Translations under genes and position numbers: made by a program
Origin: Barnesiella sp. An22
Lineage (GTDB): Bacteria; Bacteroidota; Bacteroidia; Bacteroidales; Barnesiellaceae
DNA: 64,000 nucleotides
Direction of reading: 5' to 3'
Assembly: GCF_002159975.1 (NCBI RefSeq)
Contig: NZ_NFJR01000002.1
Span: forward strand, 248,001-312,000
In this document: piece by piece, positions 1-64,000 of the stretch
How positions within the stretch are numbered: position 1 is the stretch's first letter
How the letters are laid out: each line of letters opens with the position of its first letter
Notes under the pieces: generated by a model
The model's input: the letters and a program-made list of their open reading frames with translations, nothing else
Database searches by the model: none
Told to the model about the DNA's origin: nothing

Positions 1-1
1 G

Positions 2-742
2 GGTCGCATAGGGGTGGCCTGGATGGTCGGGGCCTGGATTTACATGCGCTTGCCGAAGCGGTTGCAGTATGGACTCATCGTGTTTATTCTTGTGGTGTAC
101 TGGCTGTTGCTGGCGTTTGTCCCGGCTCCCGATGCTCCGGGAGCCTCGCCTTTCTCGCCCGAAGGCAATCTGGCGGGATACATAGACCGCATTCTGTTGC
201 CGGGCCGGTTGAACGATGGCTGTTTCGACCCCGAGGGATTGTTGAGTACCCTGCCTGCCATAGTAACGGCCCTGTTGGGTATGTATGCCGGCGAGATGGT
301 ACGGTCGGCCCGTTTGGGGAGCGGGGCTCGGAAGAGCCTGTGGCTGGCTGCAACAGGTGTGGGACTGGTTGCCCTGGGCGTGATGTGGAACGAGGTATTC
401 CCTATTAATAAAATTCTGTGGAGCAGCTCGTTTACCTGTTTTGCCGGCGGACTCTCGTTCTTGTTGTTTGCCCTCTTTTATTATGTGGTCGACGTGCGAG
501 GTTGGCGGTCGTGGACTCTCTTCTTTCGGGTGATAGGGCTCAACTCCATCACCATCTATCTGGCCCAGCCGATGATAGGTTTCTCGCATCTGAACCGTTT
601 CTTGTTCGGCGGGCTGGCCCATTGGGCGGGCGAATATGCTGGAGAGCCGGTGGGCGAGGTGTTCCTTCGTACGGGGTATGTGGTCTGTTGCTGGGTCTTC
701 CTCTATTTTCTGTATCGCAAACAGATATTTTTGAAGGTATAG
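2..742 (+). CDS. Membrane acyltransferase, DUF5009/HGSNAT-like (5' end missing)
   Basis: The gene runs in from the left edge: the frame is open from base 2 and the true start lies outside the window. The visible ~246 residues are mostly hydrophobic, with about six likely membrane segments. They contain the segment FDPEGLLSTLPAI followed by a small-residue helix, which I recognise from the C-terminal half of the COG4299/DUF5009 family (relatives of heparan-alpha-glucosaminide N-acetyltransferase). Family members are thought to move acetyl groups across the inner membrane onto sugars. The exact substrate cannot be told. A strong hairpin begins one base after the stop codon, so this is probably the last gene of its transcript. 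Confidence 0.8.
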   Translation, partial: GRIGVAWMVGAWIYMRLPKRLQYGLIVFILVVYWLLLAFVPAPDAPGASPFSPEGNLAGYIDRILLPGRLNDGCFDPEGLLSTLPAIVTALLGMYAGEMVRSARLGSGARKSLWLAATGVGLVALGVMWNEVFPINKILWSSSFTCFAGGLSFLLFALFYYVVDVRGWRSWTLFFRVIGLNSITIYLAQPMIGFSHLNRFLFGGLAHWAGEYAGEPVGEVFLRTGYVVCCWVFLYFLYRKQIFLKV

Positions 743-771
743 CGGTGCGCCGGGAGCTCCCGGCTGCACCG
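743..771 (+). terminator. Hairpin directly after the acyltransferase stop
   Basis: CGGTGC (743-748) pairs with GCACCG (766-771), and the inner CCGGGAG (750-756) pairs with CTCCCGG (757-763). It starts at the base after the TAG stop. The following bases (TTGT) are a poor U-tract, so it may protect the 3' end rather than terminate efficiently. Confidence 0.55.
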
Positions 772-818
772 TTGTCGGGTTTCCGGGAGGGAATAAAACG
801 GCGTTTACATTTTTTTAA

Positions 819-850
819 TTTCACAAATTCGGCCGAAACCGTTATCTTTG
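819..850 (+). promoter_or_regulatory. Bacteroides-type promoter for mutS
   Basis: The -7 box TATCTTTG is at 843-850. A near-match -33 box (TTTC, 819-822) lies 20 bases upstream. The predicted start of transcription leaves a leader of roughly 35-40 bases before the GTG start at 895. Confidence 0.65.
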
Positions 851-894
851 TTTCTCTTAAACAGGATAGAAACAAGAAGATAAAAGAATAAATC

Positions 895-3510
895 GTGGCC
901 AAGGAAATTGTTGAAACTCCGCTCATGAAGCAGTATATCGAGATGAAAGCCCAGCACCCCGATGCTATATTGCTTTTCAGAGTAGGGGATTTCTATGAGA
1001 CCTTTTCGGACGATGCCATCGTGGCATCTGAGATTCTGGGAATTACGCTTACCCGTCGGGCAAACGGTGCCGCGCAATATGTCGAGCTGGCGGGCTTCCC
1101 GCATCATGCCCTCGACACCTATCTGCCCAAACTGGTGCGGGCCGGCAAGCGGGTGGCTATCTGCGAACAGCTGGAAGACCCCAAGCTGGCCAAGAAGCTG
1201 GTGAAGCGGGGTATCACCGAGCTGGTGACCCCGGGTGTGTCGATCAACGACAATATACTGGACCATAAAGAGAATAACTTCCTGGCCGGCGTTCACTTCG
1301 GGAAAAACAACAAGGTGGGCGTGGCTTTCCTCGACATCTCGACCGGCGAGTTTCTGGCTGCCGAGGGCGATTACGACTATGTAGACAAACTGCTGGGCAA
1401 CTTCGCCCCCAAGGAGGTGCTGTTCGAGCGCACCAAGCGTAAACTCTTCGAAGAGCATTTCGGCAGCCGCTTCTTCACCTTCGAACTCGACGACTGGGTC
1501 TATACCGAAGATGCTGCCAAAGACCGCCTGCTGCGCCACTTCGAGACCAAGAACCTCAAGGGATTCGGCGTGCACAACATGCCTTGTGCCATCATTGCGG
1601 CCGGGTCGCTGCTTCACTACCTCGACATTACCCAACATACCCATATTTCGCACATCACCTCGCTCTCCCGCATCGAGGAGGAGCGCTATGTGCGCCTCGA
1701 CAAGTTTACGGTGCGCAGCCTCGAACTGCTCGCCCCCATGAACGAGGGGGGCAAGAGTCTGCTCGACGTCATCGACCGCACCGTCACCCCCATGGGTGCC
1801 CGCATGCTCAGGCGATGGATTATCTTTCCTCTGAAGGATGTGAAGCCTATCGAAGACCGGTTGAACGGCGTGGAGTTCTTCTTCCGTCACCCCGAAGCTC
1901 GCGAGGTTATCGACCCGCAGCTCGACACCATCGGCGACATGGAGCGGCTCATCTCGAAGGTGGCCGTGGGGCGTATCTCGCCCCGTGAGGTGGTGCAGCT
2001 CAAGGTGGCCCTGCAGGCCATCGAGCCCATCAAGGCGGTGTGCGAGCAGAGCGACGAGCCGGTGCTGCAACGCATAGGCGAGCAACTCAACTGCTGCGCG
2101 AGCATACGCGACCGCATCGAGCGGGAGATTGTGCCCGATGCGCCCAACGTCTCCAACCGCGGCGGCATCATCCGCAAGGGGGTGAATGCCGAACTCGACG
2201 ACCTGCGCGAGATTTCTACCTCGGGCAAGGATTACCTGCTGCACGTGCAGCAGCGCGAGAGCGACCGCACGGGTATCCCCAGCCTCAAGGTGGGCTACAA
2301 CAACGTGTTCGGTTACTACATCGAGGTGCGCAATACCCACAAGGACAAGGTGCCGGCCGACTGGGTGCGCAAGCAGACCCTGGTGAATGCCGAGCGATAC
2401 ATCACCCAGGAGCTGAAGGAGTATGAAGAGAAGATACTCGGGGCCGAGGAGAAGATACTCTCGCTGGAGGCCCAGCTGTTCAACGACCTGATTCTGGCCC
2501 TCACCGAGTTCATCCCGGCCATCCAGCTCGACTCGAATCTGATAGCCCGGCTCGACTGCCTGCTGTCGTTTGTGAAGTCGGCCGTCGAGAACCGCTATAT
2601 CCGCCCCGAGATTAACGATTCGCTCACCATCGACATCAAGGAGGGGCGCCACCCGGTCATCGAGAAGCAGATGCCCCCGGGCGAGAGCTACGTTAGCAAC
2701 AGCGTGGAGCTCGACAACGACAAGCAGCAGATCATGATGATTACCGGTCCCAACATGGCCGGTAAGTCGGCCCTGTTGCGGCAGACGGCCCTCATTGTGC
2801 TGATGGCGCAGATAGGCAGTTTCGTCCCCGCCGAGGCGGCCAGCATAGGCATTGTCGACAAGATATTCACTCGCGTGGGGGCTTCGGACAACATCTCGCT
2901 GGGCGAGTCGACCTTCATGGTCGAGATGACCGAGGCGGCCGACATCCTCAACAACCTGTCGGAACGCAGCCTCGTGCTCTTCGACGAGTTGGGGCGCGGC
3001 ACCAGTACCTACGACGGCATCTCCATTGCCTGGGCCATCGTCGAGCACATACACGAGCATCCCAAGGCACGGGCCAAGACCCTATTCGCCACTCACTACC
3101 ACGAGCTCAACGAGATGGAACGCACCTACAAGCGCATTGTCAACTACAACGTCTCGGTCAAGGAGATTGACAACAAGGTGATATTCCTGCGCAAACTGGT
3201 GCGGGGCGGCAGCGAACACAGCTTCGGTATCCACGTGGCCAAGCTGGCCGGCATGCCCCAGAGCATCGTCAAGCGGGCTAACCAGATATTGAAACAGCTC
3301 GAGGACGAGAACCGGCAGACGGGGCTGGCCAAACCTACGGCCGAGATTGCCTCGTCGCGCGGTGGCGTGCAGCTGAGTTTCTTCCAGCTCGACGACCCCG
3401 TGCTCTCGCAGGTGCGCGACGAGATTCTGCGGACCGACATCAACAACCTCACGCCGGTCGAGGCCCTGAACAAACTGAATGAGATAAAAAAGATAATCAC
3501 CGGGAAATAA
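895..3510 (+). CDS. mutS: DNA mismatch repair protein MutS
   Basis: MutS recognises base mispairs and small loops and starts methyl-independent or MutL-directed repair. The 871 residues cover the full family architecture. The mismatch-reading motif GDFYETF has Phe33 and Glu35 placed as expected. The ATPase Walker A GPNMAGKS is at 618-625 and the Walker B segment LVLFDE at about 693-698, followed by the GRGTSTYDG signature. I chose the GTG at 895 because an in-frame TAA sits two codons upstream and the next ATG (codon 10) would remove residues commonly present in Bacteroidota MutS. It heads a close-packed run with the U32 gene (9-base gap). Confidence 0.97.
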
Positions 3511-3519
3511 CAGTGATTC

Positions 3520-4779
3520 ATGATGAAGAGAAGCGATTTTGAAATTATGGCACCCGTGGGTTCGTACGACTCGCTGGCTGCCGCCATACAGGGAGGGGCC
3601 GACTCGATCTACTTCGGTATCGAGGGGCTGAACATGCGCTCCCGTTCGTCCAACAACTTTACCATCGACGACCTGCACGAGATTGTGCGCATCTGCAACG
3701 AGCACGGCATCAAGAGCTACCTCACGGTCAATACCGTCATCTACGACGAAGACATCGCCCTGTTGCACCGCATTGTCGATGCGGCCAAGGAGGCGGGACT
3801 CACGGCCATTATCGCCAGCGACGTGGCCGCCATGACCTATGCCCGCGAGGTGGGGGTCGAGGTGCATCTGTCGACCCAGCTGAATATCTCGAATACCGAG
3901 GCCCTGCGTTTCTATGCCCGCTTTGCCGACGTGGTGGTGCTGGCCCGCGAGTTGAATCTGGAGCAGGTCACCCGCATTCACGAGGCCATCGAGCGCGACC
4001 ACATCGTGGGGCCGGGCGGCGAGCCGGTGCGTATCGAGATGTTCTGCCACGGGGCCCTGTGCATGGCCGTTTCGGGCAAGTGCTATTTGAGCCTGCACGA
4101 GATGAATGCCTCGGCCAACCGGGGAGCCTGCATGCAGATTTGCCGCCGCTCCTACGAGGTAAGAGACAAGGAGACCGGCGACGAGCTCGAGGTGGACAAC
4201 GCCTATATCATGTCGCCGAAAGATTTGAAAACCATACACTTCCTCAATAAACTCATCGATGCCGGCGTGCGGGTGTTCAAAATCGAGGGGCGTGCCCGCG
4301 GTCCCGAATATGTGCGTACCGTCGTCTCGTGTTACAACGAGGCTATCGATGCCTGTCTGGCCGGCGACTTCACCGACGAGAAGATAGCCGGTTGGGACCA
4401 GCGGCTTGCCACCGTCTTCAATCGGGGTTTCTGGAACGGTTATTACCTGGGGCAGCGGTTGGGCGAGTGGACCCACAACTACGGGTCGGCGGCCACCAAG
4501 CGCAAGGTCTACATAGGCAAGGGGGTGAAATACTTCTCCAACCTGGGGGTGGCCGAGTTTCTGCTCGAGAGCGGGTCGCTGAGCGTAGGCGACGAGGTGG
4601 TCATCACCGGGCCCACGACCGGAGCCCTCTTCCGCAAGGTCGAGGAGATACGGGTCGACCTGAAACCGGTCGAGACCGCCGTAAAGGGCGACCGCTTCTC
4701 GATGCGGGTCGACGAGAAGATACGTCCGTCGGACAAATTGTATAAATGGGTAGATAGTTCGGAACTTAAATCGAAATAG
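3520..4779 (+). CDS. U32 peptidase-family protein (TrhP/RlhA-like)
   Basis: A 419-residue member of the PF01136 family, with a C-terminal extension of the U32_C type. The family was named after a collagenase, but several members (TrhP/YegQ, RlhA/YhbU) take part in hydroxylation of tRNA or rRNA bases. The family signature is visible: [19 protein letters not shown] with Cys176, Cys181 and Cys188, then GACMQIC with Cys204 and Cys208. These fit a metal or Fe-S site. I infer an RNA-modification role more readily than a protease role, but the sequence does not decide it. It sits between mutS and the TPR gene with gaps of 9 and 2 bases. Confidence 0.88.
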
Positions 4780-4781
4780 TT

Positions 4782-7700
4782 ATGTTCAGGAAACGAGCGA
4801 TTGCAGCAATCTTGGGAATGGCCTGTGTGGGACAGCTCGCGGCCACGAAACAGGGCGTGCCGGCCTACGACGATTACAAGGCTTTGATAAACAGGGGTAT
4901 CTCTCTCTTCGAAGAGAAGAACTACGTGGGTTGCTCCGATGTGATGCAGGAGGCGCGCCAGGGCGACCTGCCGCGCGAGTTGCGCGAGACGGCCGACTGG
5001 TATATCGCGCTGGCCGAGGCCCGCAACCATTCGCCGCAGACGGTAAGTCTGCTGACGGCTTTCCTGCGCGAATACCCCGAGTCGTCGCACACTCTGCAGG
5101 CGCGGTTGGCTCTGGCCGACTATTATTACGACCGGCAGGAGTATGCCCGGGCCTTGAAGGCCTACCGCTCGATCAACGTGAGTCTGCTCACCGGCGACGA
5201 GGAGGACCGCTGGGGTTACCGCACCGCCTGTTCGCTGTTGAAGACCGGCGAGCCCGCATCGGCCAAACCGCTCTTTCAGATTCTCATCGGGAAAGATAAA
5301 TTCAAAACCGGCTCTACCTTCTATCTGGCCTATATCCAGATGAACGAGGGCGACGACCGGGTGGCATTGAGCAACTTTGCCAAGGTCTCGGGCGATGCCC
5401 GATACGGCTATTCGGCCCGGCTGCACATGCTGCAAATCTACTTCAAGCAGAAGCGTTTTGCCCAGGTGTTGAGCGAGGGTAAAGAGTTGCTCTCGCACAC
5501 CACGACCGATGCCGATGCCTATACCGAGTTGCTTCGTCTGTTGGGCGAGAGTGCTTACCACGAAGGCAACGACACCTTGGCCGCCGACTACCTCGAGCGC
5601 TATCTGCAACGCACTGGCCAGCCGCAACGCTCGGCCCTCTATGCGATGGGTGTGATGGCCTATCGTCAGGGCGACGATGTGCGGGCCATCAACTATCTGG
5701 GACGGGTGACCGCCACCGACGATGCCCTGTCGCAAAATGCCTACCTCTACATCGGGCAGGCTTACCTGCGGGCCGGCGACAAGAACAACGCCCGCATGGC
5801 CTTCGAGATGGCCTCGCAGGGCAACTACGACACTCAGGTGCGCGAGACGGCTCTCTACAACTACGCCCTCTGTCTCTACGACCGGTCGGCCTCGCCCTTC
5901 GACAATTCGGTGGGGGTGTTCGAGCGTTTCCTCAACGAGTTCCCCGAGTCGCGCTATGCCGACCGCATCAACGACTACCTGGTCGAGGTCTATATGACTA
6001 CCCGCAACTACCGGTCGGCCCTGGCTTCAATCGAGAAGATACAGCGGCCCGACAGCAAGATATTGGCCGCCAAGCAGCGCATCCTGTTCCAGTTGGGTAC
6101 CGAGGCGTTTGCCAATACCCGCATCGAGGAGGCCCGGCAGCTTTTCACCCAGGCTATCGGCGTGGGCAACTACGATGCCGACATCCGCGCCAAGGCTTCG
6201 TTCTGGCTCGCCGAGTGCCTGTATCGTCAGGAGCAATACGGTGCCGCGGCCCGCAACTACTCGGCATTCCTCTCGGCCTGCAAGGACAAGCGCAGCGAGA
6301 TGTATGCCCTGGCCTGGTACGACTGGGCCTATTGCCAGTTCAAGCAACACAACTTCGCGCAGGCGCTCGACGGCTTCTCGCGTTACCTCTCGGCACAGAC
6401 GGGGGCCGACAAGCGCATGGTGGCCGATGCCTATGCCCGTACCGGCGACTGCTACTACTACGCCCGTCGCTATGCCGATGCCGAGCAATATTACGCACAG
6501 GCGCAGCAGACCTATCCGGCCGGCGGCGATTACGCCCTCTTCCAGAAGGCATTCATGGCCGGGTTGCAGAAAAATCAGGAGCGTAAAATCGAACTGCTCG
6601 ACCAGCTCATCGCCCAGTATCCCCGCTCGGGTTATCTGGCCAATGCCTGGTTCGAAAAGGGACAAGCCTATACGATACTCAACCGCAACAACGAGGCCAT
6701 AGCCAGCTACCGCCAGCTGATGGACAACTATCCCCAGAGCGCGATAGCCCGTAAGGGCGGCCTGCAGCTGGGCATGGTCTACTTCAACAACGGCCAGACC
6801 GACGAGTCGGTAGCCGCCTACCAGCAGGTAATCGAGCGCTATCCTACCAGCGAAGAGGCCCGTGTGGCCGTGGCCGACCTCAAGTCGGTCTATGTCGAGA
6901 AAGATGCCGTCGATGCCTATGCCACTTACCTCAACCGCGTGGGGCTGGCCGAACAGGCACCCGTGGGCGAACTCGACTCGCTCTCCTACATGGCTGCCGA
7001 GCGCACCTACATGACGGGCAAGGGGGCGGCCTCGCTCGAGAAATATCTGCGCAACTACCCGGGTGGGGCCTTTGTGGTGCCGGCCCACTTCTATGTGGCA
7101 CAGGCTGCCTTTGCCGCCAAGGAGTATGACAAGGCCCTCGCCTCGTTCGACTATGTGGTGACCCACAGTCCCGACGGCGAGTTTGGCGAGGAGTCGTTGG
7201 CCCGTAAGTGCGAAATCCTCTATCTGAATGGCCGTTACGACGAGGCTCTCGAAGGTTTCAAGGCCCTTGAGAAGAAGGCCACGACGGCCGAGAACAAGCA
7301 GGCGGCCTGGCTGGGCATGCTGCGCATAGCCCGCAACAAGCAGCAGTACGACCTGGTACTCGCTGCCGCCGAAGGTCTGCTGGGCGAGAGCAAGCTGTCG
7401 CCCGACCTGCGGCAGGAGGTACTCTTTGCCCGGGCCGATGCCTGTGCCCACAGCGGGCAGGGCGAGAAGGCTGCCGCCGACTGGCAGGAACTGGCCCAGG
7501 ATACGCGGTCGGAGTATGGCGCACAGAGTGCCTACCTGTTGGCTCAATATCAGTTCGACAACAAAGCCCTCAACAATGCCGAGAAGACCCTGAACGCCTT
7601 TATCGACAAGGGCACCCCGCACAGCTACTGGCTGGCCCGGGGCTTCCTGCTCATGGCCGACATCTACGAGAAGCGGGGCGAGACCTTCCAGGCCCGGCAG

Positions 7701-7796
7701 TATCTGCAGAGCCTGCGCAACAACTATCCGGCGAGCGACGACGATATAAGTGCCCGTATCGACGAGCGGCTGGCCCGATTGGGAAAAACGGAGTAG
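4782..7796 (+). CDS. Large periplasmic TPR protein
   Basis: 1004 residues with an N-terminal export signal (basic MFRKR, then a hydrophobic stretch). A Cys at position 15 could be a non-canonical lipoprotein site. The rest is a long solenoid of helix pairs with recurring TPR features (A..Y..A, then YP.S before the next repeat) of the kind seen in BamD/CpoB-like scaffolds. No catalytic motif is visible. The start lies 2 bases after the U32 stop and the barrel gene follows after 22 bases. I infer a periplasmic scaffold working with that barrel. The specific function is unknown. Confidence 0.85.
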
Positions 7797-7818
7797 AACG
7801 ATTCAATACATGTAACTT

Positions 7819-9486
7819 ATGAAACGGTTTTCTTTTTTGACGATACTGATCATTCCCTTCGCCCTGTCGGCACAGCAGGCCGACTCGCTGCGTCGGGAAG
7901 TAACCATAGAGAAAGACTTTACGCCCATCGTGCGCGATGCCTCGAAAATCAACACCCTCCCCGAGGTCGAGGCGCCTACGGTCACCCGGCAGTCGATACA
8001 GTACAGCGACTGGACGGTACCGGCCCCGCTCGAGGCCCGCGCCGTGTTGTTGCCGGCCGGCGGTTTCGGCGACCCGGCCCGCGAAAACCTGAAGCGCGGC
8101 TATTTCGATTTCGGTCTGGGCAATTACTGGAACATGGTGGGCAATGCCGGCTACCGCATCCTGCAAAGCGAGAAAGACCAGTTGGGCGTGTGGCTGCAAC
8201 ACCGCTCGACCTGCGGCTCGGTAGACTACAACCAGACTCTGCCGGGCTATGAAACCTCGCGTACGATGAGGCAGCTCGAAGAGCGGGTGGTGGCCGACTA
8301 TCGCCATTCGTTCGAGAAGCTCGACCTGGGTATACGGGGCGGCTATCGGTACGACTCGTTCAACTACTACGGCCTGCGTTTCCCCGGTGTGCAGGGCATC
8401 GCCTCGCCCGGGCAGGAGATAAACCGCTTCTTCCTCAAGAGCCGCATCGCCTCCAGCAACCCCGATGCCCAACTGCGCTACTCGGCATCGCTGGCCTACT
8501 ATCGGTATGGCTACCAGCGGGGCTATCTGCAAGGCGACAAGGGGGCTGCCGAAAATGTGGTAGCTGCCGATTTCGCCCTCGTGGCCCCCATCGACCCCAG
8601 CAGCGACATAGCACTCGACGGCGTGTTCGACTATGTGGGCTACAACCGGTTGCCGTCGGCATCGGGCTATGGCATGCTGTCGCTCAATCCGCGGTACAGC
8701 TGGCACAACGACCGGGTGTCGCTCTCGGCCGGTGTGAAGGCCGACATCTCGTTCAACAACGGCACCATCTTCCGCTTTGCCCCCGATGTGCGTTTCGACT
8801 GGACCATCGTGCCCGACCTGCAGTTCTACACCCTACTCACCGGAGGCAAGCAACTGAATACCTGGCATCGGGTATCGGCCCGTACGCTCTACTTCAATCC
8901 CTCGGCCGTGGTCGACAACAGCTATACTCCGCTCGATGCCCGGCTGGGGCTGCGGGTCAACGCCCTGCGCGGCTTCTCGATAGGTATTTCGGGCGGCTAC
9001 GAAATCGGTAAGAATGTTCTTTTCCTCGAGCCCGAACAGACCGTGAACGGCCAGTTTACCGGCGTGTCGCGCTTCTGGGGTATCGATGCCTATGCCTGGA
9101 AAGCCGGTCTCGACCTCTCGTATCGCTACGGTACCCTGTGGGAGGCTTCGGCCCGGGTCGACTATTGCCGCTGGACCACCACGGGCGGCGGTCAGGTGGT
9201 ATCGTATGATCGGCCGCAATGGCAAGGCGGGGTGAATGTGCGTTACAATCCGCTCGCTGAACTCTCGCTCGAGGCGGGTTACGACTTTGCCGCCGTGCGC
9301 AAATACGGCGTGCTGGGCGCCATCCCCGACATGCACCTCGTGCATGTGAAAGCCTCGTATGCCTTCACCTCCTGGTTCTCGCTTTATGGTCTCACCGACA
9401 ATCTGTTGAACCGTAAATACGACATCGCCTACGGTATGCCGGCTCAGGGAATCAGTTTCATGTTCGGAGTCGATTTCAAATTCTGA
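7819..9486 (+). CDS. Outer-membrane beta-barrel protein (TonB-receptor-like barrel)
   Basis: 555 residues. A signal peptide ends near LSAQQ. A short polar segment, VTIEKDFTPIVRDASKINT, follows. The rest is alternating aromatic/hydrophobic strands. The end resembles the C-terminal strands of TonB-dependent receptors (SLYGLTDNLLNRKYDIAYG) and finishes with Phe, the usual signal for barrel insertion. A plug domain of normal length is absent: the barrel begins soon after residue 90. It could be a small-substrate porin or a barrel partner of the TPR protein encoded 22 bases upstream. Low-complexity membrane sequence makes a finer assignment unsafe. Confidence 0.8.
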   Translation: MKRFSFLTILIIPFALSAQQADSLRREVTIEKDFTPIVRDASKINTLPEVEAPTVTRQSIQYSDWTVPAPLEARAVLLPAGGFGDPARENLKRGYFDFGLGNYWNMVGNAGYRILQSEKDQLGVWLQHRSTCGSVDYNQTLPGYETSRTMRQLEERVVADYRHSFEKLDLGIRGGYRYDSFNYYGLRFPGVQGIASPGQEINRFFLKSRIASSNPDAQLRYSASLAYYRYGYQRGYLQGDKGAAENVVAADFALVAPIDPSSDIALDGVFDYVGYNRLPSASGYGMLSLNPRYSWHNDRVSLSAGVKADISFNNGTIFRFAPDVRFDWTIVPDLQFYTLLTGGKQLNTWHRVSARTLYFNPSAVVDNSYTPLDARLGLRVNALRGFSIGISGGYEIGKNVLFLEPEQTVNGQFTGVSRFWGIDAYAWKAGLDLSYRYGTLWEASARVDYCRWTTTGGGQVVSYDRPQWQGGVNVRYNPLAELSLEAGYDFAAVRKYGVLGAIPDMHLVHVKASYAFTSWFSLYGLTDNLLNRKYDIAYGMPAQGISFMFGVDFKF

Positions 9487-9581
9487 TTCCCGCTCTCTGC
9501 GGTACCTTTGTCTCCGATACTCGGGCTATACATTATTTAATAAAAAAGTAGAAAAAAAGGCTGTTTTACAATTCGATTTCC

Positions 9582-9589
9582 TATTTTTG
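9582..9589 (+). promoter_or_regulatory. -7 promoter box for topA
   Basis: TATTTTTG matches TAnnTTTG, 28 bases before the topA start. No clear TTTG lies at the right distance upstream, so only the -7 half is supported. Confidence 0.45.
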
Positions 9590-9616
9590 CGCAAAATTTG
9601 AACGAAAGTTGCGTGT

Positions 9617-11947
9617 ATGGCGAAGAATTTGGTAATAGTAGAGTCTCCGGCAAAGGCTAAAACAATAGAGAAGTTTCTGGGAAAGGACTACGAGGTCCTC
9701 TCGAGCTATGGTCACATTCGGGATCTGAAGAAAAAAGATTTCAGCATAGATATTAACGACCATTATAAACCTATTTACGAGATACCTGCCGACAAGAAGC
9801 AGGTGGTCGACACCCTCAAGGCCGAGGCCGCCAAGGCCGATATGGTGTGGCTGGCTTCCGATGAGGACCGCGAGGGAGAGGCTATTGCCTGGCACCTGTT
9901 CGAGGTGCTGAAGCTGAAGCCCGAGAAGACCAAGCGTATCGTGTTTCACGAGATTACCAAAGATGCCATTCTGCATGCCATAGCCAATCCGCGCGATATA
10001 GACATGCACCGGGTCGATGCCCAGCAGGCACGCCGGGTGCTCGACCGCATCGTGGGCTTCGAGCTCTCGCCGGTGCTGTGGAAAAAGGTGAAACCGGCAC
10101 TTTCGGCCGGTCGGGTGCAGTCGGTAGCCGTGCGGCTGATTGTGGAGCGCGAGCGCGAAATCGCCGCCTTCAAGCCCGAGGCTGCCTATCGGGTAGTGGG
10201 CGAGTTTGTCCTGCCCGGCGGTGAGGTGCTGAAGGCCGAGTTGAACCAGCGGCTCAAGACCGAAGCCGAGGCGATGGCTCTGCTCGAGGCCTGCAAGACG
10301 GCCGCTTTCTCGATTGGCGATGTGACGGTGAAACCCGCCCGCAAGTCGCCCGCAGCCCCCTTTACCACCTCGACTCTGCAACAGGAGGCGGCCCGCAAAC
10401 TGGGATTCTCGGTGGCCCAAACCATGATGGTGGCCCAGCGGTTGTACGAGGCCGGACACATTACCTACATGCGTACCGACTCGGTCAACCTCTCGTCGCT
10501 CGCCCTCAATACGACCAAAGACGAAATCATCAAAACGCTGGGTGAGAAATATCTCCACACCCGCAACTACCATACCCACACCAAGGGGGCACAGGAGGCT
10601 CACGAGGCTATCCGCCCCACCTACATCAGTCACCGCGAAATCAACTCGTCGTCGCAGGAGAAGCGGTTGTACGAATTGATTTGGAAACGTACCATCGCCT
10701 CGCAGATGAGCGACGCCGAGCTGGAGAAGACCACGGCGACCATCACCATATCGGGGCGCAAGGAGTATTTCGTAGCCGTAGGCGAGGTGCTGAAATTCGA
10801 CGGTTTCCTGAAGGTGTACATGGAGTCGACCGACGACGAAGGCGATGCCGAGAGCAACGACAAGATGCTGCCCCCCCTGACCCGAGGCGAGGCGCTGACC
10901 CTCTCGACCGCTACCGCCACCGAGCGATTCTCGCAGGCTCCCGCCCGCTACACCGAGGCCAGTCTGGTACGCAAGCTCGAGGAGCTGGGTATCGGCCGTC
11001 CGTCGACCTATGCGCCCACCATCTCGACCATCCAGCAACGCGAGTATGTCGAGAAGGGCGACCGCAAAGGGACCGAGCGCAAGTACCACCTGCTTACGCT
11101 GAGCAAGGGCAATATCCGTGCGGTCGAGAAGAGCGAGATTACCGGCGCCGATAAGGGCAAGTTGTTGCCTACCGACATCGGTGTGGTGGTGACCGACTTC
11201 CTCACCGAATACTTCCCCGAGATTCTCAACTATAATTTCACGGCCAACGTCGAGCAACAGTTCGACGACATTGCCGAGGGCAAGACCGTGTGGAGCGACG
11301 AGATAGACCACTTCTACAAACTGTTCCACCCCGTGGTCGAGAGTGCCATGGCGCTGCGTCTGGAGCACAAGGTGGGCGAGCGTGTGCTGGGTACCGACCC
11401 GAAGAGCGGCCGCCCCGTGTCGGTGAAGATAGGCCGCTTCGGGCCGCTGGTACAGATAGGCACCCCCGATGACGAGGAGAAGCCCCTGTTCGCCTCGCTG
11501 CTCAAGGGTCAGTCGATGAGCACCATCACCCTCGACGAAGCCTTGAAACTCTTCGAGCTGCCCCGTACGCTGGGCGACTACGAGGGCAAGACGGTGGTGG
11601 TAGGTATCGGTCGCTTCGGTCCCTATATCCGGCACGACGGCAAGTATGTGTCGTTGCCCAAGGAGTACACCCCGCAGGGCGTGACGCTCGACGAGGCCAT
11701 TGCCCTGATCGAGCACAAGCGCGAGGAGGAGAAGCAGCGCTTCATCAAGAAGTTCGACGAAGACCCCGAGCTCGAGTTGTTGAACGGACGCTTCGGCCCC
11801 TACATCGCCTACAAGAAAAAGAATTACAAACTGCCCAAGGGCACCGAGCCCGCCTCGCTCTCTTTTGCCGACTGCATGAAGATTATCGAGGAGGCCGACA
11901 AGGCACCGGCCAAGAAGAAACCGGTCCGCAAGAAATCGACGAAATAA
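9617..11947 (+). CDS. topA: DNA topoisomerase I
   Basis: Type IA topoisomerase that relaxes negative supercoils by nicking one strand. The Toprim domain opens the protein (VESPAKAKTIEKFLG) and carries the metal-binding acidic set DEDREGEA at 82-89. The catalytic Tyr is Tyr284 in ITYMRTDS. The 776 residues match the usual Bacteroidota size. The C-terminus has repeated GRFGPYI-type segments (about residues 660 and 720) and ends in a Lys-rich tail. No Cys4 zinc fingers are visible. It stands alone with its own promoter box and a strong terminator. Confidence 0.97.
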   Translation: MAKNLVIVESPAKAKTIEKFLGKDYEVLSSYGHIRDLKKKDFSIDINDHYKPIYEIPADKKQVVDTLKAEAAKADMVWLASDEDREGEAIAWHLFEVLKLKPEKTKRIVFHEITKDAILHAIANPRDIDMHRVDAQQARRVLDRIVGFELSPVLWKKVKPALSAGRVQSVAVRLIVEREREIAAFKPEAAYRVVGEFVLPGGEVLKAELNQRLKTEAEAMALLEACKTAAFSIGDVTVKPARKSPAAPFTTSTLQQEAARKLGFSVAQTMMVAQRLYEAGHITYMRTDSVNLSSLALNTTKDEIIKTLGEKYLHTRNYHTHTKGAQEAHEAIRPTYISHREINSSSQEKRLYELIWKRTIASQMSDAELEKTTATITISGRKEYFVAVGEVLKFDGFLKVYMESTDDEGDAESNDKMLPPLTRGEALTLSTATATERFSQAPARYTEASLVRKLEELGIGRPSTYAPTISTIQQREYVEKGDRKGTERKYHLLTLSKGNIRAVEKSEITGADKGKLLPTDIGVVVTDFLTEYFPEILNYNFTANVEQQFDDIAEGKTVWSDEIDHFYKLFHPVVESAMALRLEHKVGERVLGTDPKSGRPVSVKIGRFGPLVQIGTPDDEEKPLFASLLKGQSMSTITLDEALKLFELPRTLGDYEGKTVVVGIGRFGPYIRHDGKYVSLPKEYTPQGVTLDEAIALIEHKREEEKQRFIKKFDEDPELELLNGRFGPYIAYKKKNYKLPKGTEPASLSFADCMKIIEEADKAPAKKKPVRKKSTK

Positions 11948-11970
11948 GAGGCGGTTTATCCTATTGCAGC

Positions 11971-12014
11971 GAACGCTTTGTCCCCAACCGGGGAGCAAAG
12001 CGTTTGTCTTTTTT
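11971..12014 (+). terminator. Intrinsic terminator of topA
   Basis: AACGCTTTG (11971-11979) pairs with CAAAGCGTT (11995-12003), the inner TCCCC pairs with GGGGA, the loop is AACC, and a run of seven T follows at 12008-12014. Confidence 0.9.
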
Positions 12015-12116
12015 TGAGCACTCTTTTTGAGAATACGAGGTACCCTGTGGCAGGCCCGGCCGACGGGGTGTCGCACAATTTGCCGCAGAGATGAGGTAAA
12101 TTTCGAAAGGTGTGCT

Positions 12117-12124
12117 TATTTTTG
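12117..12124 (+). promoter_or_regulatory. -7 promoter box for the WYL regulator
   Basis: TATTTTTG, 22 bases before the ATG at 12147. No good -33 partner is visible. Confidence 0.4.
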
Positions 12125-12146
12125 GAAAAGATAAAACAGAGCGTGT

Positions 12147-13064
12147 ATGGCAAAGGAGCTTTTCAATCGATATGTGTGGCTTATCGACCTGCTGCAACGC
12201 TACGGCCGCCTCACCCGTCGAGAGATCGACGAGTTGTGGATGCGAAGCGAATACTCCGAGGGGAAGCCGATGGCGCGGCGTACCTTTATGAATTACCGGC
12301 AGGCGATACAGGAGATGTTCGACGTGAATATCGAGTGCGACCCCTCGACCTACGAATACTACATCGAAGACCCCGAGGCCCTCGAGGGTAACGGTGCCCG
12401 GGTGTGGGCGCTCAATACCCTCTCGGTCAACACCCTGCTCAACGAGAGTCAGGAGCTGCGCGACCGCATCGTGCTGGAGAATATCCCTTCGGGACAGAAG
12501 TTCCTGCGCCAGGTCTTCGAGGCGATGAAGGAGAGCCGCATGGTGTGGCTCTCGTACCATTCGTTCCGCCGGATTACGGGGTCGCGCACGCTGGTGGCCC
12601 CCTACTTTGTGAAGCTCTTCAGGCAGCGGTGGTATGTGGTGGGCCTCCCGGCAGGAGAGCGCAGAATCAAGACCTATGCGTTGGACCGCGTGACCTCACT
12701 CGAGTTGAGCGACCGCACCTTTGTCTATCCCGAGGGGTTCGAGCCGGCCGACTATTTCAAGGATTGTTTCGGCATTACTTACGGCGAGCAGCCGGCCGAG
12801 GAGGTGGTGTTGCGGGTCTCGGCCCTCCAGGCCAACTACCTGCGCACGCTGCCGTTGCACGAGAGCCAGGTCGAGAGCGAGCGCGGCGACAGCCATTCGG
12901 TTTTCCGCTACCGGTTGAAGATTACCCCCGACCTGGTGCAGGAGCTCTATGCCCTGAGTTTCTGGCAAGCCGAGGTGTTGGCTCCGCAGTCGTTGCGCGA
13001 GGCGGTGGCAGCGCGGTTGGCCGAGAGTCTGGCCGGTTATCGGGGTCCGTTGTCACAGCGTTGA
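12147..13064 (+). CDS. WYL-domain transcriptional regulator
   Basis: 305 residues. The N-terminus (about 1-70) is a winged-helix DNA-binding region (RYGRLTRREIDELW ... RRTFMNYRQAIQEMF). A WYL domain follows near 120-200 (RMVWLSYHSF; RQRWYVVGLP with KTYALDRV), then a C-terminal WCX-type extension. WYL domains sense ligands, often nucleic-acid-derived, and regulators of this type control stress, DNA damage or defence genes. No defence system is adjacent, so its target is not evident. It ends convergently on the DUF3108 gene with a shared palindrome. Confidence 0.9.
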   Translation: MAKELFNRYVWLIDLLQRYGRLTRREIDELWMRSEYSEGKPMARRTFMNYRQAIQEMFDVNIECDPSTYEYYIEDPEALEGNGARVWALNTLSVNTLLNESQELRDRIVLENIPSGQKFLRQVFEAMKESRMVWLSYHSFRRITGSRTLVAPYFVKLFRQRWYVVGLPAGERRIKTYALDRVTSLELSDRTFVYPEGFEPADYFKDCFGITYGEQPAEEVVLRVSALQANYLRTLPLHESQVESERGDSHSVFRYRLKITPDLVQELYALSFWQAEVLAPQSLREAVAARLAESLAGYRGPLSQR

Positions 13065-13078
13065 GCCACGTGGCTCAA
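13061..13078. repeat. Perfect 18-bp palindrome across both convergent stop codons
   Basis: TTGAGCCACGTGGCTCAA. The forward TGA stop (13062-13064) and the reverse TGA stop (13075-13077) lie at mirror positions inside it. There is no U-tract on either side. Confidence 0.75.
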
Positions 13079-13878
13079 TCGCCGGTATAGACCGCCTTCA
13101 TCGAGCCCAGCGCCAGTTTGCCCTCCACCTTCAGGGGGATGCGCCGCGAGTCGGTGCTGATCCAGGCCGAGATGTTGTCGCTCGTCTTTTTGCCCGAAGT
13201 ATCGTAGAATCGGAACCGCACCTTGAAGGTGCTGTACTCCTTTTTGTTCTGTTTGAGAATCTCCTGTCCCAGATACTCGATGTCGAGGTATTCGAGGCTT
13301 TTTCCCGAGAAGATTTTGGTCTTGTAGAGCTGGTTCATGGTCATGGCCCTGAAGTCGAAGGCCCGAATCACATAGAAGATGCTGAGCATGTCGTAGACGA
13401 TGCCCGGCTCGGTGAGGGTGTAATCCTCGATGGCATTCCGCTTGGGTCGGTAGAGCCGTATCTTCCCCGTGGTAGCCGATTCGGTATGGGAGTAGTGCAC
13501 CTCGTCTTTGCGGTAGGTACCGCCCTCGTCGGCGAGCTTGGCATAGTAGATGGGCAGCAGGTTGCTGTTGCGGCGCATGTCGGCTACGAGGGTGTCGCGC
13601 ACCCGGAAGATGTTGTCGGCAAAAGGCAGCGTGCGCGCCGTCATCACCGAGTGGTAGCTGTTGGGGCGGACGGTCAGCTGCAAGGTAGCCGTGGCGGCCC
13701 GTTTCCAGAGAAACCCCAGTTGGTAGATGATGTCGTAAGTGAGGTTCTCGGGTTGCACTCCCGGTAAGGTTTGTGCCTGGGAACTCGTGACCGACAGCAG
13801 GCTGCCGGCGAGGAGAGCGAGTGTCAGCACGGCGAGGCGTGCCTTTGCAACGATAGACGTATGACTCTGGGTACACAT
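13075..13878 (-). CDS. DUF3108 domain protein, exported
   Basis: 267 residues with an N-terminal signal peptide (hydrophobic LAVLTLALLAG, cleavage near SSQAQ). The mature part matches the DUF3108 pattern: LTYDIIYQLGFLWKRAATATL near the start and SAWISTDSRRIPLKVEGKLALGSMKAVY at the end. The last segment resembles LolA/LolB-type lipid-binding shells. The family is periplasmic and has no established reaction. It is the second gene of a reverse pair, 22 bases after the Ig-like lipoprotein gene, so the two are probably co-transcribed. Confidence 0.88.
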   Translation of the reverse strand: MCTQSHTSIVAKARLAVLTLALLAGSLLSVTSSQAQTLPGVQPENLTYDIIYQLGFLWKRAATATLQLTVRPNSYHSVMTARTLPFADNIFRVRDTLVADMRRNSNLLPIYYAKLADEGGTYRKDEVHYSHTESATTGKIRLYRPKRNAIEDYTLTEPGIVYDMLSIFYVIRAFDFRAMTMNQLYKTKIFSGKSLEYLDIEYLGQEILKQNKKEYSTFKVRFRFYDTSGKKTSDNISAWISTDSRRIPLKVEGKLALGSMKAVYTGD

Positions 13879-13900
13879 GGCCTTGTAAGAGTTAAGCAGG

Positions 13901-15772
13901 TCAGTAACTTCGTTTCTTCTCCTTGGGTTTGTTTTTCTTGATTTTGTCGGGCTTCTGTCGGTCGACGGGGGTGGCGTATATGTCCCACTCCTGTTCGATG
14001 TCCCAGTTGGCCTTCAGTTCCAGCTCCTGGGGGTAGTACGACACCTCTTCGGGCTGTCGCTTCTCGGCATAGTTGCCGGTATCGTATTTGCCGTTCCCGT
14101 TGCTGTCGATGTAGAGTCGGGCATAGTAGGTGCCCGGGTTCATGTACATGAATTCGGCCCCTCCGTTGACGACAGGAGCCGACCTCACCGGTTTGTCGCC
14201 CGAGTCGAGAATCTCGACGATGGCCGAGTCGGTAACTCCGGTGATGGCAAGGTAGAGGTTGGCATAGTCTTCGAGAGCCTTCACCTTGAATTCTTGCGTG
14301 TAGTCGTCGGTGAAAAGCCCGTAGATATTGGTGAAGGCGGTCGAGTCCATCACCACGCGGTAAGCCTCGCCTGGCGTCCACTTGTAGGAGAGGGTATAGT
14401 CGCGTATGGCTATCGAGTCCTGCTGGAAGGTGACAAGCGAGTCGGCTACGGGAATCCACAGCGTATCGCGTTTCTGCTCGAGGTGAATCTTGCCCCGGTC
14501 GTAACTCTGCAGCGGTTCGGCAAAGGAGAATCGCAGCGGGCGGTACAGGTCGAGCGAGCCGCTCGTCTTGGAGCTCATCTGCAGGAATTCGATTTTGGGA
14601 GCCTCGATCGAGTCGCCCTCCTCTTTCTTCTTCTCTTTTTTCTTGGTGTTCTTGTATCGCCTCATGGTGAACTTGAGCGTGTCGTTGTAGAGCGACAGTT
14701 CCCGGAGCGAGTCGGTGCGCAGGTACTCGGCGGCAAAGAGCAGGGTATCCATGTTGTAGATGGTCGAGTCCTTAATCCAGTATTGCAGGCTGTCGTTGTG
14801 GGGCGACCGCTCGAGAATGGCCCAGTCGTCGCTCTCGAAGTTGAGCGGCTTCAGACGGGGCAGCGAGTCGGCCGGAGCCTTGAAGTAGATATTGAGCCGG
14901 CGGCGGTCGGTGCGCTCGGTCTTGTCGAGGTATTGCGATTGAAACCCCTCGTTGAACGAGGTGAGCAGAATGTCGTTGGGGTAGAAGTGGGTGTGGTTGT
15001 ACTCGATGATGGTGTCGATGGTGACACTGTCCTTCCACAGGGTATCGACATGCAGCTTGACATCGGCCGTAGGCACGACGATGGAGTCGAAGAAGGCAAT
15101 CTCTTCCGACGGGTTGTCGAACTTGTAGTCGCGGTTGAGGTCCTTGAGGGCGAAGAGCCGATATTTGCCCGGGGCCACGTTGCGTATGGTGAAGTGCCCC
15201 AGTTCGTCGGAACTGGCGATTCGCTCCAGCGGCAGCTTCTGGAAGGCCGAGTCGTCGAGGTTGCTGTGCAATCCTACCAGCATGCCGGTCACCGGCTCCA
15301 GGTCGCTGGCATTGAGCAGGATGCCCGACACCTGCAGCGAGTCGATGGTGGGGCCTGTCGAGAAGGAGTAGGCAAAGCTGTAGAGCGGGTTCTTCTCGTT
15401 GTTGTCGACAATCGAGTTTGAGAAGTCGATGGTATAGGTGGTGTTGGGCAGCAACGAGTCTTTGAGCTCTACGGTCACCTTGCGCCCCAGGGCCCGGATT
15501 TCGGGCATGTCCTTTTGCGGGGGCGATACAATCACCTTTTCGCCCGGGCTTTCGACCTGGATGATTTCGTCGAATTCGATTTCGACCCGCTGTTTCGACA
15601 CGTTCAGCGCGCCGGGAGCCGGGGTGCTCTTGACGAACAGCGGCGGGGTCTCGTCGCGGGGCCCTCCTCCGGGTCTCGACATATTGGCACAGGAGTATAT
15701 CGACAGCACCAGCACCAGAGCGGCGGCAAACCGATAGGCGGTCGTGGGGGAAATAGGTCGTTTCAAATTCAT
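13901..15772 (-). CDS. Lipoprotein with Ig-like (Big_5) domain
   Basis: The start at 15772 (MNLKRPISP) is preferred over an upstream ATG because it puts the hydrophobic signal and lipobox (LSIYSC) in the normal place. That gives 623 residues. A Gly/Pro-rich linker follows the Cys, then PPLFVKSTPAPGALNV, the typical entry to a Big_5 fold, and later a segment resembling a carboxypeptidase-regulatory-like fold (GHFTIRNVAPGKYRLFALKDLN). The C-terminus is strongly basic (Lys-rich). The protein probably sits on the outer membrane. Its partner gene is the DUF3108 protein downstream. Function is not known. Confidence 0.87.
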   Translation of the reverse strand: MNLKRPISPTTAYRFAAALVLVLSIYSCANMSRPGGGPRDETPPLFVKSTPAPGALNVSKQRVEIEFDEIIQVESPGEKVIVSPPQKDMPEIRALGRKVTVELKDSLLPNTTYTIDFSNSIVDNNEKNPLYSFAYSFSTGPTIDSLQVSGILLNASDLEPVTGMLVGLHSNLDDSAFQKLPLERIASSDELGHFTIRNVAPGKYRLFALKDLNRDYKFDNPSEEIAFFDSIVVPTADVKLHVDTLWKDSVTIDTIIEYNHTHFYPNDILLTSFNEGFQSQYLDKTERTDRRRLNIYFKAPADSLPRLKPLNFESDDWAILERSPHNDSLQYWIKDSTIYNMDTLLFAAEYLRTDSLRELSLYNDTLKFTMRRYKNTKKKEKKKEEGDSIEAPKIEFLQMSSKTSGSLDLYRPLRFSFAEPLQSYDRGKIHLEQKRDTLWIPVADSLVTFQQDSIAIRDYTLSYKWTPGEAYRVVMDSTAFTNIYGLFTDDYTQEFKVKALEDYANLYLAITGVTDSAIVEILDSGDKPVRSAPVVNGGAEFMYMNPGTYYARLYIDSNGNGKYDTGNYAEKRQPEEVSYYPQELELKANWDIEQEWDIYATPVDRQKPDKIKKNKPKEKKRSY

Positions 15773-15860
15773 TGTCAACGGTTTTGAGTGTAAAGGTACT
15801 ATAAATAAGAACAAAAACAAGTTTTGTTCTGTTTTGCCGGATAATTCTATCTATTCGTTG

Positions 15861-15868
15861 CAAAGATA
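15861..15868 (-). promoter_or_regulatory. -7 promoter box for the Ig-like lipoprotein operon
   Basis: On the reverse strand this reads TATCTTTG, about 89 bases before the start at 15772. It lies inside a segment similar to the 37.5 kb promoter repeats: AAAGATAGTGAAAG recurs at 15872-15885. Confidence 0.5.
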
Positions 15869-15990
15869 GATAAAGATAGTGAAAGCCGAGACTAAAACTA
15901 AAAACAAGTATTCTTGTCTTCCCGGAGTTGTGCCGGCACCGTGGAAAATCAGTAGGGCGGCTTCAATCTTCTCTCATGCCCTACCCGACA

Positions 15991-16038
15991 AAAAATACTG
16001 CAACAAAAGAACGATTAAAAGTTCTCTCGTTGCAGTAT
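15991..16038 (-). terminator. Intrinsic terminator of the T9SS cargo gene
   Basis: ATACTGCAAC (15995-16004) pairs with GTTGCAGTAT (16029-16038), with a second inner pairing AGAAC/GTTCT. Read on the reverse strand the hairpin is followed by a T-run (the A-run at 15991-15995 and just before). Confidence 0.8.
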
Positions 16039-16108
16039 ACAACTCGCTAAGCCCTTTGTTTTGGATAAGGCGTTTTACTGCCGGGCGCCGCCGGTATCTT
16101 CGGGAGCC

Positions 16109-19100
16109 TTATTTACGCAGCAGGGTCTTTATTTCATATTGTTTGCCGTTTGAGGTCTTTACAACCCACACATTCAGGCCTTCGGCCAATCCGGTATTCT
16201 CTATGCGATATTCGTTCGCTCCCACATTCCGGTGATGAAGCAGTCTGCCGGAGATGTCGTAAACCGAAACCTCGGCTATCATCTCGGTCGAGAATACTGT
16301 TGTCGCTCCGGCTTCGGATACACAATAAACAGCTGCTTTGCCGTCTATTTCGTTGATTCCCGATACGGGTCGTGTCTCGCCGAAATTCGGGCGCAGATGA
16401 ATGTTGCCGTAGTCGTCGACTTTGATTAATAGGCCTTCGTGGTTGTAGTAGAAATATCCTGTTTCCTCGTTGTCGAAAGCTACATATACGAGGTCATCTC
16501 CATTCAGCTGGTGGATTTCGAAATAATAACTGCCGGCTTCCAGTTCGGTTGCGGGGAAAGGATAAGAGCAGGGTTCTCCTACCCTGTCGAGGCTCATGTG
16601 GCAAGAAACCGTTTTCACCAGTTCTACTTGAAGCTCGTTCTCTTTGTAAACGCTCAGTTCGAAATCGCATTCATGGTCGGCAACGCCTTTCCCGCCCAAT
16701 CCTACGGTAATCGAGGTGAGGGTGTCGGTTTGCGAGATATAGAACAAATTGCCGTATGTCATCTCCGAGGTACCGGCCACACCGTTGGTGAAAATTTCGT
16801 GCTCTTCGATATCCGTGGCAAAGGTCGAGTCGGAAACAAGAACGTCGACCGATGCGATGTTGTCATTTGGGCTCTCATCGGCGGCATAGTCTATCGATGC
16901 TGTGATTTTTGCGGTTCCCACAGGCACATTGTCGATAGTGGCTTTGGTCGTGATATTCAGTATTGCGTTGGGTTGTACAGGTTCTTCCACGGTTTTTCTT
17001 GCTACCTCTTCATCGCCGACGGTTATCACAAAGTCAAATTTCTCTGATGCGAGGTTCCCTTTGTTGCGCACTGTCGCTTGAAATTCGCGCGGGGCGTTGA
17101 ACTGGTTCACAGGCATCATGTGGTATACGTCCGGAGCGAAGGTTTCGATAGCCAAGTCGTGCCCTTTCATTGTCTCTACCCGTATGCTGGTGAGATTCAG
17201 GTAGGAGAGTTTCGTCGATTTCACGGCGAGAACAAAATGGCCGGATTCTTCGATGGTGAATGGTATCGTGTCGAGACCTTCTTTTGTAGTGACGTTGGTG
17301 AAAGATCTCAGGATTTTTGCCTTGTCCATGTCTTCTCCCGATTGAGCCAATAATACATCGAAATCGTCACTGTCGCCCTCTTCGGCGCTTCCGCCCATAT
17401 AGTATTCCAATATCATGCGGTATTGGCCTTTGTCCAATGTCAGGCATCGAGAGATGAGCGGCACGTTCACTTTCTCGCAGTTGTACGAGCCATGGCCGTC
17501 GTAGATGACGTTGACTGCCCAGCCTCCCTTTTCGCCGGATATCCAATCGCCATGATTGCCGCTGCTTCTCGTAAAATCGGAAACAAACGGGAGGGACGTG
17601 ATCGGCTCGAAATTGCGCACCGAATCTTGTGCAGATTCATACTCTTCTCCGTCATACGAAACCCGCACTTCCACGTAATGCCAGCCAAGGGCCGACAGGT
17701 CGACAGTTTGTGCGAATGTGATTTCGGTCTCCTCGTTGGGGTCCAAGACGATGTCTTGTTCTTCGTTCACCCAAACTCCTTCTCCATCGTTCCCGCGTAA
17801 TTGGTAGCTGTAATAGAGTTTTTCGGTTTGATTGGTGCCCTCGTTCTTTACGGTGAATTTCACTGGAGATTCCGCAGACAAATCACAACCCGATACGGGT
17901 AAGATGACGTTTGTGAGGGTCAAATCGGGTTGACCGCTGAAAGCGCCTTGTTCAATGCTGAAATTGTCTATCTGAATGCGGTATCTGTTTTTCTCTGAGA
18001 AAGCATGGAGGGCGAAATAATAGGTGCCATCCTCGGGTATATCGACTGTATTGAAGGCCTTCTGCCAGGTATCGACTTTCACGTCGGTGTACTGTTCGAT
18101 AACTGTCATGGTCGTCGGGTCACTGCTCGTCCCGTACATCAACTCGAAATTTTCGGCCGAAATAGTCGATGTCATGTAATCGAACGAGACATTGATTTGT
18201 CCTTGCTCGATTTGTATCGGAGGAGTAATCATGTAATCGTTAGCCGGGTTTTCCCAGGAGTACAGATAAAGGGCGATACCTGTTCCACCGTTGGCATCGT
18301 CGAGCAGGTTGTTGTATTCCCATGTCTTATCGTCGTTGTTTACGTTCAATATGGTCCAGCGTTGGAAAGAGCTTTCAGAGTTGAATCCGTCGGTAAACGG
18401 CAATTCTATGATGTCTTTGTGCTCGAAAGCAGAAGCCAGAGTGTCGTTGTAATGGATACAGTCCGAAGCACAAGCTATCCATGCCTTTATCTTGTATGTG
18501 CCCAAAGCAGACAAATCGCATTTTGTCGAGAAATTGTATGTTGTGCTTTCGCCGGGCCGGAGATTGATGTCGAACTGCTCGGTCACGGTTTTGCCATCAT
18601 TGATTGAATAGTAAAAACTGACTTCTTCGGCCATACTTTGCTGACCGGTGTTTGACAAGCTCATGGAGAGGGTCTCTTCGCTGCCCGAGAGGCCGGAAAC
18701 ATTGATTTGGTCTACCGCCAAATCGAAATGGGGGTGATGCTCGACGACGTCGATCAAGCCGTTCAGTTTTACTTCGAACAGATAGGTATATCCGGCACGG
18801 AACTCATAATTGTCGAATCTCCCGAACTTGCCATTGGCAATGGCCACCCACATGCCCGGGGTCGGGTTCGTTATGCAGAAATCATATATACCCGGTTCCA
18901 CAAAAATGCTTTGCCGGGTACCCCGCAGTACATTCGATGTGGACAATGCTCCGTCGGCATTTTCCGGTATTTTGTAATTAAATAAATCATAAATCTCTGA
19001 GGATATATCGCCATACTCTCCTGCCAATATTTGCAGGTTGGGCAAGATGATATCGCCGTACGTCGAGTGGCTGCCGTCGAGCAACATCTGGTAACCTGTT

Positions 19101-19231
19101 CCGTTCCCTATGATGTCTTCCTTGGTTACGGATAGCACGATTTCGGCTTTCTCTTCGGACTCAAGATTATCAGCCCTGCTGGGAAAAGCCAACAGCATCA
19201 TAGCCGTCAAAAGTAAACATGAGTGTTTCAT
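16109..19231 (-). CDS. T9SS-secreted multidomain surface protein (type A sorting domain)
   Basis: 1040 residues. After a signal peptide (MKHSCLLLTAMMLLAFPSRA) come alternating CARDB-like and choice-of-anchor-J/cleaved-adhesin-like domains: CARDB near 165-250, anchor-J near 275-425 (LPFTDGFNSESSFQRW), CARDB near 435-540, anchor-J near 545-680 (LPFVSDFTRSSGNHGDW), CARDB near 690-790. The final ~70 residues form a type IX secretion sorting domain (VSVYDISGRLL ... GLAEGLNVWVVKT ... LLRK). The protein is expected to be exported through the Por/Sov machinery and anchored or released at the surface, likely as an adhesin. No protease motif is seen. The gene is AT-richer than its neighbours. Confidence 0.88.
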   Translation of the reverse strand: MKHSCLLLTAMMLLAFPSRADNLESEEKAEIVLSVTKEDIIGNGTGYQMLLDGSHSTYGDIILPNLQILAGEYGDISSEIYDLFNYKIPENADGALSTSNVLRGTRQSIFVEPGIYDFCITNPTPGMWVAIANGKFGRFDNYEFRAGYTYLFEVKLNGLIDVVEHHPHFDLAVDQINVSGLSGSEETLSMSLSNTGQQSMAEEVSFYYSINDGKTVTEQFDINLRPGESTTYNFSTKCDLSALGTYKIKAWIACASDCIHYNDTLASAFEHKDIIELPFTDGFNSESSFQRWTILNVNNDDKTWEYNNLLDDANGGTGIALYLYSWENPANDYMITPPIQIEQGQINVSFDYMTSTISAENFELMYGTSSDPTTMTVIEQYTDVKVDTWQKAFNTVDIPEDGTYYFALHAFSEKNRYRIQIDNFSIEQGAFSGQPDLTLTNVILPVSGCDLSAESPVKFTVKNEGTNQTEKLYYSYQLRGNDGEGVWVNEEQDIVLDPNEETEITFAQTVDLSALGWHYVEVRVSYDGEEYESAQDSVRNFEPITSLPFVSDFTRSSGNHGDWISGEKGGWAVNVIYDGHGSYNCEKVNVPLISRCLTLDKGQYRMILEYYMGGSAEEGDSDDFDVLLAQSGEDMDKAKILRSFTNVTTKEGLDTIPFTIEESGHFVLAVKSTKLSYLNLTSIRVETMKGHDLAIETFAPDVYHMMPVNQFNAPREFQATVRNKGNLASEKFDFVITVGDEEVARKTVEEPVQPNAILNITTKATIDNVPVGTAKITASIDYAADESPNDNIASVDVLVSDSTFATDIEEHEIFTNGVAGTSEMTYGNLFYISQTDTLTSITVGLGGKGVADHECDFELSVYKENELQVELVKTVSCHMSLDRVGEPCSYPFPATELEAGSYYFEIHQLNGDDLVYVAFDNEETGYFYYNHEGLLIKVDDYGNIHLRPNFGETRPVSGINEIDGKAAVYCVSEAGATTVFSTEMIAEVSVYDISGRLLHHRNVGANEYRIENTGLAEGLNVWVVKTSNGKQYEIKTLLRK

Positions 19232-19587
19232 AAGTTAAATAATTAAATTGAACAAACGGTTTTATTAGAGAGTATTATAAAGCTGTATTGGATTCTGTTT
19301 TTTCGGGATTAAGTGATGAATGTATAAAAATATTTATAAACAGAGTATAGTAATATCTACGAAGGTTTAAAAAATACAAACTTTTAGTTATATTAATAAT
19401 CGAGCGCTTGCTCAGAACCGTCGGAGTGGAGTTGTCGTATGAGTGGGGCGGTCGTGATGAATAGGCGACAAAGATGCTAATAATAAATAAATCGAATAAT
19501 TTTGGGCATCTGTGAAAAAATAATATATCTTTGCACCTTGATAAAAATACGAAAATCAATTAAAACAAAAAATAAAGTACTAATCAC
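19232..19587. other. AT-rich intergenic region between divergent genes
   Basis: 356 bases between the T9SS cargo (reverse) and secDF (forward). The right part holds the secDF promoter. The left 250 bases are AT-rich. I find no clear reverse-strand -7/-33 pair for the cargo gene: the nearest candidate, at 19469-19476, has one mismatch in TAnnTTTG. No credible coding sequence. Confidence 0.6.
19501..19533 (+). promoter_or_regulatory. Bacteroides-type promoter for secDF
   Basis: A perfect -33 TTTG (19501-19504) and -7 TATCTTTG (19526-19533) are separated by 21 bases. The start codon is at 19588, giving a leader of about 45-50 bases. Confidence 0.85.
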
Positions 19588-22587
19588 ATGCAAAACAAAG
19601 GATTTATTAGAGTCATTGCGGTTTTGCTTACACTTATCTGCTTGTTCTACATTTCGTTTTCGGTTGTAACCGCTGTTTACAACAACAAAGCGAAAGAGTA
19701 TGCCGCCGGCGATGAGGCGAAGTATAAACATTATATCGACTCTATCTCTACGGAAAAGGTGTATTGGTGGTATTATACGTATCAGCAATGCCGTGAAATG
19801 GAAATAGGTTTGGGCCTCGACTTGAAAGGCGGTATGAATGTAATGCTGCAAATTTCGGTGGCCGATGTGCTCAAATCGTTGTCGAATAACAACCCCGACC
19901 CCAATTTCAATGCGGCTATTGCTGCCGCACAGGCTGCACAAGCCGGGAACAACGATTTTATCGCTTCGTTCTACGACGAATACAGAAAAATCGATCCCAA
20001 TGTGCGCCTCTCGGCTATCTTCAGCACCTTCCAGTTGAAAGACAAGATTACGCCGAAGTCGACCAACGAAGAGGTAATAGCCGTTTTGCGCAACGAATTG
20101 AACAGTGCGGTAGACAACTCGTATAATGTATTGCGCACGCGTATCGACGGCTTCGGTGTGGTTGCTCCCAATATCCAAAAGTTGGAGAAAGACGGTCTTA
20201 TCTCGATAGAATTGCCGGGTATCAAAGAGCCCGAACGTGTAAGAAAACTGTTGCAAGGTAGCGCAAACCTCGAGTTTTGGGAAACTTATAAGCTCGACCA
20301 GCTCATTGCCAAACTCGATGCTGTAAACAACGCTCTGGCTGCTGCCAATGCCGGCCAGGCTACCGACTCGGTAGCTGCCGAGGCTCCCGTTACCGAACCT
20401 GCACCGGCTGCAACCGACACGACGGCTACTGCCGCTGCCGCTACGGGCGACAGCACCGCTCAGTCGCTGAAAGCCAAACTGCAGAAAGAGGAGTCGGATG
20501 CCGAAATGATGGCTCGTTTCCGCAAACAGAATCCGTTGCTTTCGCTGATGAACTATACACAAGCCTACGGCGGTTCGCCGGTAATCGGTATTGTGAACAA
20601 AAACGATACGGCTGCCGTAAACAGCATGTTGTCGAGCAAGATTGCCCGCGACATCCTGCCCAGCGACCTTATCCTGCGCTGGACGGTGAAACCCATCGAC
20701 GAGAAACAAACCATGTATGAACTCGTTGCCCTTAAAGCCGGTAAAGGAGGAAAAGCTCCTCTGGGCGGCGACGTGATTACCGATGCTCGCGACGATTTCG
20801 ACAAGATTAAAGGCTCGGTAGTGAGCATGACCATGAATGCCGAGGGTGCCAAGACGTGGGAGAAACTGACCCGCGACAACATCGGCAACGCCATCGCTAT
20901 CGTGCTCGACAATCAAGTATATTCGTTCCCCAATGTACATGGTGCCATCACGGGTGGTAGCTCGGAGATTACGGGCGGATTCTCGCCCGAAGAGGCCAAA
21001 GACTTGGCCAATGTGCTCAAATCGGGTAAGATGGCAGCTTCTGTAACGATTGTACAAGAAGACATCATCGGTCCTTCGCTGGGCCAGGAGGCTATTCAAA
21101 ACGGATTGATTTCGTTCTTGGTCGCTTTGGTGCTGCTGATGGCCTATTTGATTATCATGTACGGCTGGACGCCGGGCCTTATTGCCAGCTTCGGTGTGAT
21201 ATGCAACCTTTTCTTCACTGTGGGTATTCTTGCCTCGCTGCAAGCCGTGCTCACCCTTTCGGGTATTGCCGGTATCGTGTTGTCTTTGGCTATGGCGGTC
21301 GATGCCAACGTGCTGATTTTCGAGCGTACCAAAGAAGAATTGCGTGCGGGTAAGAATATGAAATCGGCGGTTGCCGATGGTTACAAGAATGCATTCTCGG
21401 CAATCTTCGACTCGAACTTGACCTCTATCATCACGGGTGTGATTCTGCTGATTTATGGAACGGGTCCCATCTTGGGCTTTGCCACAACCTTGATTATCGG
21501 TATCGCTACTTCGTTCTTTACGGCTATCTTTATCACCCGTCTCATTTTCGAGGCTGGTCTGAACCGCGGGAAATTCAATAATATGACTTTCACTACGGCT
21601 ATTTCGCGTAATTTCCTCACCGATACCCACATCAATTTCGTAGGGTTGCGCAAGATAGGTTATATCTGCATTCTGGCCGTAATAGCCGTGTTTGTCGTTT
21701 CGTTCTTCACTCGTGGAATGAATCAAGGTATCGATTTCTCGGGAGGCCGTAACTATGTGGTTCGATTTGAACAACCGGTAAGCCCGCTCGAAATCGAAAA
21801 TATGCTTGAGCCTTCGTTCGAAGGACATTCGTTGTCGGTAATCACCATCACGAGCAGCAATCAAGTGCGTATCTCGACCAATTACCGTATTGCCGATAAC
21901 GGCGAGGAGGTTGACCGTGAAATCGAAACAAAACTCTACGAGGGAATGAAGAGCCTGCTGGGCGATACTACCTATGAAGAGTTTTCCAAGAATATGATTC
22001 AGAGCCGCCAGAAGGTAGGCCCGACTATTGCCGACGATATTAAGGTGGGAGCCTATTGGGCAGTCTTTTTCTCGTTGATTGCGATGGCTCTGTATATCTT
22101 GCTCCGATTCCGCAACATCGCGTTCAGTGCGGGTACGCTGGTTTCGGTAGCCTTTACCACTTTCTCGGTAGTGGGCTTGTACTCGCTGCTTTATGGAGTT
22201 TTGCCCTTCTCGATGGAAATCGATCAGAACTTTGTCGCTGCGGTATTGACGGTTATCGGTTACTCGGTGAACGATACGGTGGTAATCTTCGACCGTATTC
22301 GCGAGGAAAAAACGCTCTATCCCAAGCGCGATTTGGTAACGTCGATTAATAGCGCCTTGAACAGTACGTTGCCTCGTACAATCAATACGGGACAAAGTAC
22401 GATTATCGTGCTGCTGTGTATCCTCTTGTTGGGTGCTGAGTCGGTTCGTAGCTTTGCATTTGCCATGCTGTTCGGTGTAATCATCGGTACGTTCTCGACC
22501 TTGTTCGTGGCTACGCCCATCGCTTACGAAATCCAACGCCGCAGCATTGCCAAGAAGGCCGCCAAAGAGGCTGCCGCTGCCAAATAA
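19588..22587 (+). CDS. secDF: Protein translocase subunit SecDF (fusion)
   Basis: A 999-residue single-chain fusion of SecD and SecF, the proton-driven accessory that pulls secreted proteins through SecYEG. One N-terminal membrane helix precedes the periplasmic domain, which starts with GLGLDLKGGMNVMLQIS (about 73-89). SecD membrane helices begin near residue 505 (LVALVLLMAYLIIMYG) with DANVLIFERTKEELR. The SecF half starts near 688, with GIDFSGGRNYVVRF and NDTVVIFDRIREEK. An Ala/Pro/Thr-rich linker of about 45 residues (about 250-295) lies inside the first periplasmic domain, as often in Bacteroidota. It has its own strong promoter and terminator. Confidence 0.97.
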   Translation: MQNKGFIRVIAVLLTLICLFYISFSVVTAVYNNKAKEYAAGDEAKYKHYIDSISTEKVYWWYYTYQQCREMEIGLGLDLKGGMNVMLQISVADVLKSLSNNNPDPNFNAAIAAAQAAQAGNNDFIASFYDEYRKIDPNVRLSAIFSTFQLKDKITPKSTNEEVIAVLRNELNSAVDNSYNVLRTRIDGFGVVAPNIQKLEKDGLISIELPGIKEPERVRKLLQGSANLEFWETYKLDQLIAKLDAVNNALAAANAGQATDSVAAEAPVTEPAPAATDTTATAAAATGDSTAQSLKAKLQKEESDAEMMARFRKQNPLLSLMNYTQAYGGSPVIGIVNKNDTAAVNSMLSSKIARDILPSDLILRWTVKPIDEKQTMYELVALKAGKGGKAPLGGDVITDARDDFDKIKGSVVSMTMNAEGAKTWEKLTRDNIGNAIAIVLDNQVYSFPNVHGAITGGSSEITGGFSPEEAKDLANVLKSGKMAASVTIVQEDIIGPSLGQEAIQNGLISFLVALVLLMAYLIIMYGWTPGLIASFGVICNLFFTVGILASLQAVLTLSGIAGIVLSLAMAVDANVLIFERTKEELRAGKNMKSAVADGYKNAFSAIFDSNLTSIITGVILLIYGTGPILGFATTLIIGIATSFFTAIFITRLIFEAGLNRGKFNNMTFTTAISRNFLTDTHINFVGLRKIGYICILAVIAVFVVSFFTRGMNQGIDFSGGRNYVVRFEQPVSPLEIENMLEPSFEGHSLSVITITSSNQVRISTNYRIADNGEEVDREIETKLYEGMKSLLGDTTYEEFSKNMIQSRQKVGPTIADDIKVGAYWAVFFSLIAMALYILLRFRNIAFSAGTLVSVAFTTFSVVGLYSLLYGVLPFSMEIDQNFVAAVLTVIGYSVNDTVVIFDRIREEKTLYPKRDLVTSINSALNSTLPRTINTGQSTIIVLLCILLLGAESVRSFAFAMLFGVIIGTFSTLFVATPIAYEIQRRSIAKKAAKEAAAAK

Positions 22588-22607
22588 AGCAGGCGCTTAA
22601 GCATAAG

Positions 22608-22643
22608 AAAAAAGGGATCCGAGTTTTCGGATTCCTTTTTTTT
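22608..22643 (+). terminator. Intrinsic terminator of secDF
   Basis: GGGATCCGA pairs with TCGGATTCC (one G-U) around a short loop, followed by eight T residues. Confidence 0.88.
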
Positions 22644-22698
22644 GTCACCTTGGGTGGCAAGTCATTGTCTGTGGCAGGGGCCGGGGCTGGCAGTCACA

Positions 22699-22745
22699 AC
22701 AAAAGGGGCTGAACCGAGAAGTGTATCCGGTTCAGCCCCTTTTGT
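22699..22745 (-). terminator. Terminator of tRNA-Arg (18-bp perfect stem)
   Basis: Positions 22699-22716 pair perfectly with 22728-22745 around an 11-base loop. The outer stem base is the tRNA discriminator base itself. On the reverse strand the stem ends in TTTTGTTGT. It can also act as a second stop for secDF transcripts. Confidence 0.85.
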
Positions 22746-22816
22746 ACCCCCGCCGAGAATCGAACTCGGATTTAAAGTTTAGGAAACTTCCGTTCTATCC
22801 GTTGAACTACAAGGGC
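22745..22816 (-). tRNA. tRNA-Arg (anticodon CCU)
   Basis: 72 bases without encoded CCA. Acceptor stem GCCCTTG pairs with CGGGGGT (two G-U near the base plus a terminal G-U). D stem GTTC/GAAC, anticodon stem GAAGT/ACTTT with loop TTCCTAA, T stem CCGAG/CTCGG with TTCGATT loop. The anticodon CCT reads AGG codons. Confidence 0.95.
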
Positions 22817-22826
22817 ATTCAGCCGA

Positions 22827-22858
22827 CAAAAGTAGTATAAAAATTTATATCCGTCAAC
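22827..22858 (-). promoter_or_regulatory. Promoter of tRNA-Arg
   Basis: Reverse-strand -7 TACTTTTG (22827-22834) ends 11 bases before the mature tRNA 5' end. The -33 box GTTG (22855-22858), one base off TTTG, is 20 bases further. Confidence 0.65.
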
Positions 22859-22870
22859 CCTTTGGGCCGA

Positions 22871-23596
22871 TTAGTCGAAGAGGGCTTTCAATATTTCGGG
22901 CGAGTGCAGCTCGTCGATGCCGGGCTGGTGCAGGCGGTAGTAGGTGAGTATGCGGTCGAGCACGGCGTTGCGTTCGCCCCGGTTGAAGCGGAAGTAGCGC
23001 AGGTTGTTGAAGTCCATGCGGGTGAGCTGCGCGAAAATTTCGGCCTCGCGGGGCTCGAGCGTATAGGCATGTAGCGGGCGGCTGGGGGTGAATATGCCGT
23101 TGAGCATGTCGAAGTAGTAGCCCGGGTGGTAGCTCTCCATGTTGGGACTGAAGCCGAGAAATCCGCACAGTTGCAGCAGGAAGCAGAGGTGAAAGTTGGC
23201 TTTGCCCTCGTCGATGAGATTGAGCACCTGGATAGCCTGGGCAATGAAGGCGAAGAGCTGCGGGTTGGGCTCGGGCATCTTGAGGGTCTGGCCCAGCATC
23301 TCGGCCAGGAACAGCGTCTCGGCATTCTTCACCGGGTCGGTATAGATGTTTTGCAGGGGGAGCATGGTGCGGGCCTCGACAATCTTTTGCAACTCGCGGG
23401 TGTTGCGATGGTCGATGTCGAGTTCGAGAATCGAGAAAGGCATGAAGAGCGGGCGGTACATGCGGGCTTTCCGGCCGTTGCCCTGAGGGAAGAGGAACGC
23501 CATGCGTCCATATTCCCGGGTGTAGAGGTGAGCCACCGCTACCTTGTCGTTGTAGGGGATAATATGCAGAACGATACCTAAGGTTTTTTCGAGCAT
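22871..23596 (-). CDS. recO: DNA repair protein RecO
   Basis: RecO helps load RecA onto SSB-coated DNA together with RecR. The 241 residues starting at 23596 (MLEKTLGIVLHIIPYNDK) begin with the OB-fold pattern of the family (YNDKVAVAHLYTREYGRMAF). I chose this over an ATG 25 codons upstream, which would add a tail unlike the family. The middle has the helical part with LLQLCGFLGFSP. It lies downstream of no other reverse gene and carries its own -7 box. Confidence 0.92.
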   Translation of the reverse strand: MLEKTLGIVLHIIPYNDKVAVAHLYTREYGRMAFLFPQGNGRKARMYRPLFMPFSILELDIDHRNTRELQKIVEARTMLPLQNIYTDPVKNAETLFLAEMLGQTLKMPEPNPQLFAFIAQAIQVLNLIDEGKANFHLCFLLQLCGFLGFSPNMESYHPGYYFDMLNGIFTPSRPLHAYTLEPREAEIFAQLTRMDFNNLRYFRFNRGERNAVLDRILTYYRLHQPGIDELHSPEILKALFD

Positions 23597-23615
23597 TCGA
23601 GTAATAAGTTTAGTG

Positions 23616-23623
23616 CAAAAATA
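23616..23623 (-). promoter_or_regulatory. -7 promoter box for recO
   Basis: Reads TATTTTTG on the reverse strand, 20 bases before the start codon. The nearest TTTG upstream is only 12 bases away, so the -33 partner is doubtful. Confidence 0.45.
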
Positions 23624-23733
23624 ACTTTTTTTGAGCAAAAGGGAAGAGCCTCTAAGCGACTGTTTTAACAAGAGTTTTAAGTGGGAAAATGATAAAAGAG
23701 CCTCACAGCAAAGGGGGCTCTGGAATATGAGGT

Positions 23734-23741
23734 TATATTTG
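23734..23741 (+). promoter_or_regulatory. -7 promoter box for the AraC regulator
   Basis: TATATTTG, 22 bases before the ATG at 23764. There is no clear -33 box. The 9-base repeat AAGAGCCTC occurs at 23644-23652 and again at 23696-23704, just upstream, where an activator could bind. Confidence 0.45.
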
Positions 23742-23763
23742 TACTATCATGTAAAAAAAAGGT

Positions 23764-24582
23764 ATGGAACGGTTGGAAGTTTTTGATTACTCGAATGTGC
23801 TTATTGCGAGTTATTTTACCGATAACCGGGGTTGTGCCCACGAGAATCGAGATCATACGCTCATCTATTTATGCTCGGGTGAGCTGGAGATTGAGGAGCG
23901 GGGCCGACGTACCGTGCTGCGTGCGGGCGATTGTGCATTTATGCGGCGCGATAACCGCATGTGGTTGCAAAAGCGCATTGTAGGCGACAAGCCTTATCAC
24001 TCGATTGCTTTGAAATTTTCGAAGGCATTTCTCCGGGAGTTTTATCAGCAACGGCTCGACCCGAGGGAGATTCCTGCCGAGAGTCGCCGGGAGAGAGTGA
24101 GTCTGTGGATATTGCCACGCGACCGGGCCGATGTGCGCTCGTTGTTCGAGTCGGTGATTCCCTATTTCGAATCGGGGGAGAAACCCTCCGAGGAGATACT
24201 GAAACTGAAAATGGTCGAAGGGGTGTATGTGTTGTTGCATACCGACAGCAGTCTGTACGCCTCGTTGTTCGATTTTGTGGAGCCGTGGAAGATCGATATT
24301 CTCGATTATCTCAACGAGAACTACATGTTCGACCTTTCGTTGAGCGAAATTGCCGGTTATACAGGGCGTAGCCTCGCTACGTTCAAGCGCGATTTTGCCA
24401 AAGTGAGCGACCTTACTCCCCAAAAGTGGATTATCCGGCGGCGACTGGCTGCCGCTCACGACCTGATCAAGAGCGGGCACCATCGCATTACCGATGTTTG
24501 CTACGAGGTGGGGTTCAAGAATCTGGCCCATTTCTCGCGAGCTTATAAAGAGGTTTACGGAGTTCCGCCATCGGCAAAATGA
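23764..24582 (+). CDS. AraC-family transcriptional regulator
   Basis: 272 residues. The N-terminal half looks like a cupin-type sensing domain (LIYLCSGELEIEERGRRTVLRAGDCAFMRRDNR). The C-terminal ~100 residues are the two-helix-turn-helix AraC domain: LSLSEIAGYTGRSLATFKRDF, and ITDVCYEVGFKNLAHFSRAYKEVYGVPPS, the usual family signature. It is followed after 88 bases by an SDR and an aldo/keto reductase on the same strand, which are its most likely targets. The effector is unknown. Confidence 0.93.
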   Translation: MERLEVFDYSNVLIASYFTDNRGCAHENRDHTLIYLCSGELEIEERGRRTVLRAGDCAFMRRDNRMWLQKRIVGDKPYHSIALKFSKAFLREFYQQRLDPREIPAESRRERVSLWILPRDRADVRSLFESVIPYFESGEKPSEEILKLKMVEGVYVLLHTDSSLYASLFDFVEPWKIDILDYLNENYMFDLSLSEIAGYTGRSLATFKRDFAKVSDLTPQKWIIRRRLAAAHDLIKSGHHRITDVCYEVGFKNLAHFSRAYKEVYGVPPSAK

Positions 24583-24598
24583 GCTTCTGGGTAAAGTA

Positions 24599-24639
24599 GA
24601 TTGAGCCCCGCAACAAACCCGTTGCGAGGCTCAATCTTT
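24599..24639 (+). terminator. Hairpin after the AraC gene
   Basis: ATTGAGCC pairs with GGCTCAAT, and an inner CGCAAC pairs with GTTGCG, followed by CTTTATCTTT. It separates the regulator from the SDR gene and abuts the next -7 box. Confidence 0.65.
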
Positions 24640-24646
24640 ATCTTTG
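24639..24646 (+). promoter_or_regulatory. -7 promoter box for the SDR gene
   Basis: TATCTTTG, 25 bases before the ATG at 24671. The -33 position falls inside the preceding hairpin and does not match TTTG, which would fit an activator-dependent promoter. Confidence 0.45.
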
Positions 24647-24670
24647 CCTTATAAACAATCAACTACAAGT

Positions 24671-25423
24671 ATGGAAACTATGCAAGGAAAAGTCGCTTTG
24701 GTTACCGGGGCAGCGACCGGTATAGGGTTGGCTTGCGCCGAGGCTTTTGCCCGGGCTGGAGCTACCGTAGTGATGGCCGATATTAACGAGCCGACAGACC
24801 AGGCAGCCCGGCTGGTGCAAGCGGGGTACGCGGCCGTGCCCTACCGCTGTGATGTCTCCGATACGAAGGCTGTAGAAGAGATGATAGGTTGGATAGTGGC
24901 CACCTATGGCCGGTTGGATGCCGCGCACAACAATGCCGGCATACAGACCCCGCAACGGCCCATGGCCGAGATTACCGACGAGGAGTTTGACCGCACGGTG
25001 GCCGTCGATCTGAAGGGGGTATGGAACTGCATGCGTTACGAGATACGCCAGATGCTCAGGCAGGGCGGTGGTGCCATTGTCAACACCTCGTCGCAAGGCG
25101 GAGTCACGGGCTTCCCCGGGCAGGCTGCCTACATAGCCTGCAAGCATGCGGTCATCGGTCTCACACGTACGGCCGCTATCGACTATGCCGCCCAGGGAAT
25201 ACGCATCAATGCCGTGTGCCCGGGTGTGATACGAACCCCGATGGCCGAAGAGTTGCTTCGGCGAAATCCCGATTTGGAACAAGAGCTGGTGCGCGATATT
25301 CCGGCCGGCCGCATGGGGCGTCCCGACGAGATTGCCCACGCTGTGCTGTGGCTGTGCTCCGACGATGCCAGTTTTGTAGACGGCCACGCTTTGTTGGTCG
25401 ATGGTGCATTTTCGATTCATTGA
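24671..25423 (+). CDS. Short-chain dehydrogenase/reductase (SDR)
   Basis: 250 residues, classical SDR size. The NAD(P)-binding motif TGAATGIG is at 12-19, the NNAG motif is present, and the catalytic set is Ser141 and Tyr154-x3-Lys158 (YIACK). The PG motif (NAVCPGVIRTPM) follows. ADINEP with Asp after the second strand suggests NAD preference. The ATG at 24671 is preferred to one nine codons upstream, because it fits both the family N-terminus and the distance to the -7 box. It is 11 bases ahead of the aldo/keto reductase, so the two likely act on related substrates. The substrate is not deducible. Confidence 0.93.
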   Translation: METMQGKVALVTGAATGIGLACAEAFARAGATVVMADINEPTDQAARLVQAGYAAVPYRCDVSDTKAVEEMIGWIVATYGRLDAAHNNAGIQTPQRPMAEITDEEFDRTVAVDLKGVWNCMRYEIRQMLRQGGGAIVNTSSQGGVTGFPGQAAYIACKHAVIGLTRTAAIDYAAQGIRINAVCPGVIRTPMAEELLRRNPDLEQELVRDIPAGRMGRPDEIAHAVLWLCSDDASFVDGHALLVDGAFSIH

Positions 25424-25434
25424 GAGAGGCAAAC

Positions 25435-26610
25435 ATGAAAGAAGAGAATCGAACAGGAGCAATAAGCCGCCGGTCTTTTTTCAAGCGGGCGGCTGCGGTC
25501 GGAGCCGCACTGGCTCTGCCTTCGGGAATAGAACGCGTTTGGGCCGGGGAGTCGCCGGCTGTCGATAAACCGCAGGCCGATCAACCGGTAGGGGAGGCAG
25601 CCACGATTGCCACCCGCCGGGTATTGGGCAGCGGAGCGGCAGCCTTGGAGGTATCGGCTCTCGGGTTCGGGGTGATGGGCATGACCTATAATCGCAGTCA
25701 GCACCCCGGGAAAAGGGAGTGTATGGCTCTGCTGCATGAGGCTGTGGAGCGTGGGGTAACTCTCTTCGATACGGCCATTATCTACGGACCGCTGACCAAT
25801 GAGCGGTTGGCGGGCGAGGCGCTGGCCGCCTTTCGCGACCGCATTTGTGTGACGACGAAGTTCGGCCACGAGGTGATTGACGGGAAAGCGACCGGTCGGC
25901 AAGACAGCCGCCCGGCTACGATTCGTCGTTATTGCGAGGAGTCGCTGCGTCGGTTGCGCATCGACTGCATCCCCCTCTTTTACCAGCATCGATTCGACCC
26001 GCAGGTACCCATCGAAGAGGTAGCCGGCACGTTGGGCGATTTGATTCGCGAGGGCAAGGTGCGTTGTTGGGGGTTGTGCGAGGTGAGTGCCGAGACTATC
26101 CGCAAGGCTCACGCCGTGCAGCCGCTCACGGCGATACAGAGCGAATATCACCTCATGCACCGGGCTGTCGAGGAGAACGGCGTACTCGACACCTGTCGGG
26201 AGTTGGGCATCGGCTTTGTGCCGTACAGTCCGCTGAACCGGGGCTTTCTGGGTGGTTGCATCAACGAATATACCGCCTTCGACCCGAATAACGACAACCG
26301 TCCCACGCTGCCACGATTCCAGCCCGAAGCCATCAGAGCCAATCTGCGCATCGTGAATGTGCTGCAAGAGTTCGGCCGCACCCGGGGTATGACCTCGGCC
26401 CAGGTGGCGCTGGGCTGGCTGTTGCAAAAGGCCCCGTGGATAGTCCCTATCCCGGGCACCACGAAGCTGTCGCATCTGGAGGAGAACCTGCGAACCCTCT
26501 CGTTTGAGTTGCCGGCAGCCGACTGGCGGGCACTCGAAGCGGCTGTGGCCGAGATTCCCGTCGTGGGCGACCGGTACAATGCCGAACAACAGCGTCAGGT
26601 AGGTTTTTGA
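25435..26610 (+). CDS. Aldo/keto reductase with Tat export signal
   Basis: 391 residues from the ATG at 25435. The N-terminus is a twin-arginine signal, SRRSFFKRAAAVGAALALPS, so the enzyme is expected to be folded in the cytoplasm with its cofactor and exported. The mature part is an aldo/keto reductase: LFDTAIIYG supplies Asp and Tyr, VTTKFGH the Lys and LFYQHRFDP the His of the catalytic tetrad. IVPIPGTTKLSHLEENL is the usual NADP-binding end. A periplasmic NADP enzyme is odd, so either bound cofactor travels with it or the signal is vestigial. It follows the SDR by 11 bases. Confidence 0.9.
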   Translation: MKEENRTGAISRRSFFKRAAAVGAALALPSGIERVWAGESPAVDKPQADQPVGEAATIATRRVLGSGAAALEVSALGFGVMGMTYNRSQHPGKRECMALLHEAVERGVTLFDTAIIYGPLTNERLAGEALAAFRDRICVTTKFGHEVIDGKATGRQDSRPATIRRYCEESLRRLRIDCIPLFYQHRFDPQVPIEEVAGTLGDLIREGKVRCWGLCEVSAETIRKAHAVQPLTAIQSEYHLMHRAVEENGVLDTCRELGIGFVPYSPLNRGFLGGCINEYTAFDPNNDNRPTLPRFQPEAIRANLRIVNVLQEFGRTRGMTSAQVALGWLLQKAPWIVPIPGTTKLSHLEENLRTLSFELPAADWRALEAAVAEIPVVGDRYNAEQQRQVGF

Positions 26611-26645
26611 GTCGGTGAATCAATATCCCGATAATCGGTTTCAAG

Positions 26646-26704
26646 AGGTCCCCTCGTCCCGTATCGAGTTGAACAGGGGTTATATCGAGGGGCGAGGGCG
26701 ACCC
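26646..26704. repeat. Imperfect inverted repeat downstream of the aldo/keto reductase
   Basis: GGTCCCCTCGTCCC near 26647-26660 pairs imperfectly with the segment 26688-26703. There is no T-run, so termination is not assured. Confidence 0.4.
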
Positions 26705-26752
26705 GAAATCGAGTAGTAAAAGGGGGTAAATGAAAGATTTTTAGGGAAAAAT

Positions 26753-26783
26753 TTTGCCAATTCAAAAAACCGCTCTATATTTG
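26753..26783 (+). promoter_or_regulatory. Promoter of the tRNA-Glu / rpsT / tRNA-Glu unit
   Basis: A perfect -33 TTTG (26753-26756) and -7 TATATTTG (26776-26783), 19 bases apart. The predicted transcript starts near 26790, just before the leader hairpin. Confidence 0.85.
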
Positions 26784-26801
26784 CACTCGCATTTGGAAAG
26801 G

Positions 26802-26834
26802 GCGCCTTACTTTTTACATCTAAGGCGCATTTTT
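26802..26834 (+). promoter_or_regulatory. Leader hairpin with U-tract upstream of tRNA-Glu
   Basis: GCGCCTTA (26802-26809) pairs perfectly with TAAGGCGC (26821-26828), with an 11-base loop, then A and five T. It looks like a small terminator placed between the promoter and the first tRNA, so it may be an attenuator or an RNA-processing signal. Confidence 0.6.
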
Positions 26835-26840
26835 ATCAAG

Positions 26841-26912
26841 GGCCCATTCGTCTATCGGCTAGGACGCAAGATTTTCATTCTTGAAAGAGGAGTTCGATTC
26901 TCCTATGGGCTA
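26841..26912 (+). tRNA. tRNA-Glu (anticodon UUC), copy 1
   Basis: 72 bases without encoded CCA. Acceptor GGCCCAT/ATGGGCT, D stem GTCT/GGAC, anticodon stem CAAGA/TCTTG with loop TTTTCAT (anticodon TTC), T stem AGGAG/CTCCT. Identical to the copy at 27251-27322. Confidence 0.97.
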
Positions 26913-26948
26913 CGAATATAAAAATAAAATAATTAGGAGACTATTGAG

Positions 26949-27200
26949 ATGGCAAATCATAAATCGTCGGAAAAAAGAATCAGACAAACACAAGTGAGAA
27001 ATTTGCGTAACCGTTACTACGCAAAAACTGCTCGTAACGCCGTTCGTAAATTGCGTGCTACTACTGTAAAAGAAGAGGCCGCCGCTTTGTATGTAAAAGT
27101 GAGCTCGATGTTGGACAAGCTGGCTAAGAAAAATGTAATCCACAAAAACAAAGCCGCTAACCTGAAATCGAAATTGGCTCTCCACGTCAACAAATTGTAA
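26949..27200 (+). CDS. rpsT: 30S ribosomal protein S20
   Basis: An 83-residue basic protein of the small subunit that binds 16S rRNA. It starts [15 protein letters not shown], characteristic of S20, and has the Lys-rich helical body ([19 protein letters not shown]) expected. It sits between two identical tRNA-Glu genes, 36 bases after the first and 50 before the second. All three probably come from the promoter at 26753-26783. Confidence 0.97.
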
Positions 27201-27250
27201 TTTCGTAGAGATTGAAAATCGGCAGGGACACCCCCGCCGGTGATAGGTAC

Positions 27251-27322
27251 GGCCCATTCGTCTATCGGCTAGGACGCAAGATTTTCATTCTTGAAAGAGG
27301 AGTTCGATTCTCCTATGGGCTA
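27251..27322 (+). tRNA. tRNA-Glu (anticodon UUC), copy 2
   Basis: Base-for-base the same 72-base gene as copy 1, on the same strand 410 bases downstream. It is followed four bases later by a strong terminator. Confidence 0.97.
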
Positions 27323-27326
27323 CTTT

Positions 27327-27361
27327 AAGAGTGCGACAGTAACGGCTGCCGCACTCTTTTT
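27327..27361 (+). terminator. Terminator of the tRNA-Glu / rpsT unit
   Basis: AAGAGTGCG (27327-27335) pairs perfectly with CGCACTCTT (27350-27358), with T residues continuing to 27361. Confidence 0.9.
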
Positions 27362-27444
27362 ATATTCGGCCGGTCGAGGAGGACCGGCGATGTGTAAAAC
27401 CCGTGGCGTTTGTCTCTGAAAGGGTGCGATTTCTTGGCGTGATA

Positions 27445-27476
27445 TTTCGTCATTCCAACTTTTTTCTCTATTTTTG
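27445..27476 (+). promoter_or_regulatory. Promoter of gyrB
   Basis: -7 TATTTTTG (27469-27476) with a near-match -33 TTTC (27445-27448), 20 bases apart. The leader is about 110 bases long before the ATG at 27593. Confidence 0.7.
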
Positions 27477-27577
27477 TTTGTTCGTGGAGAGACGGCTTTT
27501 CGAGCCGCTTCTACGGTGTTTTTCCCGTAAGGTACCGGTCTGAAAACCGGAGGAGGGAAAGACCTCAATACAAATAA

Positions 27578-29548
<1,971 letters not shown>

Positions 29549-29566
29549 TTGCTGAAACCAGATACG

Positions 29567-29606
29567 AGTCAGCCCGGTTGTTCAATATCGGGCTGACTTG
29601 GTTTAA
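29567..29606 (+). terminator. Probable terminator of gyrB
   Basis: AGTCAGCCCG (29567-29576) pairs with CGGGCTGACT (29589-29598), with outer AAACCA/TGGTTT possible. The T-tract is weak. Confidence 0.65.
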
Positions 29607-29678
29607 ATAGAGTTGTAACACTCCCCGGGCGATGCCGCGCTGCATCGGGGCCGGGGAAGAATAAAAGAGAGTCGTGTT

Positions 29679-29948
29679 ATGGAACGGAAAGCGTTGAACA
29701 GTCTCGGCTACATGGAGCTGATAGCCTTTTTTATCTTTGTGCTGTTTTTGGTCGGCGTCTATTTCGACCTCACTTGGTTGCAAGCGGCCATGGCCGTCTG
29801 TTTTGTAGGACCTGTAGCGGGTATTCTGCGCTATCCCAGGCGGTGCAAGTCGACGGGCGAGCCTTTTGTCAAGGCTCGTTTCGCCTGGTCGTTCATCACG
29901 CTCTTCCTCTATCTGGGTATGGCCTTCGGGCTGCTCAAGGTCTTTTGA
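29679..29948 (+). CDS. Small hypothetical membrane protein
   Basis: 89 residues with about three hydrophobic segments: GYMELIAFFIFVLFLVGVYF, LQAAMAVCFVGPVAGIL and WSFITLFLYLGMAFGLLKVF. A basic loop (RYPRRCKSTGEPFVKAR) lies between the last two. I do not recognise a family. It has no close partner: gyrB ends 130 bases before it and rnr begins 255 bases after it behind its own promoter. Hydrophobic pattern and codon use look like a real gene, but no function can be given. Confidence 0.7.
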   Translation: MERKALNSLGYMELIAFFIFVLFLVGVYFDLTWLQAAMAVCFVGPVAGILRYPRRCKSTGEPFVKARFAWSFITLFLYLGMAFGLLKVF

Positions 29949-30063
29949 GCTTATGTAACAACAGCGGGGGGAGTGTCGCTCTGTGCCGCGGGGTACGTGG
30001 CCGGGCGGTTGTGAAATAACACCTGTTTTTTCGCTCAAAAGTCCAGAATAAGTTCCGTTTTAG

Positions 30064-30094
30064 TTTGTTTCTACCGACGTTTTCGCTATCTTTG
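30064..30094 (+). promoter_or_regulatory. Promoter of rnr
   Basis: A perfect -33 TTTG (30064-30067) and -7 TATCTTTG (30087-30094), 19 bases apart. The transcript should start near 30101, giving a leader of about 100 bases. Confidence 0.85.
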
Positions 30095-30103
30095 GATAGT
30101 CAT

Positions 30104-30161
30104 AGGAGACGAGGCGGCAAGGCCTGCGTGAGAGTGAGGCCGTTATCGCCATCCGACTCCT
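30104..30161 (+). promoter_or_regulatory. Nested structured leader of rnr
   Basis: Three stacked pairings: AGGAG (30104-30108) with CTCCT (30157-30161), GGCG (30113-30116) with CGCC (30147-30150), and GGCCT (30121-30125) with AGGCC (30137-30141). Small internal loops separate them. It lies wholly inside the predicted 5' leader. Confidence 0.5.
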
Positions 30162-30203
30162 GCCGTTCACGATTGTTGTATATCCACATTAAACCCCTAT
30201 AAG

Positions 30204-32348
30204 ATGAAACAGACGAAGAAAAAAGATTCCAAGCGAATCAAAAAGGAAGATATGCTGGCCTTGATGGTCGAGTTCTTCAATCAGGACAGAAAGCGGGCGT
30301 TTAATTACAAACAGGTCGCTCATGGGGTTGGGGCCAAGACTACGCCCCAGAAACAGATGGTGTTCCAGTTGCTCGAGGGCATGGCCGAGCAGAACTTCCT
30401 GATCGAGGTCTCGCCCGGCAAATACAAGGCCAACAGCCGGGGCACCGAGGTGGTAGGCCGTTTCGAACGTCGTTCGAACGGTAAGAATCATGTCATTACC
30501 GACGACGAAGAGTCGATTTTCATTGCCGAGCGCAACTCGATGCACGCCATGGACGGCGACCGGGTGCGGGTGCTGGTCTATGCCAAGCGCAAGGGCCACG
30601 ATGCCGAGGGCGAAGTGGTCGAGATTATCGAAAAGAATCCGCAGACCTTTGTGGGTACACTCGAGGTGCAGAAGCACTTTGCCTTCCTGCTTACCGACAA
30701 CAAGGTGCTGGCCAACGACATATTCATTCCCAAGAATGCCCTCAAGGGGGGCAAGACGGGCGACAAGGCGGTGGTGCGCATCACCGAGTGGCCCGACCGG
30801 GCACGAAATCCCTATGGCGAGGTTATCGACATTCTGGGACCGGCCGGTGAGAACAATACCGAGATTCATGCTATCCTGGCCGAGTTCGGGTTGCCCTATC
30901 GCTACCCCGAGGCTGTGGAGAAGGCGGCCAACAAGATACCCGACACCATTACGCCCGAGGAGATTGCCGCTCGTGAGGACTTCAGAGAGGTGACCACCTT
31001 TACCATCGACCCCAAGGATGCCAAGGACTTCGACGACGCCCTGTCGATTCGTCGTCTCGACAACGGCCATTGGGAGGTAGGCGTGCACATTGCCGATGTG
31101 AGCTACTATGTGAAGCCCGGCAGCATCATCGACAAGGAGGCCGAGCACCGCGGTACGTCGGTCTATCTGGTCGACCGTGTGGTACCCATGTTGCCCGAGC
31201 GGTTGTGCAACGACGTCTGCTCGCTGCGCCCCGATGAAGAGAAGCTCACCTTCTCGTGCATCTTCGAGCTGAACGACGAGGCCGAGGTACAGAAGTCGCA
31301 CATCGCCCGCACCGTCATTCGGTCGAACCGCCGCTTTGCCTACGAAGAGGCACAGGCCGTCATCGAGACCGGCGAGGGTGATTACAAGGAAGAGATACTT
31401 ACGTTGAACGACCTGGCTCAGAAACTGCGCAAACGGCGTTTCGAGCACGGCTCCATCAACTTCGACCGTCACGAGGTGAAGTTCGACATCGACGAGAACG
31501 GCAAGCCCATAGGGGTCTACTTCAAGGTATCGAAGGAGGCCAACAAGCTCATCGAGGAGTTCATGTTGCTGGCCAACCGTACGGTGGCCGAGTTTGTGGG
31601 CAAGCCCAAGGATGGCCGCAAACCCAAAGCCTTTGTCTATCGTGTACACGACCTGCCCGACCCCGACAAGATGTCGTCGTTTGCTGCCTTCATCACCCGC
31701 TTCGGCTACAAAATCAAGACCGAGGGCAGCAAGAGCGACCTGTCGAAAGGCATCAACAGCCTGCTGGCCAAGGTGCAGGGACGTCCCGAAGAGAACCTGG
31801 TAGAGACCATTGCCATACGGGCCATGGCCAAGGCCATCTATACGACAGTCAATATCGGCCACTACGGACTGGCTTTTGACTACTATACCCACTTTACATC
31901 GCCCATACGCCGGTATCCCGACCTGATGGTACACCGGCTGCTCGAGCGCTACATGGCCGGCGGCCGCAGCGTGAATGTGCAGGCGCTGGAGGATGAGTGC
32001 GAACACGCTTCGGATATGGAACAGCTCGCTGCCAGTGCCGAGCGTGCCTCGATCAAGTACAAGCAGGTCGAGTACATGAGCGAGCGGTTGGGACAGGAGT
32101 ACGACGGTGTCATCTCGGGCATTACCGAGTGGGGACTGTATGTCGAAATCAACGAGAACAAGTGCGAGGGGCTGGTACCCATACGCGACCTCGAGGACGA
32201 TTACTACGAGTTCGACGAGAAGAACTACTGCCTCATGGGGCGCCGTACCCACCGCATCTATCGGCTGGGCGATCCCATCCGCATCAAGGTGGCTCGGGCC
32301 AACCTCGAGCGCAAGCAGCTCGACTTTGCGCTGGCCGAGCAGCAATAG
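30204..32348 (+). CDS. rnr: Ribonuclease R
   Basis: A 3'-5' exoribonuclease that degrades structured RNA. The 714 residues show a winged-helix-like N-terminus, two cold-shock-like domains, the RNB catalytic domain with the acidic set DPKDAKDFDDALS near 269-281, and the RNB signature HYGLAFDYYTHFTSPIRRYPDLMVHRLL. A C-terminal S1 domain follows (EYDGVISGITEWGLYVEI, about 633-650). The Lys/Arg-rich tail of the enterobacterial enzyme is absent. It has its own promoter, structured leader and terminator. Confidence 0.96.
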   Translation: MKQTKKKDSKRIKKEDMLALMVEFFNQDRKRAFNYKQVAHGVGAKTTPQKQMVFQLLEGMAEQNFLIEVSPGKYKANSRGTEVVGRFERRSNGKNHVITDDEESIFIAERNSMHAMDGDRVRVLVYAKRKGHDAEGEVVEIIEKNPQTFVGTLEVQKHFAFLLTDNKVLANDIFIPKNALKGGKTGDKAVVRITEWPDRARNPYGEVIDILGPAGENNTEIHAILAEFGLPYRYPEAVEKAANKIPDTITPEEIAAREDFREVTTFTIDPKDAKDFDDALSIRRLDNGHWEVGVHIADVSYYVKPGSIIDKEAEHRGTSVYLVDRVVPMLPERLCNDVCSLRPDEEKLTFSCIFELNDEAEVQKSHIARTVIRSNRRFAYEEAQAVIETGEGDYKEEILTLNDLAQKLRKRRFEHGSINFDRHEVKFDIDENGKPIGVYFKVSKEANKLIEEFMLLANRTVAEFVGKPKDGRKPKAFVYRVHDLPDPDKMSSFAAFITRFGYKIKTEGSKSDLSKGINSLLAKVQGRPEENLVETIAIRAMAKAIYTTVNIGHYGLAFDYYTHFTSPIRRYPDLMVHRLLERYMAGGRSVNVQALEDECEHASDMEQLAASAERASIKYKQVEYMSERLGQEYDGVISGITEWGLYVEINENKCEGLVPIRDLEDDYYEFDEKNYCLMGRRTHRIYRLGDPIRIKVARANLERKQLDFALAEQQ

Positions 32349-32373
32349 CCGGGTTGGGCGAAATCGAATTTTC

Positions 32374-32420
32374 ACGGAGTCGGGCAAGGCGTTTACGCCC
32401 TGCCGGGCTCCGTTTTATTT
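32374..32420 (+). terminator. Terminator of rnr
   Basis: ACGGAG (32374-32379) pairs with CTCCGT (32408-32413). Inner GGCA/TGCC and GGCG/CGCC extend the stem. TTTATTTCTT follows. Confidence 0.85.
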
Positions 32421-32473
32421 CTTAAAAAGGTCGTAAAAAGGGAGTTATTCTTTTTTTACTCTTTTTTTAGCGT

Positions 32474-32481
32474 TATCTTTG
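32474..32481 (+). promoter_or_regulatory. -7 promoter box for parE-coaD-ctp
   Basis: TATCTTTG, 38 bases before the ATG at 32520. The upstream region is T-rich but without a clean TTTG. A small hairpin (GCCGG/CCGGC, about 32490-32506) lies in the leader. Confidence 0.55.
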
Positions 32482-32519
32482 TGTGGAAAGCCGGTACAGA
32501 GCCGGCAGGATAGAATTTT

Positions 32520-34385
32520 ATGGAAGAAAATACACATGTAAATATCGACTTGGAATATGGCTCCGACGCCATCAAGACCCTCGACTGGAAAGAGCACATC
32601 CGTCGCCGTCCCGGTATGTATATCGGCAAGCTGGGCGACGGCTCGCACGCCGACGACGGCATCTATGTGCTGCTGAAAGAGGTGCTCGACAATGCGCTCG
32701 ACGAGCATATGATGGGCTTTGGCAAACAGATAGTCGTGGAGATTTCGCCCGAAGTGGTTTCGGTGCGCGACTACGGCCGGGGTATCCCTCTCGACAAGGT
32801 GCGCGACGTATCGTCGAAAATGAACACCGGCGGTAAATACGACTCCAAGGCCTTCAAGAAGTCGGTGGGGTTGAACGGCGTGGGTATCAAGGCGGTGAAT
32901 GCCTTGTCGTCGAGTTTCTTCATCCAGTCGTATCGCGACGGCATGAGCAACTCGGTGAGCTATGCCCGGGGCGAAGTCATCTCGGAGAGCGGCCTCACGC
33001 CTACCGACGAGCTCAACGGCACGCTGGTGCAGTTTGCCCCCGATAATACCATATTCAAGAACTATGCCTATCGCGAGGAGCTGATTGTGCCGCTGCTCAA
33101 GAACTATGTGTTCCTGAACACGGGGCTCACCATCTTGCTGAACGGGCGTAGATACCACTCGCGCAACGGTCTGGTCGACCTGCTCAACGAGAACATGACC
33201 ACCGATCCGCTCTATCCCATCATTCACCTGTCGGGGACCGACATCGAGGTGGTCATCACCCACGGTAACCAGTATGGCGAAGAGTACTACTCGTTTGTCA
33301 ACGGGCAGCACACCACCCAGGGCGGTACCCACTTGACCGCCTTCAGAGAGTCGGTGTCGCGTACCATCAAGGAGTTTTACAACAAGAATTTCGAGTATAC
33401 CGACATTCGCAACGGTATGGTGGCCGCCATCAGCATCAAGGTAGAGGAGCCGGTGTTCGAGTCGCAGACCAAGACCAAACTGGGCTCGAAAGACATGGGC
33501 CCCGAAGGACCTACGGTGGCCAAGTTTATCGGCGACTTCCTGAAGAAGGAGCTGGACAACTACCTGCACAAGCACGGCGATGTGGCCGAGGTGATGCTGA
33601 AAAAGATATTGGCCTCGGAGAAGGAGCGCAAGGCTATTGCCGGGGTGACGAAGCTGGCCCGCGAACGGGCCAAGAAGGCGAGCCTCAACAACCGCAAGTT
33701 GCGCGACTGCCGCATACACTACAACGATGCGAAGGGCGACCGGCGCGACGAGAGTTGCATATTCATTACCGAGGGCGACTCGGCCAGCGGCTCGATTACC
33801 AAGATTCGCAACGTAGAGACTCAGGCCGTATTCTCGCTGCGGGGGAAGCCCCTCAACACCTACGGCCTCACCCAGAAGGTGGTGTATGAAAACGAGGAGT
33901 TCAACCTGTTGCAGGCGGCTCTCAATATCGAGGAGGGTATCGAGGGGTTGCGCTACAACAAGGTGATTATCGCTACCGATGCCGATGTCGACGGCATGCA
34001 CATACGTCTGCTGATGATTACCTTCCTCCTGCAGTTCTTCCCCGACCTGATCAAGAAGGGGCATGTCTATATTTTGCAGACCCCCCTCTTCAGGGTGCGC
34101 AACAAGAAGGAGACCTACTATTGTTATAGCGACGAAGAGCGTATCGCTGCCATCGAGAAGTGCGGGGCCAATCCCGAGGTGACTCGATTCAAAGGGTTGG
34201 GCGAGATTTCGCCCGAGGAGTTCCGCCAGTTCATCGGCCCCGATATGCGCCTCGACCAAGTATCGTTGCGAAAAGAAGACCTGGTGAAAGACCTGCTCGA
34301 GTTTTACATGGGCAAGAACACCATGGAGCGACAAAATTTTATTGTACAAAATCTGGTTATAGAAGATGACACCAACCTCGTCTAA
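32520..34385 (+). CDS. parE: DNA topoisomerase IV subunit B
   Basis: 621 residues of the GyrB/ParE family. GHKL motifs are [28 protein letters not shown] and [13 protein letters not shown]. The Toprim domain has [10 protein letters not shown] near 416-425 and DADVDGMHI near 487-495. The divergent sequence from the gyrB in this window (for example DSASGSI instead of DSAGGSA, and [14 protein letters not shown] at the end) points to ParE, which decatenates chromosomes with ParC. The last 20 bases overlap the coaD start. No parC lies downstream. Confidence 0.93.
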
Positions 34386-34839
34386 ACGAATCGCCGTATT
34401 TCCCGGGACTTTCGACCCCTTTACCATCGGCCACATGTCGATTGTAAACCGCGGGCTCGAACTGCTCGACGAAGTGGTGATTGCCATCGGTATCAACGAC
34501 TCGAAACGCACCTATTTTACGGTGGAGCAGCGGCTCGACATGCTGCGCGACTTCTTCCGCGACAATCCCCGCGTGCGGGTTGTCTCGTACGACAGCCTCA
34601 CCATCGACCTGGCCAGGGAGTGGAATGCCCGGTTTATCTTGCGGGGCATCCGGTCGGTCAACGATTTTGAGTATGAAAAGACGATTGCCGACGTAAATCG
34701 CAAGCTCTCGGGCGTAGAGACCATCATTCTGTTTACCGAACCCGAGCTGACCCACGTCAGCTCCACCATCGTGCGCGAGCTCTTGCGCTTCGGTCACAGT
34801 GTAGACGAGTTTGTACCCAAGGGTTTGAAACTGGTATAA
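34366..34839 (+). CDS. coaD: Phosphopantetheine adenylyltransferase
   Basis: CoaD makes dephospho-CoA from 4'-phosphopantetheine and ATP, the penultimate CoA step. The 157 residues carry the nucleotidyltransferase motif [10 protein letters not shown] (14-23), [13 protein letters not shown] for substrate binding, and [12 protein letters not shown] at the end, corresponding to the ISST-type motif. The start overlaps the last 20 bases of parE in another frame, so translation is probably coupled. Confidence 0.96.
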
Positions 34840-34853
34840 TTTGACAACAAACG

Positions 34854-36446
34854 ATGAAAAGACTGTTTTTTGCAATACTCCTGCTGGCCGTGACCGCAGG
34901 AGCCGTACGGGCGCAGGGCCAGAGTGAAGGCATGCGCAAACTGAGTCTGGCCGATTTTGCCATCACCAACCTCTATGTCGACGAGGTCGACGAAGCGAAG
35001 TTGGTCGAGGATGGCATACGGGGTATGCTCGAGAAACTCGACCCCCATTCGACCTATACGACTGCCGAGGAGACCAAGGAGATGAACGAACCGTTGCAGG
35101 GCAACTTCAGCGGCATCGGCATTCAGTTCAACATGAACCGCGACACGCTGTATGTGATACAGACCATCGTGGGGGGCCCCTCGGAGAAGGTGGGCATCTT
35201 GGCGGGCGACCGCATCGTCTCGGTCAACGACACGGTGATTGCCGGGGTGAAGATGAAAAATACCGACATTATGAAACGCTTGCGCGGCGAGGCCGGCACG
35301 GTGGTGCGGGTGAGTGTGTTGCGCAAGGGGGTGAAGGAGCCCATCGAGTTCAGAATCGTACGCGACAAGATACCCATTTACAGCATCGATGCCTCGTATA
35401 TGGCCGACAAGGAGACGGGCTACATAAGGGTGAGCCGTTTTGCCGCCACGACCGACAAGGAGTTTTCCGATGCGCTCAAGGCATTGAAAAAGAAGGGTAT
35501 GAAAAACCTTATTGTCGACCTTCAGGGTAACGGAGGCGGATACCTGGTGAGCGCTATCGGCATGGCCGACGAGTTTCTCGACGACGGGCAGTCGATTGTC
35601 TATACCGAGGGGCGCCGTTCGCCTCGCGACGATGCCTTTGCCACCAAACAGGGGCTGTTCCAGAAAGGGAAACTGGTGCTGCTGGTCGATGAGAGTTCGG
35701 CTTCGGCCAGCGAAATTCTGTCGGGAGCCGTGCAGGATTGGGACCGTGGCGTGATTGTCGGTCGCCGCACCTTCGGCAAGGGTCTGGTACAACGGCCTAT
35801 TCCCTTCCCCGACGGTTCGATGATACGTCTGACCGTAGCCCGCTACTATACCCCGGCAGGGCGCAGCATCCAGAAACCCTACGACAAGGGACACGAGGCC
35901 TACGAGCGGGAGTTGCTCGACCGTTTCAACCACGGCGAACTCATCTATACCGACAGTATTCATTTCCCCGACTCGCTGCAATATCAGACCTTGAAGAGCA
36001 AGCGTATCGTCTACGGTGGCGGGGGAATCATGCCCGATGTATTTGTGCCGCTCGACACTACCATCTATACCGATTTTCACCGCGATCTGCTGGCCAAGGG
36101 GGTATTGAACCAGTATCCTATCAACTACCTCGACAAGCACCGCAAGGAGCTGACGAGCCGTTACAAGAATGTGGAGCAGTTTGTCGAGGGCTTCACGGTG
36201 ACTGACGAGATGCTTGCCGACCTGCTGAAGATGGGCGAGGCCGAGAAGGTGAAGTATGACGAGGAGCAGTACCGGAAGTCGCGCAATCTCATAGCCTTGC
36301 AGGTCAAGGCGCTCGTCGCTCGTGACATGTTCGACACGGCGGCCTATTTCCGCATTATGAACCCCGAGAATCCCTCGTTTGTCAGGGCGATGGCGATTAT
36401 CCACGACGATGCCGAGTATAACCGATTGCTCCAACCTCGGGAGTAA
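34854..36446 (+). CDS. S41 carboxy-terminal processing protease, exported
   Basis: 530 residues with a signal peptide (cleavage near VRAQG). An N-terminal helical region is followed by a PDZ domain at about 75-165 (GIGIQFNMNRDTLYVIQTI ... AGDRIVSVNDT), then the S41 protease core. The catalytic pair is Ser284 (in ESSASASEIL) and Lys309 (in TFGKGLVQ), spaced 25 residues as in the E. coli tail-specific protease. It likely trims or degrades periplasmic proteins from their C-termini. It is the last gene of parE-coaD-ctp (14-base gap) before a strong terminator. Confidence 0.93.
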   Translation: MKRLFFAILLLAVTAGAVRAQGQSEGMRKLSLADFAITNLYVDEVDEAKLVEDGIRGMLEKLDPHSTYTTAEETKEMNEPLQGNFSGIGIQFNMNRDTLYVIQTIVGGPSEKVGILAGDRIVSVNDTVIAGVKMKNTDIMKRLRGEAGTVVRVSVLRKGVKEPIEFRIVRDKIPIYSIDASYMADKETGYIRVSRFAATTDKEFSDALKALKKKGMKNLIVDLQGNGGGYLVSAIGMADEFLDDGQSIVYTEGRRSPRDDAFATKQGLFQKGKLVLLVDESSASASEILSGAVQDWDRGVIVGRRTFGKGLVQRPIPFPDGSMIRLTVARYYTPAGRSIQKPYDKGHEAYERELLDRFNHGELIYTDSIHFPDSLQYQTLKSKRIVYGGGGIMPDVFVPLDTTIYTDFHRDLLAKGVLNQYPINYLDKHRKELTSRYKNVEQFVEGFTVTDEMLADLLKMGEAEKVKYDEEQYRKSRNLIALQVKALVARDMFDTAAYFRIMNPENPSFVRAMAIIHDDAEYNRLLQPRE

Positions 36447-36463
36447 TCGGTAGCCACACCATA

Positions 36464-36512
36464 ATCAAGCGGAGCGGATGAGTCATTGACTCTTCCGCTC
36501 CGCTTGGTTTTT
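36464..36512. terminator. Bidirectional terminator between convergent genes
   Basis: CAAGCGGAGCGGA (36466-36478) pairs with TCCGCTCCGCTTG (36494-36506), followed by five T on the forward strand. It serves the protease gene and, read in reverse, the acyltransferase at 36533. Confidence 0.88.
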
Positions 36513-36532
36513 ATCTCATACGATACGATGGA

Positions 36533-37516
36533 CTATCGTCTCTTCCCCACAGCCCAGGGGATATACTTGTTCACTACCGGAATGAGCAGGTAGATGACGA
36601 GCAGGGTGAGGGCGAGGGCAATGGCTCCGGCCAGCAGGTCGGGCTTGCCGGTGATGGCACAGGCTATCGGTTGCAGGGGTGCCAGCAGGATGACGTGGAT
36701 GCCCATGATGAGCAGCGACGATTCGCCGCAGGTACGCACAAAACGGGCCAACGGCGAGCGGTTGCCCTCGGCATAAGAGAGGAGGGCAAGGAGGGCCGCA
36801 AAGAGGGCAAAGAACTTGACCAGCGAGAGTACCGGCCACTCGACCGGCAGGTATTGCACGGCTATGAACAGTGCCAGCCCGAGGAGTGCCACGAGGTATC
36901 GGTGTGAACTGCGGGCCAGGTATCGGGCCAGCGGCAGCCCGAAGAGGTTGCCGGCGATGAAGTAGGGCAGACTCTCGAGAGCTACGTTGACCATGAATAG
37001 GGTGCGCCACTCTTCGATAGCCGGGTAGCCAGCGTAGATGACGGCTATTACGAGCAGGAACCAGAGGGTGCGATGCCGCTGCGGAATGAGTCGGTTCAAT
37101 ACCCAGAAGATAAGCTGCATCACGAAGAGGCAGACCAGGAACCACAACGGAATATTGACCGAGAGGTAGAGCGACCCGCTGTCGATGGTGAAGAGTTGCA
37201 GCACGGCACTCCAGTCGAACCCGTGCAGCGTGTGGTGGTGAGCTACATGGAAGAGCAGCCGGGCGAGAAAAGAGAAGAGATAGAAGACGAGAAAGGGAAC
37301 GAGTATCGTCCTCACCCGCTTCTTCAGGAAGGGGACGAAGGGTTCGTCCTTGAAAAAGGTACCCGACAGGATGAAGAAGATGGCGCTGATGAGAATCAGG
37401 TCGCACCAATGGGGGTGGACGGTGTGTTTCCACACGATACCCACGATAGCAAGACCTTTGAGCAGGTCGATGCTGTCGATGCGCTTCTTGTGTATCTGGG
37501 GTACAGGTTTTTCCAT
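36533..37516 (-). CDS. Acyltransferase family 3 membrane protein
   Basis: 327 residues with about ten membrane segments, matching the acyltransferase-3 family (OafA/WecH-like). The N-terminal signature is present: DLLKGLAIVGIVWKHTVHP, with the conserved basic and His residues after the first helix, and FFILSGTFFK, equivalent to the family FFxxSG motif. Such proteins O-acylate sugars or peptidoglycan using acyl-CoA. The acceptor is unknown. It lies alone, with tandem repeated promoter sequences upstream and a shared terminator downstream. Confidence 0.9.
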   Translation of the reverse strand: MEKPVPQIHKKRIDSIDLLKGLAIVGIVWKHTVHPHWCDLILISAIFFILSGTFFKDEPFVPFLKKRVRTILVPFLVFYLFSFLARLLFHVAHHHTLHGFDWSAVLQLFTIDSGSLYLSVNIPLWFLVCLFVMQLIFWVLNRLIPQRHRTLWFLLVIAVIYAGYPAIEEWRTLFMVNVALESLPYFIAGNLFGLPLARYLARSSHRYLVALLGLALFIAVQYLPVEWPVLSLVKFFALFAALLALLSYAEGNRSPLARFVRTCGESSLLIMGIHVILLAPLQPIACAITGKPDLLAGAIALALTLLVIYLLIPVVNKYIPWAVGKRR

Positions 37517-37535
37517 CTCTTGCGGTTGAACGGTG

Positions 37536-37561
37536 CAAAGATAGTGAAAGGTGAGAGCAGA
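37536..37561 (-). repeat. 26-bp promoter repeat, copy 1
   Basis: Identical over 26 bases to 37609-37634. Each copy contains, on the reverse strand, a -7 box TATCTTTG (here 37536-37543), 20 bases before the acyltransferase start. A -33-like CTTG sits at 37566-37569, inside the inverted repeat TCAAGT-TT-ACTTGA (37565-37578). Confidence 0.8.
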
Positions 37562-37608
37562 AAGTCAAGTTTACTTGAACTTTATGCAGAACCGAATCTT
37601 ATCTTCTA

Positions 37609-37634
37609 CAAAGATAGTGAAAGGTGAGAGCAGA
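37609..37634 (-). repeat. 26-bp promoter repeat, copy 2
   Basis: Second exact copy, 73 bases upstream of the first. It gives a complete reverse-strand promoter: -7 TATCTTTG (37609-37616) and -33 TTTG (37637-37640), 20 bases apart. Confidence 0.8.
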
Positions 37635-37719
37635 GGCAAATGAAAACCTTGTTTTCAAATTTGACCATGCCGAACCGCATCCTTTCTTATGGACAGATAG
37701 TACAAATAAGACAAATATA

Positions 37720-37755
37720 GCAAGGGCTGCCCGGTTTTTACCAGGCAGCCCTTGC
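37720..37755. terminator. Hairpin downstream of the M3 peptidase gene
   Basis: GCAAGGGCTGCC (37720-37731) pairs perfectly with GGCAGCCCTTGC (37744-37755). Read in reverse it follows the M3 stop by about 25 bases. The T-tract is broken. Confidence 0.75.
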
Positions 37756-37779
37756 AGGTCGAATGTGCTTATTCGTGTA

Positions 37780-39870
37780 TTATTTCAAACCGCGGTTACG
37801 GAGCAGTGCGTCGGGGTTGGGGTCGGCACCGCGGAATTGGCGGTAGAGTTTCATGGGGTCTTCGCTGCCACCCTTTTCGAGGATGTTTTCGCGGAAGGCT
37901 TTGGCGGTAGCCGGGTCGAAGATACCGTGTTCGATGAAGGCATCGAAGGCATCGGCATCGAGCACCTCGGCCCAGGTGTAGCTGTAATAGCCGGCACAGT
38001 AGTCGTTGGTGAAGATGTGCGAGAAGTAGGTGCTGCGATAGCGGTAGGTAATCTCGTCGATGAGGCCGATAGATTGAGCTACCTCTTTCTCGAACTGGCG
38101 CACGTCGTACTCTTTGACTTCGCTGATTTCGTGCCAGCGCATGTCGAGAATCGAAGCGGCAATGAGCTCGGTGGTGGTGAAGCCCTGGTTGAATTTCGAA
38201 GCGGCCTCCATCTTCTCGATGAGCGAGTCGGGAATCACCTCACCCGTCTTGTAGTGTTTGGCGTAGAGTTTGAGTACTTCGGGATGAGTAGCCCAGTGCT
38301 CGTTGATTTGCGAGGGCAGCTCCACGAAGTCGCGAGCTACGTTGGTACCGCTTACCGAGGGGTAGTGGCAGCGGGTGAGCATGCCGTGCAGGGCGTGGCC
38401 GAACTCGTGGAAGAGCGTCTGTACCTCGTCGATGGTGAGCAGGGCAGGCGTGTCGCCGGTAGGTTTGGTAAAGTTGGCTACGTTGTAGACAATGGGACGT
38501 ACCTCGTTGCCATCCTGTACATAGGCTTCGCGGAAGTTGTACATCCAGGCACCGGCCCGTTTGCTGGGACGGGGGAAGTAGTCGGTATAGAACACGGCCA
38601 GGTGTTTACCGTCGGCATCCTTCACTTCGAAGGCCCGCACGTCGGGGTGATATACGGGTACATCCTTCAGCTCGGTGATGGTGATGCCGTAGAGCTTGTT
38701 GGCCACCATGAAGGCCCCTTCGCGCACGTTGTCGAGGCTGAAGTAGGGTTTCAGCTCATCTTCGTTGAGGTCGTATTTGGCCTTGCGTACCTTCTCGGCA
38801 TAGTACCACCAGTCCCAGGGAGCCAGTTTGAAGTTGCCGCCTTCGGCATCGATAATCTTCTGCATGTCGGCCACCTCTTCCTTGGCCCGGGGGATGGCAT
38901 ATTCCCACACACGGTTGAGCAGGTTGTTCACATTCTCGTCGGTCTTGGCCATGCGGTCGTCGAGGGCAAAGTCGGCGTAGGTCTTGAAGCCCAGCAGATT
39001 GGCCTTTTTAAGGCGGAGGTTGACAATCTTCGATACGAGAGCCTTGTTGTCGTGCTCGTTGTCGTTGTCGCCCTTGTTGATGTAGGCCTTGTAAACCTTC
39101 TCGCGCAGGGCGCGGTTGTCGGCATACTGGAGGAAGGGAATGCGGCTGGGAGCGTCGAGGGTAAATACCCATTTGCCGGCCAGGTTGCGGGCGGCAGCCT
39201 CGTCGGCAGCGGCAGCCACTACGGCTTCGGGCAGTCCGGCCAGGTCGGCCTCGTTGTCGATTACCAGCTGGAAGGCATTCGATTCGGCCAAGGCATTGTC
39301 GCCATACTGAATCGAGAGCATGGCCAGCTCCTTGTTGATTTCGCGCAGGGTATCCTTGGCCGCCTCGGAGAGGAGGGCGCCGGCCCGTACGAAATCTTTG
39401 TAGTGGTTCTCGAGCACTTTCATCTGTTCGGCGTCGAGACCCTCGTTTTCGCGGTTGTCATATACCGCTTTGACACGCTGGAACAGCTTGTCGTTGAGTG
39501 AGATGTTGTCGTAGTGCTCGGTGAGTCGGGGCGAAATCTCCTTGGCGATTGCCTGGAGCTCGTCGTTGGTATCGGCCTCGGTGAGGCTGCTGAAGATGAG
39601 GTTTACCCGGGTGAGCAGCAGGCCGCTGAATTCGAGAGGCTCGATGGTATTCTTGAAGGTAGGAGCCTCGGGGTTGTTGACGATGGCTTCGATTTCGGCA
39701 TCGTGTTGCTTGATAGCCTCTTCGAAAGCAGGCATGTAGTGCTCGGTCTTGATCTGGTCGAACGGCGGTACGCCGAACGGAGTGTTAAATTCGCCCAAAA
39801 GCGGATTCTCTTTTTGATTGCAGGAAATCATCATAAGAGCGGTTAACGATGTGACTAAAAGTTTTTTCAT
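37780..39870 (-). CDS. M3 family metallopeptidase lipoprotein (oligopeptidase A/Dcp-like)
   Basis: 696 residues from 39870 (MKKLLVTSLTALMMISCNQKE). The lipobox MISC places it as a lipoprotein, unlike the cytosolic enterobacterial relatives. The M3 zinc site HEFGHALHG lies near residue 486, with the downstream helix typical of oligopeptidase A/dipeptidyl carboxypeptidase. It should hydrolyse short peptides in the periplasm or at the surface. It follows the EEP-family gene by 19 bases and probably belongs to the rhomboid operon. Confidence 0.94.
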   Translation of the reverse strand: MKKLLVTSLTALMMISCNQKENPLLGEFNTPFGVPPFDQIKTEHYMPAFEEAIKQHDAEIEAIVNNPEAPTFKNTIEPLEFSGLLLTRVNLIFSSLTEADTNDELQAIAKEISPRLTEHYDNISLNDKLFQRVKAVYDNRENEGLDAEQMKVLENHYKDFVRAGALLSEAAKDTLREINKELAMLSIQYGDNALAESNAFQLVIDNEADLAGLPEAVVAAAADEAAARNLAGKWVFTLDAPSRIPFLQYADNRALREKVYKAYINKGDNDNEHDNKALVSKIVNLRLKKANLLGFKTYADFALDDRMAKTDENVNNLLNRVWEYAIPRAKEEVADMQKIIDAEGGNFKLAPWDWWYYAEKVRKAKYDLNEDELKPYFSLDNVREGAFMVANKLYGITITELKDVPVYHPDVRAFEVKDADGKHLAVFYTDYFPRPSKRAGAWMYNFREAYVQDGNEVRPIVYNVANFTKPTGDTPALLTIDEVQTLFHEFGHALHGMLTRCHYPSVSGTNVARDFVELPSQINEHWATHPEVLKLYAKHYKTGEVIPDSLIEKMEAASKFNQGFTTTELIAASILDMRWHEISEVKEYDVRQFEKEVAQSIGLIDEITYRYRSTYFSHIFTNDYCAGYYSYTWAEVLDADAFDAFIEHGIFDPATAKAFRENILEKGGSEDPMKLYRQFRGADPNPDALLRNRGLK

Positions 39871-39889
39871 GTGGTATAATATTACTGTG

Positions 39890-40969
39890 TTAATGAATTT
39901 CGGCAGGGGGCTCCCAGGCAAATCGTACCAGGAGCGGGTAGTGGTCGGAACTCTTGTAGCGCAGCCGTTCGAGCCAACGCGCCTCCATGTTGCCCTTGTA
40001 GAGAATGTGGTCGATGCGGAACCAGAACCGGTTGGCGTGGTAGGTGATACCGGGCCCCAGACCCAGTTCGTTGTAGGCGTTGCGGAATCCCATGCGGCGG
40101 AACCGGCGCACGGCATAGGAGAGGGGCGAGTCGTTGAAGTCGCCGCACACGATTACGTTGCCGGCGAGCTCTTCGATTTTCTCGGCCGTGAGGTCGGCCT
40201 GTTTGTTGCGGGCCCGGGCCGCATTGACAAGTTTGGAGAGCAGATGCTTCTTCACCTCGTCGAGGTAGTCGGTATTGGGGTGTGCGGTAATCTCGTGGTA
40301 GAGCTCCTTGTCGGTTTGAGTAAGCCCGATCGACTCCATGTGCTGGTTGACGACGGTAACCTCGCGCTCGCCTATCTGTACCCGATAGGCCGCTACGGCA
40401 CTCGATTCGGAGTAGACGGTGTCGAAGAGCAGGCGGGCCGGATATTTCGAGAGGAAGTTCATGCCGTGGCTCGTGGGTATCCGGTAGGGATAGCGTGCGT
40501 GGATGCTGTCGATTTGCGCCTGCGCAACCTTCAGGCCGGGGTTGGGGTCGGCCAGTTCGGGCGCCTCTTGCAGGCACACCAGGTCGGCATCCTGTGCCAG
40601 CAGGAACGAGATGGTGCGGTTTTGGGGTGTATCGCTCCCCTCGTAGTCGAGCAGGAAATAGACGTTATAGGTCATCAGCGTGAACCCCGGGGCGCTGTTG
40701 TCGGGCGGCTGGGGCTTGTGTATGGGGCAGTAGCGGGCTATGCCTCCCCAGGCCAGTACCAGGGCCGCCACGGGTACCCAGATATAGCGCGGGTTATAGG
40801 CGAGCCATACGAAGAGAAAGGCCACGCACACGAAGAGGTTGAGGGGAAAGAGCAGCTCGAGCAGAATGCCCACGCGGGTGGGACAGTAGGCCGAGTAGGC
40901 TCCCATGATGAGGAGTAATCCCCACAGGGTATTGAGTATCAGTAATATGATTTTGACGACATGTTTCAT
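39890..40969 (-). CDS. Endonuclease/exonuclease/phosphatase-family protein with N-terminal membrane anchor
   Basis: 359 residues. The first ~85 hold about three membrane segments. The rest is an EEP fold: LMTYNVYF, CLQEAP (metal-binding Glu), NQHMES, CGDFNDSP (Asp/Asn pair) and SDHYPLLV (catalytic Asp-His). The fold hydrolyses phosphodiester or phosphomonoester bonds in nucleic acids, lipids or sugars. The anchor suggests a membrane-side or periplasmic substrate. It starts 7 bases after the second rhomboid gene, in the same transcript. Confidence 0.9.
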   Translation of the reverse strand: MKHVVKIILLILNTLWGLLLIMGAYSAYCPTRVGILLELLFPLNLFVCVAFLFVWLAYNPRYIWVPVAALVLAWGGIARYCPIHKPQPPDNSAPGFTLMTYNVYFLLDYEGSDTPQNRTISFLLAQDADLVCLQEAPELADPNPGLKVAQAQIDSIHARYPYRIPTSHGMNFLSKYPARLLFDTVYSESSAVAAYRVQIGEREVTVVNQHMESIGLTQTDKELYHEITAHPNTDYLDEVKKHLLSKLVNAARARNKQADLTAEKIEELAGNVIVCGDFNDSPLSYAVRRFRRMGFRNAYNELGLGPGITYHANRFWFRIDHILYKGNMEARWLERLRYKSSDHYPLLVRFAWEPPAEIH

Positions 40970-40976
40970 ATCCCGG

Positions 40977-41882
40977 TTATTTTTTCCCGGCCTCGAAGAG
41001 CCGCTTTTTCTCTTCGGCCGTCAGTGAGGTGTACCCCGATTTCTTGATTTTATCGAGAATGGCGTCAATCTCGTCGCTCTCCCGTTTTTTGCAGGCCCGA
41101 TATTCCATATCGGTTTCGGGTCGTGACGAGGTGCGGTAGGCGGTGCGGGCCGAGGGGCGCTTCACACGGATACGGGGCCGCGGCTTGCAAGCCGTCACGA
41201 TGCGGTCGATGAGTCGGTTGAGCGGAGCGGTGAGGTCTTTTCCCTTCTCCCAACGCACGATGAACCAGTAGCCCAGCAGGGCACCGCCCAGGTGGGCAAT
41301 GTGTCCGCCGCCGTTGGCCGAGGTGACGCTGAGCAGGTCGATGAGGATGGTGACGATAGCAATGTATTTCAGCGAGATAGCCCCGAGAAAGAGCAGGTTG
41401 ATTTTATAGTCGGGCATGCGGAAGGCGGTAGCCACCACGATGGCGATAATCGAGGCCGAGGCTCCGCACATGAGCCCCTGCTTTCCCTCGAAATAGGGGA
41501 AGAGGTTGTACGAGAGCAGGTAGAGCAGTCCGCCGGCAATGCCGCCCCACAGGTAGAGCCCCACCATCTGCTTCTCGCCGAAGGCGGTGAGGAATATCTG
41601 CCCGAACCAGTAGAGCCACAGCATGTTGAAGAGGATGTGCCACACGTCGTAGTGCACGAACATGTAGGTGAGCAGAGTCCACGGATGGGTGATAAACTCG
41701 TAGGGATCGGAGGGCATCTCGATGTAGGGGAGCACAATCGAGAGGTCGATGTTGAACAGCAGGAGTACAACCCCCGTGATGCGTAGCAGCAGGAACACCG
41801 CTACGTTGATATAGATGAGTTTCAGCAGTACCGAGCCTTGCCCGAACTGCCGCTTGAGGTTGTCAATAATAGAAGCCGCCAC
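40977..41882 (-). CDS. Rhomboid intramembrane serine protease with cytoplasmic tail
   Basis: 301 residues. The six-helix rhomboid core has the catalytic Ser in MCGASASIIAI and the catalytic His in GGGHIAHLGGALLG, plus the HILFNMLWLYWFG loop. A basic, then charged C-terminal tail of about 95 residues follows, ending in a small helical module (DEIDAILDKIKKSGYTSLTAEEKKRLFEAGKK) seen at the end of many Bacteroidota rhomboids (DUF6576-like). Its start overlaps the preceding rhomboid gene by 20 bases. Confidence 0.92.
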   Translation of the reverse strand: MAASIIDNLKRQFGQGSVLLKLIYINVAVFLLLRITGVVLLLFNIDLSIVLPYIEMPSDPYEFITHPWTLLTYMFVHYDVWHILFNMLWLYWFGQIFLTAFGEKQMVGLYLWGGIAGGLLYLLSYNLFPYFEGKQGLMCGASASIIAIVVATAFRMPDYKINLLFLGAISLKYIAIVTILIDLLSVTSANGGGHIAHLGGALLGYWFIVRWEKGKDLTAPLNRLIDRIVTACKPRPRIRVKRPSARTAYRTSSRPETDMEYRACKKRESDEIDAILDKIKKSGYTSLTAEEKKRLFEAGKK

Positions 41883-42561
41883 CGCCTATTCCTTTCTTTT
41901 TCCAATAGCGTATGAGGAAGAATCCGAAGAGCATGCCTCCCAGGTGGGCAAAGTGAGCTACACCGCTCATGGTGCCGCTGATACCGAATATCAGTTCGAG
42001 GAGGCCGTAGAAGATAACAAAATATTTAGCCTTGATGGGTATGGGGATAAACAGGATGAAGAGCGGCACGTTGGGGAACAACATGCCAAAGGCGAGCAGG
42101 ATACCGAAGGCGGCTCCCGAGGCTCCCACGGTAACAAACTGGTTGAGCAGCATCGAGGTTTGGTCCCAGCCCAACTGGGCTACCGTAGCGTCGATGGCCG
42201 AGTGAAGCTCGAAGTACCAGGCCAGCTCCTGTATCAGGCCGGCCCCTATACCGGTAGTGAGGTAGTAGAAGATGAACCGTTTGCCTCCCCACACCGCTTC
42301 GAGCGTGCGGCCGAACATGAAGACCGAGAACATGTTGAAGAAGATGTGGTCGAAGCTGTTCGTGTCGTGAAGGAACATGTAGGTGACCAACTGAATGACG
42401 TTGAAATCGTCGGCTTCGATGTAGTGCAATCCCAGCAGATAATTCAAGTCGATGCCGGCAATTTTGGGCAGGGTCAACGCAGCCAGCCACACAATGAAGT
42501 TGATGATGATAAGATTGAGCGTGACGGGCGGTATCGATCCCAAAAAAGATCTGTTTTGCAT
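41863..42561 (-). CDS. Rhomboid intramembrane serine protease
   Basis: 232 residues, essentially only the six-helix core. Catalytic Ser in VGASGAAFGILLA and His in VAHFAHLGGMLFG. The N-terminal part has the FDHIFFNMFSVFMFG segment. It ends in a Lys/Gly-rich tail. It is the first gene of the reverse operon and shares its last 20 bases with the second rhomboid. Substrates cannot be told from sequence. Confidence 0.92.
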   Translation of the reverse strand: MQNRSFLGSIPPVTLNLIIINFIVWLAALTLPKIAGIDLNYLLGLHYIEADDFNVIQLVTYMFLHDTNSFDHIFFNMFSVFMFGRTLEAVWGGKRFIFYYLTTGIGAGLIQELAWYFELHSAIDATVAQLGWDQTSMLLNQFVTVGASGAAFGILLAFGMLFPNVPLFILFIPIPIKAKYFVIFYGLLELIFGISGTMSGVAHFAHLGGMLFGFFLIRYWKKKGIGGGGFYY

Positions 42562-42640
42562 AAATAATCGTTCTTTTATTGACGAGGGTAACTGCCTTGT
42601 AGTCTAAGACATAAAACAGATTATCCCCTGATTTTGCAAG

Positions 42641-42673
42641 CAAAAATAGTGATTTTTCAAGGATTTACTCAAA
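42641..42673 (-). promoter_or_regulatory. Promoter of the rhomboid operon
   Basis: On the reverse strand: -7 TATTTTTG (42641-42648) and -33 TTTG (42670-42673), 21 bases apart. The leader is about 75 bases. Confidence 0.75.
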
Positions 42674-42729
42674 TATGGGTGTGTTATATTATAAAATAGC
42701 GACTTTTATTATATTTTTTTACTTTATTG

Positions 42730-42761
42730 TTTGCACTATATCATTTTAATATTTACATTTG
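42730..42761 (+). promoter_or_regulatory. Promoter of the HU gene
   Basis: A perfect -33 TTTG (42730-42733) and -7 TACATTTG (42754-42761), 20 bases apart, 50 bases before the ATG. Confidence 0.88.
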
Positions 42762-42811
42762 CCGTGCTGCTCTTCAGGGAGATTATTACTTAACTTTTAA
42801 TTATACATGTT

Positions 42812-43084
42812 ATGAACAAGACTGAACTTATCAATGCTATGGCCGAAAAAGCCGGTTTGAGCAAAGTTGACGCAAAGAAGGCATTGGACGCTTTTGTAGA
42901 AGCAGTTTCGGAATCACTCGTAAAAGGGGACAAAGTGGCTCTTATTGGTTTTGGAACTTTTGGCGTTGCAGAGAAAGCTGCTCGCACAGGTATCAATCCG
43001 GCAACTAAAGAAAAAATCACTATCGCTGCCAAGAAAGTGGTTAAATTCAAAGCTGGTGCCGAGTTGGCCGACCAAGTAAAATAA
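42812..43084 (+). CDS. HU-family DNA-binding protein
   Basis: A 90-residue nucleoid protein that bends DNA. The sequence MNKTELINAMAEKAGLSK, the GFGTFGVAEKAARTGINPAT arm (Pro-containing) and the C-terminal KAGAELADQVK fit HU rather than IHF. It is a monocistronic gene with its own strong promoter and terminator, diverging from the rhomboid operon. Confidence 0.96.
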   Translation: MNKTELINAMAEKAGLSKVDAKKALDAFVEAVSESLVKGDKVALIGFGTFGVAEKAARTGINPATKEKITIAAKKVVKFKAGAELADQVK

Positions 43085-43106
43085 AGAAGTTATTTTATGG
43101 TAGCAT

Positions 43107-43140
43107 AAAAAAAGAGAGACTTACGAGTCTCTCTTTTTTT
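43107..43140. terminator. Bidirectional terminator of HU and the antiporter
   Basis: A 15-bp perfect stem: seven A plus GAGAGACT pairs with AGTCTCTC plus seven T, around a TACG tetraloop. The A-run upstream makes it work on both strands. Confidence 0.92.
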
Positions 43141-43336
43141 GTTGGGTGGTTCCCAAATAGTTGTCTATGCGTTTGAGGAGTGGAACGGGTGCAGCCCGCG
43201 GCGTATCTATACCGGGACGTTGGAACGCCGTGCTGCGACACTTCAATCCGGTAGAGACGAAAACCAATGGCACATCCGCTCTTTGTCGGGTGCGAGTGCA
43301 GGCACAAGGGATGGTAGGGCGGTAACCTTGCCGGTA

Positions 43337-45490
43337 TTACAATTCGATTTTCTTTTTGCGATTGCGGTGGGTCCACCGTTTTTTGTAGGCGATGAGTTGT
43401 CGGAAAATCTTTTCGATACCCAGAATTTCGGAGTGGCTGAGCATGTCGTGCGACATGGGTTCCATGAACGAAGCGGGGGCCGGCTCGGCGGTACCGAACT
43501 GCTCGGGATAGAGTACGATAAGGTTGTTGTCGACGAAGTATTTCGAAAGGAACGAGGGAATGTTGTCGGCGTCGGCATTGAACGAGACCGAAGTGGGACG
43601 TGCGCTCACGACGATGAAAAGGTCGTCGTCGAGCACTACATTGGCCAAGAGCATGAAATCGTCCCAGCTCTCGAGCACTTCAAACTCGTTGCGGATGTTG
43701 TATCGACCGGCTCTCAACCGGGCTTTCAGGTAAGGGATAGTCTCGGCATAGGCATAGAAGATGGCCCGGCAGCCTATCTGTTTGGCCATGTTGGCTATCC
43801 GGTCTATCCATCGGGCAAAGCCCGTTTCATATTCGGCCTTGCGAGGTACGGCGATGACGATGCGGGTAATGGTGTTGATGGGGTTTACACACTTCGAGAT
43901 GAGAATCATCTTGTTGGTGTTCTTGAGCAGCGACTCGATTTTGGCACCGAAGAAGGTATCGACGATATTGGCCTTGTGGTGCAGACCCAGCACGACCTCG
44001 GTAATGTTCCGCTCCTTCATGGTGTGGATGATGCCGCTGGTGATGTTCATGTCGTACCGGGCGATGGGAATCAGTTTGGTATCGGCCGATGAGGCTACTT
44101 TACCGGCAAACTCGAGAATCGACTGCGAGCGGTAGTTGCTCGTCTTGCTGTCGTCGGTCACATGCAGGGCATAGAGGGGAGTCCGCTTTTGGGGCGACTT
44201 GAGCAGCAGGGCCAGGTTGATGAGGTTCTCGATGGTGCTGGGGTTGGCGATGGGTATCAGTATCTGTTCGCTCTGTACGGGCGATTTGGAAGATTTCGGT
44301 TCGTTGTTCTGCATGTCGACGACCATTTGGCGGGCGGCTTTCTCGGTGACCAGCGTACTGATGATGCAGGTAACCAGAATCATCACGATGGTGCCGTTGA
44401 GGATTTCTTCGTTGAATAGCCCGATGTCGTGACCGATAATCACGGCGGCCAGTGTGGCAGCGGCTTGGGCGTTACTCAACCCGAAGATGAGTTTGCGGTC
44501 TATCTTTGTCATGTGGCAACTCTTTTGGGTGAGCCAGGCGGCAATCCATTTGCACAGGGTGGCGACAACCGACATGTTGATGGCGACGATGAGCGTATCG
44601 GTGCCGCTGACGATAACCCGCAAGTCGATGAGCATACCTACCCCGATGAGGAAATAGGGAATGAATAGCGCGTTGCCTACAAATTCGAGCCGGTTCATCA
44701 GCGGCGATACATTGGGAATGAACCGGTTGAGTACGATGCCGGCAAAGAAAGCTCCCAAGATGGCCTCCAACCCGATGACCTGCGCCATGTACGAGGCAAG
44801 GAAGACGAGCGCCAGAATGAAGATGAACTGGGTGACGTTGTCGTTGTAGTTCTTGAAGAACCAGCGGGTGAGCCGCGGGTAGATGTAGAGGATGGCCACG
44901 CTGTAGATGGCGATGTTGACCGACAGTCTGAGCCAGAAGAACTCGGTGAGGTCGCCCCGCACCATGCCCGAGATGACCGCCAAAATGATGAGTGCTCCCA
45001 ATACGGTGAAAATCGTGCCCGCAATCGTCACGGGTACGGCCCGGCTGCGCGAGATTCCGTACCGGCTGATGATGGGATAGGCGATGAGTGTGTGCGAAGC
45101 ATACATGCTGGCCAGTAAAATCGAGGTCATGAGGTCGAGATGCAGCGTGTAGTAGCTGGTAATCGTACCCAGAATCATGGGGACGAGAAAGGTGTAGAGA
45201 CCGAAGATTATACCGTCTTTGCGGGTCTTTTTGAAATCGTTCATGTCGATTTCGAGACCGGCCAAAAACATCAGGTAGAGGATACCTACGTTGCCGAATA
45301 TCTCGAAACTGCTGTCGCGGGCCAACAGGTTGAGGCCGTTGGGCCCGATGATAACCCCGGCGATGATGAGTCCGATGATGTGTGGAACCCGTATGCGGTT
45401 GAGGAGTATGGGCGCAAGCAGGATGATAACCAATACAATAAAGAAAATCAGTACCGGATTCTCAATCGGTAGAGAAGTAATGCTGCCCAT
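43337..45490 (-). CDS. CPA2-family cation:proton antiporter with Usp-like C-terminus
   Basis: 717 residues from 45490 (MGSITSLPIENP), chosen over an ATG 17 codons upstream because the latter adds a non-family tail. About 12-13 membrane segments span residues 1-400 with Kef/NapA-type motifs (IIGLIIAGVIIGPNGLNLL; GILYLMFLAGLEIDM; GFFAG-like LGAFFAGIVLNRF). The remaining ~310 cytoplasmic residues look like one or two universal-stress-protein folds. No TrkA-N (Rossmann) regulatory domain is seen. It probably exchanges Na+ or K+ for H+. Confidence 0.92.
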   Translation of the reverse strand: MGSITSLPIENPVLIFFIVLVIILLAPILLNRIRVPHIIGLIIAGVIIGPNGLNLLARDSSFEIFGNVGILYLMFLAGLEIDMNDFKKTRKDGIIFGLYTFLVPMILGTITSYYTLHLDLMTSILLASMYASHTLIAYPIISRYGISRSRAVPVTIAGTIFTVLGALIILAVISGMVRGDLTEFFWLRLSVNIAIYSVAILYIYPRLTRWFFKNYNDNVTQFIFILALVFLASYMAQVIGLEAILGAFFAGIVLNRFIPNVSPLMNRLEFVGNALFIPYFLIGVGMLIDLRVIVSGTDTLIVAINMSVVATLCKWIAAWLTQKSCHMTKIDRKLIFGLSNAQAAATLAAVIIGHDIGLFNEEILNGTIVMILVTCIISTLVTEKAARQMVVDMQNNEPKSSKSPVQSEQILIPIANPSTIENLINLALLLKSPQKRTPLYALHVTDDSKTSNYRSQSILEFAGKVASSADTKLIPIARYDMNITSGIIHTMKERNITEVVLGLHHKANIVDTFFGAKIESLLKNTNKMILISKCVNPINTITRIVIAVPRKAEYETGFARWIDRIANMAKQIGCRAIFYAYAETIPYLKARLRAGRYNIRNEFEVLESWDDFMLLANVVLDDDLFIVVSARPTSVSFNADADNIPSFLSKYFVDNNLIVLYPEQFGTAEPAPASFMEPMSHDMLSHSEILGIEKIFRQLIAYKKRWTHRNRKKKIEL

Positions 45491-45530
45491 GACTCTGTAA
45501 TTTTGAGATGCTGAAACTGTAAATATGCAA

Positions 45531-45562
45531 CAAAAATACAAATAAAAGTTCGCTCTTGCAAG
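45531..45562 (-). promoter_or_regulatory. Promoter of the antiporter gene
   Basis: Reverse strand: -7 TATTTTTG (45531-45538), near-match -33 CTTG (45559-45562), 20 bases apart. Confidence 0.6.
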
Positions 45563-45634
45563 CCATACGCTTCCTTCTGTTTGAAAAGTGTCGCAAATAT
45601 CTAAAATGCAGTGAGAAGAATATAATTATTACGT

Positions 45635-45669
45635 TTTGATATGGTTTTACCTAAATAGTTGTATATTTG
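45635..45669 (+). promoter_or_regulatory. Promoter of asd
   Basis: -7 TATATTTG (45662-45669). A TTTG at 45635-45638 is 23 bases upstream, slightly longer than usual. Confidence 0.6.
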
Positions 45670-45732
45670 CATCTCTTTTTAGGGAAAAAGGAAAAACGAG
45701 ATTTTAACGTATAAAATTACAAAAGAAAGAAG

Positions 45733-46737
45733 ATGAAAGTCGCTATTGTGGGCGCCAGTGGCGCTGTCGGACAAGAGTTCCTAAGAGTTTTGGACGAGCG
45801 GAATTTCCCGATCGACGAACTGTTGTTGTTCGGTTCCTCTCGGAGTGCAGGACGTGCTTATCCCTTCAGGGGTAAACAGGTTGTAGTCAAGGAGCTGAAG
45901 CACAATGACGATTTCAAGGGCGTGGATATTGCTTTCACCTCGGCCGGTGCCGGTACCTCGAAAGAGTTTGCCGAGACGATTACCCGCTACGGCGCCATCA
46001 TGATTGACAACTCGAGTGCTTTCCGCATGGACGACGACGTGCCTCTGGTGGTCCCCGAGGTGAATGGCGACGATGCTTTCGTGCGTCCCCGCGGAATTAT
46101 CGCCAACCCCAACTGCACCACCATACAGATGGTTGTGGCCCTGAATGCCATCGAGGCCCTCTCGCACATCAAGCGGGTGCATGTGGCTACCTATCAGGCT
46201 GCCAGCGGTGCCGGTGCATCGGCCATGGCCGAGCTGAAGAAACAGTTCGAGCAACTCGTGGCCGGCGAGCAACCCACGGTCGAGAAATTCTTCTTCCAAC
46301 TGGCCTACAACCTCATTCCCCAGGTCGATGTCTTTACCGACAACCTCTATACCAAGGAGGAGATGAAGATGTATAACGAGACGCGCAAGATTATGCACTC
46401 CGATATAGCCGTGAGCGCAACCTGCGTGCGTGTGCCGGTGATGCGGGCTCACTCCGAAGCCATCTGGGTAGAGACCGAGCGTCCCGTATCGGTGGCCGAG
46501 GCCCGCGAGGCTTTTGCCCATGCCCCGGGTGTGGTGCTCGAGGACGATCCCGAGAATCGCGTATACCCCATGCCGCTCTTCAAGGCCGGGTGCGATCCGG
46601 TGTATGTAGGCCGTATCCGCAGCGATATATCCAACCCCAACGGGTTGACCTTCTGGACCGTGAGCGACCAGATTAAGAAGGGTGCTGCCCTGAATGCCGT
46701 GCAGATTGCCGAGTATCTGCTGGCACACAAGCAATAA
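45733..46737 (+). CDS. asd: Aspartate-semialdehyde dehydrogenase
   Basis: Reduces aspartyl phosphate to the semialdehyde, the branch point to lysine/diaminopimelate, threonine and methionine. The 334 residues show the N-terminal NADP motif [14 protein letters not shown], the active-site Cys128 in NPNCTTIQM, the [11 protein letters not shown] loop, and the C-terminal [15 protein letters not shown] with the catalytic His. Length is typical. It is not in an operon with other lysine genes here. Confidence 0.96.
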
Positions 46738-46803
46738 ACAGGCCCCGTGGTTTTCAAGAAAGGGCTCTGCCCGTATTGAAATTTGTATTGTTTATAAATG
46801 ACC

Positions 46804-46840
46804 GACAGCCGCATGGAGTGCTCCGTGCGGCTGTCTTGTT
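46804..46840. terminator. Terminator between asd and the hexosaminidase gene
   Basis: GACAGCCGCA (46804-46813) pairs with TGCGGCTGTC (46826-46835), and GGAG/CTCC extend the stem inward. TTGTT follows on the forward strand. It serves two convergent genes. Confidence 0.7.
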
Positions 46841-46859
46841 ATGGGGTGTCGACGTGAGG

Positions 46860-49367
46860 TCAGTCGTTGTTGACAAAGGTAGAGGTGAGACTCTCTTTCC
46901 CCAGGTAGAAGAGTCGGGCCTTGACAACTTGAGCCTGGCAGTCGAGGGGTTCCTCCCAGCGGGGCGACTCGGCCGTAGGCTCGCTGCCGTCGGTGGTGTA
47001 GCGTATCTCGGCTTGCGGGATGGGCGAGTTGGCATAGAGCTTGCCGTCGACAATCTGCACACCGGGTTGGGGGATGCGGAAGTTGACCCCTTCGTGGGCG
47101 AGGCGAGGCATTTCGACTGCCGCAATCTTGGCATTGTAGATGGCACGGGCCTCTTCATAAAGAGCCTCTTTGTCGTCGGTCGGGGTGGGCGACCAGTCGG
47201 GGGTGGCATTCCAGCCGCGCTCTACGAGGCCGAAAATCTTGGGGAAGATGTAGTATTGCGCCTGTTCGAAACTGCCCAGTGTCTCGGCAAAGAGCTGCGC
47301 CTGTATACCCTTGATGCGCGGGCGAGCCCGGGCAGTGAGTTGCACTTTGCCCCGGGCTGCCGTTTTAAGGTTGTTTTTCTCGCCGGCCATATCGGTGCGG
47401 TTCGAGCAATAGATGTTGTAAGGCAGCATGTTGAACGAGGCAAATTGGTCGACATAGCCACCCCAGATGAGTCCCGGCTCGTCTTTGTGGGAATTGTAGG
47501 CCAAGTCGAGGTAGAAATTGCTGACATTGCAGAGAATCACGCCATATCCGTCATTAGCCACGGTGTAGGGTATTATGTCGCTGCGTCCGGTGGTGCGCCA
47601 GCAGTATACACCGTCGAAGCGGGGTGCGATTCGGGCGTTCAGCTCGGGTGAGTGGTTGAGGGCAACCTCCTGCCACCCCGATACTTTTACACCTTTCCCG
47701 GCCAGCATGGCCGATACCTGGTCGAGGAAGTGTTCGGCCAGTTGGTGCGGGTCGGTCATACCCTGCTCTTTCATAAACCGCTGGCAAGAGGGCGACCCTT
47801 CCCACGAGCCGTGGGGTACTTCGTCGCCACCGATGTGAATAGCGGCCAGCGGTACACCGGCTTCGCGGTACATGGCGATAATCTCGTCGCTCACCTTCTC
47901 CATGAAACGGTAGACCGAGGGGAGCGACACGTTCATGATGTTGTCGGTATAGGCTTGGGCCGAAACATATTTCGAGGTGTCGTTCGTTTCGGAGAGCAAA
48001 TATTCGCGAGCTTTCTCCATATTGCTGTCTTTCAGTTTGTTGTAACGGGTTCGCATGGCAACGATGGCTGCGCGGGCATGACCCGGCGACTCGATTTCGG
48101 GGATAACGGTGATGTGGCGTTGGGCGGCATACTTGAGTAGGTCTATGAAATCCTGTCGGGTATAGTAGCCATTGGCCGTGGCGGTGGTATCGGCGGGGTC
48201 CCAGCCTCCGTAGTAGTTGGGGTAGAGGCATTGGCTCTCGTCGCGGGTGAATCCCCGGCGCGAACCTACCGAGGTGAGCTCTTCGAGTCCGGGAATCTCG
48301 AGCCGCCAGGCTTCGTCGTCGCTGAAGTGGAAGTGGAAGGTGTTGATTTTGTACGAGGCCAGCAGGTCAATCAGCCTGAAGAGGTCGGCCTTGCGGGTGA
48401 AGTTGCGGGCGATGTCGAGCATCATGCCGCGGTAGAGCAGGTCGGGGTAGTCGTCGATGGCTACGTTGTCGAGCCGGGCAGGGATGTTCTGCCGCTTCAG
48501 CAGCGAGAGCAGGGTCTGCGAGCCGTTGAAGATGGCGTGAGGCGTAGCCCCGCTGACGGTGATGTAGTTGTCGCGGACATCGAGCCGGTAGTGCTCGTCG
48601 TTGCGGGCCTGGGTGTTTTTGGCGAAGTGGCAGAGGGCGATGACGGTCTGCCCGTTGTCGGTGACGTGGTAACCTATCTTTTCCAGTTCCTGCACCAGCA
48701 GGCGAGCTTCATTGGCAAAACCCTCCTCGACGCTGAGCGAGATGTTCTCGGAGATAACCGACACCCCCGTGCGCGGGGTCACCTCTTTGAGCGAGGGCAG
48801 CATGTCGTAGGTTTGCGGAGTGTAGTCGGTCTGGAGCGCTTCGTTCTGGGCATAGCAGGTAGCCCCGTCGGGGTAAGGGGGAGCTACCCGGTCGGGAACG
48901 GTCCACTGTGCTTCACGGGTGAAGGGTGCGATGGTGAGGGGTATGGATACCGGCTTGTCGTCGCTCTGCACGAAGAAGGGCGACTTGGGGGTAAATTGGG
49001 TTTGGGTGAGGATACCCCTGTTGAGGTAGTGTATGGCGATGGAGTCGCCGGGGGCAAGCGGTTGCCACGAGTCGGCAGGGGTCATCTTGTAGTATCCGGG
49101 GTTGACCATCTCGATTGTCACCGGTGAGTTTTCGTAGTTCTTTACCTGGCGGGGCGAGAGTTGGGTGTAGTAGATTTCCCATCCGGTTTCGAGCGGCTTG
49201 TCCGAGGAATTGACGAGGGTGAAGGTGCTCCCGTAGAATCCGGGTTCCTCTTGGTTCTCGCCCATCTCCCATTGCAGGGATACGGGGCTTTGCGGCGTCG
49301 TCTTGCAGGCGGTCAGCGAGCTTATGGCCAGCGCAGTGAGCAGAAGATGCGATTTTTTCATGTCCAT
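46860..49367 (-). CDS. Glycoside hydrolase family 20 beta-N-acetylhexosaminidase, lipoprotein
   Basis: 835 residues from 49367 (MDMKKSHLLL; the ATG two codons later is equally possible). The lipobox ends LTAC. Domain order: N-terminal CHB_HEX-like carbohydrate-binding domain (about 25-150), GH20b (about 170-310), the GH20 barrel with the catalytic Asp-Glu in HIGGDEVP (about 510-517), and a chitobiase C-terminal domain (YTTDGSEPT). It should release terminal N-acetylglucosamine or galactosamine from glycans or chito-oligosaccharides. There is no SusC/SusD pair nearby, so it is not in a normal polysaccharide-utilisation locus. Confidence 0.95.
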   Translation of the reverse strand: MDMKKSHLLLTALAISSLTACKTTPQSPVSLQWEMGENQEEPGFYGSTFTLVNSSDKPLETGWEIYYTQLSPRQVKNYENSPVTIEMVNPGYYKMTPADSWQPLAPGDSIAIHYLNRGILTQTQFTPKSPFFVQSDDKPVSIPLTIAPFTREAQWTVPDRVAPPYPDGATCYAQNEALQTDYTPQTYDMLPSLKEVTPRTGVSVISENISLSVEEGFANEARLLVQELEKIGYHVTDNGQTVIALCHFAKNTQARNDEHYRLDVRDNYITVSGATPHAIFNGSQTLLSLLKRQNIPARLDNVAIDDYPDLLYRGMMLDIARNFTRKADLFRLIDLLASYKINTFHFHFSDDEAWRLEIPGLEELTSVGSRRGFTRDESQCLYPNYYGGWDPADTTATANGYYTRQDFIDLLKYAAQRHITVIPEIESPGHARAAIVAMRTRYNKLKDSNMEKAREYLLSETNDTSKYVSAQAYTDNIMNVSLPSVYRFMEKVSDEIIAMYREAGVPLAAIHIGGDEVPHGSWEGSPSCQRFMKEQGMTDPHQLAEHFLDQVSAMLAGKGVKVSGWQEVALNHSPELNARIAPRFDGVYCWRTTGRSDIIPYTVANDGYGVILCNVSNFYLDLAYNSHKDEPGLIWGGYVDQFASFNMLPYNIYCSNRTDMAGEKNNLKTAARGKVQLTARARPRIKGIQAQLFAETLGSFEQAQYYIFPKIFGLVERGWNATPDWSPTPTDDKEALYEEARAIYNAKIAAVEMPRLAHEGVNFRIPQPGVQIVDGKLYANSPIPQAEIRYTTDGSEPTAESPRWEEPLDCQAQVVKARLFYLGKESLTSTFVNND

Positions 49368-49420
49368 GGTATGTTTAAGTGATGAATGATGATTGTCTGA
49401 TGCGTGAGGAGACCGAAGCA

Positions 49421-50659
49421 CTACCAGCCCGACGAGGCACCACCGCCGCCGGTGGAGCCTCCACCGAATCCGCCGCCGAAACCGCCTCCACCGAATCCTC
49501 CGCCCCGGCCCGAACCGCCGATGATGGTGGCCGCTGCAACGACGGGGATGATGTAGACTTTGCGGTCTATCTTGTGGCAATGGGCACAGATGTAGCGCTT
49601 CTCGCCCAGTCCGGTGCTTACGGCGGTAGCCCGGCGCAGGATATGGTCGCCTTCGAGGCTGTAGGCCCGGCTGTGGCAGTAGGGGCACCGCTGGTATTGG
49701 GTGAATTGGTTTTCGTAGGGATAGACGAGGGTGTTGCCGCACTGGTCGCAGAGCCACACGTCGTAGTCGACCGAGTTGAGTTGCTCCTCGGTATTCTCCT
49801 GCGGGGTGAGGTAGAGGTTGTCCTCCTCTTCGTTCAGCTTGCGCATGGTGCCGCCGCACGATTCACACTTGCGGGGTTTGTTGCGCAGCCGTTTGAGCCG
49901 GCGGTTCAACCCACCGTAGAGCAGCCACACGAAGAAGGGGAAGATGAAGCTGCCGACAAGCAGGAAGGGGCGGAAGGCCACCAGCCGCTTGTACTGTTCG
50001 TAGGGTCCTTTGCGGGCATAGCGGGCCACTATCCACAGCATGGCGAAGAGCAGGATGTGCGAGACGATGAGCGAGATGGTAATGTAGCCGTTGAATATCT
50101 TTCCCCAGTCGATTTCTATCCCCTGAACCTGGGGAGCTGCCGTAATCTCCTCGGCCGCGGCGGGGTCGGTGAGTATGCGGGAGACGGCCGTGATACCGTC
50201 GATCATGCCCTGGTCGTAGTTGCCCTCCCTGAAGCGAGGCAGGATGTAGCGCGACTGGATGCGCTTGCAGATGGCATCGGGCAGAACCCCCTCCAGCCCG
50301 TAGCCGGTGCGGAAGGTGATGCGCCGCTGGTCGAGCACGAGCAGCACGAGCAGGCCGTTGTCGTTCTTTTTGCCGATGCCCCACTGGGTGAAGAGCTCGG
50401 TGGCAAAGAGGTCGGTATCGGCCTGGCCGATCGACTGCAGGGCCACGACGGCCACCTCGCTGGTGGTGGCCTCTTGCAGGCCGAAGAGCGTGCGGTCGAG
50501 CGTGTCGACGGTCTCGGGCGAGAGTATCCCGTCGGGGTTGCTTACAAACCGCCGGCCGTCGGTCTGGTGCACGTTGGGCACTTGGGCGGGGGTATATTCG
50601 ACTGCCCGCAGCAGGGGGACGAAGAGAAGGAGCAGGAGTATCGTGCAGAATCTTTTCAT
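49421..50659 (-). CDS. TPM-domain protein with zinc ribbons and Gly-rich tail
   Basis: 412 residues. Signal-like N-terminus (MKRFCTILLLLLFVPLLRA), then a TPM domain at about 30-165 (FVSNPDGILSPETVDTLDRTL, VALQSIGQADTDLFATELFTQW, GLLVLLVLDQRRITFRTGYGLEG). Two membrane segments follow (about 190-215 and 230-250), then Cys pairs CESC, CDQC, CPYC and CAHC that can form two zinc ribbons, and a Gly-rich C-terminus. TPM proteins are linked to membrane-protein quality control and phosphatase-like activity. It lies 14 bases after dgt and 53 before the GH20 gene. Confidence 0.87.
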   Translation of the reverse strand: MKRFCTILLLLLFVPLLRAVEYTPAQVPNVHQTDGRRFVSNPDGILSPETVDTLDRTLFGLQEATTSEVAVVALQSIGQADTDLFATELFTQWGIGKKNDNGLLVLLVLDQRRITFRTGYGLEGVLPDAICKRIQSRYILPRFREGNYDQGMIDGITAVSRILTDPAAAEEITAAPQVQGIEIDWGKIFNGYITISLIVSHILLFAMLWIVARYARKGPYEQYKRLVAFRPFLLVGSFIFPFFVWLLYGGLNRRLKRLRNKPRKCESCGGTMRKLNEEEDNLYLTPQENTEEQLNSVDYDVWLCDQCGNTLVYPYENQFTQYQRCPYCHSRAYSLEGDHILRRATAVSTGLGEKRYICAHCHKIDRKVYIIPVVAAATIIGGSGRGGGFGGGGFGGGFGGGSTGGGGASSGW

Positions 50660-50673
50660 GCGTGTATTCGTGT

Positions 50674-52032
50674 TTAAAGCGAGGGGAGGCTCATGCCGTT
50701 GATTTTGCGATAGAGGTCGAGGGCATAGACGTCGGTCATGCCCGATATGTAGTCGATGACCGCCTGTACCTTGCCGTAGAGCGTGGGGGCGTGCATCTCG
50801 TATTGCTCGGGTACCTTGTTGAGCAGCAGGCGCGAATAGGCCTTGTCGGGGAATCGCACGGCATCGAGAAACTTGTCGAGCAGCACCGATATGATGCGGT
50901 TACCGGCCAGCTCGATGTCGAGCACGTCGGACGATTTGTAAATCTTTTCCATCGCCGTGGCGGCGCAGTTGCGGTAGGCCTGGCAGGGACGGTCGGAGAT
51001 GTGGTCGACCAAAGCCCCGGTAAACCGTCCTTCGAGCAACGCCTGCTCTTCGCGGCAGAAGAGGGCCGAGCATTCGTCGATGAGGGTGCCGATGACGCAG
51101 GAGCGCAGGTAGACAATCTGCTCGTTGAGGTCGGTCACCACCTTGAGCACGTCGAGAATGTGCTGTTGCCGCTTCGGGTCGAAGAAGTCGAGGAAGAGCC
51201 TCTTCACCGTTTCGGTGGTGAGAATCTTCAGCTTGTGGGCATCCTCGATGTCCATAATCTGGTAGCAGATGTCGTCGGCCGCCTCGACCAGATAGACCAG
51301 CGGGTGGCGATGGTAACGCTCGCCGCTGTCGCCCTCGGGGAGCATGCCCAGGTCGTTGGCGATGCGCAGGAAATCTTCCTTCTCCGAGGTGAAGAATCCC
51401 GACTTGCCCCGCTTGGTCGACTGGATGGACGAGTAGGGATATTTCACAATCGAGGCAAGAGTCGAGTAGGTGAGGGCAAAGCCGCCGGGACGCCGGCCGT
51501 GGAACTGGTGGGTGAGCAGGCGGAAGGCGTTGGCATTCCCCTCGAAGTGGGTGAAGTCTTGCCAGTGGTGCTCGTTTTTCAACTCCTGTTTCAGCACCTG
51601 CCCGTTCCCCTCGGAGAAGTAGGTGGCAATGGCCCGTTCGCCCGAGTGGCCGAAGGGGGGATTGCCCAGGTCGTGGGCCAGACAAGCCGCCGAGGTGATG
51701 GCCCCCAGGTGGTTGAGCTTGTGGCACCAAGGCTCGCCGCTGTATTTCTCGGAGAGCGTAGACGACACGTTGTTGCCCAGCGAGCGCCCTACGCACGAGA
51801 CTTCGAGGCTGTGGGTGAGCCGGTTGTGCACGAATATGCTGCCCGGCAACGGGAATACCTGAGTCTTGTTCTGCAGGCGACGGAAGGGTGCCGAGAAGAC
51901 CAGGCGGTCGTAGTCGCGCTGAAAGTCGGTGCGGGTGTGGTGCCGCTCGTCGTGGTATTTCTCCATGCCGAAGCGTTTGGAGGTGATGAGGCGGTCCCAG
52001 TGCATTTGGGTGGGGGTATCCTTGGCTTGCAT
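50674..52032 (-). CDS. dgt: Deoxyguanosinetriphosphate triphosphohydrolase (dGTPase)
   Basis: HD-family enzyme that cleaves dGTP (and other dNTPs in relatives) to the nucleoside and tripolyphosphate. The 452 residues contain RLTHSLEVSCVGRSLG, the HD pair in CLAHDLGNPPFGHSGE, and EAADDICYQIMDIEDAH, which give the metal-binding His/Asp set. It is the first of three reverse genes and faces the dut gene head-to-head across 199 bases. Confidence 0.95.
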   Translation of the reverse strand: MQAKDTPTQMHWDRLITSKRFGMEKYHDERHHTRTDFQRDYDRLVFSAPFRRLQNKTQVFPLPGSIFVHNRLTHSLEVSCVGRSLGNNVSSTLSEKYSGEPWCHKLNHLGAITSAACLAHDLGNPPFGHSGERAIATYFSEGNGQVLKQELKNEHHWQDFTHFEGNANAFRLLTHQFHGRRPGGFALTYSTLASIVKYPYSSIQSTKRGKSGFFTSEKEDFLRIANDLGMLPEGDSGERYHRHPLVYLVEAADDICYQIMDIEDAHKLKILTTETVKRLFLDFFDPKRQQHILDVLKVVTDLNEQIVYLRSCVIGTLIDECSALFCREEQALLEGRFTGALVDHISDRPCQAYRNCAATAMEKIYKSSDVLDIELAGNRIISVLLDKFLDAVRFPDKAYSRLLLNKVPEQYEMHAPTLYGKVQAVIDYISGMTDVYALDLYRKINGMSLPSL

Positions 52033-52060
52033 GTTTATGGATTCTTGTCAACAATCTGTG

Positions 52061-52068
52061 CAAATGTA
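52061..52068 (-). promoter_or_regulatory. -7 promoter box for dgt
   Basis: TACATTTG on the reverse strand, 29 bases before the dgt start. No -33 match at the right spacing. Confidence 0.45.
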
Positions 52069-52176
52069 GTAAAAAAGAGAGATAAAATATTGCGAAGCGG
52101 CAAAAAACTCGGCCCCCTTTGGACGGGTATCGCATTAAAATATAAAAAATAGGGTGCTTTATTGATAGGATTTCGT

Positions 52177-52184
52177 TATTTTCG
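52177..52184 (+). promoter_or_regulatory. Possible -7 box for the dut operon
   Basis: TATTTTCG, one base off TAnnTTTG, 48 bases before the dut ATG. Confidence 0.35.
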
Positions 52185-52231
52185 CAGATTAAAAGAGTGA
52201 AAATAAGTATTCTTTATAAACGTATATTCCG

Positions 52232-52672
52232 ATGAAGGTCTCTGTCAAGATAGTCAACAAGTCGCATCACGCGCTACCCTCGTACAGCACGCTGTTTTCG
52301 GCCGGTATGGATATTCGCGCCAACCTGTCCGAGCCGGTCACCCTGGCTCCCCTCGAGCGCAAGCTCATCCCCACCGGTCTCTATATCGCCCTGCCCGAGG
52401 GGTATGAGGCGCAGATACGGCCGCGCAGCGGGCTGGCGCTGAAGCATGGCATCACCATACCCAACACGCCGGGCACCATCGACGCCGACTATCGGGGCGA
52501 GGTGGGCATCATTGTGCTCAACGTATCGGACAAGCCCTTTACCATTGAGGATGGCGAGCGCATCTGCCAGATGGTGGTGAAGGAGTATTGCCGGGTCGAG
52601 TGGGACGAGGTCGAGTCGCTCGACGAGACCGAGCGCGGAGCCGGTGGATTCGGTCATACGGGTGTGAAATAA
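52232..52672 (+). CDS. dut: dUTP diphosphatase
   Basis: Hydrolyses dUTP to dUMP, keeping uracil out of DNA and feeding dTMP synthesis. The 146 residues carry all five trimeric dUTPase motifs: [40 protein letters not shown] and [10 protein letters not shown]. It opens a forward run of closely spaced genes; the TPR lipoprotein begins 19 bases after it. Confidence 0.97.
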
Positions 52673-52691
52673 AAAGCCTCTGGACGAAGTT

Positions 52692-54446
52692 ATGATGAGG
52701 ATGATGAGCATGCGAAAATATGGAACGATAGCGCTGCTGTGCGTAGCGTGGTGTGTTGCCCTGACCGGTTGTGCCCTGCACAGAAGCGGAGCCGGCGAGG
52801 GTGAACTCTCGGCCGAAGAGCGCCAGAAGTTCGAATACTTTTACCTCGAGGCCGAGCGGCAGAAGGCTCTCGACCACGACGATGCGGCTTTCGACCTGAT
52901 GAGCCGGGCCGCCGAAATCGATACCGCCAGTGCGGCTGCCCGTTTCTTTCTGGCTCCCTACTACCTGCGTCTGGGCCTCTACGACCAGGCTCGCGGCGAC
53001 CTGCGCTATGCCGCCGAGCAACACCCCGAAAACTATTGGTACAACGTGGTTTATGCCAACTTTTCGCAACAGAGCGGACAGCACGACGAGGCGATTCGCA
53101 TCTGGTCGCGGTTGCTCAAACAGAATCCCGACAAGGGTGAGATAAATTCGGCCCTGGCCGAAGCCTATACCGCCAAGGGCGACCTGAAATCGGCTGTAGC
53201 CTGCTACGACAGTCTGGAGTCGTCGATGGGGATAAAGGTCCCCATCACCATCGAGAAGCTGAAGCTCTACGAGCACATGGGCGATATGGATGCGATGGTC
53301 TCCGAGGCCGAGAAACTGCAACGCACCTTTCCCCAGAATACCGACTACATGCGGCTGTTGGGCGACATCTACCTCGAGGCGGGGCGCGACTCGTCGGCCC
53401 TGGCCATGTATGACCGGGCTCTGGAGGTGGAGCCCGAGAATGGCTACGTCTATCTGTCGAAGGCCGGCTATTACGAGAAGAAGGGCGACTCCATCGCCTA
53501 CAACAACGAGATACGGAATGCCTTGATAAACCGTCATATCGACGTGGATACGAAGCTGAACATCTTCAGCACCTACATCGTGGACCTGATGAAGAAGAAG
53601 CAGGAGCTGAATCGGGTCGATTCGCTCTTTGCCGAGATGCTCGAGCAATATCCGCAGGAGGAGCCGGTGCACCGGCTCTTCGGCATGTACCTGTCGAGCC
53701 GCAAGGAGTTTACACGGGCCGAGGAGCAGTATGCCATCGCTACCGACCTGGCCCCCTCCAACCCCGAGAACTGGTTGCAGCTGATCGGGCTGTATCTCTA
53801 TCAGGAGAAGTATGCCGACGTGATACGGGTGGGCAAGCGGGCCATACAGTATGTGCCCGACCAGAAGGATATTTACATGTATGTGGCGGTAGCCAGCACG
53901 CAGACGAAGAGCTATGCCGAGGCGCTCGAGATGCTCGAGACGGGACTCACCTATGTCGACGAGGGCGACAACGGCACGAAGTCGTTCTTCTACGGGCAGA
54001 TGGGCGATGTCTATCACTCGTCGGGCGACCGCGAGAAGGCCTATGCCATGTACGACCTGGCGCTGTCGTACAACGCCTCGAACATACCGGTGCTCAACAA
54101 TTACAGCTATTTCCTGGCCGTCGAAGGGCGCGACCTCGACAAGGCCGAACGGATGAGTGCCCAAACGGTGAAAGCCGAACCCGACAACGCCACCTACCTC
54201 GATACCTATGCGTGGATATTTTTCAAGAAGGGCGACTACTCGCTGGCCCGTCTCTACATGAAGAATGCCATCGACAAGAGCCCCGAACCCAGTGCCGAAC
54301 TGTATGAACACTACGGCGACATACTGGCCATGCTGGGCGAGCTGGACGAGGCGGTGACCTATTGGCAAAAGGCCCTCGACCTGGGGAGCGAGTCGGCCGA
54401 TGTATTGAAAGAGAAAATCGAGCAAAAGAAATATATTGAGAAATGA
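52692..54446 (+). CDS. TPR-repeat lipoprotein
   Basis: 584 residues. Several ATG codons lie within the first 7 positions, so the exact start is uncertain by up to 6 residues. The lipobox LTGC follows a hydrophobic stretch. The rest is about 12-14 TPR-like helix pairs (for example DMDAMVSEAEKLQRTFPQN; DSSALAMYDRALEVEPENGYVYLSKAGY). It is probably tethered to the inner leaflet of the outer membrane. It overlaps the next gene by the four bases ATGA, implying coupled translation with the DUF4292 lipoprotein. Confidence 0.9.
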   Translation: MMRMMSMRKYGTIALLCVAWCVALTGCALHRSGAGEGELSAEERQKFEYFYLEAERQKALDHDDAAFDLMSRAAEIDTASAAARFFLAPYYLRLGLYDQARGDLRYAAEQHPENYWYNVVYANFSQQSGQHDEAIRIWSRLLKQNPDKGEINSALAEAYTAKGDLKSAVACYDSLESSMGIKVPITIEKLKLYEHMGDMDAMVSEAEKLQRTFPQNTDYMRLLGDIYLEAGRDSSALAMYDRALEVEPENGYVYLSKAGYYEKKGDSIAYNNEIRNALINRHIDVDTKLNIFSTYIVDLMKKKQELNRVDSLFAEMLEQYPQEEPVHRLFGMYLSSRKEFTRAEEQYAIATDLAPSNPENWLQLIGLYLYQEKYADVIRVGKRAIQYVPDQKDIYMYVAVASTQTKSYAEALEMLETGLTYVDEGDNGTKSFFYGQMGDVYHSSGDREKAYAMYDLALSYNASNIPVLNNYSYFLAVEGRDLDKAERMSAQTVKAEPDNATYLDTYAWIFFKKGDYSLARLYMKNAIDKSPEPSAELYEHYGDILAMLGELDEAVTYWQKALDLGSESADVLKEKIEQKKYIEK

Positions 54447-55273
54447 AACCTATATACGTAGCGGTCTGTATCGCGTTGCTGTCGATGCTGGCAGGCTGTA
54501 AAGGGGGAAAAGAGCTGGCCACCCACCAGCCGGTGTCGCGAGAGGTGCGTAACAATTTCGAGACCCTCATGGCATCGTATCCCGAGTGGACCACCTTCTC
54601 GGCGAAGGGGTCGGCCGATGTGGGGCTGGGCAAAGGGGGCTCGCTGAGCACGAACACGCAGGTGCGCATGGTGCGCGGTGAGTCGTTGCAGATTTCGGTG
54701 CGAGTCTTTTTGGGTATCGAGGTGGCGCGGCTCTACATGACGCGCGACAGCCTCTTTGTCATCGACAAGATGCAGCGCCGGTACGTAGGCGAGTCGCTGG
54801 CCTCGATAGGGGCGCGGCTCTCGCAGGAGCTCTCGCTGGCCACGGTTCAGGATGCCCTGCTGGGGCGCATCTTCCTGCTGGGCAGTAGCTCGTCGGCCTG
54901 TCACATCGACGACTTCGAGGTCATCGAGTCGGGGTCGTCGCGGTGGTCGTTGCAACCCCGCAGTCAGGATACCCGTTTTGGCTATCGGTTCGACCTGAAC
55001 GGCACGAAGCTGCTTTCGACGCAGTTGAGTTCGGCCGATGGCAGCAAGTCGATTGTGTGCCACTATGCCGACTTTGTCAAGCAGGGGACGAGCGACAACT
55101 TCCCCACCACCATGCAGTTGTCTCTCACGGGGTTGAGTCTGCCGTTGTCGCTCAATTTGGGCTATGACGCCTCGTCGATTGCCTGGAACGGGAAGGTAAG
55201 CATCGAGAAGCTCGACTTGTCGAGGTATACGCGAGTTTCGGCTACGCAGTTGTTAAAGGAGTTGTCGATATGA
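54443..55273 (+). CDS. DUF4292 lipoprotein (LolB-like)
   Basis: 276 residues with lipobox LAGC near residue 19. The mature part matches DUF4292: SAKGSADVGLGKGG...STNTQVRMVRGESLQISVRVFLGIEVARLYMTRDSLFVIDKMQRRYV near the start and further beta-strands to the end. This resembles the half-barrel that LolA/LolB use to hold lipoprotein acyl chains. A role in lipoprotein insertion or lipid binding is inference from fold resemblance. ATGA overlaps on both sides tie it to the TPR and EnvC-like genes. Confidence 0.85.
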   Translation: MKPIYVAVCIALLSMLAGCKGGKELATHQPVSREVRNNFETLMASYPEWTTFSAKGSADVGLGKGGSLSTNTQVRMVRGESLQISVRVFLGIEVARLYMTRDSLFVIDKMQRRYVGESLASIGARLSQELSLATVQDALLGRIFLLGSSSSACHIDDFEVIESGSSRWSLQPRSQDTRFGYRFDLNGTKLLSTQLSSADGSKSIVCHYADFVKQGTSDNFPTTMQLSLTGLSLPLSLNLGYDASSIAWNGKVSIEKLDLSRYTRVSATQLLKELSI

Positions 55274-56511
55274 AAAGGTGGTTAGTCTTATGTTGCATCA
55301 TCGGGTTGGGGGCTTCGACTCTCTTCGCCCAGACCCTCGAGATGGAGAAGCTGCGCCGCAATCGGGAGCAGACGTTGAAGGAGCTGAACGAGACCAACAA
55401 AAAGCTCGACAAGACGCTGCGCAGCGCCAAGAGTTCGCTCAACGAGTTGAACAGCATCACGGCCGAAATCAAGCAGCAACGCAATCTGATTGCCAAAATC
55501 AACAAGGAGATTGCCGTCATCAACCGCAAGCAGCGGGCGGTCAAGGATACCATCTACCTGCTGCAGAAGGATTTGACGGCCAAGAAGCGCAGCTATGCCA
55601 ATGCCGTGAAGCGCATGGGGCACCGGCGGTCGGAGTATGACGAACTGATGTTCATTTTCTCGGCCTCGTCGTTGAGCCAGTCGTATCGGCGGGCCCGCTA
55701 TCTGAAGGAGTATTCGGCCTGGCGCAAGCGGCAGGCCGCCGAAATAGCCGAGCGCAAGCAGCAGCTCGAGGAGTTGCAGAAGGAGCTGGCCAAGAGCATG
55801 GCCGAGAAGAATGCCATACTCAAGGAGCGTAGCGCCGAAGCCAATGTGCTGGAGAAGCAGGAGAGCAGCAAGCGCAACCTGATTGCCGGTCTCAAGAAAC
55901 AGGAGAAACAGCTGAAACGCGAGATAGACCGCAAGCGGAAACAGGCCGAGGCTCTCGACCGCAAGCTCGAACAGCTTATTGCCGAGGAGGAGCGCAAGTC
56001 GTCGGACCGCGCCAACAAGGCCGATGGGCAGACCTCGACTGCCAAGCGTTCGACCAAGGGCTACAAGATGACCAAGGAGGAGCTGGCCCTCTCGGGCAGC
56101 TTCGAGAAGAACAAGGGCAAACTGCCCTTCCCCCTCTCGGGCAGCTACAAGATTGTGGCCCACTTCGGTCGTCAGCAGCACCCCGAACTGCGCTACGTGC
56201 AGACCGAAAACAGCGGTATCGACATCGAGACTACACCGGGTACCAAGGCTCGGGCCGTTTTCAACGGGGTGGTATCGCGCATCTTCGTTACCCCGGGATA
56301 CAACAGTACCATCATCGTGCGGCACGGTAACTACCTGACCATCTACGCCAACCTGAGCGAGGTCTATGTACGGGCCGGCGAGAAGGTGAAGACCGGGCAG
56401 AACCTGGGTAAAATCTATTCCGACTCGCAGGATGGCAACCGCACCATCCTCACCTTCCAGCTCTGGAAAGAGCGTACGAAGCTGAACCCCGAGTCGTGGC
56501 TTAATCTGTAA
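55270..56511 (+). CDS. EnvC-like murein hydrolase activator (degenerate M23)
   Basis: 413 residues. Signal peptide (MKRWLVLCCIIGLGASTLFAQ), then about 230 residues of coiled coil, a Ser/Thr-rich linker, and a C-terminal LytM/M23 fold (about 285-413). The metal ligands expected in active M23 enzymes are lost: NSGIDIETTPGT where HxGxD is normal, YANL where YxHL is expected, and FQLW where a histidine would be. This is the pattern of EnvC-type activators, which stimulate amidases at division sites without cutting peptidoglycan themselves. It overlaps the DUF4292 gene by 4 bases. Confidence 0.9.
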   Translation: MKRWLVLCCIIGLGASTLFAQTLEMEKLRRNREQTLKELNETNKKLDKTLRSAKSSLNELNSITAEIKQQRNLIAKINKEIAVINRKQRAVKDTIYLLQKDLTAKKRSYANAVKRMGHRRSEYDELMFIFSASSLSQSYRRARYLKEYSAWRKRQAAEIAERKQQLEELQKELAKSMAEKNAILKERSAEANVLEKQESSKRNLIAGLKKQEKQLKREIDRKRKQAEALDRKLEQLIAEEERKSSDRANKADGQTSTAKRSTKGYKMTKEELALSGSFEKNKGKLPFPLSGSYKIVAHFGRQQHPELRYVQTENSGIDIETTPGTKARAVFNGVVSRIFVTPGYNSTIIVRHGNYLTIYANLSEVYVRAGEKVKTGQNLGKIYSDSQDGNRTILTFQLWKERTKLNPESWLNL

Positions 56512-56524
56512 AAACGAAAAAGGT

Positions 56525-57463
56525 ATGGGCATGGAGATACACCGGTATACGGCGGCTTATCACCGCGATTGGAACGATTTTGTCAACGAGTCGTCGAACG
56601 GGACCTTCCTGTTTCTGCGGGAGTACATGGAGTATCATGCCGACCGCTTCAGCGACTACTCGCTGCTGGTCTACGACGATAACAGACTGCTGGCCCTGTT
56701 GCCGGCCAACCGCCAGGGCGACGTGCTCTACTCGCACGCCGGCCTCACCTATGGCGGGCTCATCATGACCACCCGCAACACTACGGTGCAGGTGCTCGAA
56801 ATCATGCAGCTCATTGCCGACTTCCTGCGCAAGGAGCGTTTTGTCAAGTGGGTCTACAAATGCGTGCCCCATATCTATCACCGCTATCCGTCGGAGGCCG
56901 ACCTCTACGCCCTCTTCCGGCTCAATGCCCGGTGGGTGGGATGCAACATCTCGTCGACCGTGCAGCAGGATCGTCCGCTGCGCTTCCGGGCCGACCGCCG
57001 CAGCCGCATCAAGAAGGCTGAGCAGGCCGGACTGCAGGTGGTCGAGACGACCGACTTCGCCCCCTTCTGGGCCATTCTGGAGGCCAATCTGCAGGAGCGG
57101 TTCCACGTGAAGCCGGTCCACTCGCTGGCCGAAATCGAATTGCTGCACAGCCGTTTCCCCGACCGCATCCGTCACTTGGTGACGATGCGCGGCAACGAGG
57201 TGCTGGCCGGCAGTGTCATCTACGACACAGGTATCGTGGCACATGCCCAGTACACCTCGGCTTCGCATGAGGGGAAGAGCTCGGGAGCTCTCGACCTGCT
57301 TTATGGGAAAATCATCGGCGAGGTGTTTGCCGACCGCAAGTGGTTCGACTTCGGGCAGTCGACCGAGGATATGGGCCACTACCTCAACGAGGGGCTCATC
57401 ACCCAGAAGGAGGGGTTCGGATGCCGGGCCGTCGCCTATAACATTTACGAGATAATTTTATAA
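56525..57463 (+). CDS. GNAT/FemAB-like N-acyltransferase
   Basis: 312 residues, with weak FemAB/GNAT-like features: FVNESSNGTFLFLREYMEYH at the N-terminus and LDLLYGKIIGEVFADRKWFDFGQST near the C-terminus, typical of GNAT proteins encoded beside surface-polysaccharide genes. I infer an acyl or aminoacyl transfer to a cell-envelope sugar or peptide. The donor and acceptor cannot be fixed. It lies 13 bases after the EnvC-like gene and 6 before the flippase. The ATG two codons in is an alternative start. Confidence 0.8.
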   Translation: MGMEIHRYTAAYHRDWNDFVNESSNGTFLFLREYMEYHADRFSDYSLLVYDDNRLLALLPANRQGDVLYSHAGLTYGGLIMTTRNTTVQVLEIMQLIADFLRKERFVKWVYKCVPHIYHRYPSEADLYALFRLNARWVGCNISSTVQQDRPLRFRADRRSRIKKAEQAGLQVVETTDFAPFWAILEANLQERFHVKPVHSLAEIELLHSRFPDRIRHLVTMRGNEVLAGSVIYDTGIVAHAQYTSASHEGKSSGALDLLYGKIIGEVFADRKWFDFGQSTEDMGHYLNEGLITQKEGFGCRAVAYNIYEIIL

Positions 57464-57469
57464 CCAGCC

Positions 57470-58909
57470 ATGAACAGCGGGGAGGACAAAAAGATATACC
57501 GCACCATCGTGAAGGCTACCGGCCTTTTCGGGGGGACGCAGGTGTTCACCATCCTCTGTTCGATTATCAAGACCAAACTGGTAGCCATCTGGCTGGGTGC
57601 CGAGGGGGTAGGCATCATCGGGTTGTATAGCAACACGGTTGACATGATTTCGGCCCTGACCCGGCTGGGCATCGGCACCAGTTCGGTGCGCGACCTGTCG
57701 AGGGCCTTCAAGTCGGGCGACCGTAACCGGTTTGCCAGCCTGGTGAAGGTGGTGCGCCGCTGGGTGTGGTTCACCGGTCTGCTGGGGGCGGTGCTTATGC
57801 TCACCTTTGCCCCGGTGCTGAGTCGCTACACCTTTGGCGACTCGCAACACATCTGGGGTTTTGTCTTCCTGTCGTGCACGCTGTTGTTTACCGCACTTAC
57901 CGAGGGTGAGCGGGCCATCATTCAGGCCTCGAACCGCCTGCGGGTGCTGGCCCGTTGCTCGGTGCTGGGGTCGGTGCTGGCACTGCTGCTGTCGTTGCCG
58001 TTGTTCTACTTCTACGGCATCTCGGGTATCGTGCCCGCTATTATCGCCCACACCTTTGCCATCGTTCTGGTGACGGTGCTGTTGGGCCGTCGCATGAAAA
58101 TCGAGCCGGTTTCGATTGACTGGCGCGAGACTTATCGGCAGGGGCGGGGCATCGCCGCACTGGGCATCTACATGACGGTGAGCGGCTTCATCACCACGCT
58201 CTACTCCTATCTGTTCGTGGCCTGGCTCAACAGCCACAGCGGCACCGGCGAGGTGGGGTACTACCAGGCCGGTTACACGCTGGTGATGCAATATGTGGGG
58301 CTGGTCTTCACGGCCATGTCGATGGAGTATTACCCCCGGCTTTCGGTCGTTTGCGAAGACCGGGCTCTGCTCTCGGAGCATGTGTCGCGGCAGGTCGAGA
58401 CCTCGCTGCTGATACTGGTGCCCTTCATCTCGCTCTTTATCGTTTTGCAAACGCTGATTATACATATATTATATACGGCCGATTTCCTGGCAATCGGGGG
58501 GTACATCTCGTGGGCGGCCCTGGGCATGCTGTTCCGCGCCTTCTCGTGGAGCGTCAGTTTTGTGCTGCTGGCCAAGGGGGCAGGTCGCCTCTACCTCATT
58601 ACCGAAGTGCTGGCCGACTCGCTGATGTTCGTTCTCTACCTGTTGGGATATACCCGGTGGGGACTGGCCGGGGTGGGGGTAGCCTATCTGCTGGCCTATC
58701 TCTGTTCGGGGACGGGCATCTATCTGCTGTGCCGTATCAAGTACGGGTTGCGCGTGCCCCTGCGGGTATTCGGGCTGTTGGGGCTGAGTGTGGCCGGGTG
58801 TGCCGTCGTGCTGCTTTTGTGGCAGGGCGGTCAGGTGATCGGTGCCTGGGTAGCCACGGCGATGTGGGTGCTTCTGGCCGGCTGGCAGTTGAAACGGAGG
58901 CTGTTGTAG
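57470..58909 (+). CDS. Wzx-type oligosaccharide flippase
   Basis: 479 residues with about 12-14 membrane segments. It begins with TGLFGGTQVFTILCSIIKTKLVAIWLG, characteristic of O-antigen translocases, and has the GVGIIGLYSNTVDMISALTRLGIGTSSVRDLSRA segment common in Bacteroidota Wzx proteins. It would flip lipid-linked sugar units to the periplasmic side. With the GNAT protein upstream and the glycosyltransferase 74 bases downstream it forms a small surface-glycan module. Confidence 0.9.
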   Translation: MNSGEDKKIYRTIVKATGLFGGTQVFTILCSIIKTKLVAIWLGAEGVGIIGLYSNTVDMISALTRLGIGTSSVRDLSRAFKSGDRNRFASLVKVVRRWVWFTGLLGAVLMLTFAPVLSRYTFGDSQHIWGFVFLSCTLLFTALTEGERAIIQASNRLRVLARCSVLGSVLALLLSLPLFYFYGISGIVPAIIAHTFAIVLVTVLLGRRMKIEPVSIDWRETYRQGRGIAALGIYMTVSGFITTLYSYLFVAWLNSHSGTGEVGYYQAGYTLVMQYVGLVFTAMSMEYYPRLSVVCEDRALLSEHVSRQVETSLLILVPFISLFIVLQTLIIHILYTADFLAIGGYISWAALGMLFRAFSWSVSFVLLAKGAGRLYLITEVLADSLMFVLYLLGYTRWGLAGVGVAYLLAYLCSGTGIYLLCRIKYGLRVPLRVFGLLGLSVAGCAVVLLLWQGGQVIGAWVATAMWVLLAGWQLKRRLL

Positions 58910-58983
58910 GTGCCATGCAATAAAGCGGGGCGAACAGGCGTTTTTCAAGTAAGAAGATAGTATTTCGAGGAGGGTATGAAAGC

Positions 58984-60093
58984 ATGAAGATATTGTTGGC
59001 AGGCGATTACAGCAATTACCACCGGGCCCTGTCGCTGGCGTTGCGGCGCATGGGGCACGAAGTGACGGTGGCCTCCGACGGGTCGCGTTGGATGAATACG
59101 GCCCGCGACATCGACACCTCGCGTCCGTTCAGGAACAAGGTGGGCGGGCTGTTGTTGTGGGTCAAACTGAATACCCTGCTGCGGTCGCGGTTGGAGGGGT
59201 ATGACATCGTACAAATCAATTCCCCCGGATTCGCCTCCTTGCAGCCTTGCCGGCTACGCCAGCTCTTCGACCGCCTGCTTGCCAGGAACGGGGCGGTTTA
59301 TCTCACCGCCATGGGCACCGATACCTACTACATCGACTTTTGTCTGTCGGGCGCGTTGCGGTATACCGAGTGGCAGATAGGCGACCGGCCCTCGCCGCTT
59401 GCCTTGGCCCAGCCCGACGAGCTCCGGCGCTGGCAAGCTCCGGCACTGACCGACTATACCCGCTATGTGTATGAGCATGTGTGGGGGGTGGTGAGTGCCC
59501 TGTATGAATACAACGAGTCGTGCCGCCGGGTGGTCGACCCCTCACGGTTGGCCTATGCCGGCATCCCCATCGATACCGATTCGTTCACGATGGCCCACGG
59601 CGACGAGATTCCCTCGCGGGTAAAGCTCTTTCTGGGGGTACACCGCGACCGCATGGTCGAGAAGGGTACCGACCGCATGTGGGCTGCCGCCCGAAGGGTG
59701 GCCGAGCGTCACCCCGACAAGTGCGAACTGGTCTTTGTCGAGAACCGTCCCTATCGCGAATATGTAGAGCTGATGCGGTCGTCGCATGTGGTGCTCGACC
59801 AGCTGTACAGCTACACGCCGGCTACTAACGCGCTGCTGGCGATGGCCCAGGGGCTGGTGGTGGTGAGCGGGGCCGAGCCCGAATATTACGATTTTATCGG
59901 GGAGAAGGAGAACCACCCGATTGTCAATGCCATCCCCGACGACGAAAAGCTGGAGGCACAGCTCGAGGAGCTGGTGCTTCACCCCGAGCGTCTGCCCGAG
60001 CAGGCGCGTCGCAGCCGCGAGTTTGTGGTGAAACACAATCGCGACGAGGTGGTAGCCCGGCGTTTTCTCGACTTTTGGGCCCGATGCCGATAG
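58984..60093 (+). CDS. GT4-like glycosyltransferase
   Basis: 369 residues with a GT-B layout. The N-terminus MKILLAGDYSNYHRALSLALRRMGHEV is the acceptor-domain start. The C-terminal half has GIPIDTDSF and later SYTPATNALLAMAQGLVVVSGAEPEYYD, corresponding to the GT4 donor-site region, but the usual EX7E spacing is not clean. It is probably a transferase acting on lipid-linked sugars, given the flippase before it. It ends 22 bases short of the convergent GT2 gene. Confidence 0.78.
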   Translation: MKILLAGDYSNYHRALSLALRRMGHEVTVASDGSRWMNTARDIDTSRPFRNKVGGLLLWVKLNTLLRSRLEGYDIVQINSPGFASLQPCRLRQLFDRLLARNGAVYLTAMGTDTYYIDFCLSGALRYTEWQIGDRPSPLALAQPDELRRWQAPALTDYTRYVYEHVWGVVSALYEYNESCRRVVDPSRLAYAGIPIDTDSFTMAHGDEIPSRVKLFLGVHRDRMVEKGTDRMWAAARRVAERHPDKCELVFVENRPYREYVELMRSSHVVLDQLYSYTPATNALLAMAQGLVVVSGAEPEYYDFIGEKENHPIVNAIPDDEKLEAQLEELVLHPERLPEQARRSREFVVKHNRDEVVARRFLDFWARCR

Positions 60094-60114
60094 GGATGTT
60101 CTCCAACAAGTTTC

Positions 60115-61140
60115 TTAAAAATGTTTCTTGATCCACTCTTTCCCTCGCGAGAGGAGCAGCAGCGTGCCGTCGGTCCACGGCCGCCTTTTCCAGCGTAAAG
60201 CGATTTTCATCAATTGGAATATCAGCGGCAGCCGGGTAGCTGTCGTCACCATGTCGTAGTCGCAGCGGTAGACCTCCTCGATGAAGGCCCACCGTTCGTC
60301 GGCGGGGTAGTGCCCCTCGGCCGAGTAGAGGGCGTAAATCGACTGGTAGATGAGGTGCGCCCGCTCCTCCAGCAGGTAGCGGTCGTACTCCCGGTTGTCG
60401 ATACCGAGCCGGGCAATGAGCTCTTGCCGCAGAGCGTAGGCCTCGCGGGCGTAGGCCGACAGTGCCTTGTAGGGGAGCAGCCGGTGGGTGAGCGATGCCG
60501 CCGTGGGGCGGTGAATATAGAGGTAGTCGGTGTGGGCGATTTGGGCTATCGAGTGGCAGTGCTTCACAAATTCCAGTACAAACAGGTGGTCTTCGCCATA
60601 GGAGTAGCGAGGGTCGAAACGAAGGTGGTGCTGCTCGATAATCTCACGTCTGAACAGTTTGTTGCAGGGCCCTTTGGTGGTGTCGTGTATCTCGGCATCG
60701 GCAAAGAGGAGGCCCCGTTCGCAGTCGGTCCGGGCCGAGCGGGTGCGGTCGAACCCGTGCGACTCTGTTCGTCCCGACGGCTCATGGAGCAGCGTTATGC
60801 CTGCGATGACCAGGTCGGCTGGAGTCGAGAGCAGGTGGGAGAGATAGGTGGGGGTCACACGGTCGTCGGCATCGACAAAGGCGATGTATTCGCCCCGGGC
60901 CTCGGTCAGTCCCCGGTTGCGGGCCGCCGATACCCCGGCGTTGCGCTGGTGAAGGGCCACGATGCGGGGCTCTCGGGCCGCATATCGGTCGATGAGGGCT
61001 GCCGAGCCGTCGGTCGAGCCGTCGTCGATAACCAGAATTTCGAACGACGGGTAGTCCTGGTGCAGCACGCTGTCGAGGCAGGCCGGCAGAAACTGCTCGG
61101 CATTGTAGACCGGTATGATGACAGAGATAAGCGGATTCAT
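60115..61140 (-). CDS. Family 2 glycosyltransferase
   Basis: 341 residues with a GT-A fold: VIIPVYNAEQFLPACLDSVLHQ, IDDGSTDGSAALIDRY, QRNAGVSAARNRGL and FVDADDR (the metal-binding DxD). The C-terminal part (NIEYL-type helical region) is typical of capsule or LPS transferases. It is convergent with the GT4-like gene. A -7 box lies just upstream. Confidence 0.93.
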   Translation of the reverse strand: MNPLISVIIPVYNAEQFLPACLDSVLHQDYPSFEILVIDDGSTDGSAALIDRYAAREPRIVALHQRNAGVSAARNRGLTEARGEYIAFVDADDRVTPTYLSHLLSTPADLVIAGITLLHEPSGRTESHGFDRTRSARTDCERGLLFADAEIHDTTKGPCNKLFRREIIEQHHLRFDPRYSYGEDHLFVLEFVKHCHSIAQIAHTDYLYIHRPTAASLTHRLLPYKALSAYAREAYALRQELIARLGIDNREYDRYLLEERAHLIYQSIYALYSAEGHYPADERWAFIEEVYRCDYDMVTTATRLPLIFQLMKIALRWKRRPWTDGTLLLLSRGKEWIKKHF

Positions 61141-61182
61141 AAGCCTGTGGGTCCGTGGATATCACGCGGTACGGGCCCGAGA

Positions 61183-61190
61183 CAAAAGTA
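61183..61190 (-). promoter_or_regulatory. -7 promoter box for the GT2 gene
   Basis: TACTTTTG on the reverse strand, 43 bases before the start. No clear -33. Confidence 0.4.
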
Positions 61191-61295
61191 ACGATTTTTT
61201 TCAGAAAAACGAACTATCGACCGGAGGGCGTGTGCCGGGAACAGGCTTATTGGTAGTCACTCTTTTCCTTCGTCTTGGCGGCAAGTAGTCAGCCG

Positions 61296-62180
61296 TCACT
61301 CGATGCCCGTCTTGTTCTGCCGGCGGTAAGCCATGGGCGAAATCTGTTTCTGTTTCTTGAAAAACTTGCAGAAGGAGGCCTGGTCCGAGAAGTGAAGCCG
61401 CTCGGCAATCTGCCCGATGGAGATGCGGTCGTCTTCGAGCAAGGTCATGGCCTGGTGCGTAATTTCGTCGCAGATGACGGCATGAGGCGTTTTCCCCACC
61501 ATTTCGCGCGCCACCCGGGTGAGGTGTTTGGTCGAGATGCAGAGAGCGTTGGCATAGAACTCGATGTGGTGCTCCTCGGCAAAATGTTTCGAGACAAGCG
61601 TCATGAAGTTGAGGGTGATAAAGTCGCGCTTGCTCACATAGGGCGGCATGTCGTTGGGGTTCTCCTGGTGCGAGAGCATGCAGTTGCCCAGCTCGAGGCT
61701 GAAGCTCTTGAAGTAGACACTGGCCAGTTCGCGGCGGTAGTAGTGCGAGGGGTTGGCGATAGTCTCTTTCAAAAGGTTGAGCTGAAGTTCGAGCCGGTCG
61801 ATTTCGCTCGGCGAGAAGTGCCAGATGCGTATGTTGGGGTGCTCGAGCGAGTAGTGCAGGGGGCCGGGGCGCAGATTCTTGAGCGATTCGCTGGCAAACT
61901 CGAACGAGATGAAGAGGCACCATCCCCGCAGGTCGGACGAGGTCGAGTCGATGCGGGCCGTGGTGGTCTCCATGATGTCGAAATAGGAGTGGGCTCCAAG
62001 TTCGTAGGGGCGGTCGTTGAGGGTCAGGCTCATACTTCCCTGGCAGAGCATCATAAACATGCGGTTGCCCGTGATGGTGAGACCTTCCAATTTGTAAAAC
62101 TGTTCGGGAGAAACAAGCAAAATCAGATTCCCTATCCGGCAACTCTCCGGGAAGAGGGAGGATAACTCTTTTTGAGTCAT
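61296..62180 (-). CDS. AraC-family transcriptional regulator beside the efflux genes
   Basis: 294 residues. The N-terminal ~180 residues are a cupin-like sensing domain of the kind in many Bacteroidota AraC regulators (TITGNRMFMMLCQGSMSLTLNDRPYELG). The C-terminal ~100 are the HTH domain: IEFYANALCISTKHLTRVAREMVGKTPHAVI and ISIGQIAERLHFSDQASFCKFFKKQKQISPMAYRR. It is transcribed away from an RND efflux operon across 207 bases, the usual arrangement for a regulator of that pump. Confidence 0.93.
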   Translation of the reverse strand: MTQKELSSLFPESCRIGNLILLVSPEQFYKLEGLTITGNRMFMMLCQGSMSLTLNDRPYELGAHSYFDIMETTTARIDSTSSDLRGWCLFISFEFASESLKNLRPGPLHYSLEHPNIRIWHFSPSEIDRLELQLNLLKETIANPSHYYRRELASVYFKSFSLELGNCMLSHQENPNDMPPYVSKRDFITLNFMTLVSKHFAEEHHIEFYANALCISTKHLTRVAREMVGKTPHAVICDEITHQAMTLLEDDRISIGQIAERLHFSDQASFCKFFKKQKQISPMAYRRQNKTGIE

Positions 62181-62213
62181 GGTGCGATTGATATATACGA
62201 TATTAAATCGTTA

Positions 62214-62246
62214 CAAAAATAGGGCAAAATGTCTCTAAATTACAAT
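62214..62246 (-). promoter_or_regulatory. Promoter of the AraC regulator gene
   Basis: Reverse strand: -7 TATTTTTG (62214-62221), near-match -33 ATTG (62243-62246), 21 bases apart. Confidence 0.5.
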
Positions 62247-62255
62247 TCTATACGT

Positions 62256-62302
62256 CAAATAGACATACGATTTCCTAATAAATTCTAATGGGGTGCTATT
62301 TG
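62256..62302. promoter_or_regulatory. Candidate operator: inverted repeat in the efflux/AraC intergenic region
   Basis: CAAATAG (62256-62262) and its exact reverse complement CTATTTG (62296-62302) are separated by 33 bases, roughly three helical turns. GGACAA also recurs at 62302-62307 and 62338-62343. Confidence 0.4.
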
Positions 62303-62387
62303 GACAAATCCTTGCGCCGATTGTCTAAGCAGTAGCCGGACAACACCATCTATTTTTACACCGGGAAATAACAAAATTAACTAAAAA

Positions 62388-63518
62388 ATGAAGGTAAAAA
62401 GATTTTTAGTATGGGGTTTGTGCTGTGCCGGCATGTTGGCGGGATGTCAGCAAAAGGCCGGCATGCAGAGTAGCGGCGATACTTATCCGCTACTGACGGT
62501 AAAGCCGGAAGACCGACAACTCTCGGTGAAATACTCGGCTGTGATAGAAGGAAAACAAGATGTGGAGGTGCGCCCGCAGGTATCGGGCACCATCACCCGG
62601 GTGCTGGTCGAGGAGGGTGCCCATGTGCGCAAGAGCGAGGTGCTCTTTGTTATCGACCAGGTGCCCTATAAAGCCGCTTTGCAGAAGGCGGTCGCCGCAG
62701 TGGCTACGGCCGAGGCCAACGAGGCTACGGCCAAACAGACTCTGGAAGGGAAGAAGCTGCTCTTTGCCGACCGGGTGATTTCGGACTTTGAACTGCATAC
62801 GGCCCAGAACGAGTACAAGAGTGCACAGGCTGCCTTGCAGCAGGCACAGGCCGAACTGACCGATGCGCAGAACAACCTCTCGTATACCGAGGTGAAGAGC
62901 CCGGTCGACGGCTATGCCGGCATGACCTCGTTTCGTATCGGGGCACTGGTGAGCTCGTCGATGACCGAGCCGCTCATCCGGGTATCGGACAATTCGCAGA
63001 TGTATGTCTATTTCTCCCTCACCGAGAAACAGGTGCTCGCGCTCACGGCGCAATACGGGTCGCTCGACAAGGCCCTCGCCTCTTTCCCCGAGGTGTCGCT
63101 CGAGCTGAACGACGGCTCCGTGTACGGGACCAAGGGTCGGGTCGATGTCATCAGCGGCATGATCGACAAGACCACCGGCACGATGAGCCTGCGGGCCGTA
63201 TTCGACAACAAGGACAAACGGCTGTTGAGCGGCGGGTCGGCCAATGTAATCGTGCCCTACGATCGCAAGCAGTGTATCGTCATACCGCAGGGAGGAACCT
63301 ACGAGATACAGAACCGTGTGTTTGCCTACAAGGTGGTCGACGGGAAAGCGGTATCGACTCCCATCGAGGTATTTGAGATAAACGACGGCACCGAGTATAT
63401 CGTGGAGAGCGGTTTGCAATCGGGCGACGTGATTGTATCGGAGGGTGCGGGCCTGTTGAAAGAGGGTACCGTAGTCGACCCTGCGGTCGCCGCACAAGAG
63501 GTTAAAGAGGAGGATTGA
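62388..63518 (+). CDS. RND efflux periplasmic adaptor, lipoprotein
   Basis: 376 residues with lipobox LAGC. The membrane-fusion-protein pattern is clear: VEVRPQVSGTITRVLVEEGAHVRKSEVLFVIDQVPYKAAL (lipoyl half), a coiled-coil hairpin rich in Ala/Glu/Gln (about 100-165), the second lipoyl half SPVDGYAGMTSFRIGALVSSS, and beta-barrel domains to the end. It links an inner-membrane pump to an outer-membrane channel for drug or metabolite export. The pump gene starts 2 bases after its stop. Confidence 0.95.
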   Translation: MKVKRFLVWGLCCAGMLAGCQQKAGMQSSGDTYPLLTVKPEDRQLSVKYSAVIEGKQDVEVRPQVSGTITRVLVEEGAHVRKSEVLFVIDQVPYKAALQKAVAAVATAEANEATAKQTLEGKKLLFADRVISDFELHTAQNEYKSAQAALQQAQAELTDAQNNLSYTEVKSPVDGYAGMTSFRIGALVSSSMTEPLIRVSDNSQMYVYFSLTEKQVLALTAQYGSLDKALASFPEVSLELNDGSVYGTKGRVDVISGMIDKTTGTMSLRAVFDNKDKRLLSGGSANVIVPYDRKQCIVIPQGGTYEIQNRVFAYKVVDGKAVSTPIEVFEINDGTEYIVESGLQSGDVIVSEGAGLLKEGTVVDPAVAAQEVKEED

Positions 63519-63520
63519 CC

Positions 63521-64000
63521 ATGAAGTTGCAATATTTCATAGACCGGCCCATCTTGTCGATGGTGATTTCGGTCGTCATCCTCGTAGCAGGATTGATCGG
63601 GCTCTTTGCCCTGTCGGTGGAGCAATACCCCGACATCGCCCCGCCTACCATACGGGTATCGACCACCTATAGCGGCGCCAATGCCGAGGCGGTGCAGAAG
63701 AGTGTAATCGTGCCGCTCGAAGAGGCTATCAACGGCGTGGAGAACATGACCTACATGACCTCGACCGCCAGCAACACGGGCAGTGCCGAGATTACGGTCT
63801 ACTTCAAACAGGGGAGCGACCCCGACATGGCGGCCGTGAACGTGCAGAACAAGGTCTCTACCGCCACCTCGCTGCTGCCGGCCGAGGTGACCAAGGTGGG
63901 CGTAACCACCATGAAGCGGCAGAGCAGCATGCTGAAGATTTTCGGCCTCTACAGTCCCAACGGTACCTACGACGAAGCGTTTCTCACCAACTACCTGAGC
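63521..64000 (+). CDS. RND efflux pump, inner-membrane permease (3' end missing)
   Basis: Starts at the ATG 63521 and is open to the right edge (160 codons visible). It begins MKLQYFIDRPILSMVISVVI, the conserved start of AcrB/MexB-type HAE1 pumps, followed by SVEQYPDIAPPTIRVST and the porter-domain segment NVQNKVSTATSLLPAEV. It pairs with the adaptor upstream. An outer-membrane channel gene probably follows outside the window. Confidence 0.95.
   Translation, partial: MKLQYFIDRPILSMVISVVILVAGLIGLFALSVEQYPDIAPPTIRVSTTYSGANAEAVQKSVIVPLEEAINGVENMTYMTSTASNTGSAEITVYFKQGSDPDMAAVNVQNKVSTATSLLPAEVTKVGVTTMKRQSSMLKIFGLYSPNGTYDEAFLTNYLS

Follow-up and report, generated by a model that had tools for sequence, protein, structure and literature searches.

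A DUF4292 protein of Barnesiella is probably the outer-membrane lipoprotein insertase LolB1, encoded in a conserved three-gene envelope cluster

The window analyzed here is a 64,000-nucleotide stretch of DNA from Barnesiella sp. An22 (assembly GCF_002159975.1, contig NZ_NFJR01000002.1, positions 248,001 to 312,000), and seven genes lie on its forward strand between positions 52232 and 60093. The first gene, dut (52232..52672), encodes a dUTP diphosphatase of 146 aa, which matched NF001862 at 202.2 bits (cut-off 103) as well as PF00692. It is followed by a gene for a 584-aa TPR superhelix protein with the lipobox LTGC (52692..54446), recognized by Pfam TPR families, by the DUF4292 gene, here called lolB1, for a 276-aa protein with the lipobox LAGC and its Cys19 (54443..55273), and by a gene for a 413-aa EnvC-like protein composed of a coiled coil and a degenerate LytM domain (55270..56511; Pfam Peptidase_M23). 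The last three genes encode a FemAB/GNAT-like acyltransferase (56525..57463; PF13480, Acetyltransf_6), a Wzx-like oligosaccharide flippase (57470..58909; PF13440, Polysacc_synt_3, and PF01943), and a GT4-like glycosyltransferase (58984..60093), which matched PF13524 at 26.8 bits, barely above the cut-off of 25. The original prediction described a run of seven genes with spacings of 19, -4, -4, 13, 6 and 74 bases from dut to the GT4-like gene, and this layout was borne out by the ORF coordinates in the window and the Pfam matches. A sigma-70 scan, whose consensus is not that of Bacteroidota, returned 5 sites against 2.8 expected, none of them in the gap preceding dut or in the 74 bases before the GT4-like gene. 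TAnnTTTG is a promoter element consensus, and a single near match to it was found, at 52177.

The DUF4292 protein was compared with profile libraries and known structures. It matched the NCBIfam LolB1 model NF053559 at 117.3 bits (cut-off 50) and the Pfam family PF14125 (DUF4292) at 112.9 bits (cut-off 23); at E<=0.1, PF14125 was the only Pfam match, and PF03550 was not among the matches. A phmmer search with the protein reached 9tpm at E 5.5e-08. Its AlphaFold2 model (pLDDT 89.6) had 9tpm as the best Foldseek match (E 5.7e-15), and VIA superposition of the two gave Z 23.4 and an rmsd of 3.1 over 231 aligned residues with 18% identity, so in fold the proposed comparison of the DUF4292 structure with LolB came out positive. 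Superposition on E. coli LolB (1iwm) gave Z 14.7 and an rmsd of 2.9 over 162 residues with 12% identity. The lipobox Cys19 was invariant in the alignment, being present in 48/48 relatives. We consider the LolB identity of the DUF4292 protein, and the naming of its gene as lolB1, well supported.

Below 9tpm, the VIA matches were nearly tied (3bk5, 15.7; the DUF1329 structure 4z48, 15.0; 1iwm, 14.7; P. gingivalis LolA3, 14.3), and there were others to RseB (7.3), LolA (up to 12.8) and ependymin-related proteins. With 9tpm set aside, the LolB1 model showed no preference for LolB over related shells.

We examined the residues that could correspond to functional positions of LolB. In the AlphaFold2 model, predicted strands 81-88 and 92-99 frame the residues VFLGI (88-92; codons at 54704..54718, forward strand), and this predicted strand 3-strand 4 loop with Leu90 is the predicted counterpart of the LolB insertion loop. 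The loop contained at least two hydrophobic residues in 47/48 relatives; a leucine was present anywhere in the loop in 34/48 and at the exact column in 19/48. In the phmmer alignment with 9tpm, Leu77 of LolB-PG fell one column off the tip residue Leu90. The inward Arg64 of LolB-PG apparently corresponds to Arg78 of the window protein, by a hand count on the same alignment that assumes a 14-residue offset, and the Arg78 column was R or K in 42/48 relatives. The cleft of 9TPM has a reported volume of 1790 cubic angstrom (PMC13103446).

The genome, which is 99.68% complete, was searched by profile for Lol and division partners. DUF4292 (PF14125) had a single match, and PF03550, the classical LolB family, was not found at E<=10. 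The suggestion of a LolB-like part for DUF4292 is thus supported by the predicted LolB fold and by a genome in which neither a second DUF4292 protein nor a PF03550 LolB was found; a separate canonical LolB had been named as the finding that would speak against it. LolA (PF03548) had one match above the cut-off (37.3 vs 23.6 bits). FtsX_ECD was present, and four Amidase_3 genes were found.

The EnvC 8hd0_E profile matched the EnvC-like protein over its full length (E 1.8e-44, covering positions 29-422 of the 422 in the profile). The NCBIfam EnvC equivalog NF008644 scored 64.5 bits, far under its cut-off of 270, and for this reason we call the protein EnvC-like. Among 52 sequences, the first zinc-ligand His was replaced by Asn in 49 and by Ser in 3, and the first position of the HxH motif was His in none (0/52). 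The second His of HxH was kept in 32/52 and is Thr in the window protein; the motif-1 Asp was kept in 31/52, the window protein included. Because zinc ligands are lost, the EnvC-like protein is expected to be an amidase activator, not a peptidase, and should act through FtsEX rather than as an enzyme.

The TPR protein was modeled as all-helical repeats (pLDDT 94.6), its conserved residues are at 464-508, and its next match in the genome scored only 32 bits. Its model aligned with LbcA 7rqf at Z 19.0 (rmsd 15.6, 396 aligned) and with the O-GlcNAc transferase (OGT) 1w3b at Z 29.0, a generic TPR resemblance. In the profile search it reached LbcA at E 8.5e-38, with consensus TPR and OGT scoring better, and these generic matches leave the TPR protein unsupported as a proven LbcA homologue. 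Many of its homologues carry no lipobox; a simple pattern matched 24/52 sequences, a count that is rough both ways, including weak patterns, missing others such as those of L222 and L214 and affected by some mis-called starts. On this count, "TPR lipoprotein" was rejected as a description of the family. The TPR protein is a probable periplasmic scaffold.

To determine which neighbors of lolB1 are conserved, we sampled 80 loci around DUF4292 (8 from the genus, 41 from the order and 31 from the class or phylum). The complete core of TPR, LolB1 and EnvC-like genes was present in 70/80 loci and incomplete in 10/80. Both TPR and EnvC-like genes flanked DUF4292 in 8/8 genus, 38/41 order and 24/31 class/phylum loci; the TPR gene lay <300 bases upstream of DUF4292 in 70/80, and its -4 overlap with DUF4292 was preserved in 8/8 congeneric loci. 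Among named dut loci with a DUF4292 match, both genes flanked it in 57/62, in a search of named relatives that possibly omits the source genome and those near it.

The other neighbors faded with distance. The dut gene was found <3.6 kb upstream of DUF4292 in 8/8 genus, 31/41 order and 6/31 class/phylum loci, the FemAB gene <1.4 kb downstream in 8/8, 1/41 and 0/31 (farther away in L085 and L116), and the Wzx gene <3 kb downstream in 8/8, 2/41 and 0/31. Order and strand from dut to Wzx were unchanged in 8/8 congeners, and the GT4 gene was inverted in 4/8 (L072, L074, L076 and L077). Beyond the order, only the TPR, DUF4292 and EnvC-like genes are common; dut is linked chiefly inside the order, and FemAB and Wzx, almost confined to the genus, are local additions. 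The seven-gene run is a composite with TPR, LolB1 and EnvC-like genes as its core. Of the seven-gene unit originally proposed, the TPR–LolB1–EnvC portion stands as an old cluster, whereas dut is mostly an order-level neighbor and the glycan genes are local and loosely placed. The GT4-like gene is probably not part of a shared transcript, since it lies on the opposite strand in half of the congeners.

The TPR gene directly adjoined the EnvC-like gene in 7/20 genomes in which a wider profile found no DUF4292, and for this reason TPR and EnvC-like look like the steadier partners. LolA was found in four of these seven genomes (G281, G304, G235 and G270) and not in the other three, a mixed picture for a co-loss of LolA with LolB1.

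The LolB reading of DUF4292 has been published before: LolB1 was described in Flavobacterium johnsoniae in 2025 (PMC11885536), the crystal structure 9TPM of LolB-PG was published in 2026 (PMC13103446), and an NCBIfam model is available. According to PMC11885536, LolB1 homologues occur in all Bacteroidota species analyzed there, LolB1 of F. johnsoniae carries lipoproteins for gliding and type IX secretion, and some lipoproteins of that species need neither LolA nor LolB to arrive at the outer membrane. PMC13103446 reports micromolar binding of LolB-PG to LolA by experiment and a P. gingivalis LolB deletion that affected neither growth nor type-V fimbriae. The part played by LolB1 may be limited, given this mild deletion and the LolA/LolB-independent lipoproteins of F. 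johnsoniae. EnvC and TPR are not named in the main texts of the two papers; in the openly licensed literature, no paper containing "DUF4292" was found, nor was a description of the TPR–LolB1–EnvC trio among titles and abstract starts.

The best explanation of these data, to which we assign a probability of about 0.8, is that DUF4292 is LolB1, an outer-membrane lipoprotein insertase encoded in a conserved three-gene envelope cluster. LolB1 would be a lipid-anchored LolB-fold protein of the outer membrane that accepts lipoproteins handed over by LolA in the periplasm and places them in that membrane. Could the protein instead be another member of the LolA/RseB-like shell group, such as a lipid or lipoprotein sensor? 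The near-tied Z scores, with 3bk5 and DUF1329 above E. coli LolB and LolA3 close to it, fit such a protein, but 9tpm, a LolB that binds LolA by experiment (PMC13103446), is far ahead of them all, the LolB1 cut-off is passed, the lipobox Cys is invariant, and F. johnsoniae LolB1 carries lipoproteins (PMC11885536), so that we consider a noninsertase shell protein improbable. The DUF4292 protein of this lineage is thus a Bacteroidota LolB too, and its annotation can be updated.

In our reading, the cluster is an envelope module made up of a TPR scaffold, a lipoprotein insertase and an FtsEX-type amidase activator without catalytic residues, the putative TPR–EnvC partnership being drawn from gene order. 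The TPR product would be an extended repeat protein of the periplasm that carries a lipobox in the window, though not in all relatives, and that may act as a scaffold for EnvC or an amidase; the core genes may be co-transcribed, lipoprotein delivery could be coupled to septal wall splitting, and dut, FemAB, Wzx and GT4 would be neighbors conserved in narrower lineages. A single functional operon of all seven genes, joining dNTP sanitation to lipoprotein insertion, division and the export of surface glycans, agrees with the short spacings and with the dut–Wzx arrangement shared by all congeners, but is not favored: in the class and phylum, dut is linked in 6/31 loci vs 24/31 for TPR plus EnvC, FemAB and Wzx are rare in the order and absent beyond it within the distances used, and the GT4 gene flips strand. 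Such an operon is unlikely. A stronger competitor, which bears on the module and not on the LolB identity, is a housekeeping neighborhood maintained by inheritance and translational coupling, with TPR, LolB1 and EnvC functionally untied. Neighbors may be conserved without interacting, and the lolB1 effects described in PMC11885536 concern gliding and secretion, with EnvC and TPR unmentioned in its main text; against this, TPR and EnvC persist with distance while the other neighbors decay, and they remain together in genomes in which DUF4292 was not found. We place this explanation somewhat short of even odds. The fullest form of the module reading is tentative and rather unlikely as a whole: the three genes would form a Bacteroidota-wide outer-membrane constriction module, with the TPR protein as an NlpI/LbcA-like scaffold of the phylum. 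This scaffold would hold or control the EnvC-like amidase activator, the two staying together even after loss of LolB1, and co-production of LolB1 would let lipoprotein insertion keep pace with septal wall splitting. The conserved TPR and amidase activator neighbors provide a testable lead on a possible coupling of outer-membrane building and division in the phylum.

Each product of the core resembles known proteins. NlpI of E. coli and LbcA of P. aeruginosa are TPR lipoproteins that scaffold wall-hydrolase control; the window protein is likewise a probable envelope TPR protein linked with wall hydrolysis and has LbcA among its structural matches, but this TPR likeness is generic, many of its homologues have no lipobox, and a protease gene is absent from the window cluster. 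EnvC (8HD0, 6TPI) has the coiled coil, LytM domain and degenerate zinc site in common with the EnvC-like protein, which differs in being encoded beside LolB1 and a TPR protein and in scoring below the equivalog cut-off. E. coli LolB (1IWM) is alike in fold, with no clearer resemblance than the DUF1329 or LolA3 folds, and differs in belonging to PF03550, a family without a match in this genome. F. johnsoniae LolB1 (Fjoh_1066) shares with the window protein an NF053559 match above the cut-off, a lipobox and the LolB fold, whereas the window lolB1 is linked to dut; we take the host to be a Bacteroidota of another order-level lineage than F. johnsoniae. The best structural match to the window LolB1 is LolB-PG of P. 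gingivalis (PGN_0994, 9TPM).

The DUF4292 protein encoded at 54443-55273 (+) is LolB1, the Bacteroidota LolB. It scored 117.3 bits against the LolB1 model of NCBIfam release 20 (NF053559; cut-off 50) and matched the P. gingivalis LolB crystal structure 9tpm in phmmer (E 5.5e-08). A structure model (pLDDT 89.6) was built from the window sequence and 47 relatives; Foldseek ranked 9tpm top (E 5.7e-15), and VIA-align gave a Z score of 23.4 over 231 residues for this pair. The rows below 9tpm were closely spaced (3bk5, 15.7; a DUF1329 protein, 15.0; E. coli LolB 1iwm, 14.7 over 162 residues), with P. gingivalis LolA3 (14.3), LolA (at most 12.8) and RseB (7.3) among the further rows, indicating that the link is specific to Bacteroidota LolB and that the wider fold is that of the LolA/LolB superfamily. 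The fold score of E. coli LolB was nearly tied with those of the DUF1329 and LolA3 folds. The LolB-like part that the original prediction had proposed for DUF4292 was thus borne out by the LolB1 model and 9tpm, and the predicted fold, which was to be LolB-type, matched both 9tpm and 1iwm. The lipobox cysteine, Cys19, was invariant (48/48 sequences), and the predicted loop between strands 3 and 4 (VFLGI) included Leu90; this loop contained at least two hydrophobic residues in 47/48, any leucine in 34/48 and leucine at the exact column in 19/48. DUF4292 frames of about 189-196 aa, versus 276 aa in the window, were seen in B. fragilis (L189:11226-11813) and in the Bacteroides-like loci L159, L188 and L192, and the alignment showed much of the later part to be absent from L159.

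This LolB reading is right but already published. LolB1 was demonstrated in F. johnsoniae, with homologues in all Bacteroidota species analysed (PMC11885536), and P. gingivalis LolB has been described by its structure, its LolA binding and a deletion without effect on growth or fimbriae (PMC13103446). EnvC and TPR are unnamed in the main texts of both papers, and titles and abstract openings in the openly licensed literature yielded no description of a TPR–LolB1–EnvC cluster. The new part is modest, namely that this cluster is conserved and that its outer pair is able to persist without LolB1. Overall, the gene is best explained as lolB1 in a conserved TPR–LolB1–EnvC envelope cluster (probability about 0.8).

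The genome containing the window (3.35 Mb, 56 contigs, 99.68% complete) had a single DUF4292 match and no PF03550 match at E<=10, so the separate canonical LolB that was to be looked for was not found there. One LolA match lay over the cut-off and one below it; the frames flanking the former are presumably FtsK-like and thioredoxin-reductase-like. With the window's own genome included in each draw, DUF4292 was found in 193/198 genomes of the phylum, 125/148 of the order and 9/9 of the family.

The seven-gene run was re-found in the window as claimed, with spacings of 19, -4, -4, 13, 6 and 74 bases, and Pfam assigned its products to dUTPase (52232-52672), TPR (52692-54446), DUF4292, M23 (55270-56511), GNAT/FemAB-like (56525-57463), polysaccharide flippase (57470-58909) and glycosyltransferase (58984-60093) families, all on the + strand. 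We examined 80 DUF4292-carrying loci, comprising all 8 other family members, 41 order loci (every third of 122 other order rows, among the matches listed) and 31 class/phylum loci, hand-picked at about one per family among the matches listed, with weak phylum-draw matches left out. A TPR gene within 300 bases upstream and an EnvC-like gene within 300 bases downstream were both present in 8/8 genus, 38/41 order and 24/31 class/phylum loci (70/80 in total). The 10 incomplete loci included two with EnvC alone, as well as L087 and L115, whose contigs are short or break off close by. Linkage of dut, FemAB and Wzx served as the internal control: dut lay within 3.6 kb in 8/8, 31/41 and 6/31 loci, FemAB within 1.4 kb in 8/8, 1/41 and 0/31, and Wzx within 3 kb in 8/8, 2/41 and 0/31. 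Because the profiles were iterated on the same 80 loci, the TPR and M23 calls are broad, and the argument for linkage therefore rests on gene position.

Named genomes were also retrieved by way of dut. Of these 80, DUF4292 was matched in 62, with TPR upstream in 62/62 and EnvC as well in 57/62, the complete set being present in Bacteroides fragilis. Two of the five loci without EnvC (L174, L222) stopped at a contig edge, and EnvC was not found in L162, L167 and L173. The Porphyromonas canoris stretch yielded dut alone. L182 and L228 carried one extra gene between dut and TPR, which we take to be sugar-nucleotidyltransferase-like.

At the margins of the run, an HD-domain, dGTPase-like gene (50674-52032, -) was divergent from dut across 199 bases, which pairs two genes with a probable role in dNTP handling. 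It was present in 8/8 congeners, and 27/80 named loci had a match at most 600 bases ahead of dut, divergent in 22 of these. An ARAGORN tRNA-Val call (49832-49923, +) within a TPM-domain gene of the opposite strand is probably false. The GT4-like gene kept its position in the congeners (L072-L079) with its strand reversed in 4/8, and L079 had an additional GT2-like gene between Wzx and GT4; the region resembles a local site of glycan-gene exchange.

The EnvC-like family profile matched full-length EnvC structures (8hd0_E, E 1.8e-44; also 6tpi_A), and the name EnvC-like was kept because the score was below the NCBIfam EnvC equivalog cut-off. At the motif positions, the first zinc-ligand histidine was replaced by Asn or Ser in 52/52 sequences, and HxH had its first histidine in 0/52 and its second in 32/52, the window protein having Thr there. 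The Asp of motif 1 was retained in 31/52, the window protein among them. Since these ligands are degenerate, the protein should, judged by sequence, be an activator rather than an enzyme. The genome encodes an FtsX extracellular domain and four Amidase_3 genes.

The Pfam DUF4292 match was absent from 28 sampled genomes (23 order, 5 phylum). A wider profile, applied to 25 of them, recovered DUF4292 in 5, and all 20 still without a match had some EnvC match. TPR directly adjoined the EnvC-like gene in 7/20 (G281, G304, G300, G205, G235, G270, G312; largest gap 52 bases), suggesting that the pair can persist after LolB1 loss, within reach of the profiles used; LolA was found in 4/7. In G254 and G191 a diverged DUF4292 lay between the two genes after all. 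In G331 the usual place of LolB1 held a 165-aa frame (L267:1002-1499) with a lipoprotein-like start and no profile similarity to LolB1. The rest had an EnvC match at a contig end (G241, G203, G249), no TPR seen upstream of it (G230, G217, G144) or short M23 matches only (G208, G211, G227, G237).

The TPR protein was modelled as a long TPR superhelix (pLDDT 94.6). A lipobox was present in the window protein but was not seen in many of its homologues. The surface-export signal C-X-K-(D/E)2 (PMC5080379) was absent from the window TPR protein and LolB1, consistent with both facing the periplasm. Matches of the TPR protein were generic, led by O-GlcNAc transferase and consensus TPRs, with LbcA among them. 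A role as scaffold for EnvC or its amidase is reasonable but unproven, by analogy with NlpI (PMC7049810) and LbcA (PMC12569750), which take part in wall-hydrolase control.
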